Shown here: positions 1 through 64,000 of the stretch, piece by piece
Layout: each line of letters starts with the position of its first letter
Numbering within the stretch: position 1 is the stretch's first letter
The notes under the pieces: generated by a model
Databases searched by the model: none
Told to the model about the DNA's origin: nothing
Seen by the model: only the letters and a program-made list of their open reading frames with translations
Assembly: GCF_002694385.1 (NCBI RefSeq)
Contig: NZ_NZMB01000017.1
Span: forward strand, 1-64,000
Reading direction: 5' to 3'
Source: Sneathiella sp.
GTDB taxonomy: Bacteria > Pseudomonadota > Alphaproteobacteria > Sneathiellales > Sneathiellaceae
DNA: 64,000 nucleotides
Made by a program: the position numbers and the translations under genes

Positions 1-1
1 C

Positions 2-190
2 TTCCGGACGACGGACGTGACGGGTGTTGTGACGCTTCCCTCTGGTACGGAAATGGTGATGCCGGGCGACAATGTGACGATGGATGTCGAGCTGATCGCG
101 CCGATCGCCATGGATGAAGGCCTCCGCTTCGCCATCCGCGAAGGCGGCCGCACCGTCGGCGCCGGCGTCGTCGCATCCGTAACTGCTTAA
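2..190 (+). CDS. tuf: Elongation factor Tu, C-terminal 62 residues (5' truncated by window edge)
   Basis: The reading frame is open from the first bases and ends in TAA at 188-190. It encodes the end of EF-Tu domain 3, including the family signature [19 protein letters not shown] and the terminal [17 protein letters not shown]-Tu delivers aminoacyl-tRNA to the ribosomal A site as a GTP complex. The gene lies directly upstream of rpsJ, the usual str-to-S10 junction in proteobacteria. Only domain 3 is visible, so GTPase motifs cannot be checked. Confidence 0.97.
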
Positions 191-199
191 CTTATACCG

Positions 200-229
200 G
201 GCAGCCCTCCGGGGCTGCCTTGCTTCTCT
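200..229 (+). terminator. Hairpin with weak T-rich tail between tuf and rpsJ
   Basis: An 8-bp GC stem (GGCAGCCC at 200-207, GGGCTGCC at 212-219) has a 4-nt loop and is followed by TTGCTTCTCTT. The stem begins 10 nt after the tuf stop. The tail is interrupted by G and C, so it may act as a partial terminator that lowers transcription from tuf into rpsJ, or as an RNA processing or stability element. It starts 48 nt before the rpsJ start codon. Confidence 0.6.
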
Positions 230-247
230 TCTGGAGTGACCAGAGTA

Positions 248-562
248 ATGGAAAACCAAAATATCCGCATCCGCCTGAAAGCGTATGATCATCGTGTTCT
301 CGATGCATCGACGGGCGAAATTGTAAATACGGCGAAACGCACGGGCGCCAAGGTTCGCGGTCCGATCCCGCTACCGACTCATATTGACAAATATACGGTC
401 CTGCGCGGCCCGCATATTGACAAGAAGTCGCGTGAGCAGTTCGAAATCCGGACCCACAAGCGTCTTCTGGATATCGTTGAGCCGACGCCGCAGACGGTGG
501 ACGCGCTGATGAAACTGGACCTCGCCGCGGGCGTCGATGTGTCCATCAAGCTGCTGGGGTAA
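248..562 (+). CDS. rpsJ: 30S ribosomal protein S10
   Basis: S10 (104 aa) sits in the 30S head and also forms NusB–S10 in antitermination complexes. The sequence is full length from [15 protein letters not shown] to the end and matches the family throughout, including [16 protein letters not shown] chose ATG 248 over GTG 236. GTG 236 would add four residues and lies inside the Shine-Dalgarno sequence CTGGAG (231-236), whereas ATG 248 has usable spacing and gives the normal family N-terminus. It is the first gene of the S10 block. Its stop (560-562) abuts the start of rplC. Confidence 0.97.
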
Positions 563-567
563 TGGAA

Positions 568-1320
568 ATGCGTAGTGGATTGATCGCAAAGAAACTGGGG
601 ATGACCCGGGTTTTCGCGGAAGACGGTACTCACATTCCGGTCACCGTTCTTGCCGTTGACAAATGTGAGGTGGTTGCCCATCGCACCGCTGATAACCATG
701 GCTACAACGCCATGCAGCTCGGCACGGGCAAGGCCAAGGTAAAGAACGTCACGAAGGCGTTGCGCGGGCATTTCGCCAAGGCGGAAGTCGAGCCGAAAAT
801 GAAGCTGGCCGAATTCCGTGTGGCTGATGATGCGTTCGTCGATGTCGGCGCTGAGCTGACGGCGGACCATTTCATTGCCGAGCAGTATGTCGACGTGATC
901 GGCACCAGCATCGGTAAGGGCTTCGCCGGCGCCATGAAGCGGCATAACTTCGGTGGTATGCGCGCCTCTCATGGTGTGTCAGTGTCGCATCGCGCCCATG
1001 GTTCCACGGGCCAGTGTCAGGATCCGGGCAAGGTCTTCAAGGGCAAGAAGATGGCCGGTCACATGGGCGCCGTCCGCGTGACGACGCAGAATCTGAAGGT
1101 GGTTTCCACCGACAAGGATCGCGGGCTGGTTCTCCTGAAGGGGGCGGTTCCGGGGGCCAAGGGTTCCTGGGTTTATATCGCGGACGCAATCAAGAAGGCG
1201 CGTCCTGAAGATGCGCCCTATCCGGCAGCATTCATTGCCAGGGGCGGCGCGTCCGAAGCGGCTCCGGCGGAGGCTCCTGTCGAAGAGGCTCCTGTTGCAG
1301 ATACTGCGACGGAAGAGTAA
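568..1320 (+). CDS. rplC: 50S ribosomal protein L3
   Basis: L3 (250 aa) is an early 23S rRNA assembly protein reaching the peptidyl transferase centre. The N-terminus [16 protein letters not shown] is typical of alphaproteobacteria. ATG 562 is also in frame but overlaps the rpsJ stop and adds only two residues, so 568 is preferred. The central loop with [22 protein letters not shown] is intact, including the Gln of the GQCQ motif that is methylated in some bacteria. The C-terminus carries an Ala/Pro/Glu-rich tail of about 25 residues beyond the conserved fold, probably disordered; such tails are common in this class. Confidence 0.97.
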
Positions 1321-1332
1321 AGGACGGCTGAA

Positions 1333-1953
1333 ATGAAGGTAAATGTAATCAACCTCGATAATAAAAAGGCCGGCGATATCGAGCTTGCCGATGAGGTGTT
1401 CGGTTTGCCGCTGCGGGGCGATCTCCTGCAGCGCATGGTGCGCTACCAGCTGGCGGCGCGCCGGGCCGGAACCCACAAGACGAAGGATGTCTCCGAAGTC
1501 TCCGGTACGGGCCAGAAGCCGTTCAAGCAGAAAGGCACGGGCCGCGCCCGTCAAGGCCAGAAGCGGGCTCCGCAGCAGCGTGGCGGCGGTGTCGCACATG
1601 GTCCGGTCGTGCGCAGCCATGCCCATGATCTGCCGAAGAAAGTTCGCAAGCTGGCGCTGAAAACGGCCCTGTCTGCAAAACAGGCGGAAGGCAAGCTGAT
1701 TGTTGTCGATGAGCTGAAGGCGACCGACATCAAAACCAAGCTGATGGCGGGCAAGTTCAAGGCGCTCGGCTGGGAATCGGCGCTGATCGTAGACGGCGAG
1801 GAGATGGAAAAGAACTTTGCTCTTTCCGCTCGGAACCTGCCGCGGGTCGATCTGCTGACCTCGAATGGCGCGAATGTGTATGACATTCTCCGCCGCGATG
1901 TACTTGTGCTCTCGAAAAGCGCAGTGGAAAGCCTGGAGGCTCGACTGAAATGA
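1333..1953 (+). CDS. rplD: 50S ribosomal protein L4
   Basis: L4 (206 aa) binds 23S rRNA domain I and lines the exit tunnel. The long basic internal loop, about residues 50-90 ([20 protein letters not shown]), that reaches into the tunnel is present. In E. coli L4 represses its own operon through the S10 leader, but no such leader can be assessed here because rpsJ follows tuf closely. The stop overlaps the rplW start by 4 nt, suggesting translational coupling. Confidence 0.97.
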
Positions 1954-2243
1954 ACCAGGAAAATCTTTATGACATCCTGCTCGGCCCGGTGGTGACGGAA
2001 AAGTCCACCATGGGATCCGAATTCAACCAGGTGACATTCCGTGTCGCTCTGGACGCAACGAAACCTCAGATCAAGGAAGCAGTTGAAAAGCTGTTTGATG
2101 TCAAGGTAACGAACGTGAACACCAACCGCACCAAGGGCAAGGTGAAGCGTTTCCGTGGCCGTATTGGCAAGCGGTCTGACTATAAGAAAGCAGTGGTGAC
2201 CCTTGCCGAAGGGCAGGCCATCGATGTGACGGCGGGGATTTAA
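1950..2243 (+). CDS. rplW: 50S ribosomal protein L23
   Basis: L23 (97 aa) lies at the tunnel exit and is the docking site for trigger factor and SRP. It has the family opening ([14 protein letters not shown]), the central strand [20 protein letters not shown] and the [22 protein letters not shown] loop. The ATG overlaps the rplD stop by 4 nt, and rplB begins 3 nt after its own stop. The length is normal. Confidence 0.97.
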
Positions 2244-2246
2244 ACT

Positions 2247-3083
2247 ATGGCGTTGAAGAATTACAAACCGACGACACCTGCGCAGAGGGGCCTGATCCTT
2301 GTTGATCGTTCCGAACTGCACAAGGGCAAGCCGGTCAAGGCCCTGACGGAAGGGCTGTCCGGCAATGGCGGTCGCAACAACTATGGTCGTATCACTGCCC
2401 GCCGCCGGGGTGGCGGACATAAGCGGACCTATCGCATTATCGACTTCAAGCGTCGGAAATTTGACGTTTCCGCGACGGTCGAGCGGCTGGAATATGATCC
2501 GAACCGGACGGCCTTTATCGCCCTGATCCGGTATGAGGACGGGGAGCAGGCCTATATCCTGGCGCCGCAGCGTATCGCCGCCGGTGACAAGGTGATTTCC
2601 GGCACCAACGTCGATATCAAGCCGGGCAATGCAATGCCGCTCAAAAACATGCCGGTCGGCACCATCGTCCACAATGTGGAGATGAAGCCGGGCAAGGGTG
2701 GTCAGATCGCTCGCTCCGCCGGTACCTATGTCCAGCTGATCGGTAAGGATTCGGGTTATGCGCAGCTGCGTCTGGCCTCCGGTGAGCAACGCATCGTTCC
2801 CGGTGAGTGCATGGCAACGGTTGGGGCCGTTTCCAACCCGGATCAGAAGAACATCAAGCTGGCCAAGGCAGGCCGGTCCCGTTGGCTTGGCAAACGCCCG
2901 TCGGTTCGTGGTGTTGCAATGAACCCGGTTGACCATCCGCATGGCGGTGGTGAAGGCCGGACCTCCGGCGGTCGCCATCCGGTTTCACCGTGGGGCGTAC
3001 CGACGAAGGGCAAGCGGACCCGGTCAAACAAGGCCACGGATAAAATGATCATGCGGCGCCGTCCGCAAAAGCGGAAGAAGTAG
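2247..3083 (+). CDS. rplB: 50S ribosomal protein L2
   Basis: L2 (278 aa) is needed for subunit association and peptidyl transferase function. The invariant [13 protein letters not shown] motif carries the conserved histidines (about 230-232) near the catalytic centre. The basic C-terminal tail [20 protein letters not shown] is complete. The start at ATG 2247 gives [15 protein letters not shown], the alphaproteobacterial form. It lies between rplW (3-nt gap) and rpsS (11-nt gap). Confidence 0.98.
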
Positions 3084-3094
3084 GAGCGCATCAC

Positions 3095-3373
3095 ATGGCA
3101 CGTTCTGTATGGAAAGGCCCATTTGTCGACGGGTATCTGCTGAAAAAAGCAGAAACCGCGCGGGCGGATAGCAGAAAATCAATCATCAAGACCTGGTCGC
3201 GCCGGTCAACGATCCTCCCGCAGTTTGTCGGGCTTACCTTTGGCGTTTATAACGGCCAGAAGTTTGTTCCGGTGCTGGTGGATGAAGATATGGTCGGCCA
3301 CAAATTCGGGGAATTTTCCCCGACGCGGACATATTATGGCCATGCGGCCGATAAGAAGGCTCGGAGAAAATAA
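3095..3373 (+). CDS. rpsS: 30S ribosomal protein S19
   Basis: S19 (92 aa) complexes with S13 in the 30S head and contacts tRNA. It reads [20 protein letters not shown], then [20 protein letters not shown] and the [21 protein letters not shown] end, all typical. GGAGCG upstream of ATG 3095 is the ribosome site. rplV starts 2 nt after its stop. Confidence 0.97.
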
Positions 3374-3375
3374 TC

Positions 3376-3756
3376 ATGGGGAAACCGTCTCTCAAGCGGC
3401 AACTGAGTGATACGGAAGCGCGCGCCGTCGGCAACCGCATTCGCGTCAGCCCGCAAAAACTGAATCTGGTGGCAGGTCTCATTCGTGGTAAATCCGCCGA
3501 AGCGGCCCTGACGGAGCTGACCTTCTCCAAGCGCGGTATTGCGCCGGAGGTGCGGAAAGTTCTGCAGTCAGCCATTGCCAATGCCGAGAATAACCATCAG
3601 CTGGATGTGGACCGGCTGTATGTTTCGGAAGCGCATGTCGGCAAATCCCTTGTGATGAAGCGGATGCGGCCCCGTGGACGCGGGCGGTCGAGCCCCATCC
3701 TGAAGCCTTTCAGCAACATCACGATCGTCGTCCGCGAGCGCGAGGAGCAAGAATAA
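3376..3756 (+). CDS. rplV: 50S ribosomal protein L22
   Basis: L22 (126 aa) contacts all 23S domains, and its beta-hairpin lines the exit tunnel. The hairpin ([20 protein letters not shown]) is intact, so no macrolide-type deletion is visible. The family fold follows from [17 protein letters not shown] onwards. The stop TAA (3754-3756) overlaps the rpsC ATG (3756) by one base, a tightly coupled arrangement. Confidence 0.97.
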
Positions 3757-4466
3757 TGGGTCAAAAAGTAAATCCAATTGGCCTTAGGGTCGGCATCAAC
3801 CGGACGTGGGATTCCCGCTGGTACGCCAAGGACGACTACGCCAAACTTCTGCATGAAGACGTGCGGATTCGTGACTATCTTGAAAAGCAGCTGGAACAGG
3901 CGGGCATTAGCAAGATTATCATCGAACGTCCGGCGAAAAAGGCGCGTGTGACCATCCATTCCGCCCGTCCTGGCGTGATTATCGGCAAGAAGGGCGCAGA
4001 TATCGAGAAGCTGCGGTCGGCCATCGCCAAGATGACCGCCTCCGAAGTGCATCTCAATATCGTTGAAGTCCGCAAGCCGGAAATCGACGCAAAGCTGGTT
4101 GCCGAGAATATCGGTCAGCAGCTTGCCCGCCGTGTTTCCTATCGTCGGGCCATGAAGCGGGCGGTTCAGTCGGCGCTGCGTCTTGGCGCGGAAGGCATCC
4201 GGATCAATTGTGCGGGCCGCCTTGGCGGCGCGGAAATTGCCCGGACCGAATGGTACCGCGAAGGCCGTGTTCCGCTGCATACTCTGCGCGCAAACATTGA
4301 CTATGGGACGGCGTCGGCGCTGACCACCTATGGGATTATCGGCATCAAGGTCTGGATCTACAAAGGCGAGATTCTGGAACATGATCCGATGGCCCAGGAC
4401 AAGCTCATGGAAAAACAACAGGCGGGTGGCCGTCCTGCGGGCCGTCCCGGCGGCCGTCGGAATTAA
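3756..4466 (+). CDS. rpsC: 30S ribosomal protein S3
   Basis: S3 (236 aa) forms part of the mRNA entry helicase with S4 and S5. The KH domain with the [15 protein letters not shown] loop is visible around residues 70-90, followed by the C-terminal domain with [20 protein letters not shown]. The C-terminus ends in a Gly/Pro/Arg-rich tail, common in the class. The start at ATG 3756 gives [18 protein letters not shown], the canonical N-terminus. A 16-nt gap with AAGGGGTGAT precedes rplP. Confidence 0.97.
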
Positions 4467-4482
4467 GTAAAGGGGTGATGTC

Positions 4483-4902
4483 ATGCTTCAACCGAAGCGC
4501 ACAAAATTTCGCAAAGCGCATAAAGGGCGCTTGAAGGGAACAGCAACTTCAGGTACAACGCTGAACTTCGGCGCTTACGGCCTGAAAGCTGTAGAGCCCG
4601 GGCGTCTGACCGCGCGGCAGATCGAGGCAACTCGGCGTGCGGTGACCCGCCATATCAAACGTGCTGGACGTGTCTGGATTCGCATATTCCCGGATGTACC
4701 CGTCTCCAAAAAGCCCACCGAAGTCCGGATGGGTAAAGGTAAGGGGTCGCCGGAATATTGGATGGTTCGTGTCCAGCCGGGAAAAATTATGTTCGAACTT
4801 GACGGTGTTCCGATCGATATCGCCCGCGAGGCGTTTGAACGGGGTGCTGCGAAGCTGCCGATCAAGACCCGCTTCGTGACCCGTCTTGGTGAAGGGAATT
4901 GA
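4483..4902 (+). CDS. rplP: 50S ribosomal protein L16
   Basis: L16 (139 aa) organises the A-site tRNA binding region of the 50S subunit. It shows [16 protein letters not shown], the central [20 protein letters not shown] and [20 protein letters not shown]. The Arg in the [14 protein letters not shown] stretch corresponds to the one hydroxylated in E. coli. The stop ends 2 nt before the rpmC ATG. Length and order are as expected. Confidence 0.97.
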
Positions 4903-4904
4903 CC

Positions 4905-5096
4905 ATGAAGGCACAGGATTTACTGGGCAAAACGGCCGATGAGCTTAAAACCGAGCTGCTGCAACTTAAAAAGGAGCAGTTCAATCTTCGGTTCCAGAAG
5001 GCCAGTGGCCAATTGGAGAATACGGCGCGCCAACGCCAGGTGCGGCGGGATATCGCCCGCATCAAAACGGTGATGTCAGCTAAAGCTGCATCTTAG
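4905..5096 (+). CDS. rpmC: 50S ribosomal protein L29
   Basis: L29 (63 aa) is a two-helix protein beside L23 at the tunnel exit. I place the start at ATG 4905 ([15 protein letters not shown]). A TTG at 4899 would extend the frame into rplP by two codons and does not match the family. The motif [20 protein letters not shown] is diagnostic. GAAGGGAATT just upstream serves as ribosome site inside the rplP end. Confidence 0.96.
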
Positions 5097-5109
5097 GAGA
5101 GAGAGAACG

Positions 5110-5334
5110 ATGCCAAAGCGTATCCTGCAAGGAACCGTGGTCAGCGACAAGAATGATCAGACTGTCGTTGTCAAAGTCGAGCGTCAAGTGATGCATCGGC
5201 TGTATAAGAAGTACATAGGCAAGTCGAAAAAGTACCATGCCCATGACGCCGAAAACAAATTCAAGATCGGGGACACCGTCCGCATCCAGGAATGTGCCCC
5301 CCGCTCTAAGTTGAAGCGCTGGGAAGTCCTTTAA
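5110..5334 (+). CDS. rpsQ: 30S ribosomal protein S17
   Basis: S17 (74 aa) is an OB-fold primary 16S-binding protein needed for 30S body assembly. It reads [26 protein letters not shown] and ends with [18 protein letters not shown], both family signatures. A strong GGAGAGAGAG lies upstream. A 47-nt spacer before rplN holds no gene. Confidence 0.97.
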
Positions 5335-5381
5335 GCGTTGCTTGATTAGCTGGTTTAGATACCAAATAAAGGTAAACGACT

Positions 5382-5750
5382 ATGATTCAGATGCAAACCA
5401 ACCTGGATGTCGCCGACAATTCCGGCGCGAGACGGGTGCAGTGCATTAAGGTTTTGGGCGGTTCAAAGCGGAAAACCGCTTCTGTCGGGGACGTGATCGT
5501 TGTCTCCGTCAAGGAAGCCATTCCGCGTGGCCGTGTCAAAAAAGGTGACGTTCAGAGAGCCGTCATCGTGCGCACAAAGAAAGAGATTCGCCGCCCGGAC
5601 GGGACGGCAATCCGCTTCGATTCCAACGCTGCTGTGCTCATCAACAAGCAGGGCGAGCCGGTCGGGACCCGTATTTTCGGCCCGGTCACGCGCGAGCTTC
5701 GGGGCAAGAACTATATGAAAATCATTTCGCTGGCGCCGGAGGTTCTCTAA
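5382..5750 (+). CDS. rplN: 50S ribosomal protein L14
   Basis: L14 (122 aa) forms intersubunit bridges and is the binding site of the silencing factor RsfS. Family signatures are present: [38 protein letters not shown] and [16 protein letters not shown]. The final base of its stop is the first base of the rplX ATG, so the two genes are likely translationally coupled. Confidence 0.98.
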
Positions 5751-6073
5751 TGGCTGAAAAATTCGCAGTGAAAAAAGGCGACAAGGTCGTCGTTCTGGCA
5801 GGCAAGGACAAGGGCCGCGCCGGCGAGGTTCTGAGCGTTCTGCGCACGGATCGCCGCGTGCTTGTTTCCGGCATCAACATGGTGAAACGCCATACGAAGC
5901 AGAGCCAGACAGAGCAGGGCGGCATCGTTGAAAAGGAAGCTGCCATTCACATTTCGAACGTTGCGTTGCAGGATCCGAAGGATGGCAAGGCGACCCGTGT
6001 TGGCTATAAGACACTGGATGACGGCCGGAAGGTACGCTTTGCCAAGCGCTCCGGTGAAGTCATTGATATTTAA
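5750..6073 (+). CDS. rplX: 50S ribosomal protein L24
   Basis: L24 (107 aa) is one of the two initiator proteins of 50S assembly. The KOW motif ([20 protein letters not shown]) is at the N-terminus, followed by [21 protein letters not shown], a proteobacterial signature. It lies 11 nt before rplE, with AAGGGGCAG as the ribosome site of the next gene. Confidence 0.97.
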
Positions 6074-6084
6074 GGGGCAGTTCG

Positions 6085-6633
6085 ATGACGACGCCAAGAC
6101 TTAAGACATTATATAATGAAAACCTGCGTCAGCAGATGCAGGATAAGTTCGCCTACAAGAACGTGATGGAAATTCCGAAGCTGGAAAAAATCGTCATCAA
6201 CGTTGGGTGTGGGGAAGCGGTGGCCGATTCTAAAAAGATCAAGTCGGTCGAGAGCGAAGTTGCCAAGATTTCCGGCCAGAAGCCGGTTGTCACCATCGCC
6301 AAGAAATCCATCGCCACTTTCAAGCTTCGTGAAGGCATGCCGATCGGTGTGAAGGTGACGCTGCGCAAGAACCAGATGTATGAATTTCTGGACCGCCTGA
6401 TCAACATCGCGCTGCCCCGTGTGCGGGACTTCCGCGGTGTTTCCGCCAAAAGCTTCGATGGTCGCGGCAACTATGCCATGGGCCTGAAAGAGCAAATCGT
6501 CTTTCCGGAAATCCATTACGATGATGTAACGGATGTACGGGGAATGGATATCGTGATCTGCACGACGGCAAAGACCGATGAAGAGGCGCGCGAGCTTCTG
6601 AGTGGGTTCAGCATGCCGTTCAAGATCAATTGA
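6085..6633 (+). CDS. rplE: 50S ribosomal protein L5
   Basis: L5 (182 aa) binds 5S rRNA in the central protuberance and bridges to S13. It shows the [18 protein letters not shown] segment, [20 protein letters not shown] and the end [19 protein letters not shown]. The length is normal. An 18-nt gap with AAGGAG precedes rpsN. Confidence 0.97.
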
Positions 6634-6651
6634 TCCAAGGAGTTAATTGAA

Positions 6652-6957
6652 ATGGCTAAAAAAAGTGCTGTTGAAAAAGACCAGAAGCGCCGCCGGATGG
6701 TCGCAAAATTTGCGAACAAGCGGGCGGAGCTAAAGGCAATCAGCAAAAATGAGGATCTGCCGCAGGAAGAGCGTTTCGCCGCCCGCCTGAAGCTGGCTTC
6801 GTTACCGCGGAACTCTTCCAAGACCCGCGTCCGCAACCGCTGCGAACTGACGGGGCGTCCGCGCGCTGTCTATCGCAAACTGAAACTTTCCCGTATCGGC
6901 CTGCGCGACATGGCGTCCAATGGTCAGATTCCGGGCATGGTCAAATCGAGCTGGTAG
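6652..6957 (+). CDS. rpsN: 30S ribosomal protein S14 (zinc-independent long form)
   Basis: S14 (101 aa) is a late-assembling 30S head protein. This is the long form: the CXXC-X12-CXXC zinc ribbon of the short form is absent and the C-terminal half carries [18 protein letters not shown]. The N-terminal basic helix ([20 protein letters not shown]) is complete. It is cotranscribed with rpsH 12 nt downstream. Confidence 0.96.
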
Positions 6958-6969
6958 GGAGATACAACT

Positions 6970-7368
6970 ATGTCTTTGAGTGATCCCCTCGGCGATATGC
7001 TGACCCGTATCCGTAACGGTCAGCGGGCCATGAAAAGCAGCATCAGCAGCCCGTCTTCCAAGTTGCGCCTGAGCGTGCTTGAGGCGCTGAAGCGTGAAGG
7101 TTACATTCGCGGCTATGAGGTGTCTGAGCCGCAGAAGGGCCGTCCAGAAGTGACCATTGAACTGAAATATTTTCAGGGCAAGGGCGTGATCGAGCATATC
7201 AGCCGGGTTTCCAAACCGGGCCGCCGCATTTATTCCGGCGTAAAAGACCTGCCGACCGTGCGTAACGGTCTCGGTGTCGCCATCCTGTCCACGCCGAACG
7301 GCGTTCTGTCGGACAATGAAGCACGCGAAGCCCATGTGGGCGGCGAAGTGCTTTGCAAACTGTACTAG
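6970..7368 (+). CDS. rpsH: 30S ribosomal protein S8
   Basis: S8 (132 aa) is a primary binder of the 16S central domain, and in E. coli it represses the spc operon by binding near rplE. It shows [18 protein letters not shown], then [18 protein letters not shown] and the end [19 protein letters not shown]. The canonical C-terminal TS(n) segment is present as [21 protein letters not shown] follows for rplF. Confidence 0.97.
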
Positions 7369-7376
7369 GAGGTATT

Positions 7377-7910
7377 ATGTCTCGTATTGGAAAACATCCG
7401 GTGACGATCCCTTCTGGCGTTGATGTACAGATGTCCGGAAGCGATATCACGGTAAAGGGTAGCAAGGGCGTGATGAGCATGACCTTTGTTGATGATGTGA
7501 TTGTCGATCGTGAAGACGACAAGATCTGGGTCAAGCCGCGCACCAAGAGCAATCGCAGCCGTCAGATGTGGGGCATGCAGCGGACGCTGCTGAACAATCT
7601 GGTGCAGGGCGTGTCGGGCGGTTTTACGCGCACCCTCGAAATTGTCGGTGTCGGTTATCGTGCCGCTGCCCAGGGACGGACGTTGAAGCTGAACCTAGGG
7701 TTCAGCCATGACGTTGATTTTCCGATCCCGGAAGGCATCGAAATCAAGACGCCGTCCCCGACGGTGATCGAAATTTCAGGCGCAGACAAGCAGCAGGTTG
7801 GCCAGGTTGCGGCCGTTATCCGCTCCTATCGGAAGCCCGAGCCTTATAAGGGCAAGGGTGTTAAATATTCGGACGAATTCGTCTTCCGTAAAGAAGGCAA
7901 GAAGAAGTAG
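7377..7910 (+). CDS. rplF: 50S ribosomal protein L6
   Basis: L6 (177 aa) has two homologous domains and binds near the factor-binding site. I chose ATG 7377 because it follows AGGAGG (7368-7373) and gives [16 protein letters not shown] start at 7353 would lie inside rpsH. The family motif [21 protein letters not shown] near the end is intact. Confidence 0.97.
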
Positions 7911-7919
7911 GAACCGACC

Positions 7920-8282
7920 ATGGCAAATTCCAGAGAATTGTTCGAACGCCGTCGGCGGAGGAACCGGACCCAGCTTCGCAAGGTGTCTTCGGGCCGTCCG
8001 CGGCTTTCCGTACACCGTACGCTCAAGCAGATTTATGTTCAGGTTATTGACGATGCAGCTGGCAAAACGCTGGCCTCCGCCTCTAGCCTGGAAAAGGATC
8101 TGCGCAGCAAGCTGAAAAGCGGCGGCAATAAAGACGCCGCCGCCGAAATCGGCAAGCTGATTGCAGAGCGGGCCCTCAAGGCCGGCATCAAGGAAGTCGC
8201 ATTTGATCGCGGCGGATATAAATATCATGGCCGGGTCAAAGCCCTTGCCGATGCTGCCCGTGAGGGCGGCCTGTCCTTCTAG
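7920..8282 (+). CDS. rplR: 50S ribosomal protein L18
   Basis: L18 (120 aa) carries 5S rRNA into the 50S subunit together with L5. It shows the basic N-terminus [34 protein letters not shown] and the end [20 protein letters not shown]. The order rplF–rplR–rpsE is standard, with gaps of about 10 nt on each side. Confidence 0.97.
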
Positions 8283-8293
8283 GGGAATTGACG

Positions 8294-8833
8294 ATGTTGA
8301 GACCTGAACAAACAGAAAAAGGCGACTCAGAGTTCGTCGATAAGCTGGTTTACATTAACCGTGTGGCCAAGGTGGTTAAGGGTGGCCGTCGCTTCGGCTT
8401 CGCGGCGCTTGTCGTCGCCGGTGACCAGAAAGGCCGTGTTGGCTATGGCCATGGCAAGGCGCGCGAGGTGCCGGAGGCCATCCGCAAGGCAACCGAAGCC
8501 GCCAAGCGCAACATGGTACGTGTTCCCTTGCGCGAAGGCCGGACGTTGCATCATGACGTGCAGGGTCGTTTCGGAGCAGGACGTGTCGTACTGCGCGCGG
8601 CGCCGGCAGGTACCGGTATTATCGCCGGTGGTCCGATGCGCGCGGTTTTCGAAACGCTCGGCGTGCAGGATGTGGTGACGAAGTCGATTGGTACTTCCAA
8701 CCCTTATAACATGGTCAAGGCGACCTTCGAGGCGCTGAAGAATGTCAGCTCACCGCGCATGGTTGCGGCGAAGCGGGGCAAGAAGGTTTCCGATGTTGTC
8801 GGCCGCCGTGGCGGCGACGCAGGAAAGGAATAG
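8294..8833 (+). CDS. rpsE: 30S ribosomal protein S5
   Basis: S5 (179 aa) acts in decoding fidelity and the mRNA-entry helicase. I start it at ATG 8294 ([18 protein letters not shown]), preceded by AGGGGAATTG. TTG 8288 would add only two codons. Diagnostic segments are [19 protein letters not shown] and [20 protein letters not shown]. The C-terminus ends in a short Gly/Arg/Lys tail. rpmD starts 4 nt after the stop. Confidence 0.97.
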
Positions 8834-8837
8834 ATCG

Positions 8838-9026
8838 ATGGCGAAAGCAACCATCAAGGTAACCCAGACGGGCAGCCCCATCGGGCGCCCGGCAAACCAG
8901 CGGGCAACGCTTGTCGGTCTCGGGCTGAACAAGATGCACCGCAGTGTCGAGCTTGAGGATACGCCTGCCATCCGCGGGATGATCCGCAAGGTGCATCATC
9001 TGGTACAGGTTGAAGAAGCCAAATAA
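8838..9026 (+). CDS. rpmD: 50S ribosomal protein L30
   Basis: L30 (62 aa) is a small 23S-binding protein of domain II. ATG 8838 gives [20 protein letters not shown], followed by the family signature [20 protein letters not shown]. Longer in-frame extensions upstream run through rpsE and are not credible. GGAAAGGAA inside the rpsE end supplies the ribosome site. Confidence 0.96.
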
Positions 9027-9059
9027 GGCTCAGCCGGTCTGATTTAAGGAATATTGAAC

Positions 9060-9539
9060 ATGCGTTTGAATCAACTTGCCGACAATGCAGGCGCCACCAA
9101 GAACCGGATGCGCGTGGGTCGGGGTATCGGTTCCGGGAAGGGGAAAACCTCCGGAGCGGGTCAGAAGGGTCAGAAGTCACGTACGGGCGTCGCCATCAAG
9201 GGGTTTGAAGGCGGTCAGATGTCCATCTATCGCCGTCTGCCGAAGCGGGGCTTCAACAACATTTTCCGCAAGGAATTTGCCGTTGCCAACCTCGGCCGTG
9301 TGCAGGCTGCGATTGATGCGGGCAAGCTGGATGCCAAATCCACCATTACTGCCGAGGCTCTCAAGGCCGCCGGTGTTGTCGGCAAGATCGGTGAAGGTGT
9401 CCGCCTTCTCGCCAAGGGCGAGCTGACGGCAAAAGTCACCTTTGAAGTTGCCGGGGCATCCAAATCGGCTGTTGAAGCCGTTGAAAAGGCAGGCGGGAAG
9501 GTTACGCTTCTCGCTGCGGCTTCGGAAAAAAGCGAATAA
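9060..9539 (+). CDS. rplO: 50S ribosomal protein L15
   Basis: L15 (159 aa) is a late-assembly 23S binder. ATG 9060, 9 nt after AAGGA, gives [20 protein letters not shown]. The Gly-rich basic loop [20 protein letters not shown] and [17 protein letters not shown] are diagnostic. The C-terminal domain is normal. A 47-nt spacer separates it from secY. Confidence 0.97.
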
Positions 9540-9586
9540 TCAAATCGGCGGAGCGGCTCGTAAGCCGGACCTTCGGGAGAATCTAG

Positions 9587-10933
9587 ATGGCGTCAGCAGC
9601 AGAGCAAATGGCTTCCGGCCTGAGTTTCAGTGCGTTTTCCAAAGCGACGGAACTCAAGAAGCGTTTGTGGTTTACGCTCTTTGCCCTGATCGTTTACCGG
9701 ATCGGGACCTATATTCCCATCCCGGGGGTTGATCCGACAATCCTCGCCGATGTGTTCCAGCAGAATGCCGGGGGTATCCTCGGCATGTTTGACGTTTTCG
9801 CAGGCGGCGCACTTGGGCGGATGACTATTTTCGCCCTCAATATCATGCCCTATATCTCGGCCTCCATCATCATGCAGCTGATGACCTCGATTTCCCCGTC
9901 GATGGCGCAGCTCAAGAAGGAGGGCGAGGCGGGGCGCAAGAAGATCAACCAGTATACCCGGTATGGCACGGTTCTGCTGGCGGCGTTGCAGGGCTATGGC
10001 ATTGCTGCGGGGATCGAGGGGTTGACGCTCTCCAACGGGCAGTCGGCTGTGATTGATCCGGGGATGCAGTTCCGCATTATCACCGTGATCACGCTGGTGG
10101 CCGGGACAGTGTTCCTGATGTGGCTGGGAGAACAGATTACGGCACGCGGCGTTGGTAATGGTATTTCGCTGATCATCTTTTCCGGCATTGTCGCGGCATT
10201 GCCGGGCGCTTTGGTCGGAACGTTGGAGCTCGGCCGGACGGGCGCGCTGTCCACCTTTGTCATCCTGCTGCTGCTGGTTATGGCGGTGGCGGTGATTGCC
10301 TTCATCGTGTTCATGGAGCGGGCGCAGCGACGTATACTTGTGCAGTATCCGAAGCGACAGCGCGGCAACAAGACATTTGGCGGACAGAATTCGCATCTGC
10401 CGCTGAAGCTGAATACGGCCGGTGTTATTCCGCCGATTTTCGCTTCGTCGCTGCTGCTGATGCCGACGACGGTGGCGAGCTTTTCGTCGGGCACGGGGCC
10501 GGACTGGCTGAACAGCCTAACGGCCATGCTGGGGCATGGGCAGCCGATCTATCTGCTGCTGTATATTACGGGTATTGTGTTTTTCTGTTTCTTCTATACG
10601 GCCGTTGTCTTCAACCCGGATGACACGGCGGACAATCTGAAGAAGCATGGTGGCTTTGTGCCGGGTATTCGTCCGGGTAAGCGGACGTCCGAGTATCTGG
10701 ATTATGTCCTGACAAGATTGACGGTTATCGGTGCGGCCTATCTATCCCTGGTCTGTATCCTGCCGGAAATCCTGATTTCGCAATGGGCGGTGCCTTTCTA
10801 TTTCGGCGGAACCTCGCTTCTGATTGTGGTTTCCGTTACGATGGACACGGTGGCACAGGTTCAGAGCCATCTGGTCGCTCATCAGTATGAGGGGCTGATC
10901 AAGAAATCCAGACTTGGAGGACGGCGCAAATGA
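9587..10933 (+). CDS. secY: Protein translocase channel subunit SecY
   Basis: SecY (448 aa) forms the Sec translocon channel in the inner membrane with SecE and SecG. About ten hydrophobic segments are visible. The second contains [21 protein letters not shown], a family signature, and the cytosolic loop [20 protein letters not shown] before TM7 contains the conserved ribosome/SecA-contacting Arg residues. The C-terminus ends in basic residues. It is the last membrane gene of the spc block and overlaps adk by 4 nt. Confidence 0.98.
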
Positions 10934-11580
10934 TTTTGATCCTACTTGGACCTCCCGGCGCGGGCAAGGGAACGCAGGCACAGCGCCTTCAGGACAAACA
11001 CGGCCTGATCCAGCTGTCCACGGGGGACATGCTGCGGGCAGCGGTTGCCGCCGGGACGGAAGTCGGCAAGCAGGCAAAAGCGGTCATGGAGCGCGGCGAG
11101 CTTGTATCGGATGATATCATGACCGGGATTATTTCTGATCGGCTGGATCAGCCGGACTGCAAATCGGGAGTGATTCTCGACGGGTTTCCGCGCACCGAAG
11201 CGCAGGCCGAGGCGCTTGATAAAATGCTGGCGGAAAAGGGCCTCAAGCTCGATGCCGTCATCGAGATGAAAACCGATGATAAAATCCTGGTGGAGCGGAT
11301 CACGGGGCGGTATACCTGTGCGAAATGCGGCGCCGGATATCATGATAACTTCCTGAAACCGAAGGTGGACGGGGTTTGCGATAAATGCGGCGGAACAGAG
11401 TTTACCCGCCGCAGTGACGATAATGCCGAGACGGTGAAATCCCGTCTTAACGCCTACCACGCACAGACGGCGCCCCTGCTGCCATATTATCGCAACAAGG
11501 GGATCCTGAAACAGGTTGACGGGATGGCGAAAATAGATCAGGTAACAGCCGAGATGGAAGCCATACTAAAGGCAATCTAA
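10930..11580 (+). CDS. adk: Adenylate kinase with zinc-type LID
   Basis: This enzyme interconverts ATP + AMP with 2 ADP. The P-loop [10 protein letters not shown] occupies residues 7-16, and the AMP-binding TGDMLR and LDGFPRT segments are present. The LID domain (about 122-160) carries four cysteines, C130/C133 and C150/C153, in a CXXC-X16-CXXC pattern typical of zinc-containing long adenylate kinases. E. coli Adk lacks these. At 216 aa the length is normal. It is coupled to secY by a 4-nt ATGA overlap, the usual location. Confidence 0.97.
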
Positions 11581-11583
11581 CTG

Positions 11584-11611
11584 TTGACTAGGTAAAACAA
11601 GATTATATAAT
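11584..11611 (+). promoter_or_regulatory. Near-consensus sigma-70 promoter for rpsM–rpsK–rpoA–rplQ
   Basis: TTGACT (11584-11589) and TATAAT (11606-11611) are separated by 16 bp, immediately after the adk stop. The expected transcription start is about 11618, leaving a leader of roughly 65 nt before rpsM. This would give the alpha operon genes their own transcript besides read-through from spc. Confidence 0.75.
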
Positions 11612-11641
11612 CGCGCGCTTCTCAAAGGCGCATGAGATAGC

Positions 11642-11658
11642 CGGGTCAGGACGACCCG
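11642..11658 (+). promoter_or_regulatory. Short hairpin in the rpsM leader
   Basis: A 6-bp perfect stem (CGGGTC at 11642-11647, GACCCG at 11653-11658) has a 5-nt loop and lies about 13 nt before the GGAGAG ribosome site of rpsM. In E. coli the alpha leader forms an S4-binding pseudoknot. This one is much smaller, and rpsD is not in the operon, so any regulatory role is speculative. Confidence 0.4.
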
Positions 11659-11682
11659 ATTTGGTTATGAGGAGAGACTAGG

Positions 11683-12051
11683 GTGGCTCGTATTGCAGGT
11701 GTAAATATCCCGACGAACAAGCGGGTATTGATTGCACTGACCTATATTCACGGTATTGGCCCGGCAAAAGCCAAGGAAATTTGCGAGGCTGTCGGCCTGG
11801 CGGCGGATGTGCGCGTCAATGCGCTCAGCGATGCTGAAATCGTCAAAATCCGCGAAACTATTGATGCCGACCATCTGGTTGAAGGCGATCTGCGCCGCCA
11901 GACCTCGATGAATATCAAGCGTTTGATGGATCTCGGCTGTTACCGTGGGTTGCGTCATCGTCGCGGGCTGCCGGTTCGCGGTCAGCGCACTCATACCAAT
12001 GCTCGTACCCGGAAAGGTCCGGCCAAACCCATCGCTGGAAAGAAGAAGTAA
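11683..12051 (+). CDS. rpsM: 30S ribosomal protein S13
   Basis: S13 (122 aa) lies in the 30S head and contacts P-site tRNA through its basic tail. The start is GTG 11683, preceded by AGGAGAGAC, giving [15 protein letters not shown]. The signature [21 protein letters not shown] and the tail [13 protein letters not shown] are complete. It is the first gene after the internal promoter and lies 1 nt from rpsK. Confidence 0.97.
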
Positions 12052-12052
12052 T

Positions 12053-12442
12053 ATGGCTCGTGATAAGACCCGCGTTCGCCGCCGTGAGCGCAAGAATATT
12101 ATTTCAGGCGTCGCGCATGTCAGCGCGTCCTTTAATAATACCAAAATCATGATTACCGATGCACAGGGCAATGCCATCGCTTGGTCTTCTGCGGGATCGC
12201 AGGGCTTCAAGGGATCGCGTAAATCCACGCCTTTCGCGGCCCAGATTGCCGCCGAAGATGCGGGGCGCAAGGCAATGGAACATGGCATGAAGACGCTGGA
12301 AGTGGAAGTCAAGGGGCCGGGCTCGGGGCGCGAATCCGCGTTGCGGGCGCTGCAGTCCGTCGGCTTCAACATTACGTCCATCCGGGACGTATCGCCGATA
12401 CCGCATAATGGATGCCGTCCACCGAAACGCCGCCGCGTTTAA
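12053..12442 (+). CDS. rpsK: 30S ribosomal protein S11
   Basis: S11 (129 aa) is on the 30S platform near the Shine-Dalgarno helix. ATG 12053 gives [15 protein letters not shown]. The earlier in-frame ATG at 11945 lies inside rpsM and is rejected. Signatures are [20 protein letters not shown] and the end [17 protein letters not shown]-like stretch (here [17 protein letters not shown]). In E. coli rpsD follows; here it is absent and rpoA comes next after 95 nt. Confidence 0.97.
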
Positions 12443-12458
12443 CGGGTTTGTCCATATA

Positions 12459-12485
12459 GATACGGGCGCTGCCTGTATCGTTTTT
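12459..12485 (+). terminator. Terminator-like hairpin between rpsK and rpoA
   Basis: A 9-bp stem (GATACGGGC at 12459-12467, GCCTGTATC at 12471-12479, one G-U pair) with a 3-nt loop is followed by GTTTTTG. The structure has the form of a short intrinsic terminator inside an operon, so it is likely an attenuating or processing site that sets the rpoA level relative to the ribosomal genes. Confidence 0.55.
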
Positions 12486-12496
12486 GTCAAGATGTC

Positions 12497-12517
12497 GCGG
12501 GTCCGTGGTGGGCCCGC
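12497..12517 (+). promoter_or_regulatory. GC-rich hairpin just upstream of rpoA
   Basis: GCGGGTCC (12497-12504) pairs with GGGCCCGC (12510-12517) through eight pairs with one G-U and a 5-nt loop. It ends 9 nt before the GAGGT ribosome site of rpoA. It could limit translation initiation or serve as an RNase III or stability element; no family was recognised. Confidence 0.4.
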
Positions 12518-12537
12518 TCAACTATGAGGTCATTACC

Positions 12538-13551
12538 GTGATTCAGCAAAACTGGAAAGATCTGATCCAGGCGAACCTCTCTGTGGAGCCGGGGGATCAG
12601 AGCAATCGGGAAGCCACGATTATTGCGGAGCCTTTGGAACGGGGCTTCGGGCTGACGCTCGGCAATGCGCTGCGGCGTGTTCTGCTGTCCAGCCTGCAAG
12701 GCGCGGCCATCACCTCCATCCAGATCGACAATGTTTTGCATGAATTCTCCTCGATCTCCGGGGTGCGCGAAGACGTGACCGATATTGTCCTGAATCTGAA
12801 GACGCTGGCGATTCGCGCTCATTCCGATGGCCCGAAGCGCATGGTTCTGAAGGCGACCGGTCCCTGCGAAGTGACGGCCAGCATGATTGAAACCGGCGCG
12901 GATCTGGAAATCATGGATCCCGATCAAGTTCTGATGACCTTGGATGACGGCGCGACGATCTCCATGGAGATGAATGTCAATACGGGCAAGGGCTATGTCC
13001 CCGGCGTCATCAACCATGCGGAAGATGCGCCGATCGGCCTCATTCCCATGGATGCGCTGTACAGCCCGGTCCGCAAGGTTTCCTACAAGGTCGAAGCGGC
13101 CCGCGAAGGCCAGGTTCTCGACTATGACAAGCTGACGCTGAAGGTTGAAACCAACGGAACGGTCAGCCCCGAAGATGCGGTTGCCTTTGCGGCGCGCATT
13201 CTGCAGGAACAGTTCCAGCTGTTCGTCAACTTTGATGAGCCTGAAGAGGTGGTCATCAAGGAAGAAAGCGAAGAGCCGGAATTCAATCGCAACCTGCTGC
13301 GCAAGGTGGATGAGCTGGAACTGTCTGTCCGCTCGGCGAACTGCCTGAAGAATGACAATATTGTCTATATCGGTGATCTGATCCAGAAGACCGAGGCGGA
13401 AATGTTGCGGACACCGAACTTCGGCCGCAAGAGCCTGAACGAGATCAAGGAAGTTCTGGCGCAGATGGGCCTGCATCTTGGCATGGAGGTGCCGAACTGG
13501 CCGCCGGAAAACATTGAAGATATGGCCAAACGGCTGGAAGAACCCTTTTAA
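12538..13551 (+). CDS. rpoA: DNA-directed RNA polymerase alpha subunit
   Basis: The alpha subunit (337 aa) dimerises to start core polymerase assembly, and its C-terminal domain contacts UP elements and activators. I start at GTG 12538 after GAGGT (12526-12530). This gives [20 protein letters not shown], the alphaproteobacterial N-terminus; a longer in-frame extension to 12484 has no support. The N-terminal domain with [20 protein letters not shown] spans about 1-230, and the C-terminal domain with [19 protein letters not shown] spans about 250-330. Both are intact. Confidence 0.98.
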
Positions 13552-13581
13552 GACAGCACCAATCGCTGTGGAGTAAGAAAA

Positions 13582-14016
13582 ATGCGGCATCGTAAATCCG
13601 GGCGTAAGCTCAACAGATCCTCTGCTCATCGCAAGTCGATGTTCGCCAATATGGCGGCATCGCTGATCAAGCATGAGCAAATTCAGACCACCCTGCCGAA
13701 GGCAAAGGAACTGCGGCCTATCGTTGAAAAGCTGATTACGCTTGGCAAACGGGGCGATCTGCATGCCCGGCGCCAGGCATTGTCGGAGCTGCATGAGAAG
13801 TCGGCAGTCGACAAGCTCTTCTCGACCCTGAGCGAACGTTATGCGGATCGCAATGGCGGCTATACCCGCGTCCTGAAGGCGGGGTTCCGCACCGGTGATG
13901 CGGCTGCAATGGGCGTGATTGAACTGATTGATCGTGATGTGACGGCAAAGGGTCAGGATTCCGGTCCGGACCAGAATGCGGATGCAGATGAGCTGGAGGC
14001 GGAAGCCGTCGCCTGA
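13582..14016 (+). CDS. rplQ: 50S ribosomal protein L17
   Basis: L17 (144 aa) is located near the tunnel exit. It has the family N-terminus [20 protein letters not shown] and [20 protein letters not shown], followed by an acidic tail (about the last 20 residues) frequent in alphaproteobacteria. It is the last gene of the superoperon: a strong terminator begins 26 nt after the stop. Confidence 0.97.
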
Positions 14017-14041
14017 TTGGGCCGCTTCTTCAAAGAATCAA

Positions 14042-14070
14042 AGGCAGCCCGGCGGGCTGCCTTTTTTTTA
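14042..14070 (+). terminator. Strong rho-independent terminator of the ribosomal superoperon
   Basis: The stem AAGGCAGCCC / GGGCTGCCTT (14041-14063, loop of about 3 nt) runs straight into an eight-T tract. Its GC core resembles the hairpin after tuf at 200-219. It closes transcription after rplQ and isolates degP. Confidence 0.93.
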
Positions 14071-14101
14071 TCGCAAAACCTTCCATTCCCCCGCCTGTTG
14101 C

Positions 14102-14131
14102 TTGAAAATCAGGCGAATGTGAGCATTTAAT
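14102..14131 (+). promoter_or_regulatory. Putative sigma-70 promoter of degP operon
   Basis: TTGAAA (14102-14107) and TTTAAT (14126-14131) are 18 bp apart, 37 bp ahead of the degP ATG and just after the superoperon terminator. No RpoE-like GGAACTT box was seen by eye. The match is moderate. Confidence 0.4.
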
Positions 14132-14167
14132 AAAAGGTAATGGAGTAACCCCGAACCGGTATGTAAA

Positions 14168-15583
14168 ATGACAGTAAATCCCCGTAAGTTTGCGCCCTCT
14201 CTTCTGATCGGCCTGCTGATGATGACCGGAGCACCAGCAATGGCGACGGAAGCCGTGCCGCAAAGCCAGACGCAGATCATGCTGTCCTTTGCGCCGCTGG
14301 TTAAAAAGGCCGTTCCGGCGGTGGTCAATATTTTCACGAGGACACGCATTACCCAGACACGGCCGAGCCTGTTTGATGATCCTTTTTTCCAGCGGTTCTT
14401 TGGCGGCAATTTCGGGCCGCCCAGAGAGCGGCAGAAAATCCAGAATTCCCTCGGCTCCGGCGTGATTGTGGATGGAGAGGGGGTCATCGTCACCAACTTT
14501 CATGTGGTGGGCGGTGCCGATGAAATTACGGTGGCCCTTTCCGACCGACGGGAGTTTGATGCGCGGGTGCTGATCGCTGATGAGCGGACGGACCTTGCCA
14601 TACTCAAGATTGATGTGGAAGGGGAGAGCCTGCCTTTTCTGGAATTTGCCGATTCCGACAAGCTGGAGATTGGCGATCTTGTGATTGCCATCGGCAATCC
14701 CTTCGGCGTTGGCCAGACGGTGACGAGTGGCATTATCTCCGCTCTTGATCGCAGCGCCGGGCTCAATAATGACATTCAATCCTTTATCCAGACGGACGCG
14801 GCCATTAATCCCGGCAATTCCGGCGGCGCGCTGCTGACCATGGACGGCAGGATTGCCGGGATCAATTCAGCGATTTTCAGCAAGAGCGGTGGCTCTCTCG
14901 GCATTGGGTTTGCCATCCCGGCCAATATGGTGAAGGCGGTTCTGACCAATGGCCTCGCGACTGGCAAGGTCGTTCGGCCCTGGCTCGGCGCTATTGGTCA
15001 GGAAATCACCGGTGATGTGGCGGATGGTCTCGGTCTCGACAAGCCGGGCGGTGTGCTGGTCAACCGCGTGCATCCGGACAGTGCCGCCTATCAGGCCGGG
15101 CTGAAGGTTGGGGATGTGATTGTTTCCATTGACGGTCGGGAGGTTCTGGCACCTGAAGCGCTGACTTTCCGCGTTGCTTCCAGTGTTGTTGGCGAGACAA
15201 CGCATCTTGGCGTCTATCGCAATGGCGAGCGGATTGACCTGGAGATGAACCTCATGCCGGCGTCGGAAAATCCGCCACGCGCGCTTGAGATGCTGACGGG
15301 CCGTCATCCGCTTTCCGGGGCGATGCTGGGTAATTTGTCGCCGGCCTATGCGCTGGAACTTAATTTTTCCGCCTTTTCTGAAGGGGTTGTCGTGGCCGAG
15401 GTGGAAAAGGGCAGTGTGGCGGAACGCTATGGCCTGCGTCCGCGCGATGTTCTGTTGCAGGTCAATGGCAAGAAAGTGAACAGCGTGACGGAGGCGAAGT
15501 CTCTGCTGGAAAATGCGGGGGGAAGCTGGCATATCAGCATCCGGCGCAATGGCCGGACGCTGGCCTTCAAGGTTAATACGTGA
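14168..15583 (+). CDS. degP: Do-family periplasmic serine protease/chaperone
   Basis: A 471-aa DegP/DegQ/MucD-type protein that degrades or refolds damaged proteins in the periplasm. A signal peptide is visible at residues 1-26 (SLLIGLLMMTGAPAMA, with an AMA-type cleavage site). The trypsin-like domain holds the catalytic triad H112 (TNFHVVGGAD), D142 (RTDLAILKID) and S218 (NPGNSGGALL). Two PDZ domains follow, at about 270-365 and 385-465. Which Do paralogue this is cannot be decided. It starts its own transcription unit and overlaps rarA by 4 nt. Confidence 0.95.
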   Translation: MTVNPRKFAPSLLIGLLMMTGAPAMATEAVPQSQTQIMLSFAPLVKKAVPAVVNIFTRTRITQTRPSLFDDPFFQRFFGGNFGPPRERQKIQNSLGSGVIVDGEGVIVTNFHVVGGADEITVALSDRREFDARVLIADERTDLAILKIDVEGESLPFLEFADSDKLEIGDLVIAIGNPFGVGQTVTSGIISALDRSAGLNNDIQSFIQTDAAINPGNSGGALLTMDGRIAGINSAIFSKSGGSLGIGFAIPANMVKAVLTNGLATGKVVRPWLGAIGQEITGDVADGLGLDKPGGVLVNRVHPDSAAYQAGLKVGDVIVSIDGREVLAPEALTFRVASSVVGETTHLGVYRNGERIDLEMNLMPASENPPRALEMLTGRHPLSGAMLGNLSPAYALELNFSAFSEGVVVAEVEKGSVAERYGLRPRDVLLQVNGKKVNSVTEAKSLLENAGGSWHISIRRNGRTLAFKVNT

Positions 15584-16896
15584 GCACATTGTTCGAAGCC
15601 ACAGGCGGCGATATGGATAAAGGGCGGCCGCTCGCTGATCGCCTGAGACCAGCGCGGCTCGATGACGTTGTGGGGCAGGATCACCTGCTGAAAAAGGATG
15701 CGCCGCTGCGCCGCATGCTGGACGGGGGCTGGCTTGCCTCGATCATCTTTTGGGGGCCGCCGGGCTCGGGCAAGACGACGATTGCGCGGTTGCTTGCCAA
15801 AGAAGTGGATATGCATTTCGAGCAGATTTCCGCCGTTTTTTCTGGTGTGGCCGATTTGCGCAAGGCATTTGAGGCCGCGCGCTTGCGTCGTCAGGACGGG
15901 AAAAAGACGCTGCTGTTCGTGGATGAAATCCACCGTTTCAATCGCTCGCAACAGGATGGGTTCCTGCCCTATGTCGAGGATGGCACGATTACCCTTGTCG
16001 GGGCGACGACGGAGAATCCGTCCTTCGAGCTGAATGGCGCGCTCCTTTCCCGCTGTCAGGTGTTGGTGCTCAATCGTCATGATGAGGCGTCCCTGTGCAC
16101 CCTGATGACCCGGGCAGAGGAGTTGGAAGGACGACCTATTCCCCTTGATGAGGAGGCGAAGGCGGCACTCGTCCATCTTGCTGACGGGGATGGCCGGTTT
16201 TTCCTGAATATGGTCGAGGCGGTTTTTCATTCAGGCGAAGAAATCCTCGGCCCCGATGCCCTTGCGCAAGTGGTCGCCAAGCGCGCCCCCGCCTATGACA
16301 AGGATGGCGAAGGGCATTATAATCTAATCAGCGCGCTGCATAAATCGCTGCGCGGCTCGGATGTCGATGCGGCGCTTTACTGGTTTTCCCGCATGCTGGA
16401 TGGGGGCGAGGAGCCGCTTTACATCGCCCGCCGTCTGGTGCGCTTCGCGGTGGAGGACATTGGCATGGCAGATCCAAATGCGCTTGTCCAGGCCAATGCC
16501 GCGAAGGAGGCGTATGACTTTCTTGGCTCGCCGGAAGGGGAGCTTGCCATTGCGCAGTCCGTCATCTATCTGGCGACGGCCCCGAAATCCAACGCCGCCT
16601 ATCGCGCGTTTGGCAAGGCGAAGGCCGCCGCAAAGAAGCATGGCTCCCACATGCCGCCCAAACATATCCTGAACGCGCCGACGCGCATGATGAAGGATAT
16701 GGGATATGGGGCGGGATATGACTATGATCATGATGCGGAAGACGGCTTTTCCGGGCAGAATTATTTTCCCGATGAAATGCGGCGCGAGCAGTATTATGCT
16801 CCCGTGGAACGCGGATTTGAACGGGACATCCAGAAACGCCTTGAATACTGGGCGCGATTGCGGGCCCAGAGACAGGCCGGGAAGACGGAAAAATGA
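15580..16896 (+). CDS. rarA: Replication-associated recombination protein A (AAA+ ATPase)
   Basis: RarA/MgsA (438 aa from GTG 15580) is a clamp-loader-like AAA+ ATPase that acts at stalled replication forks. Walker A is GPPGSGKTT (59-67), Walker B LLFVDEIHRF (about 110-120), followed by the sensor region LVGATTENPSFELN and the C-terminal MgsA domain (PKSNAAYRAFGKAK). The GTG overlaps the degP stop by 4 nt. ATG 15613 (MDKGRPLADRLRP) is an alternative start 11 codons in and matches RarA homologue N-termini about as well, so the start is uncertain. Confidence 0.95.
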   Translation: MSTLFEATGGDMDKGRPLADRLRPARLDDVVGQDHLLKKDAPLRRMLDGGWLASIIFWGPPGSGKTTIARLLAKEVDMHFEQISAVFSGVADLRKAFEAARLRRQDGKKTLLFVDEIHRFNRSQQDGFLPYVEDGTITLVGATTENPSFELNGALLSRCQVLVLNRHDEASLCTLMTRAEELEGRPIPLDEEAKAALVHLADGDGRFFLNMVEAVFHSGEEILGPDALAQVVAKRAPAYDKDGEGHYNLISALHKSLRGSDVDAALYWFSRMLDGGEEPLYIARRLVRFAVEDIGMADPNALVQANAAKEAYDFLGSPEGELAIAQSVIYLATAPKSNAAYRAFGKAKAAAKKHGSHMPPKHILNAPTRMMKDMGYGAGYDYDHDAEDGFSGQNYFPDEMRREQYYAPVERGFERDIQKRLEYWARLRAQRQAGKTEK

Positions 16897-17273
16897 ATAT
16901 GTATCTATCGGTAGCGGTTGGCGGTGCGCTTGGCGCCTGCGCGCGGTATGGCGTCGGGCACATCGTGATGCGTTATTTCGGGCCGGGGTATCCCTATGGC
17001 ACACTGTTCGTCAATATTGTCGGGTCCTTTCTGATGGGCGTGTTGATCGAAATGATCGCCCTTCGCTGGTCCGTTTCGCCGGAACTGCGGGCGCTTTTGG
17101 TGACTGGATTGCTCGGCGGGTTCACGACCTTTTCTGCTTTCTCCCTTGATGTCGCGCTGATGGTGGAGAAAGGCGAGATGCTGGCGGCGGCCCTTTATGT
17201 GCTGCTGAGTGTCGTGTTGTCCATCGCGGGGTTGTTCGCCGGGCTTCATCTGATGCGCATGGTGGTGGCATGA
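16893..17273 (+). CDS. crcB: Fluoride ion channel CrcB
   Basis: CrcB/Fluc (126 aa) is a dual-topology dimeric channel exporting cytoplasmic fluoride. Four hydrophobic segments are visible, with the family motifs GGALGACARYGVG, YPYGTLFVNIVGSFLMG and GLLGGFTTFSAFSLD. The last contains the Phe/Thr residues of the pore. It overlaps rarA by ATGA and rluC by ATGA. No fluoride riboswitch is expected, because the gene is internal to an operon and no leader exists. Confidence 0.95.
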   Translation: MNMYLSVAVGGALGACARYGVGHIVMRYFGPGYPYGTLFVNIVGSFLMGVLIEMIALRWSVSPELRALLVTGLLGGFTTFSAFSLDVALMVEKGEMLAAALYVLLSVVLSIAGLFAGLHLMRMVVA

Positions 17274-18271
17274 GCCGGGTGCAGCATCTTGTGGTGACGG
17301 AGGGGGAAGCCGATCAGCGGCTGGACCGCTGGTTTCGGGCGCATTTTCCGGGTGTCTCTCACGGGCAACTGGAGAAGCTGCTGCGCAAGGGCGATATCCG
17401 GGTGGACAAGAAACGGTCAAAAGCGGGTGACCGGCTGGAAGCCGGGCAAACGGTTCGGGTGCCGCCGCTGCCCGATGATATATATAAGCCTGCCCCTGCG
17501 GGCGCAGGGGGGCGGGAAAAGACGGTGGCGCGCCTCACCGAGGCGGATATTGCAGAGATTCGCGGCATGATCCTGCATATGGATGATGAGGTTATCATTC
17601 TCAACAAGCCCGCGGGTTTGCCGACACAGGGCGGCAGTGGGCAGCCGCGTCATATCGACGGGCTGCTGGAAGGTGTGCGCTTTGACTATCCGGAAAAGCC
17701 GCGGCTGGTGCACCGGCTGGACAAGGATACGTCCGGCGTGCTGGTGATCGGGCGGACGCGGCAGGCGGCGAAACATCTGGCGGAGGCGTTCAAGAAGCGG
17801 ACAACGCGCAAGATATACTGGGCGCTGCTCGCCGGGGTGCCGAAACCGCGAGAGGGGACGATCAGCTATAATCTGACGAAGATTGTTACCGCCAATGGCG
17901 AAAAAGTAGTCGTGGACCGCGAGGGGCAAAAGGCCATTACGGATTTTTCCGTCATTGAAATGGCGGCGCAGAAGGCCTGCTGGGTCGCGTTCAAACCGCT
18001 GACCGGGCGTACACATCAGCTTCGCGTTCATGCGGCGGCACTTGGCACACCCATCGTCGGCGACGGAAAATACGGCGGAACGGAGGCGTTTCTGGACGGG
18101 GTGATCAGCAAGAAGATGCATCTTCATGCGCGGGAAATTACTATTACGCACCCATCTGGCAGGGAAATTACCGTGACCGCGCCGCTGGACCGGCATATGG
18201 CGGAAAGCTGGAAACTGCTCGGTTTTCATGAAAATGACTATGAAGACCCCTTCGCAGAGGTCGGTTTTTAA
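17270..18271 (+). CDS. rluC: RluC/RluA-family 23S rRNA pseudouridine synthase
   Basis: A 333-aa RNA pseudouridine synthase. An S4 RNA-binding domain occupies about residues 12-70 (EADQRLDRWFRAHFPGVSHG), then the catalytic domain has the RluA motif HRLDKDTSGVLVIG with the nucleophile D151. This arrangement fits RluC (U955/2504/2580 in E. coli), but target specificity cannot be read from sequence alone. It is the last gene of the degP–rarA–crcB–rluC overlap chain. Confidence 0.92.
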   Translation: MSRVQHLVVTEGEADQRLDRWFRAHFPGVSHGQLEKLLRKGDIRVDKKRSKAGDRLEAGQTVRVPPLPDDIYKPAPAGAGGREKTVARLTEADIAEIRGMILHMDDEVIILNKPAGLPTQGGSGQPRHIDGLLEGVRFDYPEKPRLVHRLDKDTSGVLVIGRTRQAAKHLAEAFKKRTTRKIYWALLAGVPKPREGTISYNLTKIVTANGEKVVVDREGQKAITDFSVIEMAAQKACWVAFKPLTGRTHQLRVHAAALGTPIVGDGKYGGTEAFLDGVISKKMHLHAREITITHPSGREITVTAPLDRHMAESWKLLGFHENDYEDPFAEVGF

Positions 18272-18656
18272 TATGAAATGGACCGGATTGGGTGCTTTTG
18301 GGCTTGACTAATCGGGCCTAATCCTTAATTTTTCAGCCATGACACATGCTAACCGACTTTTGAGCCTACGACTTATTGGCCCGGCACTCTGATTTAAGTG
18401 CCGGGGCGAATGCTGTCCTTTTCTCAAAATTGTCGGGTAAAAAATGAACGTAACGAAGGCTTCTGGGTCATTCATCTTTGGAAAATTTATCGGTTGGCAG
18501 CAGGAAGAGTTTACAGGCTCCTCCGGGGGGCTCTCTCGACTTCTATGCGGTCGCACGGGTTTACGCAGCGCCCGGCGACCGTATGCAGGCTGCATTGAAC
18601 CGAAGTGAAAAATTTCCGGACAGAAGCTGTCCGACCAGAACAAGAGGATTAAGAAA
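18272..18656 (+). promoter_or_regulatory. 385-nt structured leader of leuA
   Basis: This gap contains no supported gene. A possible promoter is TTGACT (18304-18309) with TAATTT (18326-18331), spacer 16. Three hairpins follow. (a) CCGGCACT/AGTGCCGG (18381-18388 and 18397-18404) may end rluC transcription. (b) A long stem at 18544-18585 has ATGCGGTCGC pairing with GCGACCGTAT plus CGGG/CCCG inside. (c) CGGACA/TGTCCG (18617-18633) ends 12 nt before the AGAGGA ribosome site. Two short frames (from ATG 18444 and TTG 18478) run through it, and the second ends with a TGA overlapping the leuA ATG. The layout suggests translational control of leuA by an RNA structure, possibly coupled to leader translation. 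No run of Leu codons is seen and no riboswitch class was recognised. Confidence 0.5.
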
Positions 18657-20339
18657 ATGACGTTTACCCCCGGAGAAAAATACACGGCTTTTACGCCGAT
18701 CAATCTGCCGGACCGACAATGGCCGTCCAAGGTCATTGAAAAGGCGCCGACCTGGTGCAGCGTGGATTTGCGCGATGGCAACCAGGCGCTGATTGAACCT
18801 ATGGGGCATGAGCGCAAGCTGCGCATGTTCCGCCATCTGGTGAAGCTGGGCTTCAAGGAGATTGAGGTGGGCTTCCCGGCCGCCTCGCAGACGGATTTCG
18901 ATTTTGTCCGCTTCCTGATAGAAGAAAACGAAATTCCTGATGATGTGAAGATCCAGGTGCTGACCCAGTCGCGGGACGAGTTGATCCAGCGAACCTTTGA
19001 CAGCATCAAAGGCGCCAAGCAGGCGATTGTCCATCTTTATAACTCCACCTCCACATTGCAGCGGCGTGTGGTGTTCGAGCAGGGTATGGAAGGGATCAAG
19101 AAAATCGCGACAGACGGGGCGACGCTGGTGCGCAAGCTTGCCGACGAGATGCCCGAAACCCTGGTGCAGATGGAATATTCACCGGAAAGCTTCACCCAGA
19201 CGGAGCTGGAGTATGCCTGCGAGGTGTGCGCCGCCGTCATGGATATCTGGAAGCCGACGGTGGAGAACAAGATCATCATCAACCTGCCGGCGACAGTCGA
19301 GGTGGCGAGCGCGAATATCTATGCGGACCAGATCGAATGGATGCACCGCAATCTGCCGAACCGGGACAAACTGCTGCTCAGCCTGCATCCGCATAACGAC
19401 CGGGGCACGGGCGTTGCGGCGGCGGAATTCGGCATCATGGCGGGTGCGGACCGGGTGGAAGGCACGCTGTTCGGCAACGGGGAGCGAACCGGTAACGTGG
19501 ATGTGGTGACCATTGCCATGAATATGTATACGCAGGGCGTCAATCCGGAGCTGGACTTCAGCGACATCAACGAGGTTGTCCGCACGGTGGAATATTGTAA
19601 CCAGCTGCCCGTGCATCCGCGTCATCCCTATGGCGGCGATCTGGTGTTCACGGCCTTCTCCGGCTCGCATCAGGATGCGATCAAGAAGGGCTTTGCCGCC
19701 ATGAAGAAGACCAATGACCCACTCTGGGCCATTCCCTATCTGCCCATTGATCCCGCGGATCTCGGGCGAAACTATGACGCGGTGATCCGTGTCAACAGCC
19801 AGTCGGGTAAGGGCGGCGTCGCCTATCTGTTGGAGGAAGACTACGGCATTGAACTGCCGCGCCTGTTGCAGATTGAATTCAGCAAGACGGTGCAGGGCGT
19901 AACCGACGAGACAGGTAAGGAACTGTCGTCGGCTATGATCTACGATCTCTTTGAAAAGGAGTATCTGAACGCGGACGGGGATCTTGTATTCGTCAATCAC
20001 CAGTCCGTTGCCGATCCGGATTCCGACGAACGCCGCAGCCTCATCGCAACCGTGCGGGACAAAGGCACGGATGTGAAGCTGGAAGGCGCGGGCACCGGGC
20101 CGATTGATGCTTATATGTCCGCTCTGTCGCGGAAATATAACCTGGACCTCAAGGTCAATGACTATCGCGAACATACGACCGGTTTCGGATCGGATGCGGT
20201 GGCGGTTGCCTATGTTGAAATGCGCGATTCCAGTGGCGAGCCGATTTTTGGCGTCGGCAAGCATGCCAATATCGTGACGGCCTCTCTCAAGGCGATTACG
20301 AGCGCGGTCAACCGTTCAAGAAGCAAGAATAACGGTTAA
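18657..20339 (+). CDS. leuA: 2-isopropylmalate synthase
   Basis: LeuA (560 aa) condenses acetyl-CoA with 2-oxoisovalerate, the first committed step of leucine synthesis. It is the long actinobacterial/proteobacterial type (LeuA2). The TIM barrel starts with WCSVDLRDGNQALIEPM, where R and D are catalytic/metal residues. The metal-binding HPHNDRGTG is in the middle, and VEGTLFGNGERTGNVD is a family signature. The C-terminal regulatory domain (about 430-555) normally binds leucine for feedback inhibition. It is a monocistronic unit: leader in front, terminator behind. Confidence 0.96.
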   Translation: MTFTPGEKYTAFTPINLPDRQWPSKVIEKAPTWCSVDLRDGNQALIEPMGHERKLRMFRHLVKLGFKEIEVGFPAASQTDFDFVRFLIEENEIPDDVKIQVLTQSRDELIQRTFDSIKGAKQAIVHLYNSTSTLQRRVVFEQGMEGIKKIATDGATLVRKLADEMPETLVQMEYSPESFTQTELEYACEVCAAVMDIWKPTVENKIIINLPATVEVASANIYADQIEWMHRNLPNRDKLLLSLHPHNDRGTGVAAAEFGIMAGADRVEGTLFGNGERTGNVDVVTIAMNMYTQGVNPELDFSDINEVVRTVEYCNQLPVHPRHPYGGDLVFTAFSGSHQDAIKKGFAAMKKTNDPLWAIPYLPIDPADLGRNYDAVIRVNSQSGKGGVAYLLEEDYGIELPRLLQIEFSKTVQGVTDETGKELSSAMIYDLFEKEYLNADGDLVFVNHQSVADPDSDERRSLIATVRDKGTDVKLEGAGTGPIDAYMSALSRKYNLDLKVNDYREHTTGFGSDAVAVAYVEMRDSSGEPIFGVGKHANIVTASLKAITSAVNRSRSKNNG

Positions 20340-20346
20340 ATCATCG

Positions 20347-20380
20347 GGCTGGCGGAATTTTTTCGCCAGCCTTTTCCTTT
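20347..20380 (+). terminator. Rho-independent terminator after leuA
   Basis: GGCTGGCG (20347-20354) pairs with CGCCAGCC (20364-20371) around a 9-nt A/T loop, followed by TTTTCCTTT. It starts 7 nt after the leuA stop. Confidence 0.85.
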
Positions 20381-20407
20381 CATCGGACCTTTCGGGACAA
20401 AAGGACC

Positions 20408-21079
20408 ATGACCTCTCCGGCGGAAATTCTCGTCGTTTTTGATTGTGACGGCACCCTTGTAGACAGTGCGCATAATGTGATCGCCTGTATGCAGAAGGCC
20501 TTTCAGGAGGCCGGGCTGCCGATACCGGACGATCTTTCAATCCGCCGGACCATTGGCCTCAACCCGGATGTCGCCGTCCGCGACCTCGCCGGTCGGCCGC
20601 TGTCCTTCGAACAGCTCGACCAGATCGTTACCGGCTACAAAACATCCTTTTTTCATCAGCGTTTGCAGATTGATCATCACGAACCGTTGTTTTCAGGCGT
20701 GCGTCGCGTATTAGAAGGATTGGCGGCGCGTCATGTCAGTATGGCAATCGCCACCGGTAAATCCATGCGTGGTGTCAATGCGGTGATTGCGCAGCATGGG
20801 CTGGAAGGATATTTCGGTTCTCTTCAGACGCCGGATCATAATCCAGGCAAGCCGCACCCACAGATGCTGGAAAAGGCGATGGCGATGGCGGGCGCCCGGC
20901 CGGACCGTACCTTTATGGTCGGCGATACCAGCTTTGACATGATGCTGGCGAAAAATGCGGGCTGCCGCGCCATCGGGGTCAGCTGGGGCTATCATGACGA
21001 GGCGGAATTGCGGGAAAGTGGGGCGGAACGTATCATTGACCATTTTGAAGAGCTGATCGGGGTTGTCGAAGCAGCGTGA
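20408..21079 (+). CDS. HAD-superfamily hydrolase (phosphoglycolate phosphatase-like)
   Basis: A 223-aa cytoplasmic HAD subfamily IA phosphatase. Motif I is FDCDGTLVDS (nucleophile D12, acid D14), motif II the ATGKS region, motif III the Lys in NPGKPHPQM, and motif IV VGDTSFDMMLAKNAG. The alpha-helical cap lies at about 20-85. The pattern resembles Gph, but substrate cannot be assigned. ATG 20408 is preceded by AAAGGACC. In related bacteria this type of HAD gene often precedes the ATP12 gene, as here. Confidence 0.85.
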   Translation: MTSPAEILVVFDCDGTLVDSAHNVIACMQKAFQEAGLPIPDDLSIRRTIGLNPDVAVRDLAGRPLSFEQLDQIVTGYKTSFFHQRLQIDHHEPLFSGVRRVLEGLAARHVSMAIATGKSMRGVNAVIAQHGLEGYFGSLQTPDHNPGKPHPQMLEKAMAMAGARPDRTFMVGDTSFDMMLAKNAGCRAIGVSWGYHDEAELRESGAERIIDHFEELIGVVEAA

Positions 21080-21104
21080 AGCCGTGCAATATCCAAGTCA
21101 GCCC

Positions 21105-21132
21105 TTGCATTTTTTTGAGTAATCTCTATAAG
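21105..21132 (+). promoter_or_regulatory. Putative promoter of the ATP12–pccB–pccA unit
   Basis: TTGCAT (21105-21110) and TATAAG (21127-21132) lie 16 bp apart, about 45 bp ahead of the ATP12 start. The predicted transcription start falls within the palindrome at 21133-21148. Confidence 0.5.
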
Positions 21133-21148
21133 CCTAACGACTGTTAGG
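21133..21148 (+). promoter_or_regulatory. Perfect inverted repeat at the predicted transcription start
   Basis: CCTAAC-GACT-GTTAGG has six-base arms with a 4-bp centre and begins directly after the TATAAG box. Its position suits a repressor operator or a 5'-terminal hairpin stabilising the transcript. No regulator is encoded next to it. Confidence 0.45.
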
Positions 21149-21176
21149 TTGCTGACGTGATTGTGAAGACGGCCGA

Positions 21177-21866
21177 ATGAAACGCTTTTATAAAGAAGTG
21201 ACAGCGGAGGAGCGCGATGGCGGCTTCTGTGTCCTGCTGGATGGCCGGATGATCAAAACGCCGGCGAAGGCGGGTTTACATCTGCCGACGCGGGCGCTGG
21301 CGGAGGCAATCGCGGCGGAGTGGGATGCGCAGGGAGCGGAGCTGGTTCCCGCCAGCATGCCGCTGATGCAGGCCGCCGCGACGGTGATCGACCGGGTGAC
21401 GACGCAGCGGGAAAAGGTCATTGACGATATTGCCGCCTATGGCGGATCTGACCTGGTCTGCTACCGGGCGACGCATCCGGAGGGTTTGGTGGCGCGGCAA
21501 CGGGCGGCGTGGGATCCGATGCTGGACTGGTTGAAAAACCGGCATGGCGTGACGCTGCATGTGGCGGAAGGGGTGATGCATATCCCGCAGCCGCCGCAAT
21601 CTCTGTCTGCCCTCCGGGCGGTCGTGGCGGCTCAGGGCGACATGGCGCTGGCGCCGCTTTACAATATGACATCGCTTTGCGGATCACTGGTGATCGCGCT
21701 GGCGGTTCTGGACGGACATCTATCGGCCGATCAGGCCTTCGAGATCAGTGAGCTTGACGAGACCCATGTGATGGAACACTGGGGCGCCGATGCGGAGGCG
21801 GTGAAGCGGCGGGAGAATAACAAGGAGAGTTTGGCGGCAAGCGCCCGCTTTCTAACATTAATTTAA
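21177..21866 (+). CDS. ATP12-family F1-ATPase assembly chaperone
   Basis: A 229-aa protein of the ATP12 family, which protects the alpha subunit of F1 during ATP synthase assembly in mitochondria and is shared with alphaproteobacteria. Visible features are the N-terminal FYKEVTAEERDGGFCVLLDGRMIKTPAK, the signature LAEAIAAEWDAQG, and DLVCYRA, then the C-terminal helical region with LDETHVMEHWGAD. No signal peptide, so cytoplasmic. It is followed 22 nt later by pccB. Confidence 0.93.
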   Translation: MKRFYKEVTAEERDGGFCVLLDGRMIKTPAKAGLHLPTRALAEAIAAEWDAQGAELVPASMPLMQAAATVIDRVTTQREKVIDDIAAYGGSDLVCYRATHPEGLVARQRAAWDPMLDWLKNRHGVTLHVAEGVMHIPQPPQSLSALRAVVAAQGDMALAPLYNMTSLCGSLVIALAVLDGHLSADQAFEISELDETHVMEHWGADAEAVKRRENNKESLAASARFLTLI

Positions 21867-21888
21867 ATAATAAAGCTGAGGTAGGGAC

Positions 21889-23421
21889 ATGCAAGATATC
21901 ATTCAGCAGTTGGAAGACAAGCGGGCGAGGGCCCGGCTGGGCGGCGGTCAGAAAAGGATCGATTCCCAGCACAGCAAAGGCAAGCTGACCGCGCGGGAGC
22001 GGATCGAGATTTTGCTCGATGAAGGGTCCTTTGAAGAATGGGACATGTTTGTTGAACATCGCTGCGTCGATTTCGGCATGCAGAATGAAACGGTTACCGG
22101 CGACGGTGTCATCACCGGCCACGGGACAATCAATGGCAAGCTGGTCTTTGTGTTCAGTCAGGACTTTACCGTTTTTGGTGGCTCCCTGTCCGAATATCAT
22201 GCCAAGAAAATATGCAAGATTATGGACAAGGCCGTTCAGGTCGGAGCGCCGGTTATTGGCCTCAATGATTCCGGCGGCGCGCGTATCCAGGAAGGCATCG
22301 ACAGCCTGGCCGGTTACGCCGAAGTGTTCCAGCGTAACGTGATGGCGTCCGGCGTCGTGCCGCAGATATCCGTCATCATGGGGCCATGCGCGGGCGGGGC
22401 GGTTTATTCCCCGGCCATGACGGATTTTATTTTCATGGTACGCGACAGTTCCTATATGTTCGTGACCGGCCCCGATGTGGTGAAGACGGTTACCAATGAA
22501 ACGGTGACGGCGGAAGAACTCGGCGGTGCGGGTACACACACCAGCAAATCATCGGTTGCCGATAACGCCTATGACAATGATGTGGAGGTGCTGACGGAAG
22601 TGCGGCGTCTCGTTGATTTTCTCCCCTCCAGCAACCTTGAGCCTTCTCCGCAGCGTAAAAGTTTTGATGATCCGGACCGGAAGGAAAAAAGCCTCAATAC
22701 ACTGGTCCCGGCCAACCCCAACAAGCCCTATGACATGATGGAACTGGTGGAGAAGCTGGTGGATGAGGGGGATTTCTTCCAGATCCAGCCGAATTTCGCT
22801 AAAAATATCATCACCGGCTTTGGCCGCATGGATGGCCAGACGGTCGGCATTGTCGCCAATCAGCCAATGGTGCTGGCCGGCTGTTTGGATATCGACAGCT
22901 CCAAGAAGGCGGCGCGGTTCGTCCGTTTCTGTGACTGCTTCAATATTCCGATTGTCACTCTCGTCGATGTGCCGGGTTTCCTGCCGGGAACCTCCCAGGA
23001 ATATGGCGGGATCATCAAGCATGGCGCGAAGCTGCTCTATGCCTATGCCGAAGCAACGGTGCCGAAAGTCACCGTTATTACGCGGAAAGCCTATGGCGGC
23101 GCTTATGATGTGATGGCATCAAAACATCTGCGGGGCGATGTCAATTACGCCTGGCCGTCCGCCGAGATTGCGGTGATGGGCTCCAAGGGCGCGGTGGAAA
23201 TCATCTTTCGTTCCGAAATCGGGGATGCCGAGAAAATCCAGAAGCGCACCGATGAATATCAGTCACGTTTTGCCAATCCATTTATCGCGGGACACCGTGG
23301 GTTTATCGATGATGTGATCATGCCGAATAATACCCGCCACCGGATTGTTAATTCACTGCATATGCTGAAAAACAAGCAACTGGAAAACCCGTGGAAGAAG
23401 CACGGCAATATTCCGCTGTAA
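21889..23421 (+). CDS. pccB: Propionyl-CoA carboxylase beta subunit (carboxyltransferase)
   Basis: PccB (510 aa) transfers the carboxyl group from biotin to propionyl-CoA, giving methylmalonyl-CoA. The carboxyltransferase N domain contains [12 protein letters not shown] and [13 protein letters not shown] (oxyanion region), and the C domain contains [16 protein letters not shown] and [10 protein letters not shown]. Asp at the KIQ-type specificity position was not checked structurally. GAGGTAGGGAC precedes ATG 21889. pccA follows after 22 nt, so the two form the full alpha6beta6 enzyme. No methylmalonyl-CoA mutase is in the window. Confidence 0.95.
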
Positions 23422-23443
23422 GGCCAAGGGAGACGATAAGAAA

Positions 23444-25411
23444 ATGTTCAAGAAAATCCTGATTGCCAACCGCGGCGAAATTGCCTGTCGTGTAATTCGC
23501 ACCGCCCGTGCCATGGGCATCCAGACGGTGGCTGTTTATTCCGATGCCGATGATGGCGCCGTTCACATGCGCATGGCCGATGAGGCCGTGCATATCGGCC
23601 CGGCTGCAGCCGCCGAAAGTTATCTGATCATCGACAAGATCATTGATGCCTGTAAAAAGACAGGGGCGGAAGCCGTCCATCCGGGTTATGGCTTTCTCTC
23701 TGAAAATCAGGCCTTCGCCGATGCGCTGGACGCGGCCGGTATTGCCTTTATTGGTCCTGGCAAAAAGGCGATTGCCTCCATGGGCGACAAGATCGCGTCC
23801 AAGAAGCTGGCCCATGCCGCCGGGGTGAATACGGTTCCCGGCCATATGGATCTGATCGACGATGCCGATCATGCCGTGAAGATTTCGAAGGAAATTGGCT
23901 ATCCGGTGATGATCAAGGCTTCCGCCGGGGGCGGGGGCAAGGGCATGCGGATTGCCCACAATGATGAAGAAGCGCGTGAGGGCTTCCAGTCGGCCAAGAA
24001 TGAGGCGATCAGCAGCTTTGGCGATGATCGCATCTTCATCGAAAAATTTGTTGTCGATCCGCGCCATATTGAAATTCAGGTGCTGGCCGACAAGCATGGC
24101 ACCTGCCTGTATCTGGGCGAGCGGGAATGCTCCATCCAGCGGCGCCACCAGAAGGTCATTGAGGAAGCGCCGAGCCCGTTTGTCGATGACGAACTCCGCA
24201 AGGCTATGGGCGAACAGGCCGTCGCGCTTTCCCGCGAGGTGGATTATCATTCCGCCGGGACGGTCGAGTTTATCGTCGGCAGTGACCGGAATTTCTATTT
24301 TCTGGAAATGAACACCCGCCTGCAAGTAGAACATCCGGTCACGGAGTTGATTACCGGCATTGATCTTGTGGAGCAGATGATCCGCGTTGCCTATGGTGAG
24401 AAGCTCAGCCTGGCGCAGGAGGACATCAAGCTGACTGGCTGGGCGCTTGAAAGCCGTCTCTATGCGGAAGATCCTTATCGTGGCTTCCTGCCCTCCATCG
24501 GGCGGCTCAGCCGCTACAAGGTGCCAAAGGGGGAAAATGTCCGGGTGGATACGGGCGTGACCGAAGGTTCGGAAATCACCATGTTTTATGATCCGATGAT
24601 CGCCAAGCTGGTCACCTATGGCGAGACCCGTGATGCGGCGATCGAGGAAATGGGGCGGGCGCTTGATGCCTATGAGGTGAGCGGTATCTCCCACAACATC
24701 AACTTCCTGAATGCGGTCTGTAATCACCGGCGGTTCAAGGCGGGCAACCTGACAACCGGGTTCATCGCCGAGGAATATCCCGACGGTTTCCACGGCGCGC
24801 CGCTCAGTGACGAGACGGTTGAAAAGTTGGTTGCCATGGCGCTTCTGGTGCATATGCGCGCCTCCAGCCGGTCCCTGAAGCATGTGGTGGCCAAAACGGC
24901 GGAAGACTGGATCGTCAGCGAAGGGAAAGAGCGTTCTTTCGCCGTCTCTGCCGAAGATGCAGACAAGGGGATCAAAGTCACACTCGGTGACAAGGAAATC
25001 GAGGTGATCAGCAACTGGAAACCCGGCAAGCGACGCATCAAAGCCAAAATTGATGGCGATAAGGTGATTGCCCAGCTCGAATTCTATCGCGGCAGTATCC
25101 GTCTCACGCATGGCGGTGCGGTGGTTGAGCTATCGGTCCGCCGCCCCGCGGCTGCCCGGCTGGCTGAGCTGATGCCGGTCAAGGTGGCGCCGGATATGTC
25201 CAAATTCCTGCTGTGTCCAATGCCGGGCATGGTGGTTGCGGTCAATGTCAAGGAAGGCGATGAAGTGAAAGCCGGACAGGCGCTGGCCGTGGTTGAGGCG
25301 ATGAAGATGGAGAATATTCTTCGCGCGGAGCAGGATGCGGTCGTCTCGGCGGTCAAGGCCGGGGCGGGCGACGTTCTCGCTGTGGATGATGTTATCCTCG
25401 AGTTTGAGTGA
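23444..25411 (+). CDS. pccA: Propionyl-CoA carboxylase alpha subunit (biotin carboxylase + BCCP)
   Basis: PccA (655 aa) carboxylates its own biotin with ATP and bicarbonate. The biotin carboxylase domain (1-450) has KILIANRGEIACRVIRTARA, the ATP-grasp loop ASAGGGGKGMR and EMNTRLQVEHPVTE. A BT linker domain follows, and the biotinyl domain at the C-terminus contains VEAMKMEN with biotinylated K621. The 3' end overlaps the convergent cyclase gene by 20 bp, with no terminator between them. Confidence 0.96.
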   Translation: MFKKILIANRGEIACRVIRTARAMGIQTVAVYSDADDGAVHMRMADEAVHIGPAAAAESYLIIDKIIDACKKTGAEAVHPGYGFLSENQAFADALDAAGIAFIGPGKKAIASMGDKIASKKLAHAAGVNTVPGHMDLIDDADHAVKISKEIGYPVMIKASAGGGGKGMRIAHNDEEAREGFQSAKNEAISSFGDDRIFIEKFVVDPRHIEIQVLADKHGTCLYLGERECSIQRRHQKVIEEAPSPFVDDELRKAMGEQAVALSREVDYHSAGTVEFIVGSDRNFYFLEMNTRLQVEHPVTELITGIDLVEQMIRVAYGEKLSLAQEDIKLTGWALESRLYAEDPYRGFLPSIGRLSRYKVPKGENVRVDTGVTEGSEITMFYDPMIAKLVTYGETRDAAIEEMGRALDAYEVSGISHNINFLNAVCNHRRFKAGNLTTGFIAEEYPDGFHGAPLSDETVEKLVAMALLVHMRASSRSLKHVVAKTAEDWIVSEGKERSFAVSAEDADKGIKVTLGDKEIEVISNWKPGKRRIKAKIDGDKVIAQLEFYRGSIRLTHGGAVVELSVRRPAAARLAELMPVKVAPDMSKFLLCPMPGMVVAVNVKEGDEVKAGQALAVVEAMKMENILRAEQDAVVSAVKAGAGDVLAVDDVILEFE

Positions 25412-26192
25412 TCGGAAGCGCATAAACCTCGACTGTTTCCTTCTTTCCCTTGACGGTCAGGGATTGCGGGATCAGTCCGGAATATGGAATGTGGGTCCTG
25501 GATAATGTTCTTGCACTGACAAGCAATTGTCCGGGGCCTGCCGCCGCCTGGATACGGGCGGCGGTATTGACCGGATCGCCAAGCGCGGTGAAATCCAGAT
25601 AATGATCATTGCCGACATTGCCGACAAAGGCGATGCCGGAATCAATACCGATCCCGACCGGCAGCCACGGCTCCTCCTTGCCTCCATAGCCGAGAGTGCG
25701 CAGCAGGGTTATTGCGCAATCAATCGCCACATTTCTGAAGTTGGGACCGGCAAAACCGGGCACGAAGAACGCCATAACTTCATCCCCGATAAGCTTGTCG
25801 ACCGTCGCATCGCGACGAATGAGAATATCGGTTGCCGTGTTGTAGAAGCGATTGAGGGTGGCCGCGAATTTTTCTGGCCCCAGCCGCTCCGCCAGTTCGG
25901 TCGAGCCGCGGACATCGGCAAACAGGATGACAACCTCAACTTCCGCGCCGCCGAGCGGCATCTTTTCACAGCAGAGTGTGCAGAGGCGGGGATTCTTTTT
26001 CGATGGAACCATACCGATAGAGCGGCAGAGGGCGCCGCCGATACCGCCGAAGGGGTTATTGCAGCCTTTGCAGCGCGGCGGACCGGGCAGCAGGCGCATG
26101 ATATGGGTCACATATTTGCGTCCGAGATGTCCATCGCAAAGCAGTTTTCGCCATTGCTCCGTCTGAAGATTGCTATGTAATTCGTCCGACAT
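25392..26192 (-). CDS. Class III adenylate/guanylate cyclase with Cys-rich N-terminal domain
   Basis: A 266-aa soluble nucleotide cyclase. The catalytic domain (about 84-225) has metal-binding Asp in LFADVRGST (D93) and in DKLIGDEVMAFF (D137), and the transition-state Asn/Arg in ALGDPVNTAARIQ. The N-terminal 80 residues carry C41-x2-C44, C56, C71-x2-C74 and C75, a zinc-ribbon or metal-sensor-like pattern. The start was set at the ATG giving MSDELHSNLQ; the frame opens 18 codons earlier, but the extension looks non-coding. cAMP versus cGMP cannot be decided from motifs seen. It overlaps the 3' end of pccA. Confidence 0.9.
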   Translation of the reverse strand: MSDELHSNLQTEQWRKLLCDGHLGRKYVTHIMRLLPGPPRCKGCNNPFGGIGGALCRSIGMVPSKKNPRLCTLCCEKMPLGGAEVEVVILFADVRGSTELAERLGPEKFAATLNRFYNTATDILIRRDATVDKLIGDEVMAFFVPGFAGPNFRNVAIDCAITLLRTLGYGGKEEPWLPVGIGIDSGIAFVGNVGNDHYLDFTALGDPVNTAARIQAAAGPGQLLVSARTLSRTHIPYSGLIPQSLTVKGKKETVEVYALPITQTRG

Positions 26193-26217
26193 AAGCGTGC
26201 GCCTTAATGACGGATAT

Positions 26218-26246
26218 AATATATCACTATTATCTAATGGAGTCAC
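26218..26246 (-). promoter_or_regulatory. Putative promoter of the cyclase gene
   Basis: On the minus strand, GTGACT (26246-26241) and TATATT (26223-26218) are 17 bp apart, about 20 bp from the predicted transcription start to the ATG. The -35 element is weak, so an activator or read-through from lipB is possible. Confidence 0.35.
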
Positions 26247-26288
26247 GGGCAGGAAAGGGCTGCGGCAAAAAAATTACCGGTTATGCGC

Positions 26289-26945
26289 TTAGCTGATCAG
26301 CGATCCCGGAATACCGCGTTTCAGGAATATCCGCTCGAACGCAGCTTTTAGCTCCATATCGAACTCGGCCATGCTGACCGGGATGCCGAGGTCGACGAGT
26401 GATGTCACCCCATGCTCAGAAATGCCGCAGGGGACAATCCCCGCATAGTGGGTGAGGTCCGGGTCCACATTTACGGATATGCCGTGAAAGCTGACCCAGC
26501 GGCGCACCCGCACACCGATGGCGGCGATTTTGTCCTCGCGATGACCGCGGTCGACCCAGACGCCAACCCGCCCGTCGCGCTTTTCGCCGCGGATCTGATA
26601 CTGTGCCAAAGTCTCGATCACCCAGTCTTCCAGATCCTGCACGAAGACGCGGATATCCGCATTGCGCTTTTTAAGGTCGAGCATCACATAAGCAACGCGC
26701 TGTCTGGGACCGTGATAGGTGTATTGCCCGCCGCGGCCCGCCTTATAGACCGGAAAGCGTTCCGGGTCCTTCAGGTCGGTCGCATCGGCGCTGGTTCCGG
26801 CCGTATAGAGCGGCGGATGTTCCAGAAGCCAGACAAGCTCGGGTGCGTCCTTGTCACGAATGTCAGCAACGCGGGCCTCCATGCGGCGGAGGGCCTCCTC
26901 ATAGGGGACAGGGGCGTCGGATATTTTCCATTCAATGCGGTGCAT
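26289..26945 (-). CDS. lipB: Octanoyl-[acyl-carrier-protein]:protein N-octanoyltransferase
   Basis: LipB (218 aa) transfers octanoyl from ACP to lipoyl domains, the first step of lipoate synthesis for PDH, OGDH, BCKDH and GcvH. Family motifs: [20 protein letters not shown], and the catalytic pair K139 ([13 protein letters not shown]) and C173 ([15 protein letters not shown]). The ATG at 26945 gives [10 protein letters not shown]; an upstream extension of 46 codons is unlike the family. It is divergent from fliN and upstream of the cyclase in the same direction. Confidence 0.95.
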
Positions 26946-27004
26946 GGCCGATATATAGCAGCTTTCGGCGAAACGGCAATAAAGGCTGCAGGCAATGCGG
27001 GGGC

Positions 27005-27020
27005 TTAACATCCTGTTAAC
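27005..27020 (+). promoter_or_regulatory. CtrA-type binding site upstream of fliN
   Basis: TTAA-CATCCTG-TTAAC exactly fits the alphaproteobacterial CtrA consensus TTAA-N7-TTAAC. It lies 47 bp before the fliN start and 60 bp from the divergent lipB start. CATACT at 27031-27036 could be the -10 element. CtrA controls motility genes in many alphaproteobacteria, so the assignment to fliN is reasonable. Confidence 0.65.
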
Positions 27021-27066
27021 CCTGTTCGGGCATACTAGCGGCAGGGTTAGGCAAAGGATGCAGGCC

Positions 27067-27321
27067 ATGAGCGAGGAAAACAAGGCAATTGAGGGCGTTG
27101 ATGTCGAAATCTCGGTCGTTCTCGGAAAGGCCGTGATGCCGATTCATCAGCTTCTGAAGATGGGCCGCGGCGCGGTGATCGAGCTGGATGCGGGCGCCGA
27201 TGACGATGCGGTTGTCCTTGCCAACAACAAACCCATCGCCTATGGCGGGATCATCATTGTTGATGACAATATCGGAATTTCAATAACCGATAAGGTCAAA
27301 AAAAACCTGCCGGAATTTTAA
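27067..27321 (+). CDS. fliN: Flagellar motor switch protein FliN (short form)
   Basis: An 84-aa protein consisting of the SpoA/FliN C-terminal domain: [48 protein letters not shown] and the end [12 protein letters not shown]. FliN forms the C-ring of the motor with FliM and FliG. I chose ATG 27067 ([10 protein letters not shown]), 9 nt after AAAGG; ATG 27058 is three codons earlier. No other flagellar gene is in the window, so the gene stands alone here. A type III secretion SpoA homologue is less likely given the short, FliN-like fold. Confidence 0.88.
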
Positions 27322-27341
27322 TTGGCCAAAAAACAATTCTG

Positions 27342-27370
27342 TTGTTGCAGAGGGGGGAAACATTTGTTAT
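27342..27370 (+). promoter_or_regulatory. Putative promoter of tRNA-Leu
   Basis: TTGTTG (27342-27347) and TGTTAT (27365-27370) have a 17-bp spacer, placing the start about 10 nt before the tRNA. It lies between the fliN stop and the tRNA gene. Confidence 0.4.
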
Positions 27371-27386
27371 TTCCCTGCTCCATTGT

Positions 27387-27473
27387 GCGGTCGTGGCGGA
27401 ATTGGTAGACGCGCAGCGTTGAGGTCGCTGTCCGGTAACACGGGTGGAAGTTCGAGTCTTCTCGACCGCACCA
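27387..27473 (+). tRNA. tRNA-Leu (anticodon GAG)
   Basis: An 87-nt class II tRNA including an encoded CCA. The acceptor stem is GCGGTCG (27387-27393) with CGACCGC (27463-27469), and the discriminator is A. The anticodon stem is CAGCG/CGCTG with loop TTGAGGT, giving GAG at 27421-27423, which reads CUC and CUU. A long variable arm (TCCGGTAACACGG region) and the TTCGAGT T-loop fit leucine. A small hairpin ATCACA/TGTGAT follows (27475-27496) without a T-run. The remaining spacer to arsR (27497-27680) shows no gene. Confidence 0.97.
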
Positions 27474-27680
27474 TATCACAGACATCGGTTTGTGATTGTC
27501 CTTGCAGGATTGAACGGTATTGCCAGAGAGGCCCGTCGATCCGTCTGCCAATCAGGGGCATCTTTTTCTGAATTATTCTGAATGATATCCATCAGAAGGC
27601 TCATGCCGTAGCCTGCTGTGGCTTTCCGGTGATGGAGCGTTATGCCTTCCGGGCGATTCCTGCTGCCAATATCTTAGGGC

Positions 27681-27718
27681 TTGACGGATAGATTTTATTT
27701 CTATATTTCATGAAATAT
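27681..27718 (+). promoter_or_regulatory. Promoter and operator of the arsenic operon
   Basis: TTGACG (27681-27686) is followed 17 bp later by TATTTC (or, at 15 bp, TATATT). A perfect 16-bp palindrome ATATTTCA-TGAAATAT (27703-27718) covers the -10 region and runs into the arsR start codon at 27717. This is where an ArsR autorepressor would block both polymerase binding and the very short leader. Confidence 0.65.
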
Positions 27719-28064
27719 GGAAATAAAAAACGCCCTTGCCGCCTTCTCAGCCTTGAGCCAGCAGACCCGCCTGGAAATCTTCCGCTTGCTCGTAACAAAG
27801 GGGATGGAGGGGATGGCGGCGGGAGACATTGCCGATGCGCTTGATGTGCGGCCCAATACATTGTCGGCCAATCTTGTCATCCTGGTAAATGCGGGCCTGC
27901 TGCGCAATGAACGGCAAGGGCGATCCATCCGCTATTATGTGGACATGCAGGGGATGCGTTTTCTTTTGAGTTTCCTGCTGGAAGATTGCTGCGGGGGTCA
28001 TCCCGAGCTGTGTCAGCCGGTTATCAGCGAAATTTCCTGCCATTGCGGGGAAAGTGGGGGATGA
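27717..28064 (+). CDS. arsR: ArsR-family arsenic-responsive repressor
   Basis: A 115-aa winged-helix repressor. The HTH lies at about 33-60 (AAGDIADALDVRPNTLSANL). It lacks the ELCVCDL site of plasmid ArsR but has a C-terminal Cys cluster C91, C92 and C99 plus C108/C110 (EDCCGGHPELC), comparable with the As(III) site described for Acidithiobacillus ArsR. The ATG at 27717 is inside the operator palindrome. The likely role is repression of acr3 and arsC, relieved by arsenite or antimonite. Confidence 0.9.
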   Translation: MEIKNALAAFSALSQQTRLEIFRLLVTKGMEGMAAGDIADALDVRPNTLSANLVILVNAGLLRNERQGRSIRYYVDMQGMRFLLSFLLEDCCGGHPELCQPVISEISCHCGESGG

Positions 28065-28176
28065 CCAATGGCGGCGGCTTTGTATTGTCTCAATCCCTCC
28101 GAAATGACCTCTGTCCGACCTTGGCTGTCAGCTTGTGCGGGCGTTTTGCAATTCAATCAGGTGAATAAGGTGTGAC

Positions 28177-29229
28177 ATGACAGATGTTTCTGATGCCCCC
28201 TCCGGCCTTGGCGTGTTTGAACGCTGGCTGACATTATGGGTGGCGCTTTCGATTTTGGCGGGGCTTGTCTTCGGCTCCTTCTCACCCGGTGTTGTGGAAA
28301 CGATTGCAGCGACGGAAGTCGCGTCCATCAATCTTGTCGTCGCGGTGCTGATCTGGGCAATGGTCTATCCGATGATGGTGGGGGTGGATTTTTCTGCTGT
28401 CTCCGATATTGCGCGGCAACCCAAGGGTCTTCTTATCACGCTTGTCGTCAACTGGCTGATCAAGCCTTTCACCATGGCGTTGCTCGCGGTGCTTTTTTTC
28501 GACTATGTTTTTGCGCCCTTCATTCCGGCAGAAGATGCGGCGCAGTATATCGCGGGTCTTATCCTGCTGGGTGCGGCGCCCTGCACGGCGATGGTGTTTG
28601 TCTGGTCGCAGCTGACCAAGGGGGACGCGCTCTACACCCTGGTGCAGGTTTCGGTAAACGATCTGATCATGGTCTTTGCATTCGCGCCGATTGTCGCGCT
28701 GCTGTTGGGCGTTGCGGAAATCACAGTGCCCTGGGAAACCCTGCTGCTGGCGACGGTTCTATATGTTGTCCTGCCGTTGATCGCCGGGCTTGTCACGCGC
28801 CGACTGCTCAGGGATCCGGCCCGCATCGCGGCTTTTATGGCCCGCATAAAGCCCCTTTCCATCATCGGCTTGCTGGTAACAGTGGTTATTCTCTTCGGCT
28901 TGCAGGCATCTGCCATTCTGGCGAACCCGCTGATTATTGCCCTGATCGCCGTACCGATCATTCTGCAAAGCTATGGCATTTTTGTCCTTGCCTATGGTGC
29001 GGCATACGGCATGCGGGTGCCGCATAAAATTGCCGCTCCCTGTGCCATGATCGGCACGTCGAATTTCTTTGAGCTGGCCGTCGCCGTCGCCATCAGCCTG
29101 TTCGGGCTGAATTCCGGCGCAGCGCTGGCAACCGTTGTCGGGGTGCTGGTTGAGGTGCCGGTCATGTTGTCGCTGGTCGCTTTTGCCAATCGGACCCGCC
29201 GTCATTTTGAAGAAAGGAAGGCGTCATGA
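28177..29229 (+). CDS. acr3: Arsenite efflux permease, ACR3 family
   Basis: A 350-aa inner-membrane transporter of the bile acid/ACR3 superfamily with about ten transmembrane segments. It contains the conserved cysteine of ACR3 (C136 in [19 protein letters not shown]) and the conserved [14 protein letters not shown] near the C-terminus. It exports As(III) using the proton gradient. A 112-nt spacer separates it from arsR, and arsC follows with a 4-nt overlap. Confidence 0.93.
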
Positions 29230-29624
29230 CCCGTATCTATCATAATCCCGATTGCGGCACGTCGCGAAACACATTGGCGATGATTCGTCAGTCCGGCGTT
29301 GAACCGGAGATCATACTGTATCTTGAAACACCGCCAGACCGTGAGGAGCTGGAATCCCTCATCCGGCAAATGGGCATCTCAGCGCGCGCGTTGTTGCGGG
29401 AAAAGGGGACACCCTTTCAGGAGCTGGGTCTTGATAATCCGGAACTGGCGGAAGCGGAGCTGATTGATGCGATGCTGGCACATCCAATCCTGATCAACCG
29501 GCCGATTGTTGTCACTAACAAAGGCGCGCGGCTTTGCCGCCCGTCGGAAGCGGTACTGGATATCCTTGAAAACCCCGATATCGGCCCGTTCACAAAGGAG
29601 GACGGTGAAATTGTAAAGGGCTGA
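29226..29624 (+). CDS. arsC: Glutaredoxin-dependent arsenate reductase
   Basis: ArsC (132 aa) reduces arsenate to arsenite for export by ACR3. The catalytic cysteine is C10 in [13 protein letters not shown]. The arsenate-binding Arg residues and the family segment [18 protein letters not shown] are present. This is the Grx/GSH type with a thioredoxin-like fold (ArsC/Spx family), not the low-molecular-weight phosphatase type. It overlaps acr3 by 4 nt. Confidence 0.94.
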
Positions 29625-29706
29625 ACCCCGAAGGGCTGTCACCGATGCGAAAATCCGAATTGATGGCCAGCCGTTTAAAAAAACAGAACAATTTCATGAA
29701 ACTTTC

Positions 29707-29745
29707 GCCGACGACGCTATGATAGCGTGTTATAAGGGCGTCGGC
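29707..29745 (+). terminator. Nested inverted repeats after arsC
   Basis: An outer stem GCCGACG/CGTCGGC (29707-29713 and 29739-29745) encloses ACGCTA-TGA-TAGCGT (29714-29728), followed by TTGCTTCCCTTTTATTG. The tail is T-rich but interrupted. It may terminate the ars operon; the inner palindrome could equally be an operator for maeB, whose ATG is about 100 bp downstream. Confidence 0.4.
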
Positions 29746-29847
29746 TTGCTTCCCTTTTATTGACTGGTGACGCCGGTTTATTATTGCTGGCGCCGGTGGT
29801 TGGTATCGGGTAATGCGGGCATTCTTTCTGGCGGAGAAGACGGGGAC

Positions 29848-32175
29848 ATGGCGAAAGACAATTCTGAAAAGGCACTGGATTATCACCGGCTGCCAAGGCC
29901 GGGGAAGCTGACGATCCAGCCGACGAAGCCGATGGATACGCAGATGGACCTCGCGCTGGCCTATTCGCCGGGGGTAGCGCATCCCTGTCTCGCCATTGCC
30001 GCGGATCCGGTGGAGGCGGCCAATCTGACGGCGCGCGGCAATCTGGTGGGCGTGGTGACAAACGGCACGGCGGTGCTTGGCCTCGGCGCCATCGGGCCGC
30101 TTGCCTCCAAACCGGTGATGGAGGGGAAAGCCGTTCTTTTCAAGAAATTCGCCGGAATTGATGTTTTCGATATCGAGCTGGATGAGCGGGATCCGGAAAA
30201 GCTGGTGGATATCATTGCGGCCATGGAGCCGACATTCGGTGGCATCAACCTGGAGGATATCAAGGCGCCGGAATGTTTTGTTGTTGAAAAGCTCTGCCGG
30301 GAGCGGATGAATATCCCCGTCTTTCATGATGACCAGCATGGCACGGCCATCTGCGTTGCCGCGGCCATTTATAATGCGCTGCGCATTGTCGAGAAAGACA
30401 TTGCGGAGGTCAAGTTGACGGCCTGCGGTGCGGGCGCGGCGGCGCTGGCCTGCCTCAACCTGCTGGTCAGCCTCGGCCTGCCACGGGAGAATATCACCGT
30501 TTGCGATATACATGGCGTTGTCTATCAGGGGCGTGAGATTGAAATGGACCCCTACAAGTCCAAATTCGCCATTGAGACGAACAAGCGGACACTTGGTGAG
30601 GCCATGGTTGGCGCGGATATCTTTCTCGGTTGTTCAGGCCCCGGCGCGCTGAAGCCGGAAATGGTTGAAACAATGACGGAGCGGCCGATTATCCTCGCGC
30701 TGGCCAATCCGACGCCGGAAATTCTGCCCGAAGAAGCAAAAGCCGTGCGCCCTGACGCCATTATTGCAACGGGTCGTTCCGACTATCCGAACCAGGTGAA
30801 CAATGTTCTCTGCTTTCCGTATCTGTTCCGCGGTGCCCTCGATGTCGGCGCGACAGAGATCAATGAGGAAATGAAAATCGCCGCGGTGAAGGCGATTGCC
30901 AATCTTGCCATGGCGGAACAGTCTGACATTGTCGCCAAGGCCTATGGCGGTGCGCAGGCGAGCTTCGGGCCGGACTATCTGATCCCGACGCCGTTCGACC
31001 CGCGCCTCTATCTGCATGTATCCTTTGCGGTCGCCAAGGCGGCGATGGAGAGTGGTGTCGCCACCCGACCTATCGAGGATCTCAAGAAATATCATCAGCA
31101 GCTTTCGCATTTTGTCTATCGCACGGGCTTTGTTATGAAGCCGGTGTTCGATCAGGCACGGCAGGAATTGATGCGGGTTGCCTATTGCGAAGGGGAAGAG
31201 GAACGCGTCCTGCAGGCGGTGCAGACCGTCGTGGATGACGGGCTTGCGATCCCGATCCTGATCGGCCGCAGCAAGGTTATTGACTACCGCATCAAGAAGC
31301 TGGGTCTTCGCATCCGGCCGGGGGTTGATTTCGAGATTACCGATCCCGAGGATGATCCACGCTACCGGGAATACTGGCAGGCCTATCACAAGTTGCGCGA
31401 ACGTTTTGGCGTGGATGTGGAGACGGCAAAGGCCCGCATCCGCACCAATACCACGATTATCGGCGCAATGATGGTGTATCTTGGCCATGCGGACGCGATG
31501 ATTTGCGGCACATTCGGCAAATATGACAATCATTACCGGCGGATCGCGGATATTATTCCATTCCGCGAAGGGGTGCGTAATGCGTCGGCGCTGCATCTGC
31601 TGATCATGCCGGAGCGAACCCTGTTCTTCACCGATACCCAGATCAGCCATGAGCAATCGCCGGAAGAACTGGCGGAGCTTGCCATTTTGTCCGCTGATGA
31701 AGTGCGGCGTTTCGGGATTGAACCGAAGGCGGCGCTGCTCTCCTATTCCAATTTTGGCTCCACCGATATGCCCTCTGCGCGCAATGCGCGGCAGGCGTTG
31801 AAAATCGTTGAAAAGCTGGCGCCGGAGCTGGAAATAGAAGGGGAGATGAAGGCGGATACCGCCCTTATCCCCGCCATCCGGGAGGCGATCTTTCCGAATT
31901 CGCGGCTTCAGGGCGCCGCCAACCTTCTGATTATGCCTAATCTTGATGCGGCCAATATCAGCTATAATATCGCCAAAAGCATTGGTCACGGCATTGCCGT
32001 TGGGCCGATCCTGATCGGCATGTCCAAATCCGTGCATATCACGGCGGCGTCCATCACGGTGCGCGGTCTTGTCAATATGACGGCCATTGCAGCAGTTGAT
32101 GCGCAGGATCACAGGGCGGGCAAGATGATGCCGGGGCCTGTCGCGCGGAGAGAAAGACTTATTGAAGAAGGCTGA
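29848..32175 (+). CDS. maeB: NADP-dependent malic enzyme with C-terminal phosphotransacetylase-like domain
   Basis: A 775-aa MaeB-type enzyme that decarboxylates malate to pyruvate. The malic domain contains [13 protein letters not shown] and [16 protein letters not shown], the divalent-metal EDIKAPECF and HDDQHGTAI, and a Rossmann segment [14 protein letters not shown]. The C-terminal 330 residues form a PTA/PTB-like domain, thought to regulate activity by acetyl-CoA. ATG 29848, preceded by GGCGGAGAAG, gives [20 protein letters not shown]; 27 further upstream codons are unlike the family. mgtE follows 2 nt later. Confidence 0.94.
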
Positions 32176-32177
32176 TC

Positions 32178-33581
32178 ATGAGCGAGGCGCAGGACGAGCG
32201 TGTGGGCAGCGATGCCGGTGAGGATGAAAACACCGCGCCCACCTATGGCCTGAACGAGGAAATCGTTCAGGATATTCAGGAAGCTATTGAACGGGAAGAT
32301 TCCGCCTATCTTCATGAGAAGCTGGAGGATTGGCATGCGGCCGACGTGGCCGATCTGATCGAGCAGCTCAAGCCCAAGCTGCGCCTTCCCTTCATGCGCA
32401 TAATGGAAGACCGGATTGATCCGGACGTTTATTCCGCTCTCGATGAGAATGTCCGCGAACATCTGGTCGATGAGATGGAACCGGCGGAGATCGCCGCTTT
32501 CATCAATGAGCTTGAACTGGATGATGCCGTCGATTTTCTTGAGAATTTCGAGGAAGAGGATCGACGCGACGTTCTCAATCAAATCCCGCCTGATGAGCGG
32601 GCGGTGTTGCAGGAAGGTCTGTCCTATGGCGAGGATACGGCCGGCCGATTGATGCAGCGCGATCTGATCGCGGTGCCGGAATACTGGAACATCGGCCAGA
32701 CGATCGACTATATGCGCGATACCGAAAATCTGCCCGATGAATTTTACGAGATTTTTGTCGTTGATCCGCGCCATCATCCCATTGGCACCATTCCGCTGAA
32801 CCGCGCCATGCGCAGCAAGCGGCATGTGATGGTCCGCGATATCATGGATGCGGAACAGAAACTGATCCCTGTTGATATGGATCAGGAAGAAGTCGCCTAT
32901 CTGTTTAAGCAATATCGCCTGGCATCGGCGGCGGTGGTGAATGATGACGGCGCGCTGATCGGCGTGATCACCGTTGATGATATCGTTGATGTTATCAATG
33001 AAGAGGCGGAGGAAGATATTCTGCGTCTCGGCGGTGTGTCGGAAGACGATCTGTTCAGCAGCGTCTATCGCACCATTCGCGCCCGCTTTCCCTGGCTGTT
33101 CGTCAACCTGCTGACGGCGTTGGCGGCGTCCTTTGCTATCAGCCTGTTCGATGCCACGATGGAGGCGGTCATCGCCCTTGCGGTGCTGATGCCCATTGCG
33201 GCCAGTATGGGCGGCAATGCGGGAACGCAGGCCCTGACCGTCGCGGTGCGGGCCCTCGCCACCAAGGAACTGACGACGGCCAATATGTTCCGTATCCTCA
33301 ACAAAGAGGCGCTGGTTGCGCTTACCAATGGAAGTATTTTCGCCTGTATGGTGGGCACAGTGGCCTGGCTGTGGTTTGGTAATCCGCTGATTGGCGGCAT
33401 TGTTGCGGCGGCTCTGGTTGTTAATATCCTCGTCGCGGGGGTGATCGGCATGATCGTTCCGGTGATGCTGGAGCGATTGAAAATTGATCCGGCCATTGCA
33501 TCCGGCGTGTTCGTCACGACGGTGACAGATATTGTCGGCTTTGTTGTTTTCCTGGGGCTGGCGACTCTGATCCTGCTGTGA
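32178..33581 (+). CDS. mgtE: Magnesium channel/transporter MgtE
   Basis: A 467-aa MgtE. The acidic N domain spans about 30-145 (superhelical MgtE_N, EEEDRRDVLNQIPPDER). The paired CBS domains span about 150-275 (MQRDLIAVPEYWNIGQTIDYM, AAVVNDDGALIGVITVDDIV) and sense Mg2+. The C-terminal membrane domain has five helices with the pore motif ALAVLMPIAASMGGNAGTQA. It is transcribed with maeB, 2 nt apart. Malic enzyme needs Mg2+ or Mn2+, but a functional link is only an inference. Confidence 0.95.
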   Translation: MSEAQDERVGSDAGEDENTAPTYGLNEEIVQDIQEAIEREDSAYLHEKLEDWHAADVADLIEQLKPKLRLPFMRIMEDRIDPDVYSALDENVREHLVDEMEPAEIAAFINELELDDAVDFLENFEEEDRRDVLNQIPPDERAVLQEGLSYGEDTAGRLMQRDLIAVPEYWNIGQTIDYMRDTENLPDEFYEIFVVDPRHHPIGTIPLNRAMRSKRHVMVRDIMDAEQKLIPVDMDQEEVAYLFKQYRLASAAVVNDDGALIGVITVDDIVDVINEEAEEDILRLGGVSEDDLFSSVYRTIRARFPWLFVNLLTALAASFAISLFDATMEAVIALAVLMPIAASMGGNAGTQALTVAVRALATKELTTANMFRILNKEALVALTNGSIFACMVGTVAWLWFGNPLIGGIVAAALVVNILVAGVIGMIVPVMLERLKIDPAIASGVFVTTVTDIVGFVVFLGLATLILL

Positions 33582-33585
33582 GCGG

Positions 33586-34485
33586 CTAACGCGCCCAGGC
33601 GAGATTCTTGTTTCCGCTGCGCTCCGGATACCAGCCGTGACTGGTCGCAAACATTTGGAATGATCGAATGAGGTCATTTTCCTCGGTTTTTCGCCAAAGC
33701 AGGCCGATGCTGCGGCCGATGTTGATACCATCGACAGGCAAGAGCGCAATGCCCGGTGCGGAGAGGATATCCGGCATCATGCACAGGCCGAGCCCGGCAC
33801 TGACAAGGGCCAGAGCCTTGTCATCCTGATCGGTGCGAAAGACAATATTCGGACTGACTCCGGCATTGGCAAAGGCCCGGGTGAGTTCGCTTTCTGCCTC
33901 GCAATGGGTGCGATGGAGAAAATCGAGGCGGTCCAGCTCCGCCAGGGGAATAAGGCTGCGGCTGGCGAAGGAATGGCTGGTGGGGATGGCAAGCATGTAT
34001 TTCCACCTGTAAAGCCGGGCAAAGGAAAGGCCGCTTTCCGTTTCCGGCCGGATGCTGAGGGCGACGTTGACCCGTCCTTCATCCAGCCAGCGTTGGAGCT
34101 GGGCCGCGGCGCCCTCCTTGATGGAAATCTGGATATCGCCGTGGGCTTTTGCAAAATCGTTCACAAGTGCGGAGATACGTTGTGTCGGAGCCGTTCTCAG
34201 CAGGCCGAGTTGCAGGCGGCGCAGCGGGCTTCTGCGGGAAACTTCCGATTTTGCTGCATTGCATTCATAAATGATCGTGCGCGCGTGAGGGAGCAGGCGG
34301 CGTCCGGCTTCCGTCAGGCTGATCTTGCGGGCCTCCCGGCTGAATAGGGTGGTGCCCAGCTCGGCCTCCAGCTTTTTGATGCCAGTGGACAGGGTTGGCT
34401 GGCTGACAAAGCTCCGCTCCGCCGCGCGGGAGAAATTGCCGGTTTCCACAATGGCCAGGAAGTAGCGAAGCTGATAGATATCCAT
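33586..34485 (-). CDS. LysR-family transcriptional regulator
   Basis: A 299-aa LTTR. The winged HTH is at residues 1-60 (MDIYQLRYFLAIVETGNFSR, AAERSFVSQPTLSTGIKKLE), and the periplasmic-binding-like effector domain follows at about 90-290. The effector is unknown. It is divergent from the thioesterase gene and the leucine/isovalerate island, with a nested dyad in the 144-bp gap, so it probably controls that island and itself. A CysB- or CatR-type function cannot be assigned. Confidence 0.92.
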   Translation of the reverse strand: MDIYQLRYFLAIVETGNFSRAAERSFVSQPTLSTGIKKLEAELGTTLFSREARKISLTEAGRRLLPHARTIIYECNAAKSEVSRRSPLRRLQLGLLRTAPTQRISALVNDFAKAHGDIQISIKEGAAAQLQRWLDEGRVNVALSIRPETESGLSFARLYRWKYMLAIPTSHSFASRSLIPLAELDRLDFLHRTHCEAESELTRAFANAGVSPNIVFRTDQDDKALALVSAGLGLCMMPDILSAPGIALLPVDGINIGRSIGLLWRKTEENDLIRSFQMFATSHGWYPERSGNKNLAWAR

Positions 34486-34498
34486 CCATAGATATTAT

Positions 34499-34535
34499 CA
34501 ATAGCTATGATCGAAACAAACGATTTTATCTATTG
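34499..34535. promoter_or_regulatory. Nested 37-bp dyad, candidate LysR-regulator site
   Basis: Two inverted repeats share one centre (34517): CAATAG/CTATTG (34499-34504, 34530-34535) and ATCG-N7-CGAT (34510-34524). The inner one contains T-N11-A, the LTTR core. It lies 14 bp from the LysR gene start. A TATAGT box at 34548-34553 could serve the thioesterase transcript, with no good -35, which suits an activated promoter. Confidence 0.55.
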
Positions 34536-34629
34536 CCATCTTTTTCTTATAGTGGCGACATGAAAAATCGAGGGTCGAAGCAGTCGCTGTGGCGGTTATT
34601 AACGGACCCCGTCAGATGTGGGAGAGAAA

Positions 34630-35094
34630 ATGTCGACAAACTTCAAGCCACGCAATCCGGATTATGATGCCGTCGTCCGCGACAGTTTTTCACGGCAGCC
34701 CTTTATGGCGGAAATTGGGGCGGCAATCACTCATCTGGAGCCGGGGATATGCGAGCTTACGCTGCCCATGCGTCCCGGTCTGACGCAGCAGCATGGCTTT
34801 TTCCATGGCGGGCTCGTGTCCGCACTGACGGATTCGGCAGCCGGCTATGCCTGCTATTCGCTCTATCCTCCGGACAGCACCATTCTCACAACCGAATTTA
34901 AGGTCAATCTGCTGAACCCGGCCGAGGGGAAAACCCTGCGGGCGCGCGGTGAAGTGATCAAAAGCGGTCGGACCCTGTTCATCTGCCGGGCGGACGCCTA
35001 TGCGGAAGGAGAGGGGGAATCCCGCCACTGCCTGACGGGGCTGTTCACCATGATGTGCCTGATGGGAAAACCCGATCATGGCAAAAGGGCATGA
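34630..35094 (+). CDS. PaaI-type hotdog thioesterase
   Basis: A 154-aa single-hotdog acyl-CoA thioesterase. The family core QQHGFFHGGLVSALTDSAAG contains the HGG turn and the catalytic Asp/Glu-region helix, followed by TTEFKVNLLNPAEGKTLRAR. ATG 34630 is preceded by GGGAGAG and gives MSTNFKPRNPDYDAVV. As the first gene of a leucine/isovalerate island it may release CoA from acyl-CoA that accumulates during breakdown; the substrate is not known. Confidence 0.85.
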   Translation: MSTNFKPRNPDYDAVVRDSFSRQPFMAEIGAAITHLEPGICELTLPMRPGLTQQHGFFHGGLVSALTDSAAGYACYSLYPPDSTILTTEFKVNLLNPAEGKTLRARGEVIKSGRTLFICRADAYAEGEGESRHCLTGLFTMMCLMGKPDHGKRA

Positions 35095-35199
35095 GGGAGG
35101 CTATCGACATGATCGCGACAACACTCCATATTATGAGGCAGGCAAGACGCGTGTGGCCGTATCAACAAACCATTGGCGTGGCCAGATAGGGAGGAAAGA

Positions 35200-36372
35200 A
35201 TGTCAGCAGTCCATTTTCCCGGTTTGAATTTCGGCTTGGGCGAAACCGCCGATATGATGCGTGAGACGGTGGCCAGTTTTGCGGCGGCCGAGCTGGCGCC
35301 GCGTGCCGCCGAGATTGATGCGCGCAATGAATTTCCCATGGATATGTGGCCGAAGATGGGCGCGCTTGGCCTGCTGGGCATCACGGTGGAGGAAGAGTAT
35401 GGTGGCTCCGGCCTCGGCTATCTGGAGCATTGCATCGCGGTGGAGGAAATCAGCCGTGCGTCCGCCTCGGTCGGGCTGTCCTACGGGGCGCATTCCAATC
35501 TCTGCGTCAATCAGATTCGCCGCAATGGCAGCGAAGCACAGAAACAGAAATATCTACCGAAGCTGATCAGCGGGGAGCATGTGGGGGCGCTGGCCATGAG
35601 TGAGCCGGGCGCGGGTTCCGACGTGGTTTCCATGCGCCTCCGGGCGGAGAAGCAGGGAGATCGCTATATCCTGAACGGCAATAAATTCTGGATCACCAAC
35701 GGGCCGGATGCCGATGTGCTGGTAGTTTATGCCAAGACCGAACCGAATGCGGGACCGCGCGGCATTACCGCTTTTCTGATCGAAAAGGGCTTTCCCGGCT
35801 TTTCAACGGCGCAGAAGCTGGACAAGCTCGGCATGCGCGGTTCCAACACCTGCGAGCTTGTATTCGAGGATTGCGAGGTGCCGGAGGAGAATATCCTGGG
35901 CCCTCTCAATGAAGGCGTTCGCGTGCTGATGAGCGGCCTTGATTATGAGCGGGTGGTGCTGTCCGCCGGGCCGCTTGGTATCATGCAGGCCTGCATGGAT
36001 GCCGTCATTCCCTATATCCATGACCGCGAGCAATTCGGCCAACCCATCGGCACGTTCCAGCTCATGCAGGGCAAGGTTGCCGACATGTATTCCACCATGA
36101 ATGCCTGCAAGGCCTATGTCTATGCGGTGGCGAAGGCCTGCGATCGGGGAGAGACGACCCGCAAAGATGCGGCGGGTGTTATTCTCTATGCGGCGGAGAA
36201 GGCGACATGGATGGCGCTGGAGGCTATACAAGCCCTTGGCGGCAATGGTTATATCAACGAATATCCGACCGGTCGGCTATTGCGCGATGCCAAGCTCTAT
36301 GAGATCGGCGCGGGCACCAGCGAGGTCCGTCGGATGCTGATCGGGCGCGAATTATTTAACGAGACCAGCTAG
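35200..36372 (+). CDS. ivd: Isovaleryl-CoA dehydrogenase
   Basis: A 390-aa FAD acyl-CoA dehydrogenase converting isovaleryl-CoA to 3-methylcrotonyl-CoA in leucine degradation. The catalytic base is placed as in IVD: E250 in the helix [16 protein letters not shown]. The position used by straight-chain enzymes is non-acidic here ([12 protein letters not shown]). FAD/substrate motifs [12 protein letters not shown] and [11 protein letters not shown] are present. ATG 35200 follows AGGGAGGAAAG. mccB, mccA and HMG-CoA lyase lie downstream in the same island. Confidence 0.93.
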
Positions 36373-36411
36373 GTCCGGGAAATCCCGGACGTTCACAAGG
36401 AGAAAAAGAAA

Positions 36412-37599
36412 ATGAGTGAAGATCCTATTGTCATCGTTGGTATGGCGCGGACGCCGATGGGTGGCTTTCAGGGCGATCTGTCCGATGTGAAGGCGCCGCA
36501 GCTCGGCGCGGTGGCTATTAAGGCTGCCATGGACCGTGCGGGGGTCACCGGCACGGATATTGATGAAGTCATCATGGGGTGCGTCCTGTCTGCCGGTCTT
36601 GGCCAGGCCCCGGCGCGTCAGGCCTCCTTCGGGGCGGGCATTCCCGACAGCGTTGGCTGCACGACGGTCAACAAGATGTGCGGCTCCGGCATGCGCGCCG
36701 CCATGTACGCCTATGACGCCCTGAAGGCAGGCAGTGCCAACGTGCTGGTTGCTGGCGGATTTGAGAGCATGACCAACGCCCCCTATGTTCTGCCGAAAGT
36801 CCGCAGTGGCCTGCGTCTCGGCCATGGAGAGGTCAAGGATCATATGTTCCTCGATGGACTGGAGGATGCGTATGAAGAAGGTCGGCTGATGGGCAGCTTT
36901 GCCGAAGAAACCGCAGGTCTCTACCAGTTCACCCGTGAAGCGCAGGATGCTTATGCCATTGAATCCCTGCGCCGTTCCAAGCAGGCAACGGAGGACGGCA
37001 GCTTTGCGTCCGAAATCACGCCGGTTACCGTCAAGACCCGCAAGGGTGATGTGGTTATCGACAAGGACGAGCAGGCGCTGAAAGGTCAGCCGGATAAAAT
37101 TCCAACGCTGAAGCCCGCCTTTGCAAAAGACGGCACGGTGACGGCGGCGAACAGTTCCTCCATTTCCGATGGCGGCGCGGCGCTGGTCCTGATGACGGAA
37201 AGCGAGGCAAAGAAGCGCGGCCTGAAGCCGATCGCAAAATTTCTGGCCCATTCCACACATGCCCGCAAGCCGTCCGAATTCACCATGGCCCCCATTGATG
37301 CCATCCGCAAGGTAATGGAAAAGGTGAACTGGACGAAAGACGATGTTGATCTGTTCGAGATTAACGAAGCCTTCGCCGTTGTCACCATGGCGGCGATGAA
37401 AGACCTTGGTCTTGATCATGCCAAGGTGAATGTACATGGCGGCGCTTGTGCGCTCGGTCATCCGGTCGGGGCATCGGGTGCGCGTATTGTGGTGACTCTT
37501 CTTTCCGCCTTGCAGAAGTATGGCAAGAAACGGGGCGTTGCGTCGCTCTGTATCGGGGGCGGTGAAGCAACGGCCATGGCGCTGGAACTTGTAGATTAA
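36412..37599 (+). CDS. Acetyl-CoA acetyltransferase (thiolase)
   Basis: A 395-aa thiolase. The acyl-accepting C90 is in TTVNKMCGSGMRAAM, the active-site H350 is in CALGHPVGASGAR, and C380 is in CIGGGEATAM. It is of the short-chain biosynthetic/acetoacetyl-CoA type, so it could cleave acetoacetyl-CoA formed from the acetoacetate produced by HMG-CoA lyase. A succinyl-CoA transferase is not seen nearby. It lies 40 nt after ivd with AAGGAGAAAA as ribosome site. Confidence 0.93.
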   Translation: MSEDPIVIVGMARTPMGGFQGDLSDVKAPQLGAVAIKAAMDRAGVTGTDIDEVIMGCVLSAGLGQAPARQASFGAGIPDSVGCTTVNKMCGSGMRAAMYAYDALKAGSANVLVAGGFESMTNAPYVLPKVRSGLRLGHGEVKDHMFLDGLEDAYEEGRLMGSFAEETAGLYQFTREAQDAYAIESLRRSKQATEDGSFASEITPVTVKTRKGDVVIDKDEQALKGQPDKIPTLKPAFAKDGTVTAANSSSISDGGAALVLMTESEAKKRGLKPIAKFLAHSTHARKPSEFTMAPIDAIRKVMEKVNWTKDDVDLFEINEAFAVVTMAAMKDLGLDHAKVNVHGGACALGHPVGASGARIVVTLLSALQKYGKKRGVASLCIGGGEATAMALELVD

Positions 37600-37632
37600 A
37601 GATTGAACCGGAATGTTGAGTGGAAGAGCCAG

Positions 37633-38769
37633 ATGATATTGACCGAAGAGCAAACCATGATCCGCGATATGGCGCGCGACTTTGCGACAGATCGTCTGGC
37701 GCCCCATTCGGCGGACTGGGAAGAAAGCCAGTCCATTTCGCGGACTGTATTTAACGAAATGGGCGCCCTTGGCCTGATGGGCATGACCGTGCCTGAAGAA
37801 TATGGCGGGGCGGGCGCGGACTATGTGTCCTATGCGCTTGCGCTGATGGAGATTGCCGCCGGTGATGGCGCGGTGTCTACCGTAATGAGTGTCAATAACT
37901 CACCCTGCTGCGCCGCCCTTCAGAAAGAGGGGACAGAGGCACAGAAGCAGGCCTTTCTCACTCTGCTCGCAAAAGGGGAGGAAATTGGTGCTTTCTGTCT
38001 GACAGAACCGCATGCGGGCTCGGATGCCTCGGCGCTAAAAACCCGCGCCCGGCGGGAAGGCGATCATTACGTGATCTCCGGCACCAAGCAGTTTATCACC
38101 TCCGGCAAGATCGGCGGGGTTGCGCTGGTCTTTGCGGTGACCGATCCGGAGGCTGGCAAAAAAGGCATTAGCTGCTTTATTGTCCCGACCAATAGTGACG
38201 GATATCGCGTTGCCTCCATTGAGAAGAAGCTCGGCCAGAAAGCGTCCGACACCTGCCAGATTGCGTTTGATGAGGTGCGCGTGCCCGTGGCAAATATGCT
38301 CGGCGCGGAAGGGGCGGGCTATCGCATTGCGCTGGCCAACCTTGAAACCGGACGGATTGGTATTGCTGCGCAGAGTGTCGGCATGGCGGGCGCGGCGCTC
38401 GCCCATGCGATTGACTATGCCAAGGAACGGCAGTCGTTCGGGAGCGCTATTATTGCGCATCAGGCCGTTGGCTTCCGTCTGGCCGATATGGCGACGAAGC
38501 TGGAAGTCGCGCGGCAGATGGTGCTGCATGCGGCGAGCCTGAAGGACGCTGGACTGCCCTGCCTGACCGAAGCGAGCATGGCAAAACTGTTCGCCTCTGA
38601 AATGGCGGAGGAAGTCTGCTCTGGCGCGATCCAAACCCTTGGCGGCAATGGCTATATTGCCGATTATCCGGTCGAGAAGATCTACCGCGATGTCCGCGTT
38701 TGCCAGATATATGAAGGCACGTCCGATATCCAGAAGCTGGTGATTGCCCGTAATCTGGCGGCGGGGTGA
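37633..38769 (+). CDS. Acyl-CoA dehydrogenase
   Basis: A 378-aa acyl-CoA dehydrogenase with the base at the usual position, E361 in QIYEGTSDIQKLVIARNL. FCLTEPHAGSDAS and KQFITSGKIGGVALVFAV are the FAD-binding motifs. ATG 37633 follows GGAAG at 6 nt and gives MILTEEQTMIRDMARDF. Substrate could be butyryl-, isobutyryl- or 2-methylbutyryl-CoA. Its place in a branched-chain island favours the last two, by inference only. Confidence 0.9.
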   Translation: MILTEEQTMIRDMARDFATDRLAPHSADWEESQSISRTVFNEMGALGLMGMTVPEEYGGAGADYVSYALALMEIAAGDGAVSTVMSVNNSPCCAALQKEGTEAQKQAFLTLLAKGEEIGAFCLTEPHAGSDASALKTRARREGDHYVISGTKQFITSGKIGGVALVFAVTDPEAGKKGISCFIVPTNSDGYRVASIEKKLGQKASDTCQIAFDEVRVPVANMLGAEGAGYRIALANLETGRIGIAAQSVGMAGAALAHAIDYAKERQSFGSAIIAHQAVGFRLADMATKLEVARQMVLHAASLKDAGLPCLTEASMAKLFASEMAEEVCSGAIQTLGGNGYIADYPVEKIYRDVRVCQIYEGTSDIQKLVIARNLAAG

Positions 38770-39386
38770 GTGTGACAGGGATGGCAGGACAGATAGATTT
38801 TTATTTCGATTTCTCTTCGCCCTATGCCTATCTTGGTAGCCATCTGATTGAGCCTGTCGCGCAGCGTCATGGGCGCGACCTCGTCTGGCATCCTTTTATG
38901 TTGGGCGTTGCCATGAAGGGGGAGAGGACCTTTCCTTTGACGCAATATCCGATGAAGGGCGACTATTCGCGCATGGATTTCGACCGCACGGCGCGTTATC
39001 ACGGCATTCCTTTTGTTATGCCGGAGGCTTTTCCGAAGGTGACGTTGGCCGCCTCGCGCGGGTTTCTGTGGATTGACCAGCAGGATCCGGCGCGCGCCGT
39101 CGGTTTTGCAAAAAGAATCTTCGCCGCCTATTTTACCGAGGGGCGGGACATCGCCGATCCGGTGGTGGTGACAGAGATTGCAGAAGAGGCGGGCGTAAAT
39201 GCCGATGCCTTTTCTACCGCTATTCAGGAGACCGAAATCAAGCGGGCATTCACGGCATCCGTGGAGGAAACGGTGTTTGAAAAGAAGATCTTCGGCGCGC
39301 CTTACTTTATCGTCGATGGGGAACGTTTCTGGGGCGCGGACCGGGTATCCCAGCTTGATGAGTGGCTGGCGCGGGGTGGCTGGTAA
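38766..39386 (+). CDS. DsbA-family 2-hydroxychromene-2-carboxylate isomerase-like protein
   Basis: A 206-aa thioredoxin-fold protein of the kappa-GST/HCCA isomerase group. The opening IDFYFDFSSPYAYLGSHLIE has the Ser-Pro in place of CXXC, and the C-terminus has KKIFGAPYFIVDGERFWGAD, both typical. The GTG at 38766 overlaps the preceding gene by 4 nt; ATG 38781 (MAGQIDFYFD) is a plausible alternative. The naphthalene-pathway name is by family only. Here it may be a GSH-dependent isomerase or detoxification enzyme linked to CoA metabolism. Confidence 0.82.
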   Translation: MSVTGMAGQIDFYFDFSSPYAYLGSHLIEPVAQRHGRDLVWHPFMLGVAMKGERTFPLTQYPMKGDYSRMDFDRTARYHGIPFVMPEAFPKVTLAASRGFLWIDQQDPARAVGFAKRIFAAYFTEGRDIADPVVVTEIAEEAGVNADAFSTAIQETEIKRAFTASVEETVFEKKIFGAPYFIVDGERFWGADRVSQLDEWLARGGW

Positions 39387-39416
39387 TGCGGGGGCTTGAC
39401 TACAGGGAGCGAATAA

Positions 39417-39440
39417 CCGGCCCCGCCACTGCGGGACCGG
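39417..39440. terminator. Hairpin between convergent genes
   Basis: CCGG-C-CCCGC (39417-39426) pairs with GCGGG-A-CCGG (39431-39440) over ten positions with one mismatch and a CACT loop. It lies 30 nt after the isomerase stop and 14 nt from the SDR stop, so it can serve both strands. A T-run is poor on both sides. Confidence 0.45.
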
Positions 39441-39454
39441 ATATATGCGGGCTT

Positions 39455-40237
39455 TTAATACAGGAAATACGCGCCGTCGATCAGCATGGTGTCGCCGGTG
39501 TGATAGGCGCTGGCGTCCGACATGAGATAAACCGCCATGCCGCCGAAATCCTGCGGCTTGCCCCAGCGGCGTGCGGGAATGCGCGGCAGCACATTATCTG
39601 CGAACTTCTGCCAGGCGAAGGCATTTTCGGTCATTGCCGTTTCAATCCAGCCCGGCAGGATGGCGTTGGCGGTAATGTCATGCTTCGCGAACTCCACGGC
39701 GAGGGCGCGGATCATGGAGATGACACCGCCCTTGGTGGCGGCATAATGTTCATTCCGCGCCGCGCCGGAAATGGCGGCGAGGCTGGCGGTGCCGACAAGG
39801 CGCCCGCCGGGATCGCCTTTTTCCGCCCGCTCGACCATATGCTTGGTCGCTTCCTGAAAGGTATAAAAAACGCCATCAAGATTGATGTCGAGAACGCGAT
39901 GCCATTCCTTGTCGTCAATTTCAAGGAAGGATTTCTTGCCCGAGCTGACGCCCGCATTGGCAAAGCAGCCATCGACGCGGCCATATTGAGACAGCGTTTC
40001 GGCGAAGCAATCCTTGACTTCCTTCTGGTCCGAAACATTACAGATGAGAGAGGAGACGCGCGTGCCATGTGCTTTAAGCTGTTCAACGGCTGCTGCATTC
40101 TTCGCCTCGTTGGTGCCCCAGATGCAGATATCGCCGCCGGCCTGTGCAATGGCATCCGCCATGCCGAGGCCGATGCCCCCGTTGCCGCCCGTAATCAGGG
40201 CAACCTTCCCCGTCAGATCAAATGGTTTGTAGGCCAT
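39455..40237 (-). CDS. Short-chain dehydrogenase/reductase
   Basis: A 260-aa classical SDR. The cofactor motif is TGGNGGIG (16-23), then NAG (94-96). The catalytic residues are S152 (GTASLAAIS), Y165 and K169 (NEHYAATKGGV). It is on the opposite strand inside the leucine/isovalerate island and divergent from mccB. A 3-hydroxyacyl or 2-oxo substrate is possible, but none can be named. The 3' end faces the isomerase gene. Confidence 0.9.
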   Translation of the reverse strand: MAYKPFDLTGKVALITGGNGGIGLGMADAIAQAGGDICIWGTNEAKNAAAVEQLKAHGTRVSSLICNVSDQKEVKDCFAETLSQYGRVDGCFANAGVSSGKKSFLEIDDKEWHRVLDINLDGVFYTFQEATKHMVERAEKGDPGGRLVGTASLAAISGAARNEHYAATKGGVISMIRALAVEFAKHDITANAILPGWIETAMTENAFAWQKFADNVLPRIPARRWGKPQDFGGMAVYLMSDASAYHTGDTMLIDGAYFLY

Positions 40238-40271
40238 TTTTTATTCCCTTTTTATGACTTGTTCCAAGACT

Positions 40272-40286
40272 TTTGCGTAACACAAA
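40272..40286. promoter_or_regulatory. 15-bp imperfect palindrome between SDR and mccB
   Basis: TTTGCGT-A-ACACAAA matches its reverse complement at six of seven pairs around 40279. It lies 35 bp from the SDR start and 57 bp from the mccB start in a divergent promoter region, a suitable place for a shared operator. Its form loosely recalls operators of CoA-pathway regulators, but no family is assigned. Confidence 0.35.
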
Positions 40287-40342
40287 GGACGGCGTTCGCC
40301 AAGTAATCGATTTGATATTGCCCGAAGTGGAAAGAGAAACGA

Positions 40343-41950
40343 ATGTCTGTATTGAAAAGTAATCTCAACACACGAAGCGAGGATTTCAAGACCAATGCTG
40401 CCCATATGAGCGCGTTGGTTGAGGATCTTAAAGACAAGGTCGCAACCATCAAGCAGGGGGGCGGCGAACGCGCGCGGGAGAAGCATCTTTCGCGCGGCAA
40501 GCTGCTGCCGAGAGAGCGGGTGCGGCGGCTTCTCGACCCCGGATCGCCCTTTCTGGAATTCAGCCAGATGGCCGCCTGGGACATGTATGGTGGGGATATC
40601 CATTCCGCGGGGATCATCACCGGTATCGGTCGCATCGAGGGGCGTGAGTGCATCATCGTCTGCAACGATGCGACGGTGAAAGGCGGGACTTACTATCCGC
40701 TGACGGTGAAGAAACATCTCCGGGCGCAGGAAGTGGCGCTGGAGAACCATCTCCCCTGTATCTATCTGGTTGACTCGGGCGGCGCCAACCTGCCGAACCA
40801 GCAGGATGTGTTCCCTGATCGCGATCATTTTGGCCGCAGCTTTTACAATCAGGCGAATATGTCCGCCCTCGGCATCCCGCAGATCGCCGTCGTGATGGGC
40901 TCCTGCACCGCGGGCGGCGCCTATGTTCCGGCCATGTGCGATGAAAGCATCATTGTCCGCAATCAGGGCACCATCTTTCTCGCCGGTCCGCCGCTGGTAA
41001 AGGCGGCAACGGGGGAGGTGGTCTCGGCCGAGGATCTGGGCGGGGCGGAAGTGCATTCGCGCATCTCAGGCGTGACCGATCATATGGCAGAGAATGACGA
41101 ACATGCACTCGATATCGCGCGGCGCTGCGTGGCCTCTTTCAACAAGGTAAAGCCGATGCCACTGGACATTCGTCCACCGAAGGCCCCCCTTTATGATCCG
41201 GCGGAAATTTACGGCCTGATCCCGAAGGACATGCGCACCCCCTTCGATGTACGGGAGATTATTGCGCGTCTCGTCGATGGCTCTGAATTTGATGAGTTTA
41301 AAAAGAATTATGGGCCGACACTGGTGACCGGTTTTGCCCATATTCACGGTTATCCCGTTGGCATTCTGGCCAACAACGGCATTCTCTTTTCCGAAAGTTC
41401 CGTCAAGGGCGCGCATTTTATCGAGCTGTGCTGCCAGCGGAATATACCGCTTGTCTTTTTGCAGAATATTACCGGCTTCATGGTCGGGCAGAAATATGAG
41501 GCGGGCGGCATCGCCAAGGACGGCGCCAAGCTGGTGACGGCCGTGGCCACGGCGAAGGTGCCGAAATTCACCATGATTTTTGGCGGCTCCTTCGGGGCTG
41601 GCAACTACGGCATGGCGGGGCGCGCCTATAGCCCGCGGCTCCTCTGGATGTGGCCAAATGCCCGGATTTCCGTGATGGGCGGACCGCAGGCGGCGGCCGT
41701 TCTGGCCACCGTCAAACGTGACGGGATGGAGGCGCGCGGCGAAACCTGGAGCGCGGAGGAGGAAGCCGCCTTCCGCGCGCCCGTCGAGGCGCAGTATGAA
41801 AAGGAAGGTCATCCCTATTTCGCGAGCGCCCGTGTCTGGGATGACGGGATTGTAGATCCGGCGGAAAGCCGCATGGTGTTGGGGCTCGGGCTTTCCGCCT
41901 CCCTCAATGCCCCCATCGAGCCGACGAAATTTGGCCTGTTCAGAATGTAG
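40343..41950 (+). CDS. mccB: 3-methylcrotonyl-CoA carboxylase beta subunit
   Basis: A 535-aa carboxyltransferase acting on 3-methylcrotonyl-CoA (leucine breakdown). Family features are [58 protein letters not shown] and the C-terminal [20 protein letters not shown] plus [19 protein letters not shown], which are specific to MccB versus PccB. mccA follows two genes later. GAAACGA precedes ATG 40343. Confidence 0.95.
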
Positions 41951-41959
41951 GAGAGTGAG

Positions 41960-42754
41960 ATGAGCGAAGAGTTGGTATTATTGCATTTCTCGACCGATGG
42001 CATTGCGACCATCACCCTGAACCGGCCGGAGGTTCATAACGCGTTCAATGAGGAGCTGATCGAGCAACTAGGCGAGATGATCGTTGATGTTGGTCATCAG
42101 GAGGGCGTCCGCGCCGTGATCATTGCGGCGGCGGGCAAAAGCTTCTCTGCGGGCGCCGATCTCAACTGGATGAAGCGCGCCGCCCATTTCACGGAGGAAG
42201 ATAACCGTGAGGACAGCATCAATTTTGCCGAGATGCTGAAAAATCTCTACACCATGCCAAAACCGACCATCGCGCTGGTGCAGGGGCCGGCCTATGGCGG
42301 CGGGCTCGGGCTTGTCGCCGCCTGCGATATCGCCATCGGGGTGCGGGATGTGAAATTTTGCTTATCGGAAGTGAAGCTCGGTCTCATCCCCGCTGTCATC
42401 TCCCCCTATGTGGTGGAAGCGATGGGCGCGCGTGCCTGCCGCCGCTATTTCCAGACAGCGGAGATGTTTGACGGTGAAACGGCGCATCGCCTTGGTCTGT
42501 TGCATGAGCTGGTGGACGATGTGCATCATCTGGCGGAGGCCCGAGATAAGCTGCTGGATCAGATTGTGAAGAATGCGCCGGGCGCCATGGCCGATGCGAA
42601 AGATCTGGTTTCTACCGTTGCCGGGCGACCCATTGATTCTCATATCCTGCGCGAGACAGCCGATCGAATCGCCGAGCGGCGGGCAAGCGACGAGGGCAAG
42701 GAGGGTGTTCAGGCCTTCCTGGAAAAGCGGAAACCCCACTGGCATATCATTTAA
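41960..42754 (+). CDS. liuC: Enoyl-CoA hydratase, probable 3-methylglutaconyl-CoA hydratase
   Basis: A 264-aa crotonase. The oxyanion-hole segment AAAGKSFSAGADLNWMKRAA and the GPAYGGGLGLVAACDIAIG motif are present, with the catalytic-Glu helix LSEVKLGLIPAVISPYVV. The ADLNWM and PAVISPYV signatures are typical of the AUH/LiuC group. Its place between mccB and mccA supports 3-methylglutaconyl-CoA hydration to HMG-CoA. GGAGAGTGAG precedes ATG 41960. Confidence 0.9.
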   Translation: MSEELVLLHFSTDGIATITLNRPEVHNAFNEELIEQLGEMIVDVGHQEGVRAVIIAAAGKSFSAGADLNWMKRAAHFTEEDNREDSINFAEMLKNLYTMPKPTIALVQGPAYGGGLGLVAACDIAIGVRDVKFCLSEVKLGLIPAVISPYVVEAMGARACRRYFQTAEMFDGETAHRLGLLHELVDDVHHLAEARDKLLDQIVKNAPGAMADAKDLVSTVAGRPIDSHILRETADRIAERRASDEGKEGVQAFLEKRKPHWHII

Positions 42755-42776
42755 CCGTTAAAAGGATTTTTAACCG

Positions 42777-44798
42777 GTGTTTAAAAAAATACTTATTGCA
42801 AATCGCGGAGAAATCGCCTGCCGGGTGATGGAAACAGCCTCCCGGCTGGGTGTCCGCACAGTGGCCGTCTATTCGGAGGCGGATGCCAATGCCCGTCATG
42901 TCCAGATGGCAGATGAGGCGATTCTGATCGGTCCTGCGGAAGTGTCGGAAAGCTATCTCAAGGCGGACCGCATTCTTGAAGCGGCGAAGCATACAGGCGC
43001 GGAGGCGATCCATCCGGGCTATGGCTTCCTGTCGGAAAACGCCGCCTTTGCGGAAGCCTGCGAGAAGGCCGGTGTGATCTTTATCGGCCCGCCCGCCAGC
43101 GCCATTCGCGCGATGGGCCTAAAGGACGCGGCGAAAGCATTGATGGTGAAGGCGGAAGTGCCCGTCGTTCCCGGCTATCATGCGGAGGATCAGGATACTG
43201 ACCTGCTGGCAAAAGAGGCGGAACGGATCGGCTATCCCGTACTGATCAAGGCGGTTGCGGGCGGCGGCGGCAAGGGGATGCGAAGCGTTCATTCCGCGAA
43301 GGAATTTCCGGCGGCGCTTGCCTCCGCCCAGCGGGAAGGGCAATCCGCCTTTGGCGATGCGCGTGTCCTGATCGAAAAATTCCTCACCAAGCCGCGCCAT
43401 ATCGAAATTCAGGTGTTCGCGGATAGCCATGGCAATGCGGTGCATCTGTTCGAGCGGGACTGCTCGCTCCAGCGGCGGCATCAGAAGGTGATCGAGGAAG
43501 CCCCGGCGCCGGATATGCCGGAAAAAATGCGCGCGGCCATGGGCGCGGCGGCTGTCGCAGCGGCGAAGGCCATTGGTTATGTCGGCGCGGGCACCATCGA
43601 GTTTATCGCCGATGTGTCGGACGGGCTGAAAGAAGATGCCTTCTATTTTATGGAGATGAACACCCGCCTGCAGGTGGAGCATCCGGTCACCGAAATGATC
43701 ACCGGTCAGGATCTGGTGGAATGGCAGCTGCGTGTTGCCGGTGGGGAAACCCTGCCGGTTGCGCAAGAGGGGCTCACCATCAACGGTCATGCCTTTGAAG
43801 TGCGCCTTTATGCGGAAGATCCGGCCAATGATTTCCTGCCCGCGACGGGGCCGCTGCTGCGGTTGCGCCCGCCACGTGAAAGTGCGTCTGTGCGTATTGA
43901 TACCGGGGTGCGGGAAGGGGACAGCGTGACGCCCTATTATGATCCAATGATCGCGAAGCTGATTGTTCATGGCGACACGCGGGCGGCTGCGTTGCAGACG
44001 CTGGCCGCCGCGTTGGATGATTATCAGATCGCGGGTCTGACCACAAATATCGCTTTCCTACGGCAGATTGCCTCCCATCCGGCCTTTGCGGCGAAGGAGC
44101 TGGATACGGGCTTCATCGACCGTTTTCGCGATGACCTTGTGCCGCCGGCGTCCGTACCGACGGATGAGGACCTTGCCTTTGCGGCGCTTTTCCTGCTGAG
44201 CGAACGGGAAGTGAGGCTGAACAGTTTGACGGCCGCCTCAACGGACCCTTATTCGCCCTGGAATGACCTGAAGGCATGGCGGCCCAACGATACCGGCCAT
44301 GATGACTTCCGCTTCGAGATTGACGGAGAGGATGTGACCGTTATTGCCTGGCATGGCAAGGAAGGGCTCTTGCTCGACCTTCCGGGAGGACGCCGACACG
44401 CGCGCGCGACGCCGACCGCAGATGGCGGGCTGTCGGTGCGGCTGGATGGGCATCACTTTACTGGTGCGGTCCAGCGGCAGGGCGCGAAACTTATCGTCAT
44501 GACGCCCGGGCGTGAAGTGGAGATTATGGAGCGGGTTGCCGATTTTGATGGTTTGTCATCAGAAGGCGGTTCCGGCGCAGTGACTTCCCCCATGCCGGGC
44601 AAGCTGATCCAGCTTTTTGTCACTGCCGGGGCGGATGTCGCCAAGGGGGATCCGCTGGTTGTTATCGAGGCGATGAAGATGGAGCATACTTTAACGGCCT
44701 TCCGCGACGGAGTTGTTGAGGAAGTCTTTTTCGAAGTAGGCGATCAGGTTGACGAAGGCACAACCCTTGTCCGGCTGAAGGATGAGGAAACATCATGA
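42777..44798 (+). CDS. mccA: 3-methylcrotonyl-CoA carboxylase alpha subunit
   Basis: A 673-aa biotin-dependent subunit. The biotin carboxylase domain (1-450) shows KILIANRGEIACRVMETASR, the ATP-grasp loop AVAGGGGKGMR and EMNTRLQVEHPVTEMITGQD. The BT domain follows, and the biotinyl domain has VIEAMKMEHT with K634. It is distinct from the pccA of this window (BT region and biotinyl sequence differ). The start is GTG 42777 after GGATTTTTAACCG. HMG-CoA lyase overlaps by 4 nt. Confidence 0.95.
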   Translation: MFKKILIANRGEIACRVMETASRLGVRTVAVYSEADANARHVQMADEAILIGPAEVSESYLKADRILEAAKHTGAEAIHPGYGFLSENAAFAEACEKAGVIFIGPPASAIRAMGLKDAAKALMVKAEVPVVPGYHAEDQDTDLLAKEAERIGYPVLIKAVAGGGGKGMRSVHSAKEFPAALASAQREGQSAFGDARVLIEKFLTKPRHIEIQVFADSHGNAVHLFERDCSLQRRHQKVIEEAPAPDMPEKMRAAMGAAAVAAAKAIGYVGAGTIEFIADVSDGLKEDAFYFMEMNTRLQVEHPVTEMITGQDLVEWQLRVAGGETLPVAQEGLTINGHAFEVRLYAEDPANDFLPATGPLLRLRPPRESASVRIDTGVREGDSVTPYYDPMIAKLIVHGDTRAAALQTLAAALDDYQIAGLTTNIAFLRQIASHPAFAAKELDTGFIDRFRDDLVPPASVPTDEDLAFAALFLLSEREVRLNSLTAASTDPYSPWNDLKAWRPNDTGHDDFRFEIDGEDVTVIAWHGKEGLLLDLPGGRRHARATPTADGGLSVRLDGHHFTGAVQRQGAKLIVMTPGREVEIMERVADFDGLSSEGGSGAVTSPMPGKLIQLFVTAGADVAKGDPLVVIEAMKMEHTLTAFRDGVVEEVFFEVGDQVDEGTTLVRLKDEETS

Positions 44799-45700
44799 CG
44801 CTTCCTTCCCGGGTGCGGATATTCGAGGTTGGCGCGCGCGACGGCCTGCAAAATGAAAAGCAGATGGTGCCCGTTGACATCAAGGTCGAACTGATCGAAC
44901 GGCTGATCGATGCGGGTGTAGGGGCGATTGAAACGGGCAGTTTTGTCTCTCCCAAATGGGTGCCGCAGATGGCGGATACGGCCGATGTGATGGCGAAATT
45001 GCCGGTGCGTGACGATGTGATCTATTCCGTTCTGACGCCCAACATGAAGGGCTATGAAGGAGCCATGGCTGCAAAAGCGGATGAGGTGGAGATTTTCACA
45101 GCCGCTTCTGAACTGTTCAACAAGCGTAATATCAACTGTTCCATCGCGGAAAGCATTGAGCGCTTTACGCCCGTGATGGCGGCGGCAAAGGAGGCGGGCA
45201 TTCCCGTCAGAGCGAGCGTTTCCTGCGCTCTTGGCAGCCCGTTCGGGGACGAGATTACCCCGGCGACTGTCGCGGACGTTGCCGCCAAGATGTATGACAT
45301 GGGCTGCTATGAAGTCTCGCTTGCCGATACCATTGGCGTTGGGACGCCGCGCCGCACCAAAGAAGTGATCGAGGCGGTGGCGACGGCCATTCCGCTCGAT
45401 GTGATCGGCGTGCATTTCCATGACACCTATGGGCAGGCGCTGGCCAACTATCTTGCGGCGCTGGAAATGGGCGTGGCGCGATTTGACAGCTCCGTTGCCG
45501 GTCTGGGCGGCTGTCCTTACGCACCGGGCGCCACCGGAAATGTGGCGACGGAAGATGTGGTCTATATGCTGGATGGTATGGGGATCGACAGCAGCATCGA
45601 CCTGAAGAAGCTGGTGCGGACAGCCTGGTTCATCTCAGACTTTTTTGGCCGCGCGCCGGTTTCCAGCGTCGCCCGCGCCCTTAAAAACAAGCTTGATTGA
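44795..45700 (+). CDS. Hydroxymethylglutaryl-CoA lyase
   Basis: A 301-aa DRE-TIM metallolyase that cleaves HMG-CoA to acetoacetate and acetyl-CoA, the last step of leucine degradation. Visible are VGARDGLQNEKQMVPVDIK (metal Asp and catalytic Arg), the metal-binding HFHDTYGQALAN, and the GLGGCPYAPGATGNVATED loop with the conserved catalytic cysteine. It overlaps mccA by 4 nt and closes the island. Confidence 0.95.
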   Translation: MTLPSRVRIFEVGARDGLQNEKQMVPVDIKVELIERLIDAGVGAIETGSFVSPKWVPQMADTADVMAKLPVRDDVIYSVLTPNMKGYEGAMAAKADEVEIFTAASELFNKRNINCSIAESIERFTPVMAAAKEAGIPVRASVSCALGSPFGDEITPATVADVAAKMYDMGCYEVSLADTIGVGTPRRTKEVIEAVATAIPLDVIGVHFHDTYGQALANYLAALEMGVARFDSSVAGLGGCPYAPGATGNVATEDVVYMLDGMGIDSSIDLKKLVRTAWFISDFFGRAPVSSVARALKNKLD

Positions 45701-45743
45701 GCCGTCGCTGGACAAGCGATATCCGGCGGAGTAGGTTGTGGCC

Positions 45744-46178
45744 ATGCCTGTTCATCTTTTAATCGTCAGTGTCGGCTCTTCGTCGGTCAAACAGTTGCGT
45801 GACGCGCAGTCGCGACGCCTGATTGCGGGGCCGCTTTGTCATGTCACCAAGCAGCGCCCGACGCGAGAGGCGGAATTGCTGGAAGGCGGTTCCGTCTATT
45901 GGATCATCCGCGGCCAGATTGCCGCTCGGCAGCAGGTCACTGGGCTGGAACGGCTCTATGACCATGAAGGTGAGAAATGCGGCCTGATGCTCGATTCCGA
46001 ACTGGTGGAGACGGAGCTTTTCCCGCGTGGGCCGCATCAGGGCTGGCGCTATCTTGAAATCGCGGATGCCCCCCGCGATTTGCGTGACCTGGTTGAGGAA
46101 AGTAATTCGGATGAGGACAGCGAGGGCGAGCTGTCCGAGGAAATGGCGGCGGAATTACGTTCCCTCGGCCTCATCTGA
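45744..46178 (+). CDS. DUF1489 family protein
   Basis: A 144-aa protein of a family confined to alphaproteobacteria as far as I know, with no known function. It has the family opening LLIVSVGSSSVKQL, the SVYWIIRGQIAARQQVTGLE core and GWRYLEIADAPRDL. An acidic segment follows (residues 115-132). I start at ATG 45744 after GGCGGAGTAGG; GTG 45738 is two codons earlier. No membrane or signal segment. Its 3' end overlaps the convergent oxidoreductase by 24 bp. Confidence 0.85.
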   Translation: MPVHLLIVSVGSSSVKQLRDAQSRRLIAGPLCHVTKQRPTREAELLEGGSVYWIIRGQIAARQQVTGLERLYDHEGEKCGLMLDSELVETELFPRGPHQGWRYLEIADAPRDLRDLVEESNSDEDSEGELSEEMAAELRSLGLI

Positions 46179-48248
46179 GATATTTTCAGGGCGAATCCAG
46201 ACGGCGGTATCATGAAATGCCGCCCCGCCCGCCGGTTTTGGCGCCTCGGCACTGACCAGCAGATTGATGCCGATCTTTTCGATAAAGAATTTTCCGGGCC
46301 AGACCCCTTCGACAATCACCGTGCCGGGATTTTGCCCGTCAAAAATCTCCACATGGATAAGGAGGGAGCCGAGCTTGTTTCCGATACGGACAATCCCGCC
46401 TTCCTCCGTGCCGATGGTGGTGGCATCGCGACTGTGGATTTTGACGGTCGGGCGCTTTTCCCGCTTCAGTGATGATGGGGTTGCCGTAAAGCTGGTATTC
46501 AGGAAATTGCGCGCGGGCGCGGTGACAAGGCGATAGGGGTGTTCTGCATCGGCCTTGAAAATCACGTCCCAATGATCTGGCAGGCTCGGCATGCCATCAT
46601 GATTGGAGCCGATTTTTGACCAGTCCGGTGCGAAATGGAATTTTTTATCGGCATGTCCGAAGCCATCCAGATAATGGGCGCGGTCAAAATCGATCATGCA
46701 GTCATGCCATTTCTGCGCCCGTAAGGTTTCCGCATCGGGCCAGCCGGAACGGATCAGCGTTTCATTGATGATGTCCATTTCCGTCATCTCAAATCCCGGA
46801 TGCACGGCGCCGAGACGCTTGGCAAGCCCTGAAATAACGGCATGGTTGGAGCGGCATTCGCCCGGTGCCTCGATGATTTTCGGGCCCAGCATGATATGGC
46901 TTTGACCGCCCGCCTGATAGACATCGTCATGTTCAACAAACATCGTGGCGGGCAGCAGGATGTCCGCCATTTTCGCTGTTTCTGTCATGAACTGTTCATG
47001 GACGCAGACGAACAGATCATCGCGCGCGAAACCCTGATGCACCTTGCCGAGTTCCGGTGCGACATCCATCGGGTTGGTATTCTGGATCAGCAGACCTGTC
47101 ACCGGCGGGCCATCGCCGATATCGCGTGGATCGCCCGTGAGCACGGGCCCGATGCGCGACATATCCAACTCCCGCACCGTACTGTCACGCGCGTCCAGCC
47201 CTTCAATCAGTGTCTTGTTCCAGTGGAAAATGGCGCCGTTGTTATGCATTGCGCCGCCGCCTTCATATTGCCACGACCCGGTGACCGAGGCGAGGCAGCT
47301 TGCCGCATGCATATTGACGGGGCCATTACGGCTTCGCGAAAAGCCATAACCGAGGCGGAGGAATGATCGTTTCGTGTGGCCAAAGAGCCGGGCGAAGGCA
47401 TAGATTTCCTCCGCTGGAATGCCGGTGATCGGGGCGGCCCATTCCGGCGAGCGGCTTTGCAAATGCGCTTCCAGCTCTTGATAACCTTTGGTGTACTTCG
47501 CCATATAGTCGCGATCGGCCATGCCTTCCGCAAACAGCACATGCATCACCGCGCAGGCAAGCGCCCCGTCGGTCCCCGGATTAACGCAAAGATGGATATC
47601 CGCAGCCTCGGCCGCTGCATTGCGATAGGGATCGACGACAACAATCTTCGCGCCCCGTTCCTTGCGGGCGCGGGTCGCATGGGTCATGACGTTGACCTGC
47701 GTATGCACTGCATTGGTGCCCCAGATGACGACAAGGTCGGCCTTTGCCATCTCGCGTGGGTCCGGGCCGTGAAGCGCGCCCGTCGCCGCCATCCAACCGC
47801 TTCGGGCGAGCGTTGTGCAGATGGTGCTGTACTGTCCTGAATATTTCTTCACATGGCGCAGCCGGTTGATGCCGTCGCGCTGCAACAGCCCCATGGTTCC
47901 AGCATAGTAATAGGGCCAGATTGTCTCTGCCCCGTATTCGGCCTCGCGTTTGAGAAAGGCTTCCGCCACTTCATCCAGCGCATCGTCCCAGCTGATTTTC
48001 TGCCACCCGCCTTCGCCCTTGTTTCCCGTCCGCCGCATGGGGTGCATCAGCCGGTCGGGGTGATGGGTGCGTTCCGCATAGCGGGCGACCTTGGCGCAGA
48101 TGACGCCAGCGGTATAGCTGTTGCCCGCCGCGCCGCGAATACGGCCGATGCGGTAATCGTCGAGACGCTCCACCTCCAATGCGCAGGTTGACGGACAATC
48201 ATGGGGGCAGGCAGAGGCGCGAATTTCAGGCGATGACAAATTTTTCAT
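46155..48248 (-). CDS. Molybdopterin-dependent oxidoreductase (formate dehydrogenase/DMSO reductase family)
   Basis: A 697-aa bis-MGD enzyme. An N-terminal 4Fe-4S site is formed by C14, C18, C22 (ACPHDCPSTC) and C51 (AGVICAKVAR). Family segments include LARSGWMAATG, DLVVIWGTNAVHTQVNVM and the C-terminal molydopterin-binding domain ending with RLVTAPARNFLNTSF. There is no twin-arginine signal, so it is cytoplasmic. The Mo ligand and substrate cannot be fixed from sequence. No obvious small electron-transfer subunit lies next to it, so it acts alone or with a distant partner. Confidence 0.88.
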   Translation of the reverse strand: MKNLSSPEIRASACPHDCPSTCALEVERLDDYRIGRIRGAAGNSYTAGVICAKVARYAERTHHPDRLMHPMRRTGNKGEGGWQKISWDDALDEVAEAFLKREAEYGAETIWPYYYAGTMGLLQRDGINRLRHVKKYSGQYSTICTTLARSGWMAATGALHGPDPREMAKADLVVIWGTNAVHTQVNVMTHATRARKERGAKIVVVDPYRNAAAEAADIHLCVNPGTDGALACAVMHVLFAEGMADRDYMAKYTKGYQELEAHLQSRSPEWAAPITGIPAEEIYAFARLFGHTKRSFLRLGYGFSRSRNGPVNMHAASCLASVTGSWQYEGGGAMHNNGAIFHWNKTLIEGLDARDSTVRELDMSRIGPVLTGDPRDIGDGPPVTGLLIQNTNPMDVAPELGKVHQGFARDDLFVCVHEQFMTETAKMADILLPATMFVEHDDVYQAGGQSHIMLGPKIIEAPGECRSNHAVISGLAKRLGAVHPGFEMTEMDIINETLIRSGWPDAETLRAQKWHDCMIDFDRAHYLDGFGHADKKFHFAPDWSKIGSNHDGMPSLPDHWDVIFKADAEHPYRLVTAPARNFLNTSFTATPSSLKREKRPTVKIHSRDATTIGTEEGGIVRIGNKLGSLLIHVEIFDGQNPGTVIVEGVWPGKFFIEKIGINLLVSAEAPKPAGGAAFHDTAVWIRPENISDEAEGT

Positions 48249-48387
48249 GCATACTAGATTAGGAGGATGTCAATTCCGCTGCAATCCCGCTGTGCCCATT
48301 AGGATGTTTTTTTCAAATGGGCTGGTATTGCCGGGATGGGCGGGATATATCGAAGCGGGTAATTTTTACGGGTGAAAGCCTAAGCTT

Positions 48388-49125
48388 TTGAAGGCGATAA
48401 AGAACATACTGAAAAGCGACGCGGTCAAGGCCGCCACTGGCTTGCTTGCCGCGGGCTATATATGGCTCGTCTATCGCACCAGCCGCTGGCAGGTTGTGAA
48501 CGGAGAGGTCCCGCATGAGTTGATGAAGGCTGGGAAACCCTTCATCCTGGCGTTTTGGCATGGCCGCCTTTTGATGATGCCGATTTCGGTACAGAAGAAA
48601 ACCAAGGTGAATGTGATGATTTCGCACCATGGTGATGGGGAAATCATTGCCCGTGCCATCGGCCATTGGGGACAGGACAGTGTGCGTGGCTCCGCCAGCA
48701 AGGGGGCGTCGGCAGCCGTCAAACAGATGTTGCAAGCTCTGAAAAGAGGGGAGGTCGCCGTTATTACGCCGGATGGCCCACGGGGCCCCCGGATGCGGGC
48801 TCAGGACGGGGTGGTCCGGCTGGCAGCCCTTTCCGGCATACCGGTCTATCCGGTCAGCTATTCGACGACACGCGGCAAGATTCTCGGAAGCTGGGACCGC
48901 TTTTTAGTTGCCGCGCCGTTTAGCCGCGGCGTGATTGTCTGGGGCGATGGCATTCATGTGCCGCGCCATGATGCCGGGGGCGCCTATCAGAATGCGCGCG
49001 ATGCGATCGAGACAAGCCTGATTGATATCACGCAGCAGGCGGATGCCCTTTGCGGCCGCGAAACGGTCGCGCCGGAAGAGCGTGACAAGCCCGTCAAGCC
49101 GCATAAAAAGGGGACGGACGGATGA
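48388..49125 (+). CDS. DUF374 lysophospholipid acyltransferase-like protein
   Basis: A 245-aa protein with an N-terminal hydrophobic segment (about 16-30) and acyltransferase-like motifs ILAFWHGRLLMMP and VITPDGPRGPRMRAQDGVVR. The family neighbours lipid A genes in many proteobacteria. The start is TTG 48388; a stop lies five codons upstream and no ATG is available before the conserved region, so TTG is the only good choice, with GGGTGAAAG as possible ribosome site. It overlaps waaA by ATGA. The acyl substrate is unknown. Confidence 0.85.
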   Translation: MKAIKNILKSDAVKAATGLLAAGYIWLVYRTSRWQVVNGEVPHELMKAGKPFILAFWHGRLLMMPISVQKKTKVNVMISHHGDGEIIARAIGHWGQDSVRGSASKGASAAVKQMLQALKRGEVAVITPDGPRGPRMRAQDGVVRLAALSGIPVYPVSYSTTRGKILGSWDRFLVAAPFSRGVIVWGDGIHVPRHDAGGAYQNARDAIETSLIDITQQADALCGRETVAPEERDKPVKPHKKGTDG

Positions 49126-50396
49126 TGCCGCTTGCTCTTTACAACGCTTGTCTCCGGCTTGGCAGACCGCTATTGACGCGGCATCTGGAAAAGCGTCTGG
49201 CGAATGGCAAGGAGGATCCGCAACGTTTTGCCGAACGGCTGGGAGAGGCATCCCGTCCGCGCCCTGACGGACCGCTTGTCTGGATACATGCGGCCTCTGT
49301 CGGCGAATCCGTCTCGGCGCTGACGTTGATTGACGGCCTCCTCGCTCAAAAAACCGACCGGCATATCCTTGTCACAACCGGTACTCGCACATCGGCGGAG
49401 ATTATGGCCGGGCGGCTGCCGGAGCGGGCCTTTCATCAATATGTGCCGGTGGATCGGCAGGACGCGGTCCGCCGTTTCCTTGATCACTGGAAACCGGATC
49501 TTGCGGTCTGGATGGAATCGGAAATCTGGCCCAATTTGATCCATGAAAGCGGCGCGCGGAATATCCCCATGATCCTCGCGAATGCGCGTATCACGGAAAA
49601 ATCCTACAAAAACTGGCGCCGTTCATTCGGTCTTGCGGGCCATTTGCTTGCCCAGTTTACCATCTGCCTGGCGCAGTCGGAGGCATCGGCGCATTATTTG
49701 CGCGATCTGGGGGCAAATTCTGTCGAATATATCGGCAATCTCAAATTTGCCGCCAAACCGTTGCCTGTTGATCCGGACAAGCTGGCGGCATTTGGCCGTA
49801 GAATTGCCGACCGACCGATCTGGCTCGCTGCCAGTACGCATCGGGGAGAGGAGGAAATCATTCTCGCCGCCGATAGAGAATTACGGCGGACGCACACTAA
49901 TCTTCTCACCCTGATTGTTCCCCGGCATCCGGAGCGGGGCGGTGAGTTGGCTGCGCTTGCCGTGAGTGCAGGCCGGAGTGTGCTATGTCGCGGGGCGGGG
50001 GCAGAGCCGGAGGATAGCACTGAAATTTATATCGCGGATACCATCGGCGAACTCGGGCTGTTCTACAGGCTCAGCGATATTGTCTTTATTGGCGGGTCGC
50101 TGGTGCCAAATGGGGGGCAGAATCCGTTGGAACCGGCCCGGCTCGATTGCGCGTTGCTGCATGGGCCGCATATGACCAATTTCGCGGAGATTATGGAGGC
50201 GTTCAATAACCGTTCGGCCAGCCGGGAGGTGACGGATGCGGCCAGCCTTGCCGGAGCAGTTGCCGATTATCTGGATCATCCGGAACACTGCCGCGAGATG
50301 GCGGTGCGGGCGGCCTCCGTTGTTGCAGGCGGGCAAGAGACACTGGATAGAACCCTGGCCGTGATCGAAAACCTCGTAAAGGGGAGGGGGGCATGA
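49122..50396 (+). CDS. waaA: 3-deoxy-D-manno-octulosonate (Kdo) transferase
   Basis: WaaA/KdtA (424 aa) adds Kdo from CMP-Kdo to lipid IVA at the inner membrane. The N domain (Glycos_transf_N) includes VWIHAASVGESVSALTLIDGL and VTTGTRTSAEIM. The C domain includes LAASTHRGEEEIIL, DTIGELGLFYRLSDIVFIG and GSLVPNGGQNPLEPARLDCA. The ATG overlaps the previous stop, and lpxK follows with a 4-nt overlap. Confidence 0.95.
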   Translation: MMPLALYNACLRLGRPLLTRHLEKRLANGKEDPQRFAERLGEASRPRPDGPLVWIHAASVGESVSALTLIDGLLAQKTDRHILVTTGTRTSAEIMAGRLPERAFHQYVPVDRQDAVRRFLDHWKPDLAVWMESEIWPNLIHESGARNIPMILANARITEKSYKNWRRSFGLAGHLLAQFTICLAQSEASAHYLRDLGANSVEYIGNLKFAAKPLPVDPDKLAAFGRRIADRPIWLAASTHRGEEEIILAADRELRRTHTNLLTLIVPRHPERGGELAALAVSAGRSVLCRGAGAEPEDSTEIYIADTIGELGLFYRLSDIVFIGGSLVPNGGQNPLEPARLDCALLHGPHMTNFAEIMEAFNNRSASREVTDAASLAGAVADYLDHPEHCREMAVRAASVVAGGQETLDRTLAVIENLVKGRGA

Positions 50397-51382
50397 AAAC
50401 GCCCGCTTTCTGGGCGCAGGGCGGCGGCCATCTGATGCCGTTGCTGCTCTCTCCGCTTGCTTGTCTCTATGGCGGGGTCAGTCGCCTCCATCGCGGGATA
50501 CAGCGACGCCATAGCGTGGCTGTGCCGGTTATCTGTGTCGGGAATGTGGTGGCCGGTGGCGCGGGTAAAACGCCGGTTGCAATCGCCATCGCCCGCATGT
50601 TTATCGCGCGGGGCTTGCGGCCGCATTTTTTAAGCCGGGGATATGGCGGCTCGCTCAAAGGGCCGGTGCGGGTTGTTCTTGATGTGCATAAATTTACCGA
50701 AGTCGGGGACGAACCGCTTATTCTTGCTGAGATCGCGCCAACATGGGTTGCGAAAGATCGCCTTGCCGGGGCGGAAGCCGCCGCGCGGAATGGCGCCGAT
50801 GTTATCATCATGGATGACGGGTTTCAGAACCCGGCGCTTCACAAGGATTTCTCATTGCTGGTGCTGGATGCGGAATATGGCGTGGGCAATGGCCGATTGC
50901 TTCCCGCGGGCCCGTTGCGCGAATCTCTCCCCAATGCCCTGGGACGATGTGATGCCGTCGTACTGGTAGAGGGCGATAAACATTCAGCCATTATAAACCG
51001 GTTAAAAATAAATAAACCGGTTTATAATTCAACTTTGGCGCCGACGGCATCGGGCGAACCGCTCAGTGGGCAGAAGGTTGTTGCTTTTGCCGGGATTGGA
51101 CGGCCCGAGAAATTCTTTAAAAGCCTCATCGGAGCTGGCTGCGAGTTGATGCATAGCTTTAGCTATCCAGACCATCATGTTTATACGGCTGATGAAATGA
51201 TGAAGATGGTGGAATGTGCAACGGACGCAGGTGCAGCGCTTGTCACCACCCGAAAGGATTATGTCCGCCTGCCGATGGAAGCGCGGATGATGGTCTCTGT
51301 CTTTGATGTTGATATGGTCTTCTCCGCTCCGGAAGGGTTGCAGGCCGCACTTCTCTCCCTCGTCAAAGGGAGGGATGGATGA
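50393..51382 (+). CDS. lpxK: Tetraacyldisaccharide 4'-kinase
   Basis: LpxK (329 aa) phosphorylates the lipid A precursor at the 4' position with ATP. It is a P-loop kinase with the divergent Walker A GNVVAGGAGKTPVAIAIA (50-68) and the Asp-rich DGFQNPALHKD segment. The N-terminus is hydrophobic, fitting its membrane-associated site. It is cotranscribed with waaA and the next acyltransferase, overlapping each by 4 nt. Confidence 0.95.
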   Translation: MKTPAFWAQGGGHLMPLLLSPLACLYGGVSRLHRGIQRRHSVAVPVICVGNVVAGGAGKTPVAIAIARMFIARGLRPHFLSRGYGGSLKGPVRVVLDVHKFTEVGDEPLILAEIAPTWVAKDRLAGAEAAARNGADVIIMDDGFQNPALHKDFSLLVLDAEYGVGNGRLLPAGPLRESLPNALGRCDAVVLVEGDKHSAIINRLKINKPVYNSTLAPTASGEPLSGQKVVAFAGIGRPEKFFKSLIGAGCELMHSFSYPDHHVYTADEMMKMVECATDAGAALVTTRKDYVRLPMEARMMVSVFDVDMVFSAPEGLQAALLSLVKGRDG

Positions 51383-52248
51383 GCGACATTTCCCTCCGAT
51401 ACCGGTTGGAATGGCTGGGCGTGAAAATGGCTGTGGGTCTGTTCCGCCTGCTCGGTCGGCGCCGGGCGGCGACATTCGGGGGTTGGCTCGCAAGGAAAAT
51501 CGGCCCGTGTCTCAAAGTTCATCGGCTGGCAGAAGAGAATATGGGTATGGCACTGCCCGCCCTGACGGCACAACAGCGTGCTGCCGCTCTTGAGGGGATG
51601 TGGGATAACCTTGGCCGGAATGTCGGAGAGATACCGTTCAACCGGGAAATTCTCGAGGATACGGAAACGGTCGAACTTGTGGGCGGGGAATATCTCGACG
51701 CCTATCTGGCGAGTGGTAAGGCGGCCTTCTTCGTGACAGCCCATTATGGCCCGTGGGAATTGGTGGCGCTGGTCGGGCGGCGGCTGGGCGCGCGGGCGAC
51801 AGGAATATACCGGGCGGCGAACAATCCGCTGGTAGAGGAATTGTTCCAGTCCATGCGGGCCGATCCTGACTATCGTTTCGTGCCTAAGGGCAATGAAGGG
51901 GCCCGGGCCATTGTCAAGGCCGCGCGGGGAGGTGGCGCGATTGTCCTTCTCAACGACCAGAAGCTGAACGGCGGTGTGCCGATCCCCTTCTTCGGGCGGG
52001 ATGCGATGACCGCCCCGGCAGTGGCCGAGATTGCCTGCAAGATGGAGGTGCCAATCTACCCCATGCGCGCCGAGCGTCTCAGCGGTGGTCGGCGACGGCT
52101 CACCATCTATCCCGCCCTTGATGTGCCGAGAACGGGAGAGAGGGAAAAAGATGTTTATATCCTTCTCAAAAACATCAACGAAACCTTCGAGCGATGGATA
52201 ACCGAGCGGCCGGATCACTGGTTCTGGGTCCATAACCGCTGGTCATAG
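51379..52248 (+). CDS. Lipid A late acyltransferase (LpxL/HtrB-type)
   Basis: A 289-aa member of the Lpx/HtrB family that adds secondary acyl chains to Kdo2-lipid A. The catalytic HX4E is H122 and E127 (TAHYGPWELVA). Other features are the membrane-proximal N-terminus (LGVKMAVGLFRLLGRR) and the family segment GGAIVLLNDQKLNGGVPIPF. LpxL versus LpxM cannot be separated. It is the last gene of the DUF374–waaA–lpxK operon. Confidence 0.92.
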   Translation: MSDISLRYRLEWLGVKMAVGLFRLLGRRRAATFGGWLARKIGPCLKVHRLAEENMGMALPALTAQQRAAALEGMWDNLGRNVGEIPFNREILEDTETVELVGGEYLDAYLASGKAAFFVTAHYGPWELVALVGRRLGARATGIYRAANNPLVEELFQSMRADPDYRFVPKGNEGARAIVKAARGGGAIVLLNDQKLNGGVPIPFFGRDAMTAPAVAEIACKMEVPIYPMRAERLSGGRRRLTIYPALDVPRTGEREKDVYILLKNINETFERWITERPDHWFWVHNRWS

Positions 52249-52264
52249 GGAAAGCCTGCTGGCG

Positions 52265-53332
52265 TCAGCTGGCGAGTGCCAGCTTTTTCTTGTCATTGCG
52301 GGCTTTTTCCAGCCGCTCCAGGGCAATCCGGTCCGCAATCTCGGCTGTCGTCATGTTTTCACGCTCTGCCCGCTTGAAGATGTCAAGGCAGGTATCGTAA
52401 ATGCCGCCCACATGGCGCATGGCTTTTTCCCGATCGAATTTGGGCCCTTCATGACTGATCATGATGATGCCGCCTGCATTGATGGCATAATCGGGGGCAT
52501 AGAGAAGACCGCGGGCGGTCATGATGTTGGCATGATGCGCCTCGGCAAGCTGATTATTGGCCGAGCCCGCGACGATATACGCATTGAGGCGCGGAATGGT
52601 ATTATCATTCAGAATGGCGCCAAGGGCGCAGGGCGCGAAGACATCGACGTCCTGATCATAAATTTCCTCGATACCAACGGGCACTGCGCCGAGTTGATCG
52701 ACGGCCTTGCTGACACTGGTCTCATTGATATCGGCGACGATCAATGTCGCCCCCGCTTCTTTCAGCAGCTCACAGAGGCCATAACCTACATGGCCGAGTC
52801 CTTGAACGGCCACCTTGATGCCCGAGAGCGTATCTTTCTTCAGGCGGAAAAGAACAGCGGCCTTCAGCCCCTGAAAAACGCCATAGGCGGTGGCGGGGGA
52901 GGGATCGCCGGCATTCCCTTCGCTGATTCCGGCAATATGCCGTGTTGTTTGGCGGGCTGTTTCCAGGTCGGCGACGCTGGTGCCGACATCCTCCGCTGCG
53001 ATATAGCGGCCGCCAAGCTGATCCACGGCGCGGCCGAAGGCTTCGAACAGGGCCGGGGTCTTGTCGGTACGTGGATCACCGATGATTACCGATTTGCCGC
53101 CGCCGAGATTAACCCCGGCAAGGGAGGATTTATAGGTCATCCCGCGGGAGAGGCGCAGTACATCGGCAAGGGCGGCTTCGTCACTTTCATAGTTCCACAT
53201 CCGCGTGCCGCCAAGCGCCGGGCCGAGTGTCGTGTCATGCACGGCGATAATGGCCTTGAGGCCGGTCGTCCGGTCATGAAAAAACAGCACAGCTTCGTGA
53301 TTGTCGAATTCTTTTGCGGAAAAAACGGACAT
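52265..53332 (-). CDS. Leucine dehydrogenase (Glu/Leu/Phe/Val dehydrogenase family)
   Basis: A 355-aa NAD-dependent amino acid dehydrogenase that would reversibly deaminate branched-chain amino acids. Active-site lysines match the Bacillus enzyme numbering: K68 (MTYKSSLAG) and K80 (NLGGGKSV). The substrate segment GPALGGTRMWNYES fits leucine/valine rather than glutamate. The NAD domain has VAVQGLGHVGYGLCELL. ATG 53332 follows GAGGATCC. Leucine catabolism genes lie about 7 kb away, a functional link by inference. The 3' end overlaps the terminator of the lipid A operon. Confidence 0.92.
   Translation of the reverse strand: MSVFSAKEFDNHEAVLFFHDRTTGLKAIIAVHDTTLGPALGGTRMWNYESDEAALADVLRLSRGMTYKSSLAGVNLGGGKSVIIGDPRTDKTPALFEAFGRAVDQLGGRYIAAEDVGTSVADLETARQTTRHIAGISEGNAGDPSPATAYGVFQGLKAAVLFRLKKDTLSGIKVAVQGLGHVGYGLCELLKEAGATLIVADINETSVSKAVDQLGAVPVGIEEIYDQDVDVFAPCALGAILNDNTIPRLNAYIVAGSANNQLAEAHHANIMTARGLLYAPDYAINAGGIIMISHEGPKFDREKAMRHVGGIYDTCLDIFKRAERENMTTAEIADRIALERLEKARNDKKKLALAS
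52267..52290 (+). terminator. Rho-independent terminator lying inside the leucine dehydrogenase gene
   Basis: AGCTGGC (52267-52273) pairs with GCCAGCT (52278-52284) around a GAGT loop, followed by TTTTCTT. It comes 18 nt after the lpxL-type stop and is well shaped for the plus strand. On the minus strand the same bases encode the last residues (KKLALAS) of the dehydrogenase. Confidence 0.75.
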
Positions 53333-53411
53333 ATGGATCCTCATATATATGATCAGCTCAGGGGCATTTGCTATTTTATATTTTCCTTATGAAGGCCGGA
53401 ATCAATGAAAA

Positions 53412-53437
53412 ACTGCGACGTTTTGAAACTTCGCAGT
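53412..53437. promoter_or_regulatory. 26-bp interrupted dyad upstream of leucine dehydrogenase
   Basis: ACTGCGA (53412-53418) pairs with TCGCAGT (53431-53437); inside, GTTT/AAAC also pair, separated by one mismatch (C/T). It is 80 bp ahead of the leucine dehydrogenase start (minus strand). A possible -10 element TATAAA lies between it and the gene. This is a good operator candidate. The alternative is a terminator for the next minus-strand gene, but a T-run is missing. Confidence 0.45.
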
Positions 53438-53564
53438 ATCCTTGCGCGAAATGAAAACACGAATTTGCAAAGTTTCCGTCCGGCAGGATGAAAAGTAATA
53501 AAAAACCTGCCGAAAAGTATGGATGAGCCGTGAAACTGCCGAAAATACCCTTGAAAAAACCGAT

Positions 53565-54674
53565 TCAGAGGCGATCAGTCTCTGCGAGTATGCCCGCGAC
53601 ATGGGCGCTGATGCTGAGGCTGGCGGTCAGGCCCGGACTCTCCATCCCGAAGAGATTGACAAGACCGGGAAGGCCATGCGTGCGCTCATCCGAAATACAA
53701 AAATCGGCGGGGCTGCCGTCGGTACTTCTGATCTTTGGGCGGATGCCGGAATAGGCCGGGATCAGGCTGTCGTCCGGCAGGGCCGGGAAATAGCGACGTA
53801 TTGCTTCATAGAAGCTGTCGGCGCGGTGAGGATCGACGTCATAATCTATGTGATCGATCCACTCCTGATCCGGCCCGAAGCGGATTTGCCCGGCCATATC
53901 CAGGGTGACATGCGTGCCGAGGCTGGCCGATTTCGGCATCGGATAGATAAGGTGCGAGAAGGGAGATCGTTTCGTCATGGTAAAATAGCTGCCTTTGACG
54001 ATCTCCCGCTCTGGGATGTGATCCGGTGACAGGCCAATGATTTGTCCGGCCACCTCCTGCGCATAGAGACCGGTGGAGTTAATGAGATTGCGGCAGGAAA
54101 GGGTCATACCGCCTGCGCTGACGTCAAACCCTTCACGGATTGGAGTCGCTCGCTCAAATACGCTTTCAAGCGCCAGGGACCCGCCGTGATCCTCAATTTC
54201 CCCGAGATAGGCGAGCATCAGCTGGTGACTGTCGATAATACCGGTGGAGGGGGACAGCAGTGCGCCCGTGCAAAACAGCGCGGGCTCCATCGCCATTGCC
54301 GCATCCGCACTCAGAAAGCGCAGGTCATCGACGCCATTGGCGGCCGCTTTTTGCGCCAGTATGTCGAGCATGGACAGTTCTTCCTCATTTGTGGCAACAA
54401 TCAGCTTACCACAATTGGAATGAGGGATGTGGCGCGCCCTGCAATAGTCATACAACAGCCACTTGCCCTGTGTGCAGAAGCGCGCCTTCAGGCTGTCCTG
54501 TGGATAATAGATGCCGGCATGGATCACCTCGCTATTGCGGGCGGAGGTTTCCTCTCCGAACTGCCGATGACGTTCCAGCAGCAGTACGTCGCGCCCTGCC
54601 GTGGCCAGTGACCGGGCAATAGCAAGGCCGATAACACCTGCGCCGATAACGATATTTTCCACATCTACAGACAT
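53565..54674 (-). CDS. FAD-dependent oxidoreductase (L-2-hydroxyglutarate dehydrogenase/DAO type)
   Basis: A 369-aa DAO-family flavoprotein. The Rossmann motif NIVIGAGVIGLAIARSLA is at the N-terminus, with the ERHRQFGEETSARNSEVIHAG flavin segment behind it, and GVRPK-like loop YSGIRPKIRS near the C-terminus. The sequence pattern resembles L-2-hydroxyglutarate oxidase and related enzymes that oxidise 2-hydroxy acids, but the substrate is not proven. ATG 54674 follows AGGGA. The gap 53345-53564 holds no other gene. Confidence 0.85.
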   Translation of the reverse strand: MSVDVENIVIGAGVIGLAIARSLATAGRDVLLLERHRQFGEETSARNSEVIHAGIYYPQDSLKARFCTQGKWLLYDYCRARHIPHSNCGKLIVATNEEELSMLDILAQKAAANGVDDLRFLSADAAMAMEPALFCTGALLSPSTGIIDSHQLMLAYLGEIEDHGGSLALESVFERATPIREGFDVSAGGMTLSCRNLINSTGLYAQEVAGQIIGLSPDHIPEREIVKGSYFTMTKRSPFSHLIYPMPKSASLGTHVTLDMAGQIRFGPDQEWIDHIDYDVDPHRADSFYEAIRRYFPALPDDSLIPAYSGIRPKIRSTDGSPADFCISDERTHGLPGLVNLFGMESPGLTASLSISAHVAGILAETDRL

Positions 54675-54948
54675 CGCATTTCCCTATCAGCTTTTGAGTA
54701 TGGGGCATAGCGGGGATTCGTAATGTCTTCGAGAATCACTCTGATCGGCCAGCAGCAAAGACAGGAATTGAGCATTTTGCTGAAAATTGATGATGATTTG
54801 CGGCCCCTGCCAACACAGGTGGATGTCAGGGGGAGAGGACAATGTTAAATTCCTGTGGAGAACGTGGCATCCTCGCTGTTTCTTCTTGAAAAAACGCAAA
54901 AATCTGCGACCCTTTTAATAGGTGCTGGCCGGAACAATATGGCAGTCA

Positions 54949-55055
54949 GGGGCGGATAGGGAAATCTGGCAGGGGCTGAAAAAGAGGATAAGGATGCCCC
55001 ATTGAGACGGCAGGCATAATATTGGCGACGCCGCCAAATCCCCTATATCGGCCCC
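54949..55055. ncRNA. Candidate structured RNA of about 107 nt (by-eye fold)
   Basis: An outer stem of 12 pairs forms between 54949-54961 (GGGGC-GGAT-AGGG) and 55041-55055 (CCCTATATCG-GCCCC), with one mismatch and a 2-nt bulge. Inside are hairpin A (GGGGC 54972-54976 with GCCCC 54996-55000) and hairpin B (TTGGCG 55022-55027 with CGCCAA 55032-55037, loop ACGC). This gives a three-way junction. A competing G-rich partner exists for GCCCC. No known RNA family was recognised and no promoter was clear, so this is only a candidate. Confidence 0.3.
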
Positions 55056-55112
55056 CTTTCGCCTGTTAATGATATTCGTCAATAATTTATAAATCCGTCC
55101 CGGATATGATGC

Positions 55113-55141
55113 TTGTGTTGTGCCGGAGGCTGGTTTACTAA
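55113..55141 (+). promoter_or_regulatory. Putative promoter of mipZ
   Basis: TTGTGT (55113-55118) and TACTAA (55136-55141) are separated by 17 bp, 70 bp ahead of the mipZ GTG. Moderate match. No exact TTAA-N7-TTAAC site is present nearby. Confidence 0.4.
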
Positions 55142-55210
55142 AATACGGCATTCAGACAAAATATAGATGTTCTGTAGGCGGCGATAACAATTGCTGGGGG
55201 CGATGGAGAC

Positions 55211-56089
55211 GTGTCTAACGTGACGGTAACTGTGGAAAAGACAACTGCCGAGAAGGAGCAGCCGACCCGCGCGCATATTATTGTGGTGGGGAATGCCAAG
55301 GGGGGCTCGGGCAAATCGACCACCGCCATGCATGTCATCATCTCGTTGCTGACCATGGGCTTCAAGGTCGGCGCCATTGATCTTGACGGCAAGCAGAAGA
55401 CCCTCGGCCGCTATATCGAGAATCGCCAGAATTATATCACCAAGAAGAAGCTCACTCTGCCAATGCCGACCTTGCGGGTAATCGAGCCGAGCCCGAAGAA
55501 AAATATGGACGAGGCGCAGTCCGATGAACGCTCCCGCTTTGTGACCGCGTTGCAGGAGCTGGTATATGAGAATAACTTTGTTGTGGTGGATTGTCCCGGC
55601 GCGGACAGTTTCATTTCCAAGCTCGGCCATTCCTTTGCGGATACGCTGCTCACTCCGATGAATGACAGTTTCATTGACCTCGATCTGCTGGCCACGGTGA
55701 ATGGCAGCAATCTCGAAGTGGAAAAACCGAGCTGGTATAGTGAAATGGTGTGGGAACAGCGCAAGCGCCGCGCCCTCATCGATAATCACAAAATCGACTG
55801 GGTGGTGATGCGGAACCGTCTCTCGCATACCGATGCCCATAACAAGCGGCATATCGAGAAAATCCTGAACAAGCTGGCCTCCCGCATTTCCTTTCGCGCG
55901 GCGCCTGGCTTTGGCGAGCGTGTGGTGTTCCGCGAGCTGTTCCTGAAAGGCCTCACCATGCTCGATCTCAACAAGAAAGGCGTCGGGGTGAAAATGTCGA
56001 TGAGCCATGTCGCCGCGCGGCATGAACTGCGCCATCTGATCAAGGCGCTGAACCTGCCGGGGGTCGAAGGCAAGGTCGAAAAGCTGTAA
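55211..56089 (+). CDS. mipZ: Division plane positioning ATPase MipZ
   Basis: MipZ (292 aa) is a ParA-like ATPase that forms a polar gradient with ParB and inhibits FtsZ away from midcell. The deviant Walker A is NAKGGSGKST (28-37), switch I/II DLDGKQKTLGRYI and VVDCPGADS, then FGERVVFRELFLKGLTMLDL near the C-terminus; these distinguish it from ParA or Soj. The start is GTG 55211 after GATGGAGAC. parAB is not in the window, so it is unlinked here. Its stop codon lies inside a small hairpin. Confidence 0.93.
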   Translation: MSNVTVTVEKTTAEKEQPTRAHIIVVGNAKGGSGKSTTAMHVIISLLTMGFKVGAIDLDGKQKTLGRYIENRQNYITKKKLTLPMPTLRVIEPSPKKNMDEAQSDERSRFVTALQELVYENNFVVVDCPGADSFISKLGHSFADTLLTPMNDSFIDLDLLATVNGSNLEVEKPSWYSEMVWEQRKRRALIDNHKIDWVVMRNRLSHTDAHNKRHIEKILNKLASRISFRAAPGFGERVVFRELFLKGLTMLDLNKKGVGVKMSMSHVAARHELRHLIKALNLPGVEGKVEKL

Positions 56090-56100
56090 GATAGCTTTTT
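56079..56100 (+). terminator. Weak terminator overlapping the mipZ stop
   Basis: AAAAGCT (56079-56085) pairs with AGCTTTT (56093-56099), loop GTAAGAT, ending in T's. The stem is AT-rich and weak and includes the stop TAA in its loop. It may reduce read-through into the downstream arsR-like gene, which begins 33 nt later. Confidence 0.4.
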
Positions 56101-56121
56101 AGCAACGATCCATTGGGAAAG

Positions 56122-56448
56122 ATGATGGAGACCGAAGAGGCTGCTACCGCACTTGCAAAATTAGGTCATCCCATGCGCCTGCGAATCGTACAATACCTTG
56201 TACAGGCCGGGGAAGGGGGCTTGTCAGTTGGCGACATACAGTCGCTTCTCGATATTCCGGGTTCTACCCTGTCGCATCATGTTGCCCATCTGTTGAGTGG
56301 CGGAATAATTTATCAAAAGCGGCAAGGGAGAAACCTGCGTTGTTTTGCCAATTATGACAAGCTGAACGATCTGGTCACACTCCTGACTGATAAATGCTGT
56401 GTTGGCATTGATCCAGTTCGTTTGCAGGACACGCCGATCAAAGATTGA
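56122..56448 (+). CDS. ArsR-family transcriptional regulator
   Basis: A 108-aa winged-helix regulator. HTH at about 35-58 (SVGDIQSLLDIPGSTLSHHV), wing KRQGRNLRCFANYDK, and C-terminal TDKCCVGIDP with C92/C93, plus C74. No ELCVCDL motif, so the inducer (As, Sb, other metal or thiol-reactive agent) is inferred only from the vicinal cysteines. ATG 56122 and 56125 are both possible starts after GGGAAAG. It lies between mipZ and the permease gene it probably controls. Confidence 0.88.
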   Translation: MMETEEAATALAKLGHPMRLRIVQYLVQAGEGGLSVGDIQSLLDIPGSTLSHHVAHLLSGGIIYQKRQGRNLRCFANYDKLNDLVTLLTDKCCVGIDPVRLQDTPIKD

Positions 56449-56468
56449 TGCCTGTCCCGGCTTGTTAA

Positions 56469-56484
56469 TTCGATAATTATCGAA
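56469..56484. promoter_or_regulatory. ArsR-type operator 1 (perfect 16-bp palindrome)
   Basis: TTCGATAA-TTATCGAA is a perfect palindrome, 9 bp upstream of the -35 element of the permease promoter. It matches a second copy near the ATG at 17 of 20 positions when flanks are included. Confidence 0.7.
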
Positions 56485-56492
56485 ATAAAGTC

Positions 56493-56520
56493 TTGACCCT
56501 TTTTTTGGGCAATGTATATT
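56493..56520 (+). promoter_or_regulatory. Promoter of the ArsP-type permease gene
   Basis: TTGACC (56493-56498) and TATATT (56515-56520) have a 16-bp spacer and lie between the two operator copies. The start would be about 56527, with 30 nt of leader. Confidence 0.6.
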
Positions 56521-56531
56521 TTTTATAATAT

Positions 56532-56551
56532 ATTTCGATAATTCTGGAAAT
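56532..56551. promoter_or_regulatory. ArsR-type operator 2 (imperfect copy)
   Basis: ATTTCGATAATTCTGGAAAT repeats operator 1 (AATTCGATAATTATCGAAAT, 56467-56486) with three differences. It covers the region just after the predicted transcription start and ends 6 nt before the permease ATG. Centres of the two copies are 65 bp apart. Confidence 0.6.
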
Positions 56552-56557
56552 AACGAT

Positions 56558-57610
56558 ATGTCATTACAGGAAGCTCTCCAAACCCTATCTCATGGCCGTT
56601 CCCGTCTCTGGTTATTGATAACTGACCGCGTGATCCTGGCCTGCTTTTTCGTTGTCGCCATGCTGGCCCTTTTTGATCCGACGCAACTGACGGTCAGTCT
56701 CGCCTTTCTCGGCGACGCGGTGATTGGCATGGCGCCGTATTTCATTATTGCCATTGGTCTCTCCGCCTATGTCACGGCGACGGGGGCGGATAAGCTGATT
56801 GCCCGTGTTTTTTCCGGGTCGCCCGCAACGACGATCATTCTCGCCGCGCTTGTTGGGGCTTTATCTCCATTTTGTTCCTGCGGGGTTGTGCCGCTAGTTG
56901 CGTCTCTGCTGACGGCGGGTGTTCCGCTGGCGCCGGTTATGGCCTTCTGGATCGCGTCACCGATCATGGATCCGGAAATTTTCATTCTGACATCCGTCGG
57001 TATTGGATTTGGATTTGCAACCGGAAAAGCCCTGATTGCTGTTGCACTCGGCCTGTTTGCCGGAACCTCGGTCTATCTGCTGCAGCGGCGCGGCTGGTTG
57101 ACAGATCCGCTGAAAGGCGAGCTGACGGGGTGTCGTGCGAAAGCTGTGCTGTCGGGCCCTGTGGATATGGAGTGGCAGTTCTGGCGGGCCCCCGATCGTC
57201 TACAGAAGTTCCGTGAGGTTGCGTCCTCAAACGGCTGGTTGATTGGTCGCTGGCTGATCCTTGCCTTCCTTCTTCAGAGTCTGATGATCAGTTATGTTCC
57301 GACGACGCTTGTTGGAGGTTTGGTTGGGCAGGAAAATCTGCTCGCTATTCCGCTTGCGGTTCTCATCGGTATCCCGAGCTATCTTAATGGCTATGCGGCC
57401 ATTCCGCTGGTGAGCGGCTTGATCGATCTCGGCATGTCGCAAGGCGCGGCCATGGCGTTTATGACGGCTGGGGCGGTTTCCTCAATTCCAGCGGCAATTG
57501 CGGTCTTCGGGCTGGTTAAAAAGCCGGTTTTTACGCTCTATCTCTTCCTCGGCGTTTCTGGCTCAATGATCACCGGGATTGCCTGGCAGATGCTGAACGG
57601 CGTTATCTAA
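56558..57610 (+). CDS. ArsP/DUF318-type permease
   Basis: A 350-aa inner-membrane permease with about eight hydrophobic segments. The family motif SPFCSCGVVPL holds C106 and C108, and GIPSYLNGYAAIPLVSGLI is the second conserved half. Some members export methylarsenite or other organoarsenicals. Given the ArsR regulator next to it and the two operators in front, it is probably induced by a thiol-reactive metalloid, but the substrate is not known. It is separate from the acr3 operon about 28 kb away. Confidence 0.88.
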   Translation: MSLQEALQTLSHGRSRLWLLITDRVILACFFVVAMLALFDPTQLTVSLAFLGDAVIGMAPYFIIAIGLSAYVTATGADKLIARVFSGSPATTIILAALVGALSPFCSCGVVPLVASLLTAGVPLAPVMAFWIASPIMDPEIFILTSVGIGFGFATGKALIAVALGLFAGTSVYLLQRRGWLTDPLKGELTGCRAKAVLSGPVDMEWQFWRAPDRLQKFREVASSNGWLIGRWLILAFLLQSLMISYVPTTLVGGLVGQENLLAIPLAVLIGIPSYLNGYAAIPLVSGLIDLGMSQGAAMAFMTAGAVSSIPAAIAVFGLVKKPVFTLYLFLGVSGSMITGIAWQMLNGVI

Positions 57611-57619
57611 ACGAAAGGA

Positions 57620-57647
57620 AATGCGGGGTTCTGTCTGTGCCCGCATT
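57620..57647 (+). terminator. Hairpin after the permease gene
   Basis: AATGCGGG (57620-57627) pairs perfectly with CCCGCATT (57640-57647) across a 12-nt loop, 10 nt after the stop. No T-run follows, so termination may be rho-assisted or the stem may protect the 3' end. Confidence 0.45.
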
Positions 57648-57763
57648 GCCCGACCCTTGAACACTGAATATTAACCTCTGTCAGGTATTTTCTCTTCATG
57701 GTGAATGGCCTCCTGTTGTCCGTGGGTCAATGACGGGCCGTCTTCGCGGAAAGGGAGGAGCCT

Positions 57764-58132
57764 GTGACCAGCTTTATTCATTATGCCAGGCAGATCATTT
57801 TGCCACGTGCGGCGGCACACCCCTTTCTGCTGTTCATCCTTGTTCTGATTTGCATGGCCATCTTCTTGATGCTGCCCCGCTCGACCGATGCGTCCGCCCA
57901 GAATGTCTGCTTCGAGCGGGCGGCTCTGATCAAGCATCTCAGCGGAAAGTTCGAAGAGGCGCCCGTTGCCGCCGGTCTTGCTGCCAATGGCAGCATGGTG
58001 GAAGTTTTCTCAAGTCCCGATGGTAATACATGGACCATCGTCCTCACGCAGCCTGATGGCGCGACCTGTGTGATGGCGTCGGGCGAATCATGGATTGGCG
58101 TCAAGCCTCCGAAAAAAGGCAAGATCAGCTGA
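57764..58132 (+). CDS. Small exported protein of unknown function
   Basis: A 122-aa protein beginning at GTG 57764 with a strong AAAGGGAGGAG ahead. The N-terminal 45 residues hold a hydrophobic stretch (FLLFILVLICMAIFLML, about 21-37) followed by ASAQ, so a signal peptide or anchor is likely. The mature part has C49 and C101 (NVCFERAALIKHLSGKFEE, TCVMASGESWIG), perhaps a disulfide pair. Similar small proteins occur across alphaproteobacteria, but I know of no function. Confidence 0.75.
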   Translation: MTSFIHYARQIILPRAAAHPFLLFILVLICMAIFLMLPRSTDASAQNVCFERAALIKHLSGKFEEAPVAAGLAANGSMVEVFSSPDGNTWTIVLTQPDGATCVMASGESWIGVKPPKKGKIS

Positions 58133-58144
58133 TCCATCCCATTG

Positions 58145-58208
58145 AAAGGCCGAATAACGTCTCCCACCCTGAGTATCGGGAATTGCGGGGGATGGGCAGT
58201 CGGCCTTT
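58145..58208 (+). repeat. Long inverted repeat with internal stem after the small exported protein gene
   Basis: AAAGGCCGA (58145-58153) pairs with TCGGCCTTT (58200-58208). Within it, CCCA-CCC (58163-58169) pairs with GGG-A-TGGG (58189-58196), one bulge. The stop of the preceding gene is 13 nt upstream, and the VOC gene starts 104 nt downstream. It may be a terminator without T-run, a stable 3' end, or a small RNA. Confidence 0.45.
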
Positions 58209-58311
58209 GAAATAATTCTCCTTCCTAAATCTATCTATGCAGGATGCCTGTTTCAGCGTAGCCTGAGCGGCGAACCTGCGTCAGGCAGGAAGGAATAACA
58301 GGAGAAACAAT

Positions 58312-58686
58312 ATGATCGGATACGTGACCCTCGGCACGAATGATATCGACAAATCGACGGCTTTTTATGATGCGCTTCTTGGGGAGGTCGGGGCGAAAAA
58401 GGTGATGAATACGGACCGCCTGCGGATGTGGAGCGTGGCGCGCGGACAGCCTATGCTGGCGGTCATCAAGCCTTATGACGGGGAAACCGCGACGGCGGGG
58501 AACGGCACTATGCCGGCCTTGTTGATGGACAGTCAGGAAACGGTCCGCAAGATGCATGCGAAGGCGATCTCACTCGGTGCGACCGATGAGGGAGCGCCGG
58601 GGCCGCGTATGGACGGAAAAATGTATTTCGGATATGTCCGTGACCCTGAAGGTCACAAGCTCGCCTTTTATACGCCAGCCGGATGA
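58312..58686 (+). CDS. VOC-family (glyoxalase/bleomycin resistance-like) protein
   Basis: A 124-aa VOC-fold protein with paired beta-alpha-beta-beta-beta modules: YVTLGTNDIDKSTAFYDALLG at the start and YFGYVRDPEGHKLAFYTP at the end. A His/Glu metal set like that of glyoxalase I is incomplete, so activity is open. CAGGAGAAACA precedes ATG 58312. Its 3' end faces pgm, whose stop is 22 nt away. Confidence 0.85.
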   Translation: MIGYVTLGTNDIDKSTAFYDALLGEVGAKKVMNTDRLRMWSVARGQPMLAVIKPYDGETATAGNGTMPALLMDSQETVRKMHAKAISLGATDEGAPGPRMDGKMYFGYVRDPEGHKLAFYTPAG

Positions 58687-58708
58687 GGGGTCGGACGCGT
58701 TCGGCCTT

Positions 58709-60088
58709 TTAAAAGGTCGGCGCGTCCACATTGGCCTTTGCCAGGGCGGTCTGTAGCTGTGATTTGAGACGCACGAGCCCGTCTTCATCGCGAGCCTCGC
58801 ACCGGGCGACCAGAACGGCCTGGGTATTGGACGCCCGCAGCAGCCACCAGCCATCCTGCGTATTCACCCGCACCCCGTCAATATCCGAGAAATTGGCGCC
58901 ATCTGCGGCAAGCGCGTCGCGAATACGCTCAACGGCATCGAATTTTTCTTCATCCGGACAGTTGAAACGCAGCTCCGGCGTGTTGATCATATCCGGCAGG
59001 TCATCCCGCATTGCGGCCAGGCTTTTCTCGCTTGTCCTGACAATGTTGAGAAGCCGCAACGCGACATAGATGGCATCATCGTAGCCGTAGAAATGATCAT
59101 TATAAAAGATATGGCCGCTCATCTCTCCGGCGAGGGGGGCGTTCACCTCCTGCATTTTTGATTTGATGAGGGAGTGGCCGGTTTTCCACATGATGGCATC
59201 GCCGCCCGCATTGCGAATGGCGTCGAACAGAAGCTGGCTCGCCTTGACATCGGCGATAATGGGGGCGCCGGGATTGTCCTTCAGGACTTCGCGGGCAAGG
59301 ATGGCGAGAAGCTGATCCCCCCAGATGATCCGTCCAAGACCATCGACAACGCCGATACGGTCGCCATCACCGTCAAATCCAATCCCAAGGTCGGCATCGA
59401 TGCCCTTCACAGCCTGAATGAGATCCTGCAAATTTTCGGCAACCGTGGGGTCGGGATGGTGGTTCGGGAAACTGCCGTCGATTTCATCAAAGAGAAGCAT
59501 GTGGCGGCCGGGCAGCTTGGCAACGACTTGACGCAGCGCTTCGCCCGTGGCGCCGTTCCCGCAATCCCAGACAACGCTGAGCTCTCGTCCGCCTGTCACA
59601 TCGCGCAGCAGGCGGGTGACATATTCATCCATGATGGGCCGGTCAACAAGTTTGCCTTTCCCGGAGGCGAATGGACCGCTGGCGGAAAGTTTTCCGAGTT
59701 CCTGAATTTGCGCGCCAAAAAAGGATTTGCCGGCCAGCATCATCTTGAAGCCGTTATGGGTCGGTGGATTATGCGACCCGGTGATCATGATGCCGCCGCC
59801 GGTACCAAGTTCATAGGTTGCGAAATAGAGCATTGGCGTCGGCCCGAGGCCGACATCATAGACATCAACGCCCGTGGAGAGGAGCCCACGGATGAGTGCC
59901 GCCTTTAGCATTGGGGATGTTTTGCGGCCGTCCATGCCGACCGCGACCGAGTCCAGCCCTTTCTGCTTCACAAATGTACCGAAGCTGCGTCCGATTGCCT
60001 CTGCATCCGCCTCAAAGACGGTTTCGTTGACAATGCCGCGAATATCATACTCGCGGAGGATGGTGGGTTTGAACACATGATGGGTCAT
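58709..60088 (-). CDS. Phosphomannomutase/phosphoglucomutase
   Basis: A 459-aa alpha-D-phosphohexomutase, AlgC-like, interconverting glucose- or mannose-6-P and -1-P. Catalytic S105 in ITGSHNPPTHNG, metal loop D239/D241/D243 (GFDGDGDRIG), sugar loop GEMSGHIFYND and phosphate loop RASNTQAV near the C-terminus. I prefer ATG 60088 (MTHHVFKPTILREYDIRG); a TTG at 60121 would add 11 residues without homology. It feeds GalU with glucose-1-P and is cotranscribed after galU and ugd. Confidence 0.94.
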   Translation of the reverse strand: MTHHVFKPTILREYDIRGIVNETVFEADAEAIGRSFGTFVKQKGLDSVAVGMDGRKTSPMLKAALIRGLLSTGVDVYDVGLGPTPMLYFATYELGTGGGIMITGSHNPPTHNGFKMMLAGKSFFGAQIQELGKLSASGPFASGKGKLVDRPIMDEYVTRLLRDVTGGRELSVVWDCGNGATGEALRQVVAKLPGRHMLLFDEIDGSFPNHHPDPTVAENLQDLIQAVKGIDADLGIGFDGDGDRIGVVDGLGRIIWGDQLLAILAREVLKDNPGAPIIADVKASQLLFDAIRNAGGDAIMWKTGHSLIKSKMQEVNAPLAGEMSGHIFYNDHFYGYDDAIYVALRLLNIVRTSEKSLAAMRDDLPDMINTPELRFNCPDEEKFDAVERIRDALAADGANFSDIDGVRVNTQDGWWLLRASNTQAVLVARCEARDEDGLVRLKSQLQTALAKANVDAPTF

Positions 60089-60123
60089 AGTCACATTACT
60101 TTCACGGTTGTGAAGGTCCAAAG

Positions 60124-61431
60124 TTATACCGGGCGGCCGATACTGCTATATATAAAACCATTTATGGCCATATCATGGGGATCATAAATATTCCGTAAAT
60201 CGACGATCAGGGGCGCCCGCATGAGGGCTTTCACCCGCTTCAGGTCGAGGGCGCGAAATTCGTTCCATTCGGTGATGATGACCAGGGCGTCGGCGCCTTC
60301 CAGCGTCGCGTAGGAACTGTCGCAAAATTCAATGCCACCGAGAAGCTTCGCGGCTTCGGCCATGCCCTCCGGGTCGTAGGCGCGAATATGCGCCCCCGCA
60401 TGAGCGAGCGCCGGGATGATGGCGAGGCTCGGGCTCTCGCGCATGTCATCCGTATTGGGTTTGAAGGTCAGGCCAAGAATGGCGATTTTCTTGTCCGCAA
60501 CCGATCCGCCGCAGGCCGTAATTACGCGCGCCGCCATGTTGTGCTTGCGGGCCTCATTGATATCAATGACGGTATCAACAATACGCAGTGGCGCGCCCGT
60601 CTCGACGGAGGTTTCATAAAGCGCCCGTGTGTCCTTCGGAAAACAGGAGCCGCCGAAACCCGGGCCGGGGTGCAGGAATTTCGCGCCGATCCGCCGGTCC
60701 AGCCCGATGCCGCGCGCCACGTCATGCACATCGGCGCCAACTTTTTCACAGAGGTCAGCCATCTCGTTGATAAAGGTGATTTTGGTCGCAAGAAAGGCAT
60801 TGCCCGCGTATTTTGTCAGTTCCGAGCTTTCAAGGCTGGTGAATAGGAGTGGCGTATGAATGAGGGAGAGCGGCCGATAGATATCGGCCATGACCTTCTG
60901 CGCCCGTTCGACTTTGGTGCCGACAATCACCCGGTCTGGCCGCATGAAATCCTCTATCGCCGCCCCTTCGCGCAGGAATTCGGGGTTGGAGGCAACATCA
61001 AAGTCGGCTTCCGGCCGTACCGCCCGGATAATTCGCTCCACCTCCCGCCCGGTGCCGACGGGCACGGTGGATTTCGTCACGACCACGGTATAGCCGGTCA
61101 GGGCGGCCGCGATTTCCTTGGCGGCAGCGTAGACATAGGTGAGGTCCGCCTTGCCGTCGCCGCGGCGGCTGGGCGTGCCGACGGCAATGAAAACAGCATC
61201 GGCACCCGCCACGGCTCTTTTCATATCCGTACCGAACTTGAGATAGCCGGAGCGGCTGTTTTTCTCCACCATCGCGCTGAGGCCGGGCTCGAATATCGGG
61301 ATTTCCCCGGCGTTCAGGCGGGCAATTTTGGTTTCATCCGTATCGATGCAGATCACATCGTGACCGAACTCGGAAAAACAGGTTCCCGATACCAGCCCGA
61401 CATAGCCGGTCCCAATCACAGCGATATGCAT
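60124..61431 (-). CDS. ugd: UDP-glucose 6-dehydrogenase
   Basis: A 435-aa enzyme making UDP-glucuronate with two NAD+. The Rossmann motif is IAVIGTGYVGLVSGTCFSEF and the nucleophile C263 is in GPGFGGSCFPKD. The central and C-terminal domains (GLTFKPNTDDMRESPSL) are complete. Upstream is galU, downstream pgm, so the three genes supply UDP-glucose and UDP-glucuronate for surface polysaccharide. Confidence 0.96.
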   Translation of the reverse strand: MHIAVIGTGYVGLVSGTCFSEFGHDVICIDTDETKIARLNAGEIPIFEPGLSAMVEKNSRSGYLKFGTDMKRAVAGADAVFIAVGTPSRRGDGKADLTYVYAAAKEIAAALTGYTVVVTKSTVPVGTGREVERIIRAVRPEADFDVASNPEFLREGAAIEDFMRPDRVIVGTKVERAQKVMADIYRPLSLIHTPLLFTSLESSELTKYAGNAFLATKITFINEMADLCEKVGADVHDVARGIGLDRRIGAKFLHPGPGFGGSCFPKDTRALYETSVETGAPLRIVDTVIDINEARKHNMAARVITACGGSVADKKIAILGLTFKPNTDDMRESPSLAIIPALAHAGAHIRAYDPEGMAEAAKLLGGIEFCDSSYATLEGADALVIITEWNEFRALDLKRVKALMRAPLIVDLRNIYDPHDMAINGFIYSSIGRPV

Positions 61432-61468
61432 CCAGATCTCTCCGTCCTAGTTGACGAGGGAGGATATA

Positions 61469-62350
61469 CTACAGATTGTTTGCAATTTTTTTGACAATGT
61501 CCCGCATATCGTCCTGCATATCGGTACGATGCAGGGCAAAGGCGATATTTGCTTCGAGAAAGCCGATCTTGTCGCCGCAGTCATAACGCGTGCCGTCAAA
61601 TTTCATGCCGTAGAAGGGAACATCGCCCAACATTTCCGAGAGCGCATCGGTCAGCTGGATTTCATTGCCGGCCCCGCGTTGCTGTTTTTCCAGCAAGGAG
61701 AAGATCGTCGGCTCCAGAATATAACGTCCTATGACGGCCATGTTGGATGGGGCTTTCTCAGGGGCGGGCTTTTCAACCAGACCCGTAATCTCGATCAGAT
61801 TATCCGTCTCCTTGCCGGGGCTGAGAATGCCATAGCGGGAAGTATGGGCCTTCGGGACCTCCATCACTGCCAGCATATTGCCGCCGCCCGCCTGTTCGCG
61901 CGCCGCGGCCATTTGTGCGAGGCAGGGTGTATCGGCAAGAATCAGGTCATCCGCGAGGATCACGGCGAAGGGCTCATCCCCGACAAGCCGTTTTGCGCAC
62001 CACACCGCATGTCCGAGACCAAGTGGTTCCTGCTGACGGATATAGGCGATGCTGCCGGGTTTGGGGACGCTCGCCTGCAATTCCTTCAGAAGGCTTTGCT
62101 TGTTGCGCTCGTTAAGGACGCTTTCAAGTTCGTAGGAATGATCGAAGTGATCCTCGATCGTTGTCTTGCCCCTGCCGGTAACAAAGATGAATTCCTCGAT
62201 CCCGGCGGCGCGCGCCTCTTCGACGGCATACTGGATGAGCGGCTTGTCAACGACAGGCAGCATTTCCTTCGGCATGGCTTTGGTCGCCGGAAGAAATCTG
62301 GTGCCAAGTCCCCCGACAGGAAAGACGGCTTTGCGAACTTTATTGGGCAT
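61469..62350 (-). CDS. galU: UTP–glucose-1-phosphate uridylyltransferase
   Basis: GalU (293 aa) makes UDP-glucose. The nucleotide motif is GGLGTRFLPATKAMPKEMLP near the N-terminus, with VDKPLIQYAVEEA and VEKPAPEKAPSNMAVIGRYI following. The start MPNKVRKAVFPVGG is typical. It is the first of three minus-strand sugar-nucleotide genes: galU, ugd, pgm. Confidence 0.96.
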   Translation of the reverse strand: MPNKVRKAVFPVGGLGTRFLPATKAMPKEMLPVVDKPLIQYAVEEARAAGIEEFIFVTGRGKTTIEDHFDHSYELESVLNERNKQSLLKELQASVPKPGSIAYIRQQEPLGLGHAVWCAKRLVGDEPFAVILADDLILADTPCLAQMAAAREQAGGGNMLAVMEVPKAHTSRYGILSPGKETDNLIEITGLVEKPAPEKAPSNMAVIGRYILEPTIFSLLEKQQRGAGNEIQLTDALSEMLGDVPFYGMKFDGTRYDCGDKIGFLEANIAFALHRTDMQDDMRDIVKKIANNL

Positions 62351-62422
62351 AGTTAACCAACTTTATTGAAGAACATCCGAAATTTATGGCATTTCGCCCG
62401 CTGCGAAGGCAAGTCCTGATTT

Positions 62423-63124
62423 TCAGCCTTTCAGGAGAAAATCTTTTGCTTCATTCAATTTGGCGGCCATGTAGTCGGAACCGTTATGGTCAGGATGGAA
62501 CTTTTTCATGAGCCTTCGATGTGCCGCTTTTATGTCGGCGATGCTTGCCGTCTCAGTGAGTTCGAGAATGGCAAGTGCTTCGGTGCGGGTCATGCCGCCG
62601 TTTGCCCCAGCACGCTGAGAATTGCGATTGTCCTTATCATCTTCCGCTTCTGCGTCGCTAAAATCTTCCCCATATTTGCGGCTGATGAAGCTTTCAAGGA
62701 TGGCAATGGTCCGCGCATCATCCTTTGCCTCACGGTAAAGCGCATCAATTTCAGAGCGGCTGAGAGAGGAAAGCTTAAGGCCTTCGAACGCGCCTTGCAG
62801 GATAGTGGCATCCATTTCGCCGCTGTCATGATCGAGGTTGGCGGCGAGCCAGAGCGTGTGCACGTCCGAAGTTTGCCCGTCGGAGGGCTTCCGGCTGCTA
62901 AATAGTGGTTTGTTGCGTAGAAAAAACAGGGCGGCAACAATGAAGGGAGGGGCGAGGGGAAAACGTCCGGTCAGGATGAAAAACCCGGCAAGGACGGCCG
63001 ACACCACTACCGCACTGATGCGCAATCCTTTCAGAATTTTTCCGGGATCGGCGTTGGCCAGCGCCTGACTGCCGACAATCAGGGCCAGAAACAGGAATAT
63101 CCCGATAATGAAATAGGCCAGCAT
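62423..63124 (-). CDS. Membrane-anchored J-domain protein
   Basis: A 233-aa protein with two or three hydrophobic segments at the N-terminus (about 1-20 and 33-70), a charged linker, and a J-domain-like C-terminus (about 175-233) with the HPD motif H210-P211-D212 (MKKFHPDHNGSD). The layout, membrane anchor first and J domain last, recalls mitochondrial Tim14/Pam18 and its bacterial relatives. Through HPD it would stimulate DnaK at the inner membrane; the client is unknown. It begins 5 nt after the VWA gene. Confidence 0.88.
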   Translation of the reverse strand: MLAYFIIGIFLFLALIVGSQALANADPGKILKGLRISAVVVSAVLAGFFILTGRFPLAPPFIVAALFFLRNKPLFSSRKPSDGQTSDVHTLWLAANLDHDSGEMDATILQGAFEGLKLSSLSRSEIDALYREAKDDARTIAILESFISRKYGEDFSDAEAEDDKDNRNSQRAGANGGMTRTEALAILELTETASIADIKAAHRRLMKKFHPDHNGSDYMAAKLNEAKDFLLKG

Positions 63125-63129
63125 GTCCG

Positions 63130-63837
63130 TTATTTGATCTGTTCGAGCAGCAGCGTTGCCTCGCGGGGCGATTTTTTGCTGAAATCGTTGAGCGCCTTGC
63201 GCCCTCCCGCCGCGTAGGCGGCAACAGCCCTGAGGAGCGTGCGCAGCATGGCCGCGCTGGCGCTATCAAAGCGGCAGTAGGCGCCGCCAGAGAGCTTGGC
63301 GATCTGCCGGAAACAGTTTTCGGCGATGCGGTCATGGCCTTCCTGAAAGACAAAAACCGGTACCTTCAGCATACCAAGCTGTCCCGCAAGATGGCACAGA
63401 TGATCCGCATCCTCTTCCATGCAGTCGCCGACATAGACGAGGGCGTTGATGCGGTCCTTTTTTGTCTGGCTCAAGGCGTGATTCAGCACTTTTTCGATCT
63501 GGGTATGGCCGCCGAGGCAAAATACGCGCGACATCGGGCGGATCAATGCCTTACTGTCCGTTGTCCAACGGGTCGCGCGGAATTCGCCAAATCCCCGAAA
63601 GAAGGCAACCTGGAGCTCCAGCCCGCCAATGGCGGCGGCCTCCTCAAACATTTCATGCTGTAAATGACTGGCCTGATCCCAAGTCGGCTGACGGCTGGCG
63701 GTTGCGTCAATGGCGAAGATCAGCCGACCGTTACGTCCGCTGCTGTTTTGCACCGGCGTTGCCGCGACCTTGCGTAAAAACTCAGCCACATCATCCTTAC
63801 CGGACGCGCCCGGCGTTTTCTCAATATTCTTCGCCAA
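63130..63837 (-). CDS. VWA-like domain protein of unknown function
   Basis: A protein of 235 aa from TTG 63837, or 266 aa from ATG 63930. I prefer TTG because AGGCGGA lies about 5 nt upstream and related proteins begin close to this point. The fold is a von Willebrand A-like Rossmann fold: LIFAIDATASRQPTWDQASH (metal-site-like DxTxS), LGGHTQIEKVLNHAL and NALVYVGDCMEED, followed by a C-terminal helix with AAYAAGGRKALNDF. The partner is unknown; the J-domain gene is 5 nt downstream in the same direction. Confidence 0.82.
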   Translation of the reverse strand: MAKNIEKTPGASGKDDVAEFLRKVAATPVQNSSGRNGRLIFAIDATASRQPTWDQASHLQHEMFEEAAAIGGLELQVAFFRGFGEFRATRWTTDSKALIRPMSRVFCLGGHTQIEKVLNHALSQTKKDRINALVYVGDCMEEDADHLCHLAGQLGMLKVPVFVFQEGHDRIAENCFRQIAKLSGGAYCRFDSASAAMLRTLLRAVAAYAAGGRKALNDFSKKSPREATLLLEQIK

Positions 63838-63942
63838 ATTCCGCCTGTCTCCTGTCCTGATCCTTCTTATTAAATAGGCGCTTTCGCCAGAAAATTCAAT
63901 TCGGGACGTAAGGCGTATGCGGGCGTTCATATAATCATTGAT

Positions 63943-64000
63943 ATGCCTGAGACGGCTGGTTATGCGGCCGGGTATCGCGGCGTGGGGCTTGCCATGTCCG
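63943..64000 (+). CDS. Possible start of a plus-strand gene (cut by window end)
   Basis: ATG 63943 opens a frame MPETAGYAAGYRGVGLAMS that runs off the window. It is divergent from the VWA gene. No clear Shine-Dalgarno sequence is present and the visible 19 residues are not enough to name a family. Confidence 0.25.
   Translation, partial: MPETAGYAAGYRGVGLAMS

Follow-up and report, generated by a model that had tools for sequence, protein, structure and literature searches.

A putative two-step, ribosome-operated translational attenuator in the leader of leuA in Sneathiella

What occupies the long gap in front of leuA in Sneathiella (Alphaproteobacteria), and how might it control the gene? In the window, which here means the whole 64,000-nt stretch of DNA analysed, a leader of 385 nt (18272–18656) lies between a gene for an RluA-family pseudouridine synthase and leuA. 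The first-pass annotation had given the gap this same length and had described it as a structured regulatory leader with three hairpins, and both descriptions held. The hairpins were found at the positions given in Table 1, and the RNA 18336–18672 was predicted to fold at −113.7 kcal/mol, compared with −99.7 ± 4.9 kcal/mol for shuffled sequences (z = −2.85); of 100 dinucleotide shuffles, 99 were less stable. On the minus strand, positions 18616–18634 formed a terminator-like hairpin followed by AAATTTTTCA, with no evident minus-strand gene at that place.

The reading that we favour, with a probability of roughly two in three, is that the leader would act as a two-step translational attenuator of leuA, operated by ribosomes and sensing leucine shortage. 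It is based on the comparison of leaders and on folding models. By comparison among relatives, the leader was shown to carry two conserved putative upstream open reading frames (uORF1 and uORF2), each with Leu codons placed before a stem-loop and with a run complementary to the ribosome-binding site (RBS) of the next frame. The first-pass annotation had rightly listed a leader peptide of another type among its options.

The leuA genes of relatives were located by protein search. Two sets of leaders were compared: 22 from Sneathiella, all long enough to include uORF1, and 86 leuA leaders with module 2 (uORF2) from other alphaproteobacterial genera. S. glossodoripedis and another Sneathiella genome shared the same leader.

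Table 1. Features of the leuA leader and of its borders in the window.
Feature	Position	Strand	Remarks
RluA-family pseudouridine synthase gene	17270–18271		Upstream border of the leader
Promoter	18304–18331	+	−35 TTGACT (18304–18309), −10 TAATTT (18326–18331); conserved in Sneathiella leaders
uORF1 (leuL1)	18339–18392	+	MTHANRLLSLRLIGPAL, then stop; 17 codons, 5 of them Leu; conserved in 22/22 Sneathiella
uORF1 Leu-codon run, predicted anti-RBS of uORF2	18353–18364	+	CCGACTTTTGAG; pairs with 18423–18436
Module 1 anchor	18369–18375	+	CGACTTA (codons Arg-Leu); near-invariant in Sneathiella, frequent class-wide
Hairpin 1	18380–18405	+	18380–18388/18397–18405; folds; overlaps the uORF1 stop codon
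Region upstream of uORF2 (its RBS)	18423–18443	+	18423–18436 pairs with the uORF1 Leu run
uORF2 (leuL2)	18444–18608	+	54 codons; conserved motif SSGGLSRL; ATG invariant, frame open in 22/22
Predicted anti-RBS of leuA within uORF2	18521–18536	+	CTCCGGGGG (18521–18529), TCTCT (18532–18536)
Module 2 anchor	18537–18542	+	CGACTT; invariant in 22 Sneathiella
Stem 2	18545–18584	+	18545–18554/18575–18584; class-wide covariation
Possible pseudoknot helix	18565–18593	+	GCAGC (18565–18569)/GCTGC (18589–18593)
Small hairpin before the leuA Shine-Dalgarno (SD)	18617–18633	+	Fold; similar short hairpins in several relatives
leuA SD	18643–18647	+	AGAGG; from sequence
leuA, 2-isopropylmalate synthase (TIGR00970 type)	18657–20339	+	NCBIfam TIGR00970, 808.6 bits against a cut-off of 697.4

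Two upstream frames and their stem-loops

The promoter is sigma-70-like and ends seven bases 5' of ATG 18339; a generic promoter scan of the leader did not report it. TTGACTA and the −10 region were kept across the 22 Sneathiella leaders, and class-wide a TTGAC-like box started 34–40 nt 5' of the first ATG in 69 of 71 leaders. With this spacing, transcription is expected to start at or beside the ATG, so that uORF1 is probably leaderless.

Both uORF1 and its promoter were present in all 22 Sneathiella leaders. The first-pass annotation had noted no run of Leu codons, which proved mistaken, as five of the 17 codons of this frame are Leu codons and the frame was conserved in every one of these leaders. 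In the seven codons before the uORF1 anchor, the share of Leu was 45% in Sneathiella and 36% in other genera, compared with 8% in other frames and 5% at the start of leuA. For the seven codons before the uORF2 anchor, the values were 15% in Sneathiella (roughly a single codon of the seven, besides the one in the anchor) and 32% in other genera, against the same 8% and 5%.

A Leu-rich leader peptide with stem-loops is also what classical transcription attenuation would use, where, upon ribosome stalling on the peptide, an antiterminator forms in preference to an intrinsic terminator ahead of leuA. The leader of the enterobacterial leu operon, leuL, is built in this way, with a single leader peptide and an intrinsic terminator with a T-run. 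The Sneathiella leader resembles it in having a Leu-codon leader peptide before leuA and differs from it in having more than a single peptide and no such terminator. The leader sequence and a terminator scan revealed no T-run behind any plus-strand hairpin downstream of the promoter, including the last one, as the first-pass annotation had stated for that hairpin, and none was seen after the stem in the leuA leaders of relatives inspected by eye. Its verdict that this is not a classical leucine attenuator stood as far as the intrinsic terminator is concerned, and failed in overlooking the Leu-codon peptide. Since the conserved pairing described below is directed at ribosome-binding sites, we regard classical attenuation as unlikely.

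The second frame had been placed differently before. A frame starting at TTG 18478 does exist and does end across the leuA ATG, as the first-pass annotation had described, but it was not conserved, because the offset of the leader frame from that of leuA differs freely from one species to another, and it was rejected as a coupling frame. The conserved second frame starts at ATG 18444 and is a different one. Between this ATG and the CGACTT at 18537, frame 0 was open in 22 of 22 Sneathiella leaders, with stops in the other two frames in 18/22 and 20/22. The distance between ATG and CGACTT was 93, 102, 105, or 108 nt, every value being divisible by three. Substitutions in the body of uORF2 were about equally frequent at the three codon positions, and SSGGLSRL was the sole conserved peptide motif, indicating that the frame is kept and the peptide is not. 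Arrest dependent on the peptide sequence of uORF2 was rejected, as its body is under no amino-acid constraint; its last codons are nevertheless conserved at the nucleotide level.

The same architecture was evident class-wide. When the CTT before the stem was taken as the anchor, an in-frame ATG at least eight codons upstream was found in 95% of the 86 leaders (against 12% and 9% for the two alternative frames), and a frame-0 stop within the stem-loop in 88% (9% and 12%). The anchored search was guided by the motif, and the frame comparisons serve as its internal controls. The CTT of the module 2 anchor was invariant in a class alignment of 27 sequences.

Covariation in relatives, a check put forward in the first-pass annotation, was found for stem 2. 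Class-wide, both partners had changed in 10 of its 13 pairs, the observed value was reached in none of 500 shuffles, and sliding of the stem partner abolished the signal. Hairpin 1, with 9 bp, was paired in 94% of cells in Sneathiella and showed a single double change, i.e., weak covariation. The possible pseudoknot helix was paired in 88.6% of cells in Sneathiella, with double changes in two of five pairs; class-wide, pairing of the loop with the downstream sequence was weakly above swapped controls.

It could be argued that the stem modules are binding sites of a regulatory protein, with the uORFs being secondary. The strongly conserved stem and the possible pseudoknot point that way, as does the near-invariance of the CGACTTA nucleotides beyond any coding need. 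However, the sequence of the stem is free to vary while pairing is retained, and both uORFs have kept their frame, start codon, and Leu codons, which makes a primary protein site improbable. A metabolite-sensing riboswitch before leuA, one of the possibilities raised in the first-pass annotation, might be suggested by the length and structure of the leader and by the possible pseudoknot in module 2. We consider it very improbable, as no Rfam family matched the leader even with the threshold relaxed to E 5, no conserved unpaired pocket was present besides the codons, and the conserved parts are accounted for by the two in-frame uORFs and freely covarying stems.

The CGACTT anchor itself was conserved at the nucleotide level at both positions (18369–18375 and 18537–18542), even in GC-rich genomes, in which both of its codons, CGA and CTT, are rare, and no cis partner accounts for its invariance. 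It would be complementary to 16S rRNA around A1492–G1497, which may be a coincidence.

Pairing between Leu runs and the next ribosome-binding site

If a Leu run locks the next RBS, a run and an RBS from the same genome should bind better than ones exchanged between genomes. In this genome-swap comparison, the uORF1 run and the uORF2 RBS yielded −13.4 kcal/mol when matched and −11.1 kcal/mol when swapped (z = −6.2). For the uORF2 run and the leuA RBS, the class-wide values were −12.9 and −11.1 kcal/mol, respectively (z = −5.1), while the crossed pair, the uORF1 run with the leuA RBS, gave z = +0.2. With one sequence per family, the signal was z = −5.1 for step 1 (28 families) and z = −3.8 for step 2 (37 families), with crossed pairings at +1.0 and +0.4.

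In both modules, a sliding scan gave a sharp peak between −28 and −1 relative to the anchor codon (z = −8.3 and −5.8), and the highest density of pairing fell between −13 and −9 from the start codon, which is the SD position. Controls with reversed runs were slightly off flat (z = −1.3 and −1.7), and a segment displaced upstream from the uORF1 run by 20 nt, which overlaps the run, gave z = −3.6. In Sneathiella alone, the pairing of the uORF2 run with the leuA RBS was weaker, at z = −2.6 uncorrected for relatedness. Column covariation of the uORF1–uORF2 base stem in Sneathiella was no higher than in shuffles; this measure was uninformative, in part through register shifts caused by codon insertions.

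In the window, the proposed lock of step 1 would correspond to the pairing CCGACTTTTGAG:CTCAAAATTGTCGG between the uORF1 run and the uORF2 RBS region. For step 2, a duplex of −23.1 kcal/mol was predicted, in which CTCCGGGGG pairs with leuA codons 4–7, CCCCCGGAG (18667–18675), and TCTCT pairs with the SD AGAGG. The nearly invariant GGGGGGCTCTCTCGACTT could hold the start of leuA in a clamp; in a nested fold model, the clamp state at the leuA start was not strongly favoured.

The effect of a ribosome was modelled as the cost of opening the RBS. With a ribosome on the Leu codons of uORF1, the predicted opening cost of the uORF2 RBS dropped from 10.5 to 5.1 kcal/mol (Sneathiella mean), by more than 1 kcal/mol in 95–100% of the 22 leaders, and from 9.5 to 6.3 kcal/mol in other genera. 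The modelled cost for the leuA RBS in other genera fell from 8.3 to 6.0 kcal/mol with a stalled ribosome. In Sneathiella it was low and changed little (4.4 to 3.0 kcal/mol). When the ribosome was placed on the stop codon of uORF2, the leuA RBS remained closed in the model. For Sneathiella, a first masking model had no effect (it did in Rhizobiales) and a narrower one had a small effect, so sequestration of the leuA SD was rejected as the full account in this genus. Step 2 is weakest in Sneathiella, given that uORF2 there has just two Leu codons near the anchor and the modelled opening of the leuA RBS is small.

Taken as a two-step attenuator, the leader would operate as follows. When leucine is ample, ribosomes would traverse uORF1 and terminate, the leader would refold, and uORF2 and then leuA would be closed. 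When charged tRNA-Leu is scarce, a ribosome would stall in the Leu codons of uORF1 and thereby remove the lock on uORF2. A ribosome entering uORF2 would in turn slow at its Leu codons and remove the lock on leuA, which would then be translated. Since two successive slow events would be required, the off state is predicted to be tight and the response steep. In addition, untranslated leuA mRNA may be lost through Rho.

Rho could also be given the leading part, with the uORFs governing whether a Rho site lying between uORF2 and leuA is exposed, and the state of translation deciding termination. The length of the leader and the absence of an intrinsic terminator would suit such a scheme, and an analogous suggestion exists for actinobacterial cys leaders (PMC1262725). 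However, specific complementarity between a Leu run and the next RBS is not something that it predicts, and we consider Rho-dependent attenuation on its own improbable, although an additive action is possible.

Spread of the modules and comparison with known systems

In the window's genome, the element had a single significant match, located at leuA, and no second significant copy was found before other operons. The two-module leader was common to many other alphaproteobacterial families. Among the 86 leaders, 49 also carried module 1, with an upstream promoter and a Leu-rich uORF in the corresponding position, in most cases with CGACTT as its anchor, and 37 carried module 2 alone, Rhizobiales among them. 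Class-wide, complementarity and modelling point to a region of peptide 1 that locks the RBS of uORF2 and a region of peptide 2 that locks the RBS of the gene, with step 2 being weak in Sneathiella alone.

We lean slightly towards a broader proposal, namely that a class-wide two-stage relay controls leucine biosynthesis in Alphaproteobacteria, in which the same nucleotides of each of two leader peptides in series serve as sensing codons and as anti-RBS for the following frame. Its single-module relatives would be those of Rhizobiales, Actinobacteria, and some beta- and gammaproteobacteria. The open-access literature searched yielded no account of a tandem leuA leader in Alphaproteobacteria; the survey of attenuators in Proteobacteria that Vitreschak et al. 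published in 2004, which lay outside this search, may predict one of the uORFs.

The closest known system, which each module resembles, was the LEU element before actinobacterial leuA (Seliverstov et al. 2005, PMC1262725), described with a uORF with Leu codons, a pseudoknot, and a base stem that joins the Leu run to the leuA SD. The leaders studied here likewise have a uORF with a Leu run upstream of leuA (strong in uORF1, weaker in uORF2 of Sneathiella) and a base stem between the Leu run and the leuA SD (class-wide z = −5.1/−3.8). By eye, both systems also have CTT-A before the stem and a stop codon in or near the loop. In contrast, one uORF was described in Actinobacteria, whereas here, in Proteobacteria, two modules stand in series, the first is predicted to lock uORF2 rather than leuA, and uORF1 is probably leaderless. 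The actinobacterial element was proposed to be the binding site of a regulatory protein, and in Streptomyces the effects of mutations in the leuA leader peptide were inconsistent with classical attenuation (PMC1262725). The Streptomyces result was counted against the relay reading.

A covariance model of module 2 matched a gammaproteobacterial leader at E 1e-6 and a betaproteobacterial one at E 0.002. On actinobacterial leuA leaders, it matched weakly at the right place (E 0.05–0.1), and with these values common descent with the actinobacterial LEU element is plausible and no more. Marginal matches away from leuA, at E 0.003–0.006, were observed at G057:C9:1013788-1013841 (L243) and G268:C249:9375-9430 (L244).

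Tandem peptides are known from ermA, where, in one of two models, stalling on the first peptide (ermAL1) activates the second (ermAL2) and stalling there activates the gene (PMC8274638). The tandem logic proposed here equals that model; the differences are that the inducer of ermA is an antibiotic, whereas here codons for the end product would be sensed and the body of the uORF2 peptide is free to vary. In Sinorhizobium meliloti, the trp attenuator trpL (rnTrpL/peTrpL) has a leaderless leader peptide at the transcription start and also yields a trans-acting sRNA (PMC10117765). It is similar in that an alphaproteobacterium has a leaderless leader peptide in front of a gene for amino-acid biosynthesis, and it differs in having one peptide and a trans-acting sRNA instead of tandem uORFs and RBS locks.

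If the two-step reading is correct, an orphan leader would become a defined switch, the idea of the LEU element would reach from Actinobacteria into Proteobacteria, and an amino-acid case would be added to the leader-peptide relay that has been proposed, and not settled, for ermA. As the separate steps are conserved in many genera and both one- and two-module species exist, the gain from the second step (leakage, steepness, delay) would be directly testable.

Further variants were noted among the leuA leaders. In single-module leaders of Rhizobiales and others (L036, L067, L073, L074, L087, L099, L108, and L111), the uORF ended in ..LLxLxLxxxxR.., and the stop codon lay in the loop of a GC-rich stem. 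Single-module leaders of the Rhizobium type had a loop rich in purines, GAGGAGC, with a complementary GCTCCTC further downstream. LEU-like modules were also noted in beta- and gammaproteobacteria and Actinobacteria (L038, L086, L096, and L037; actinobacterial L043, L050, L056, L057, L089, and L103), in every case before a leuA gene located with the LeuA of the window as query, and the LEU-like element may be more widely spread than the 2005 description from Actinobacteria implies. In a short variant of the leuA leader (L162, L163, L224, L226, and L227), the uORF ended with LRLTRP or LRLMRPWA before the stop codon, running into a hairpin CGCCCTTA..TAAGGGC.
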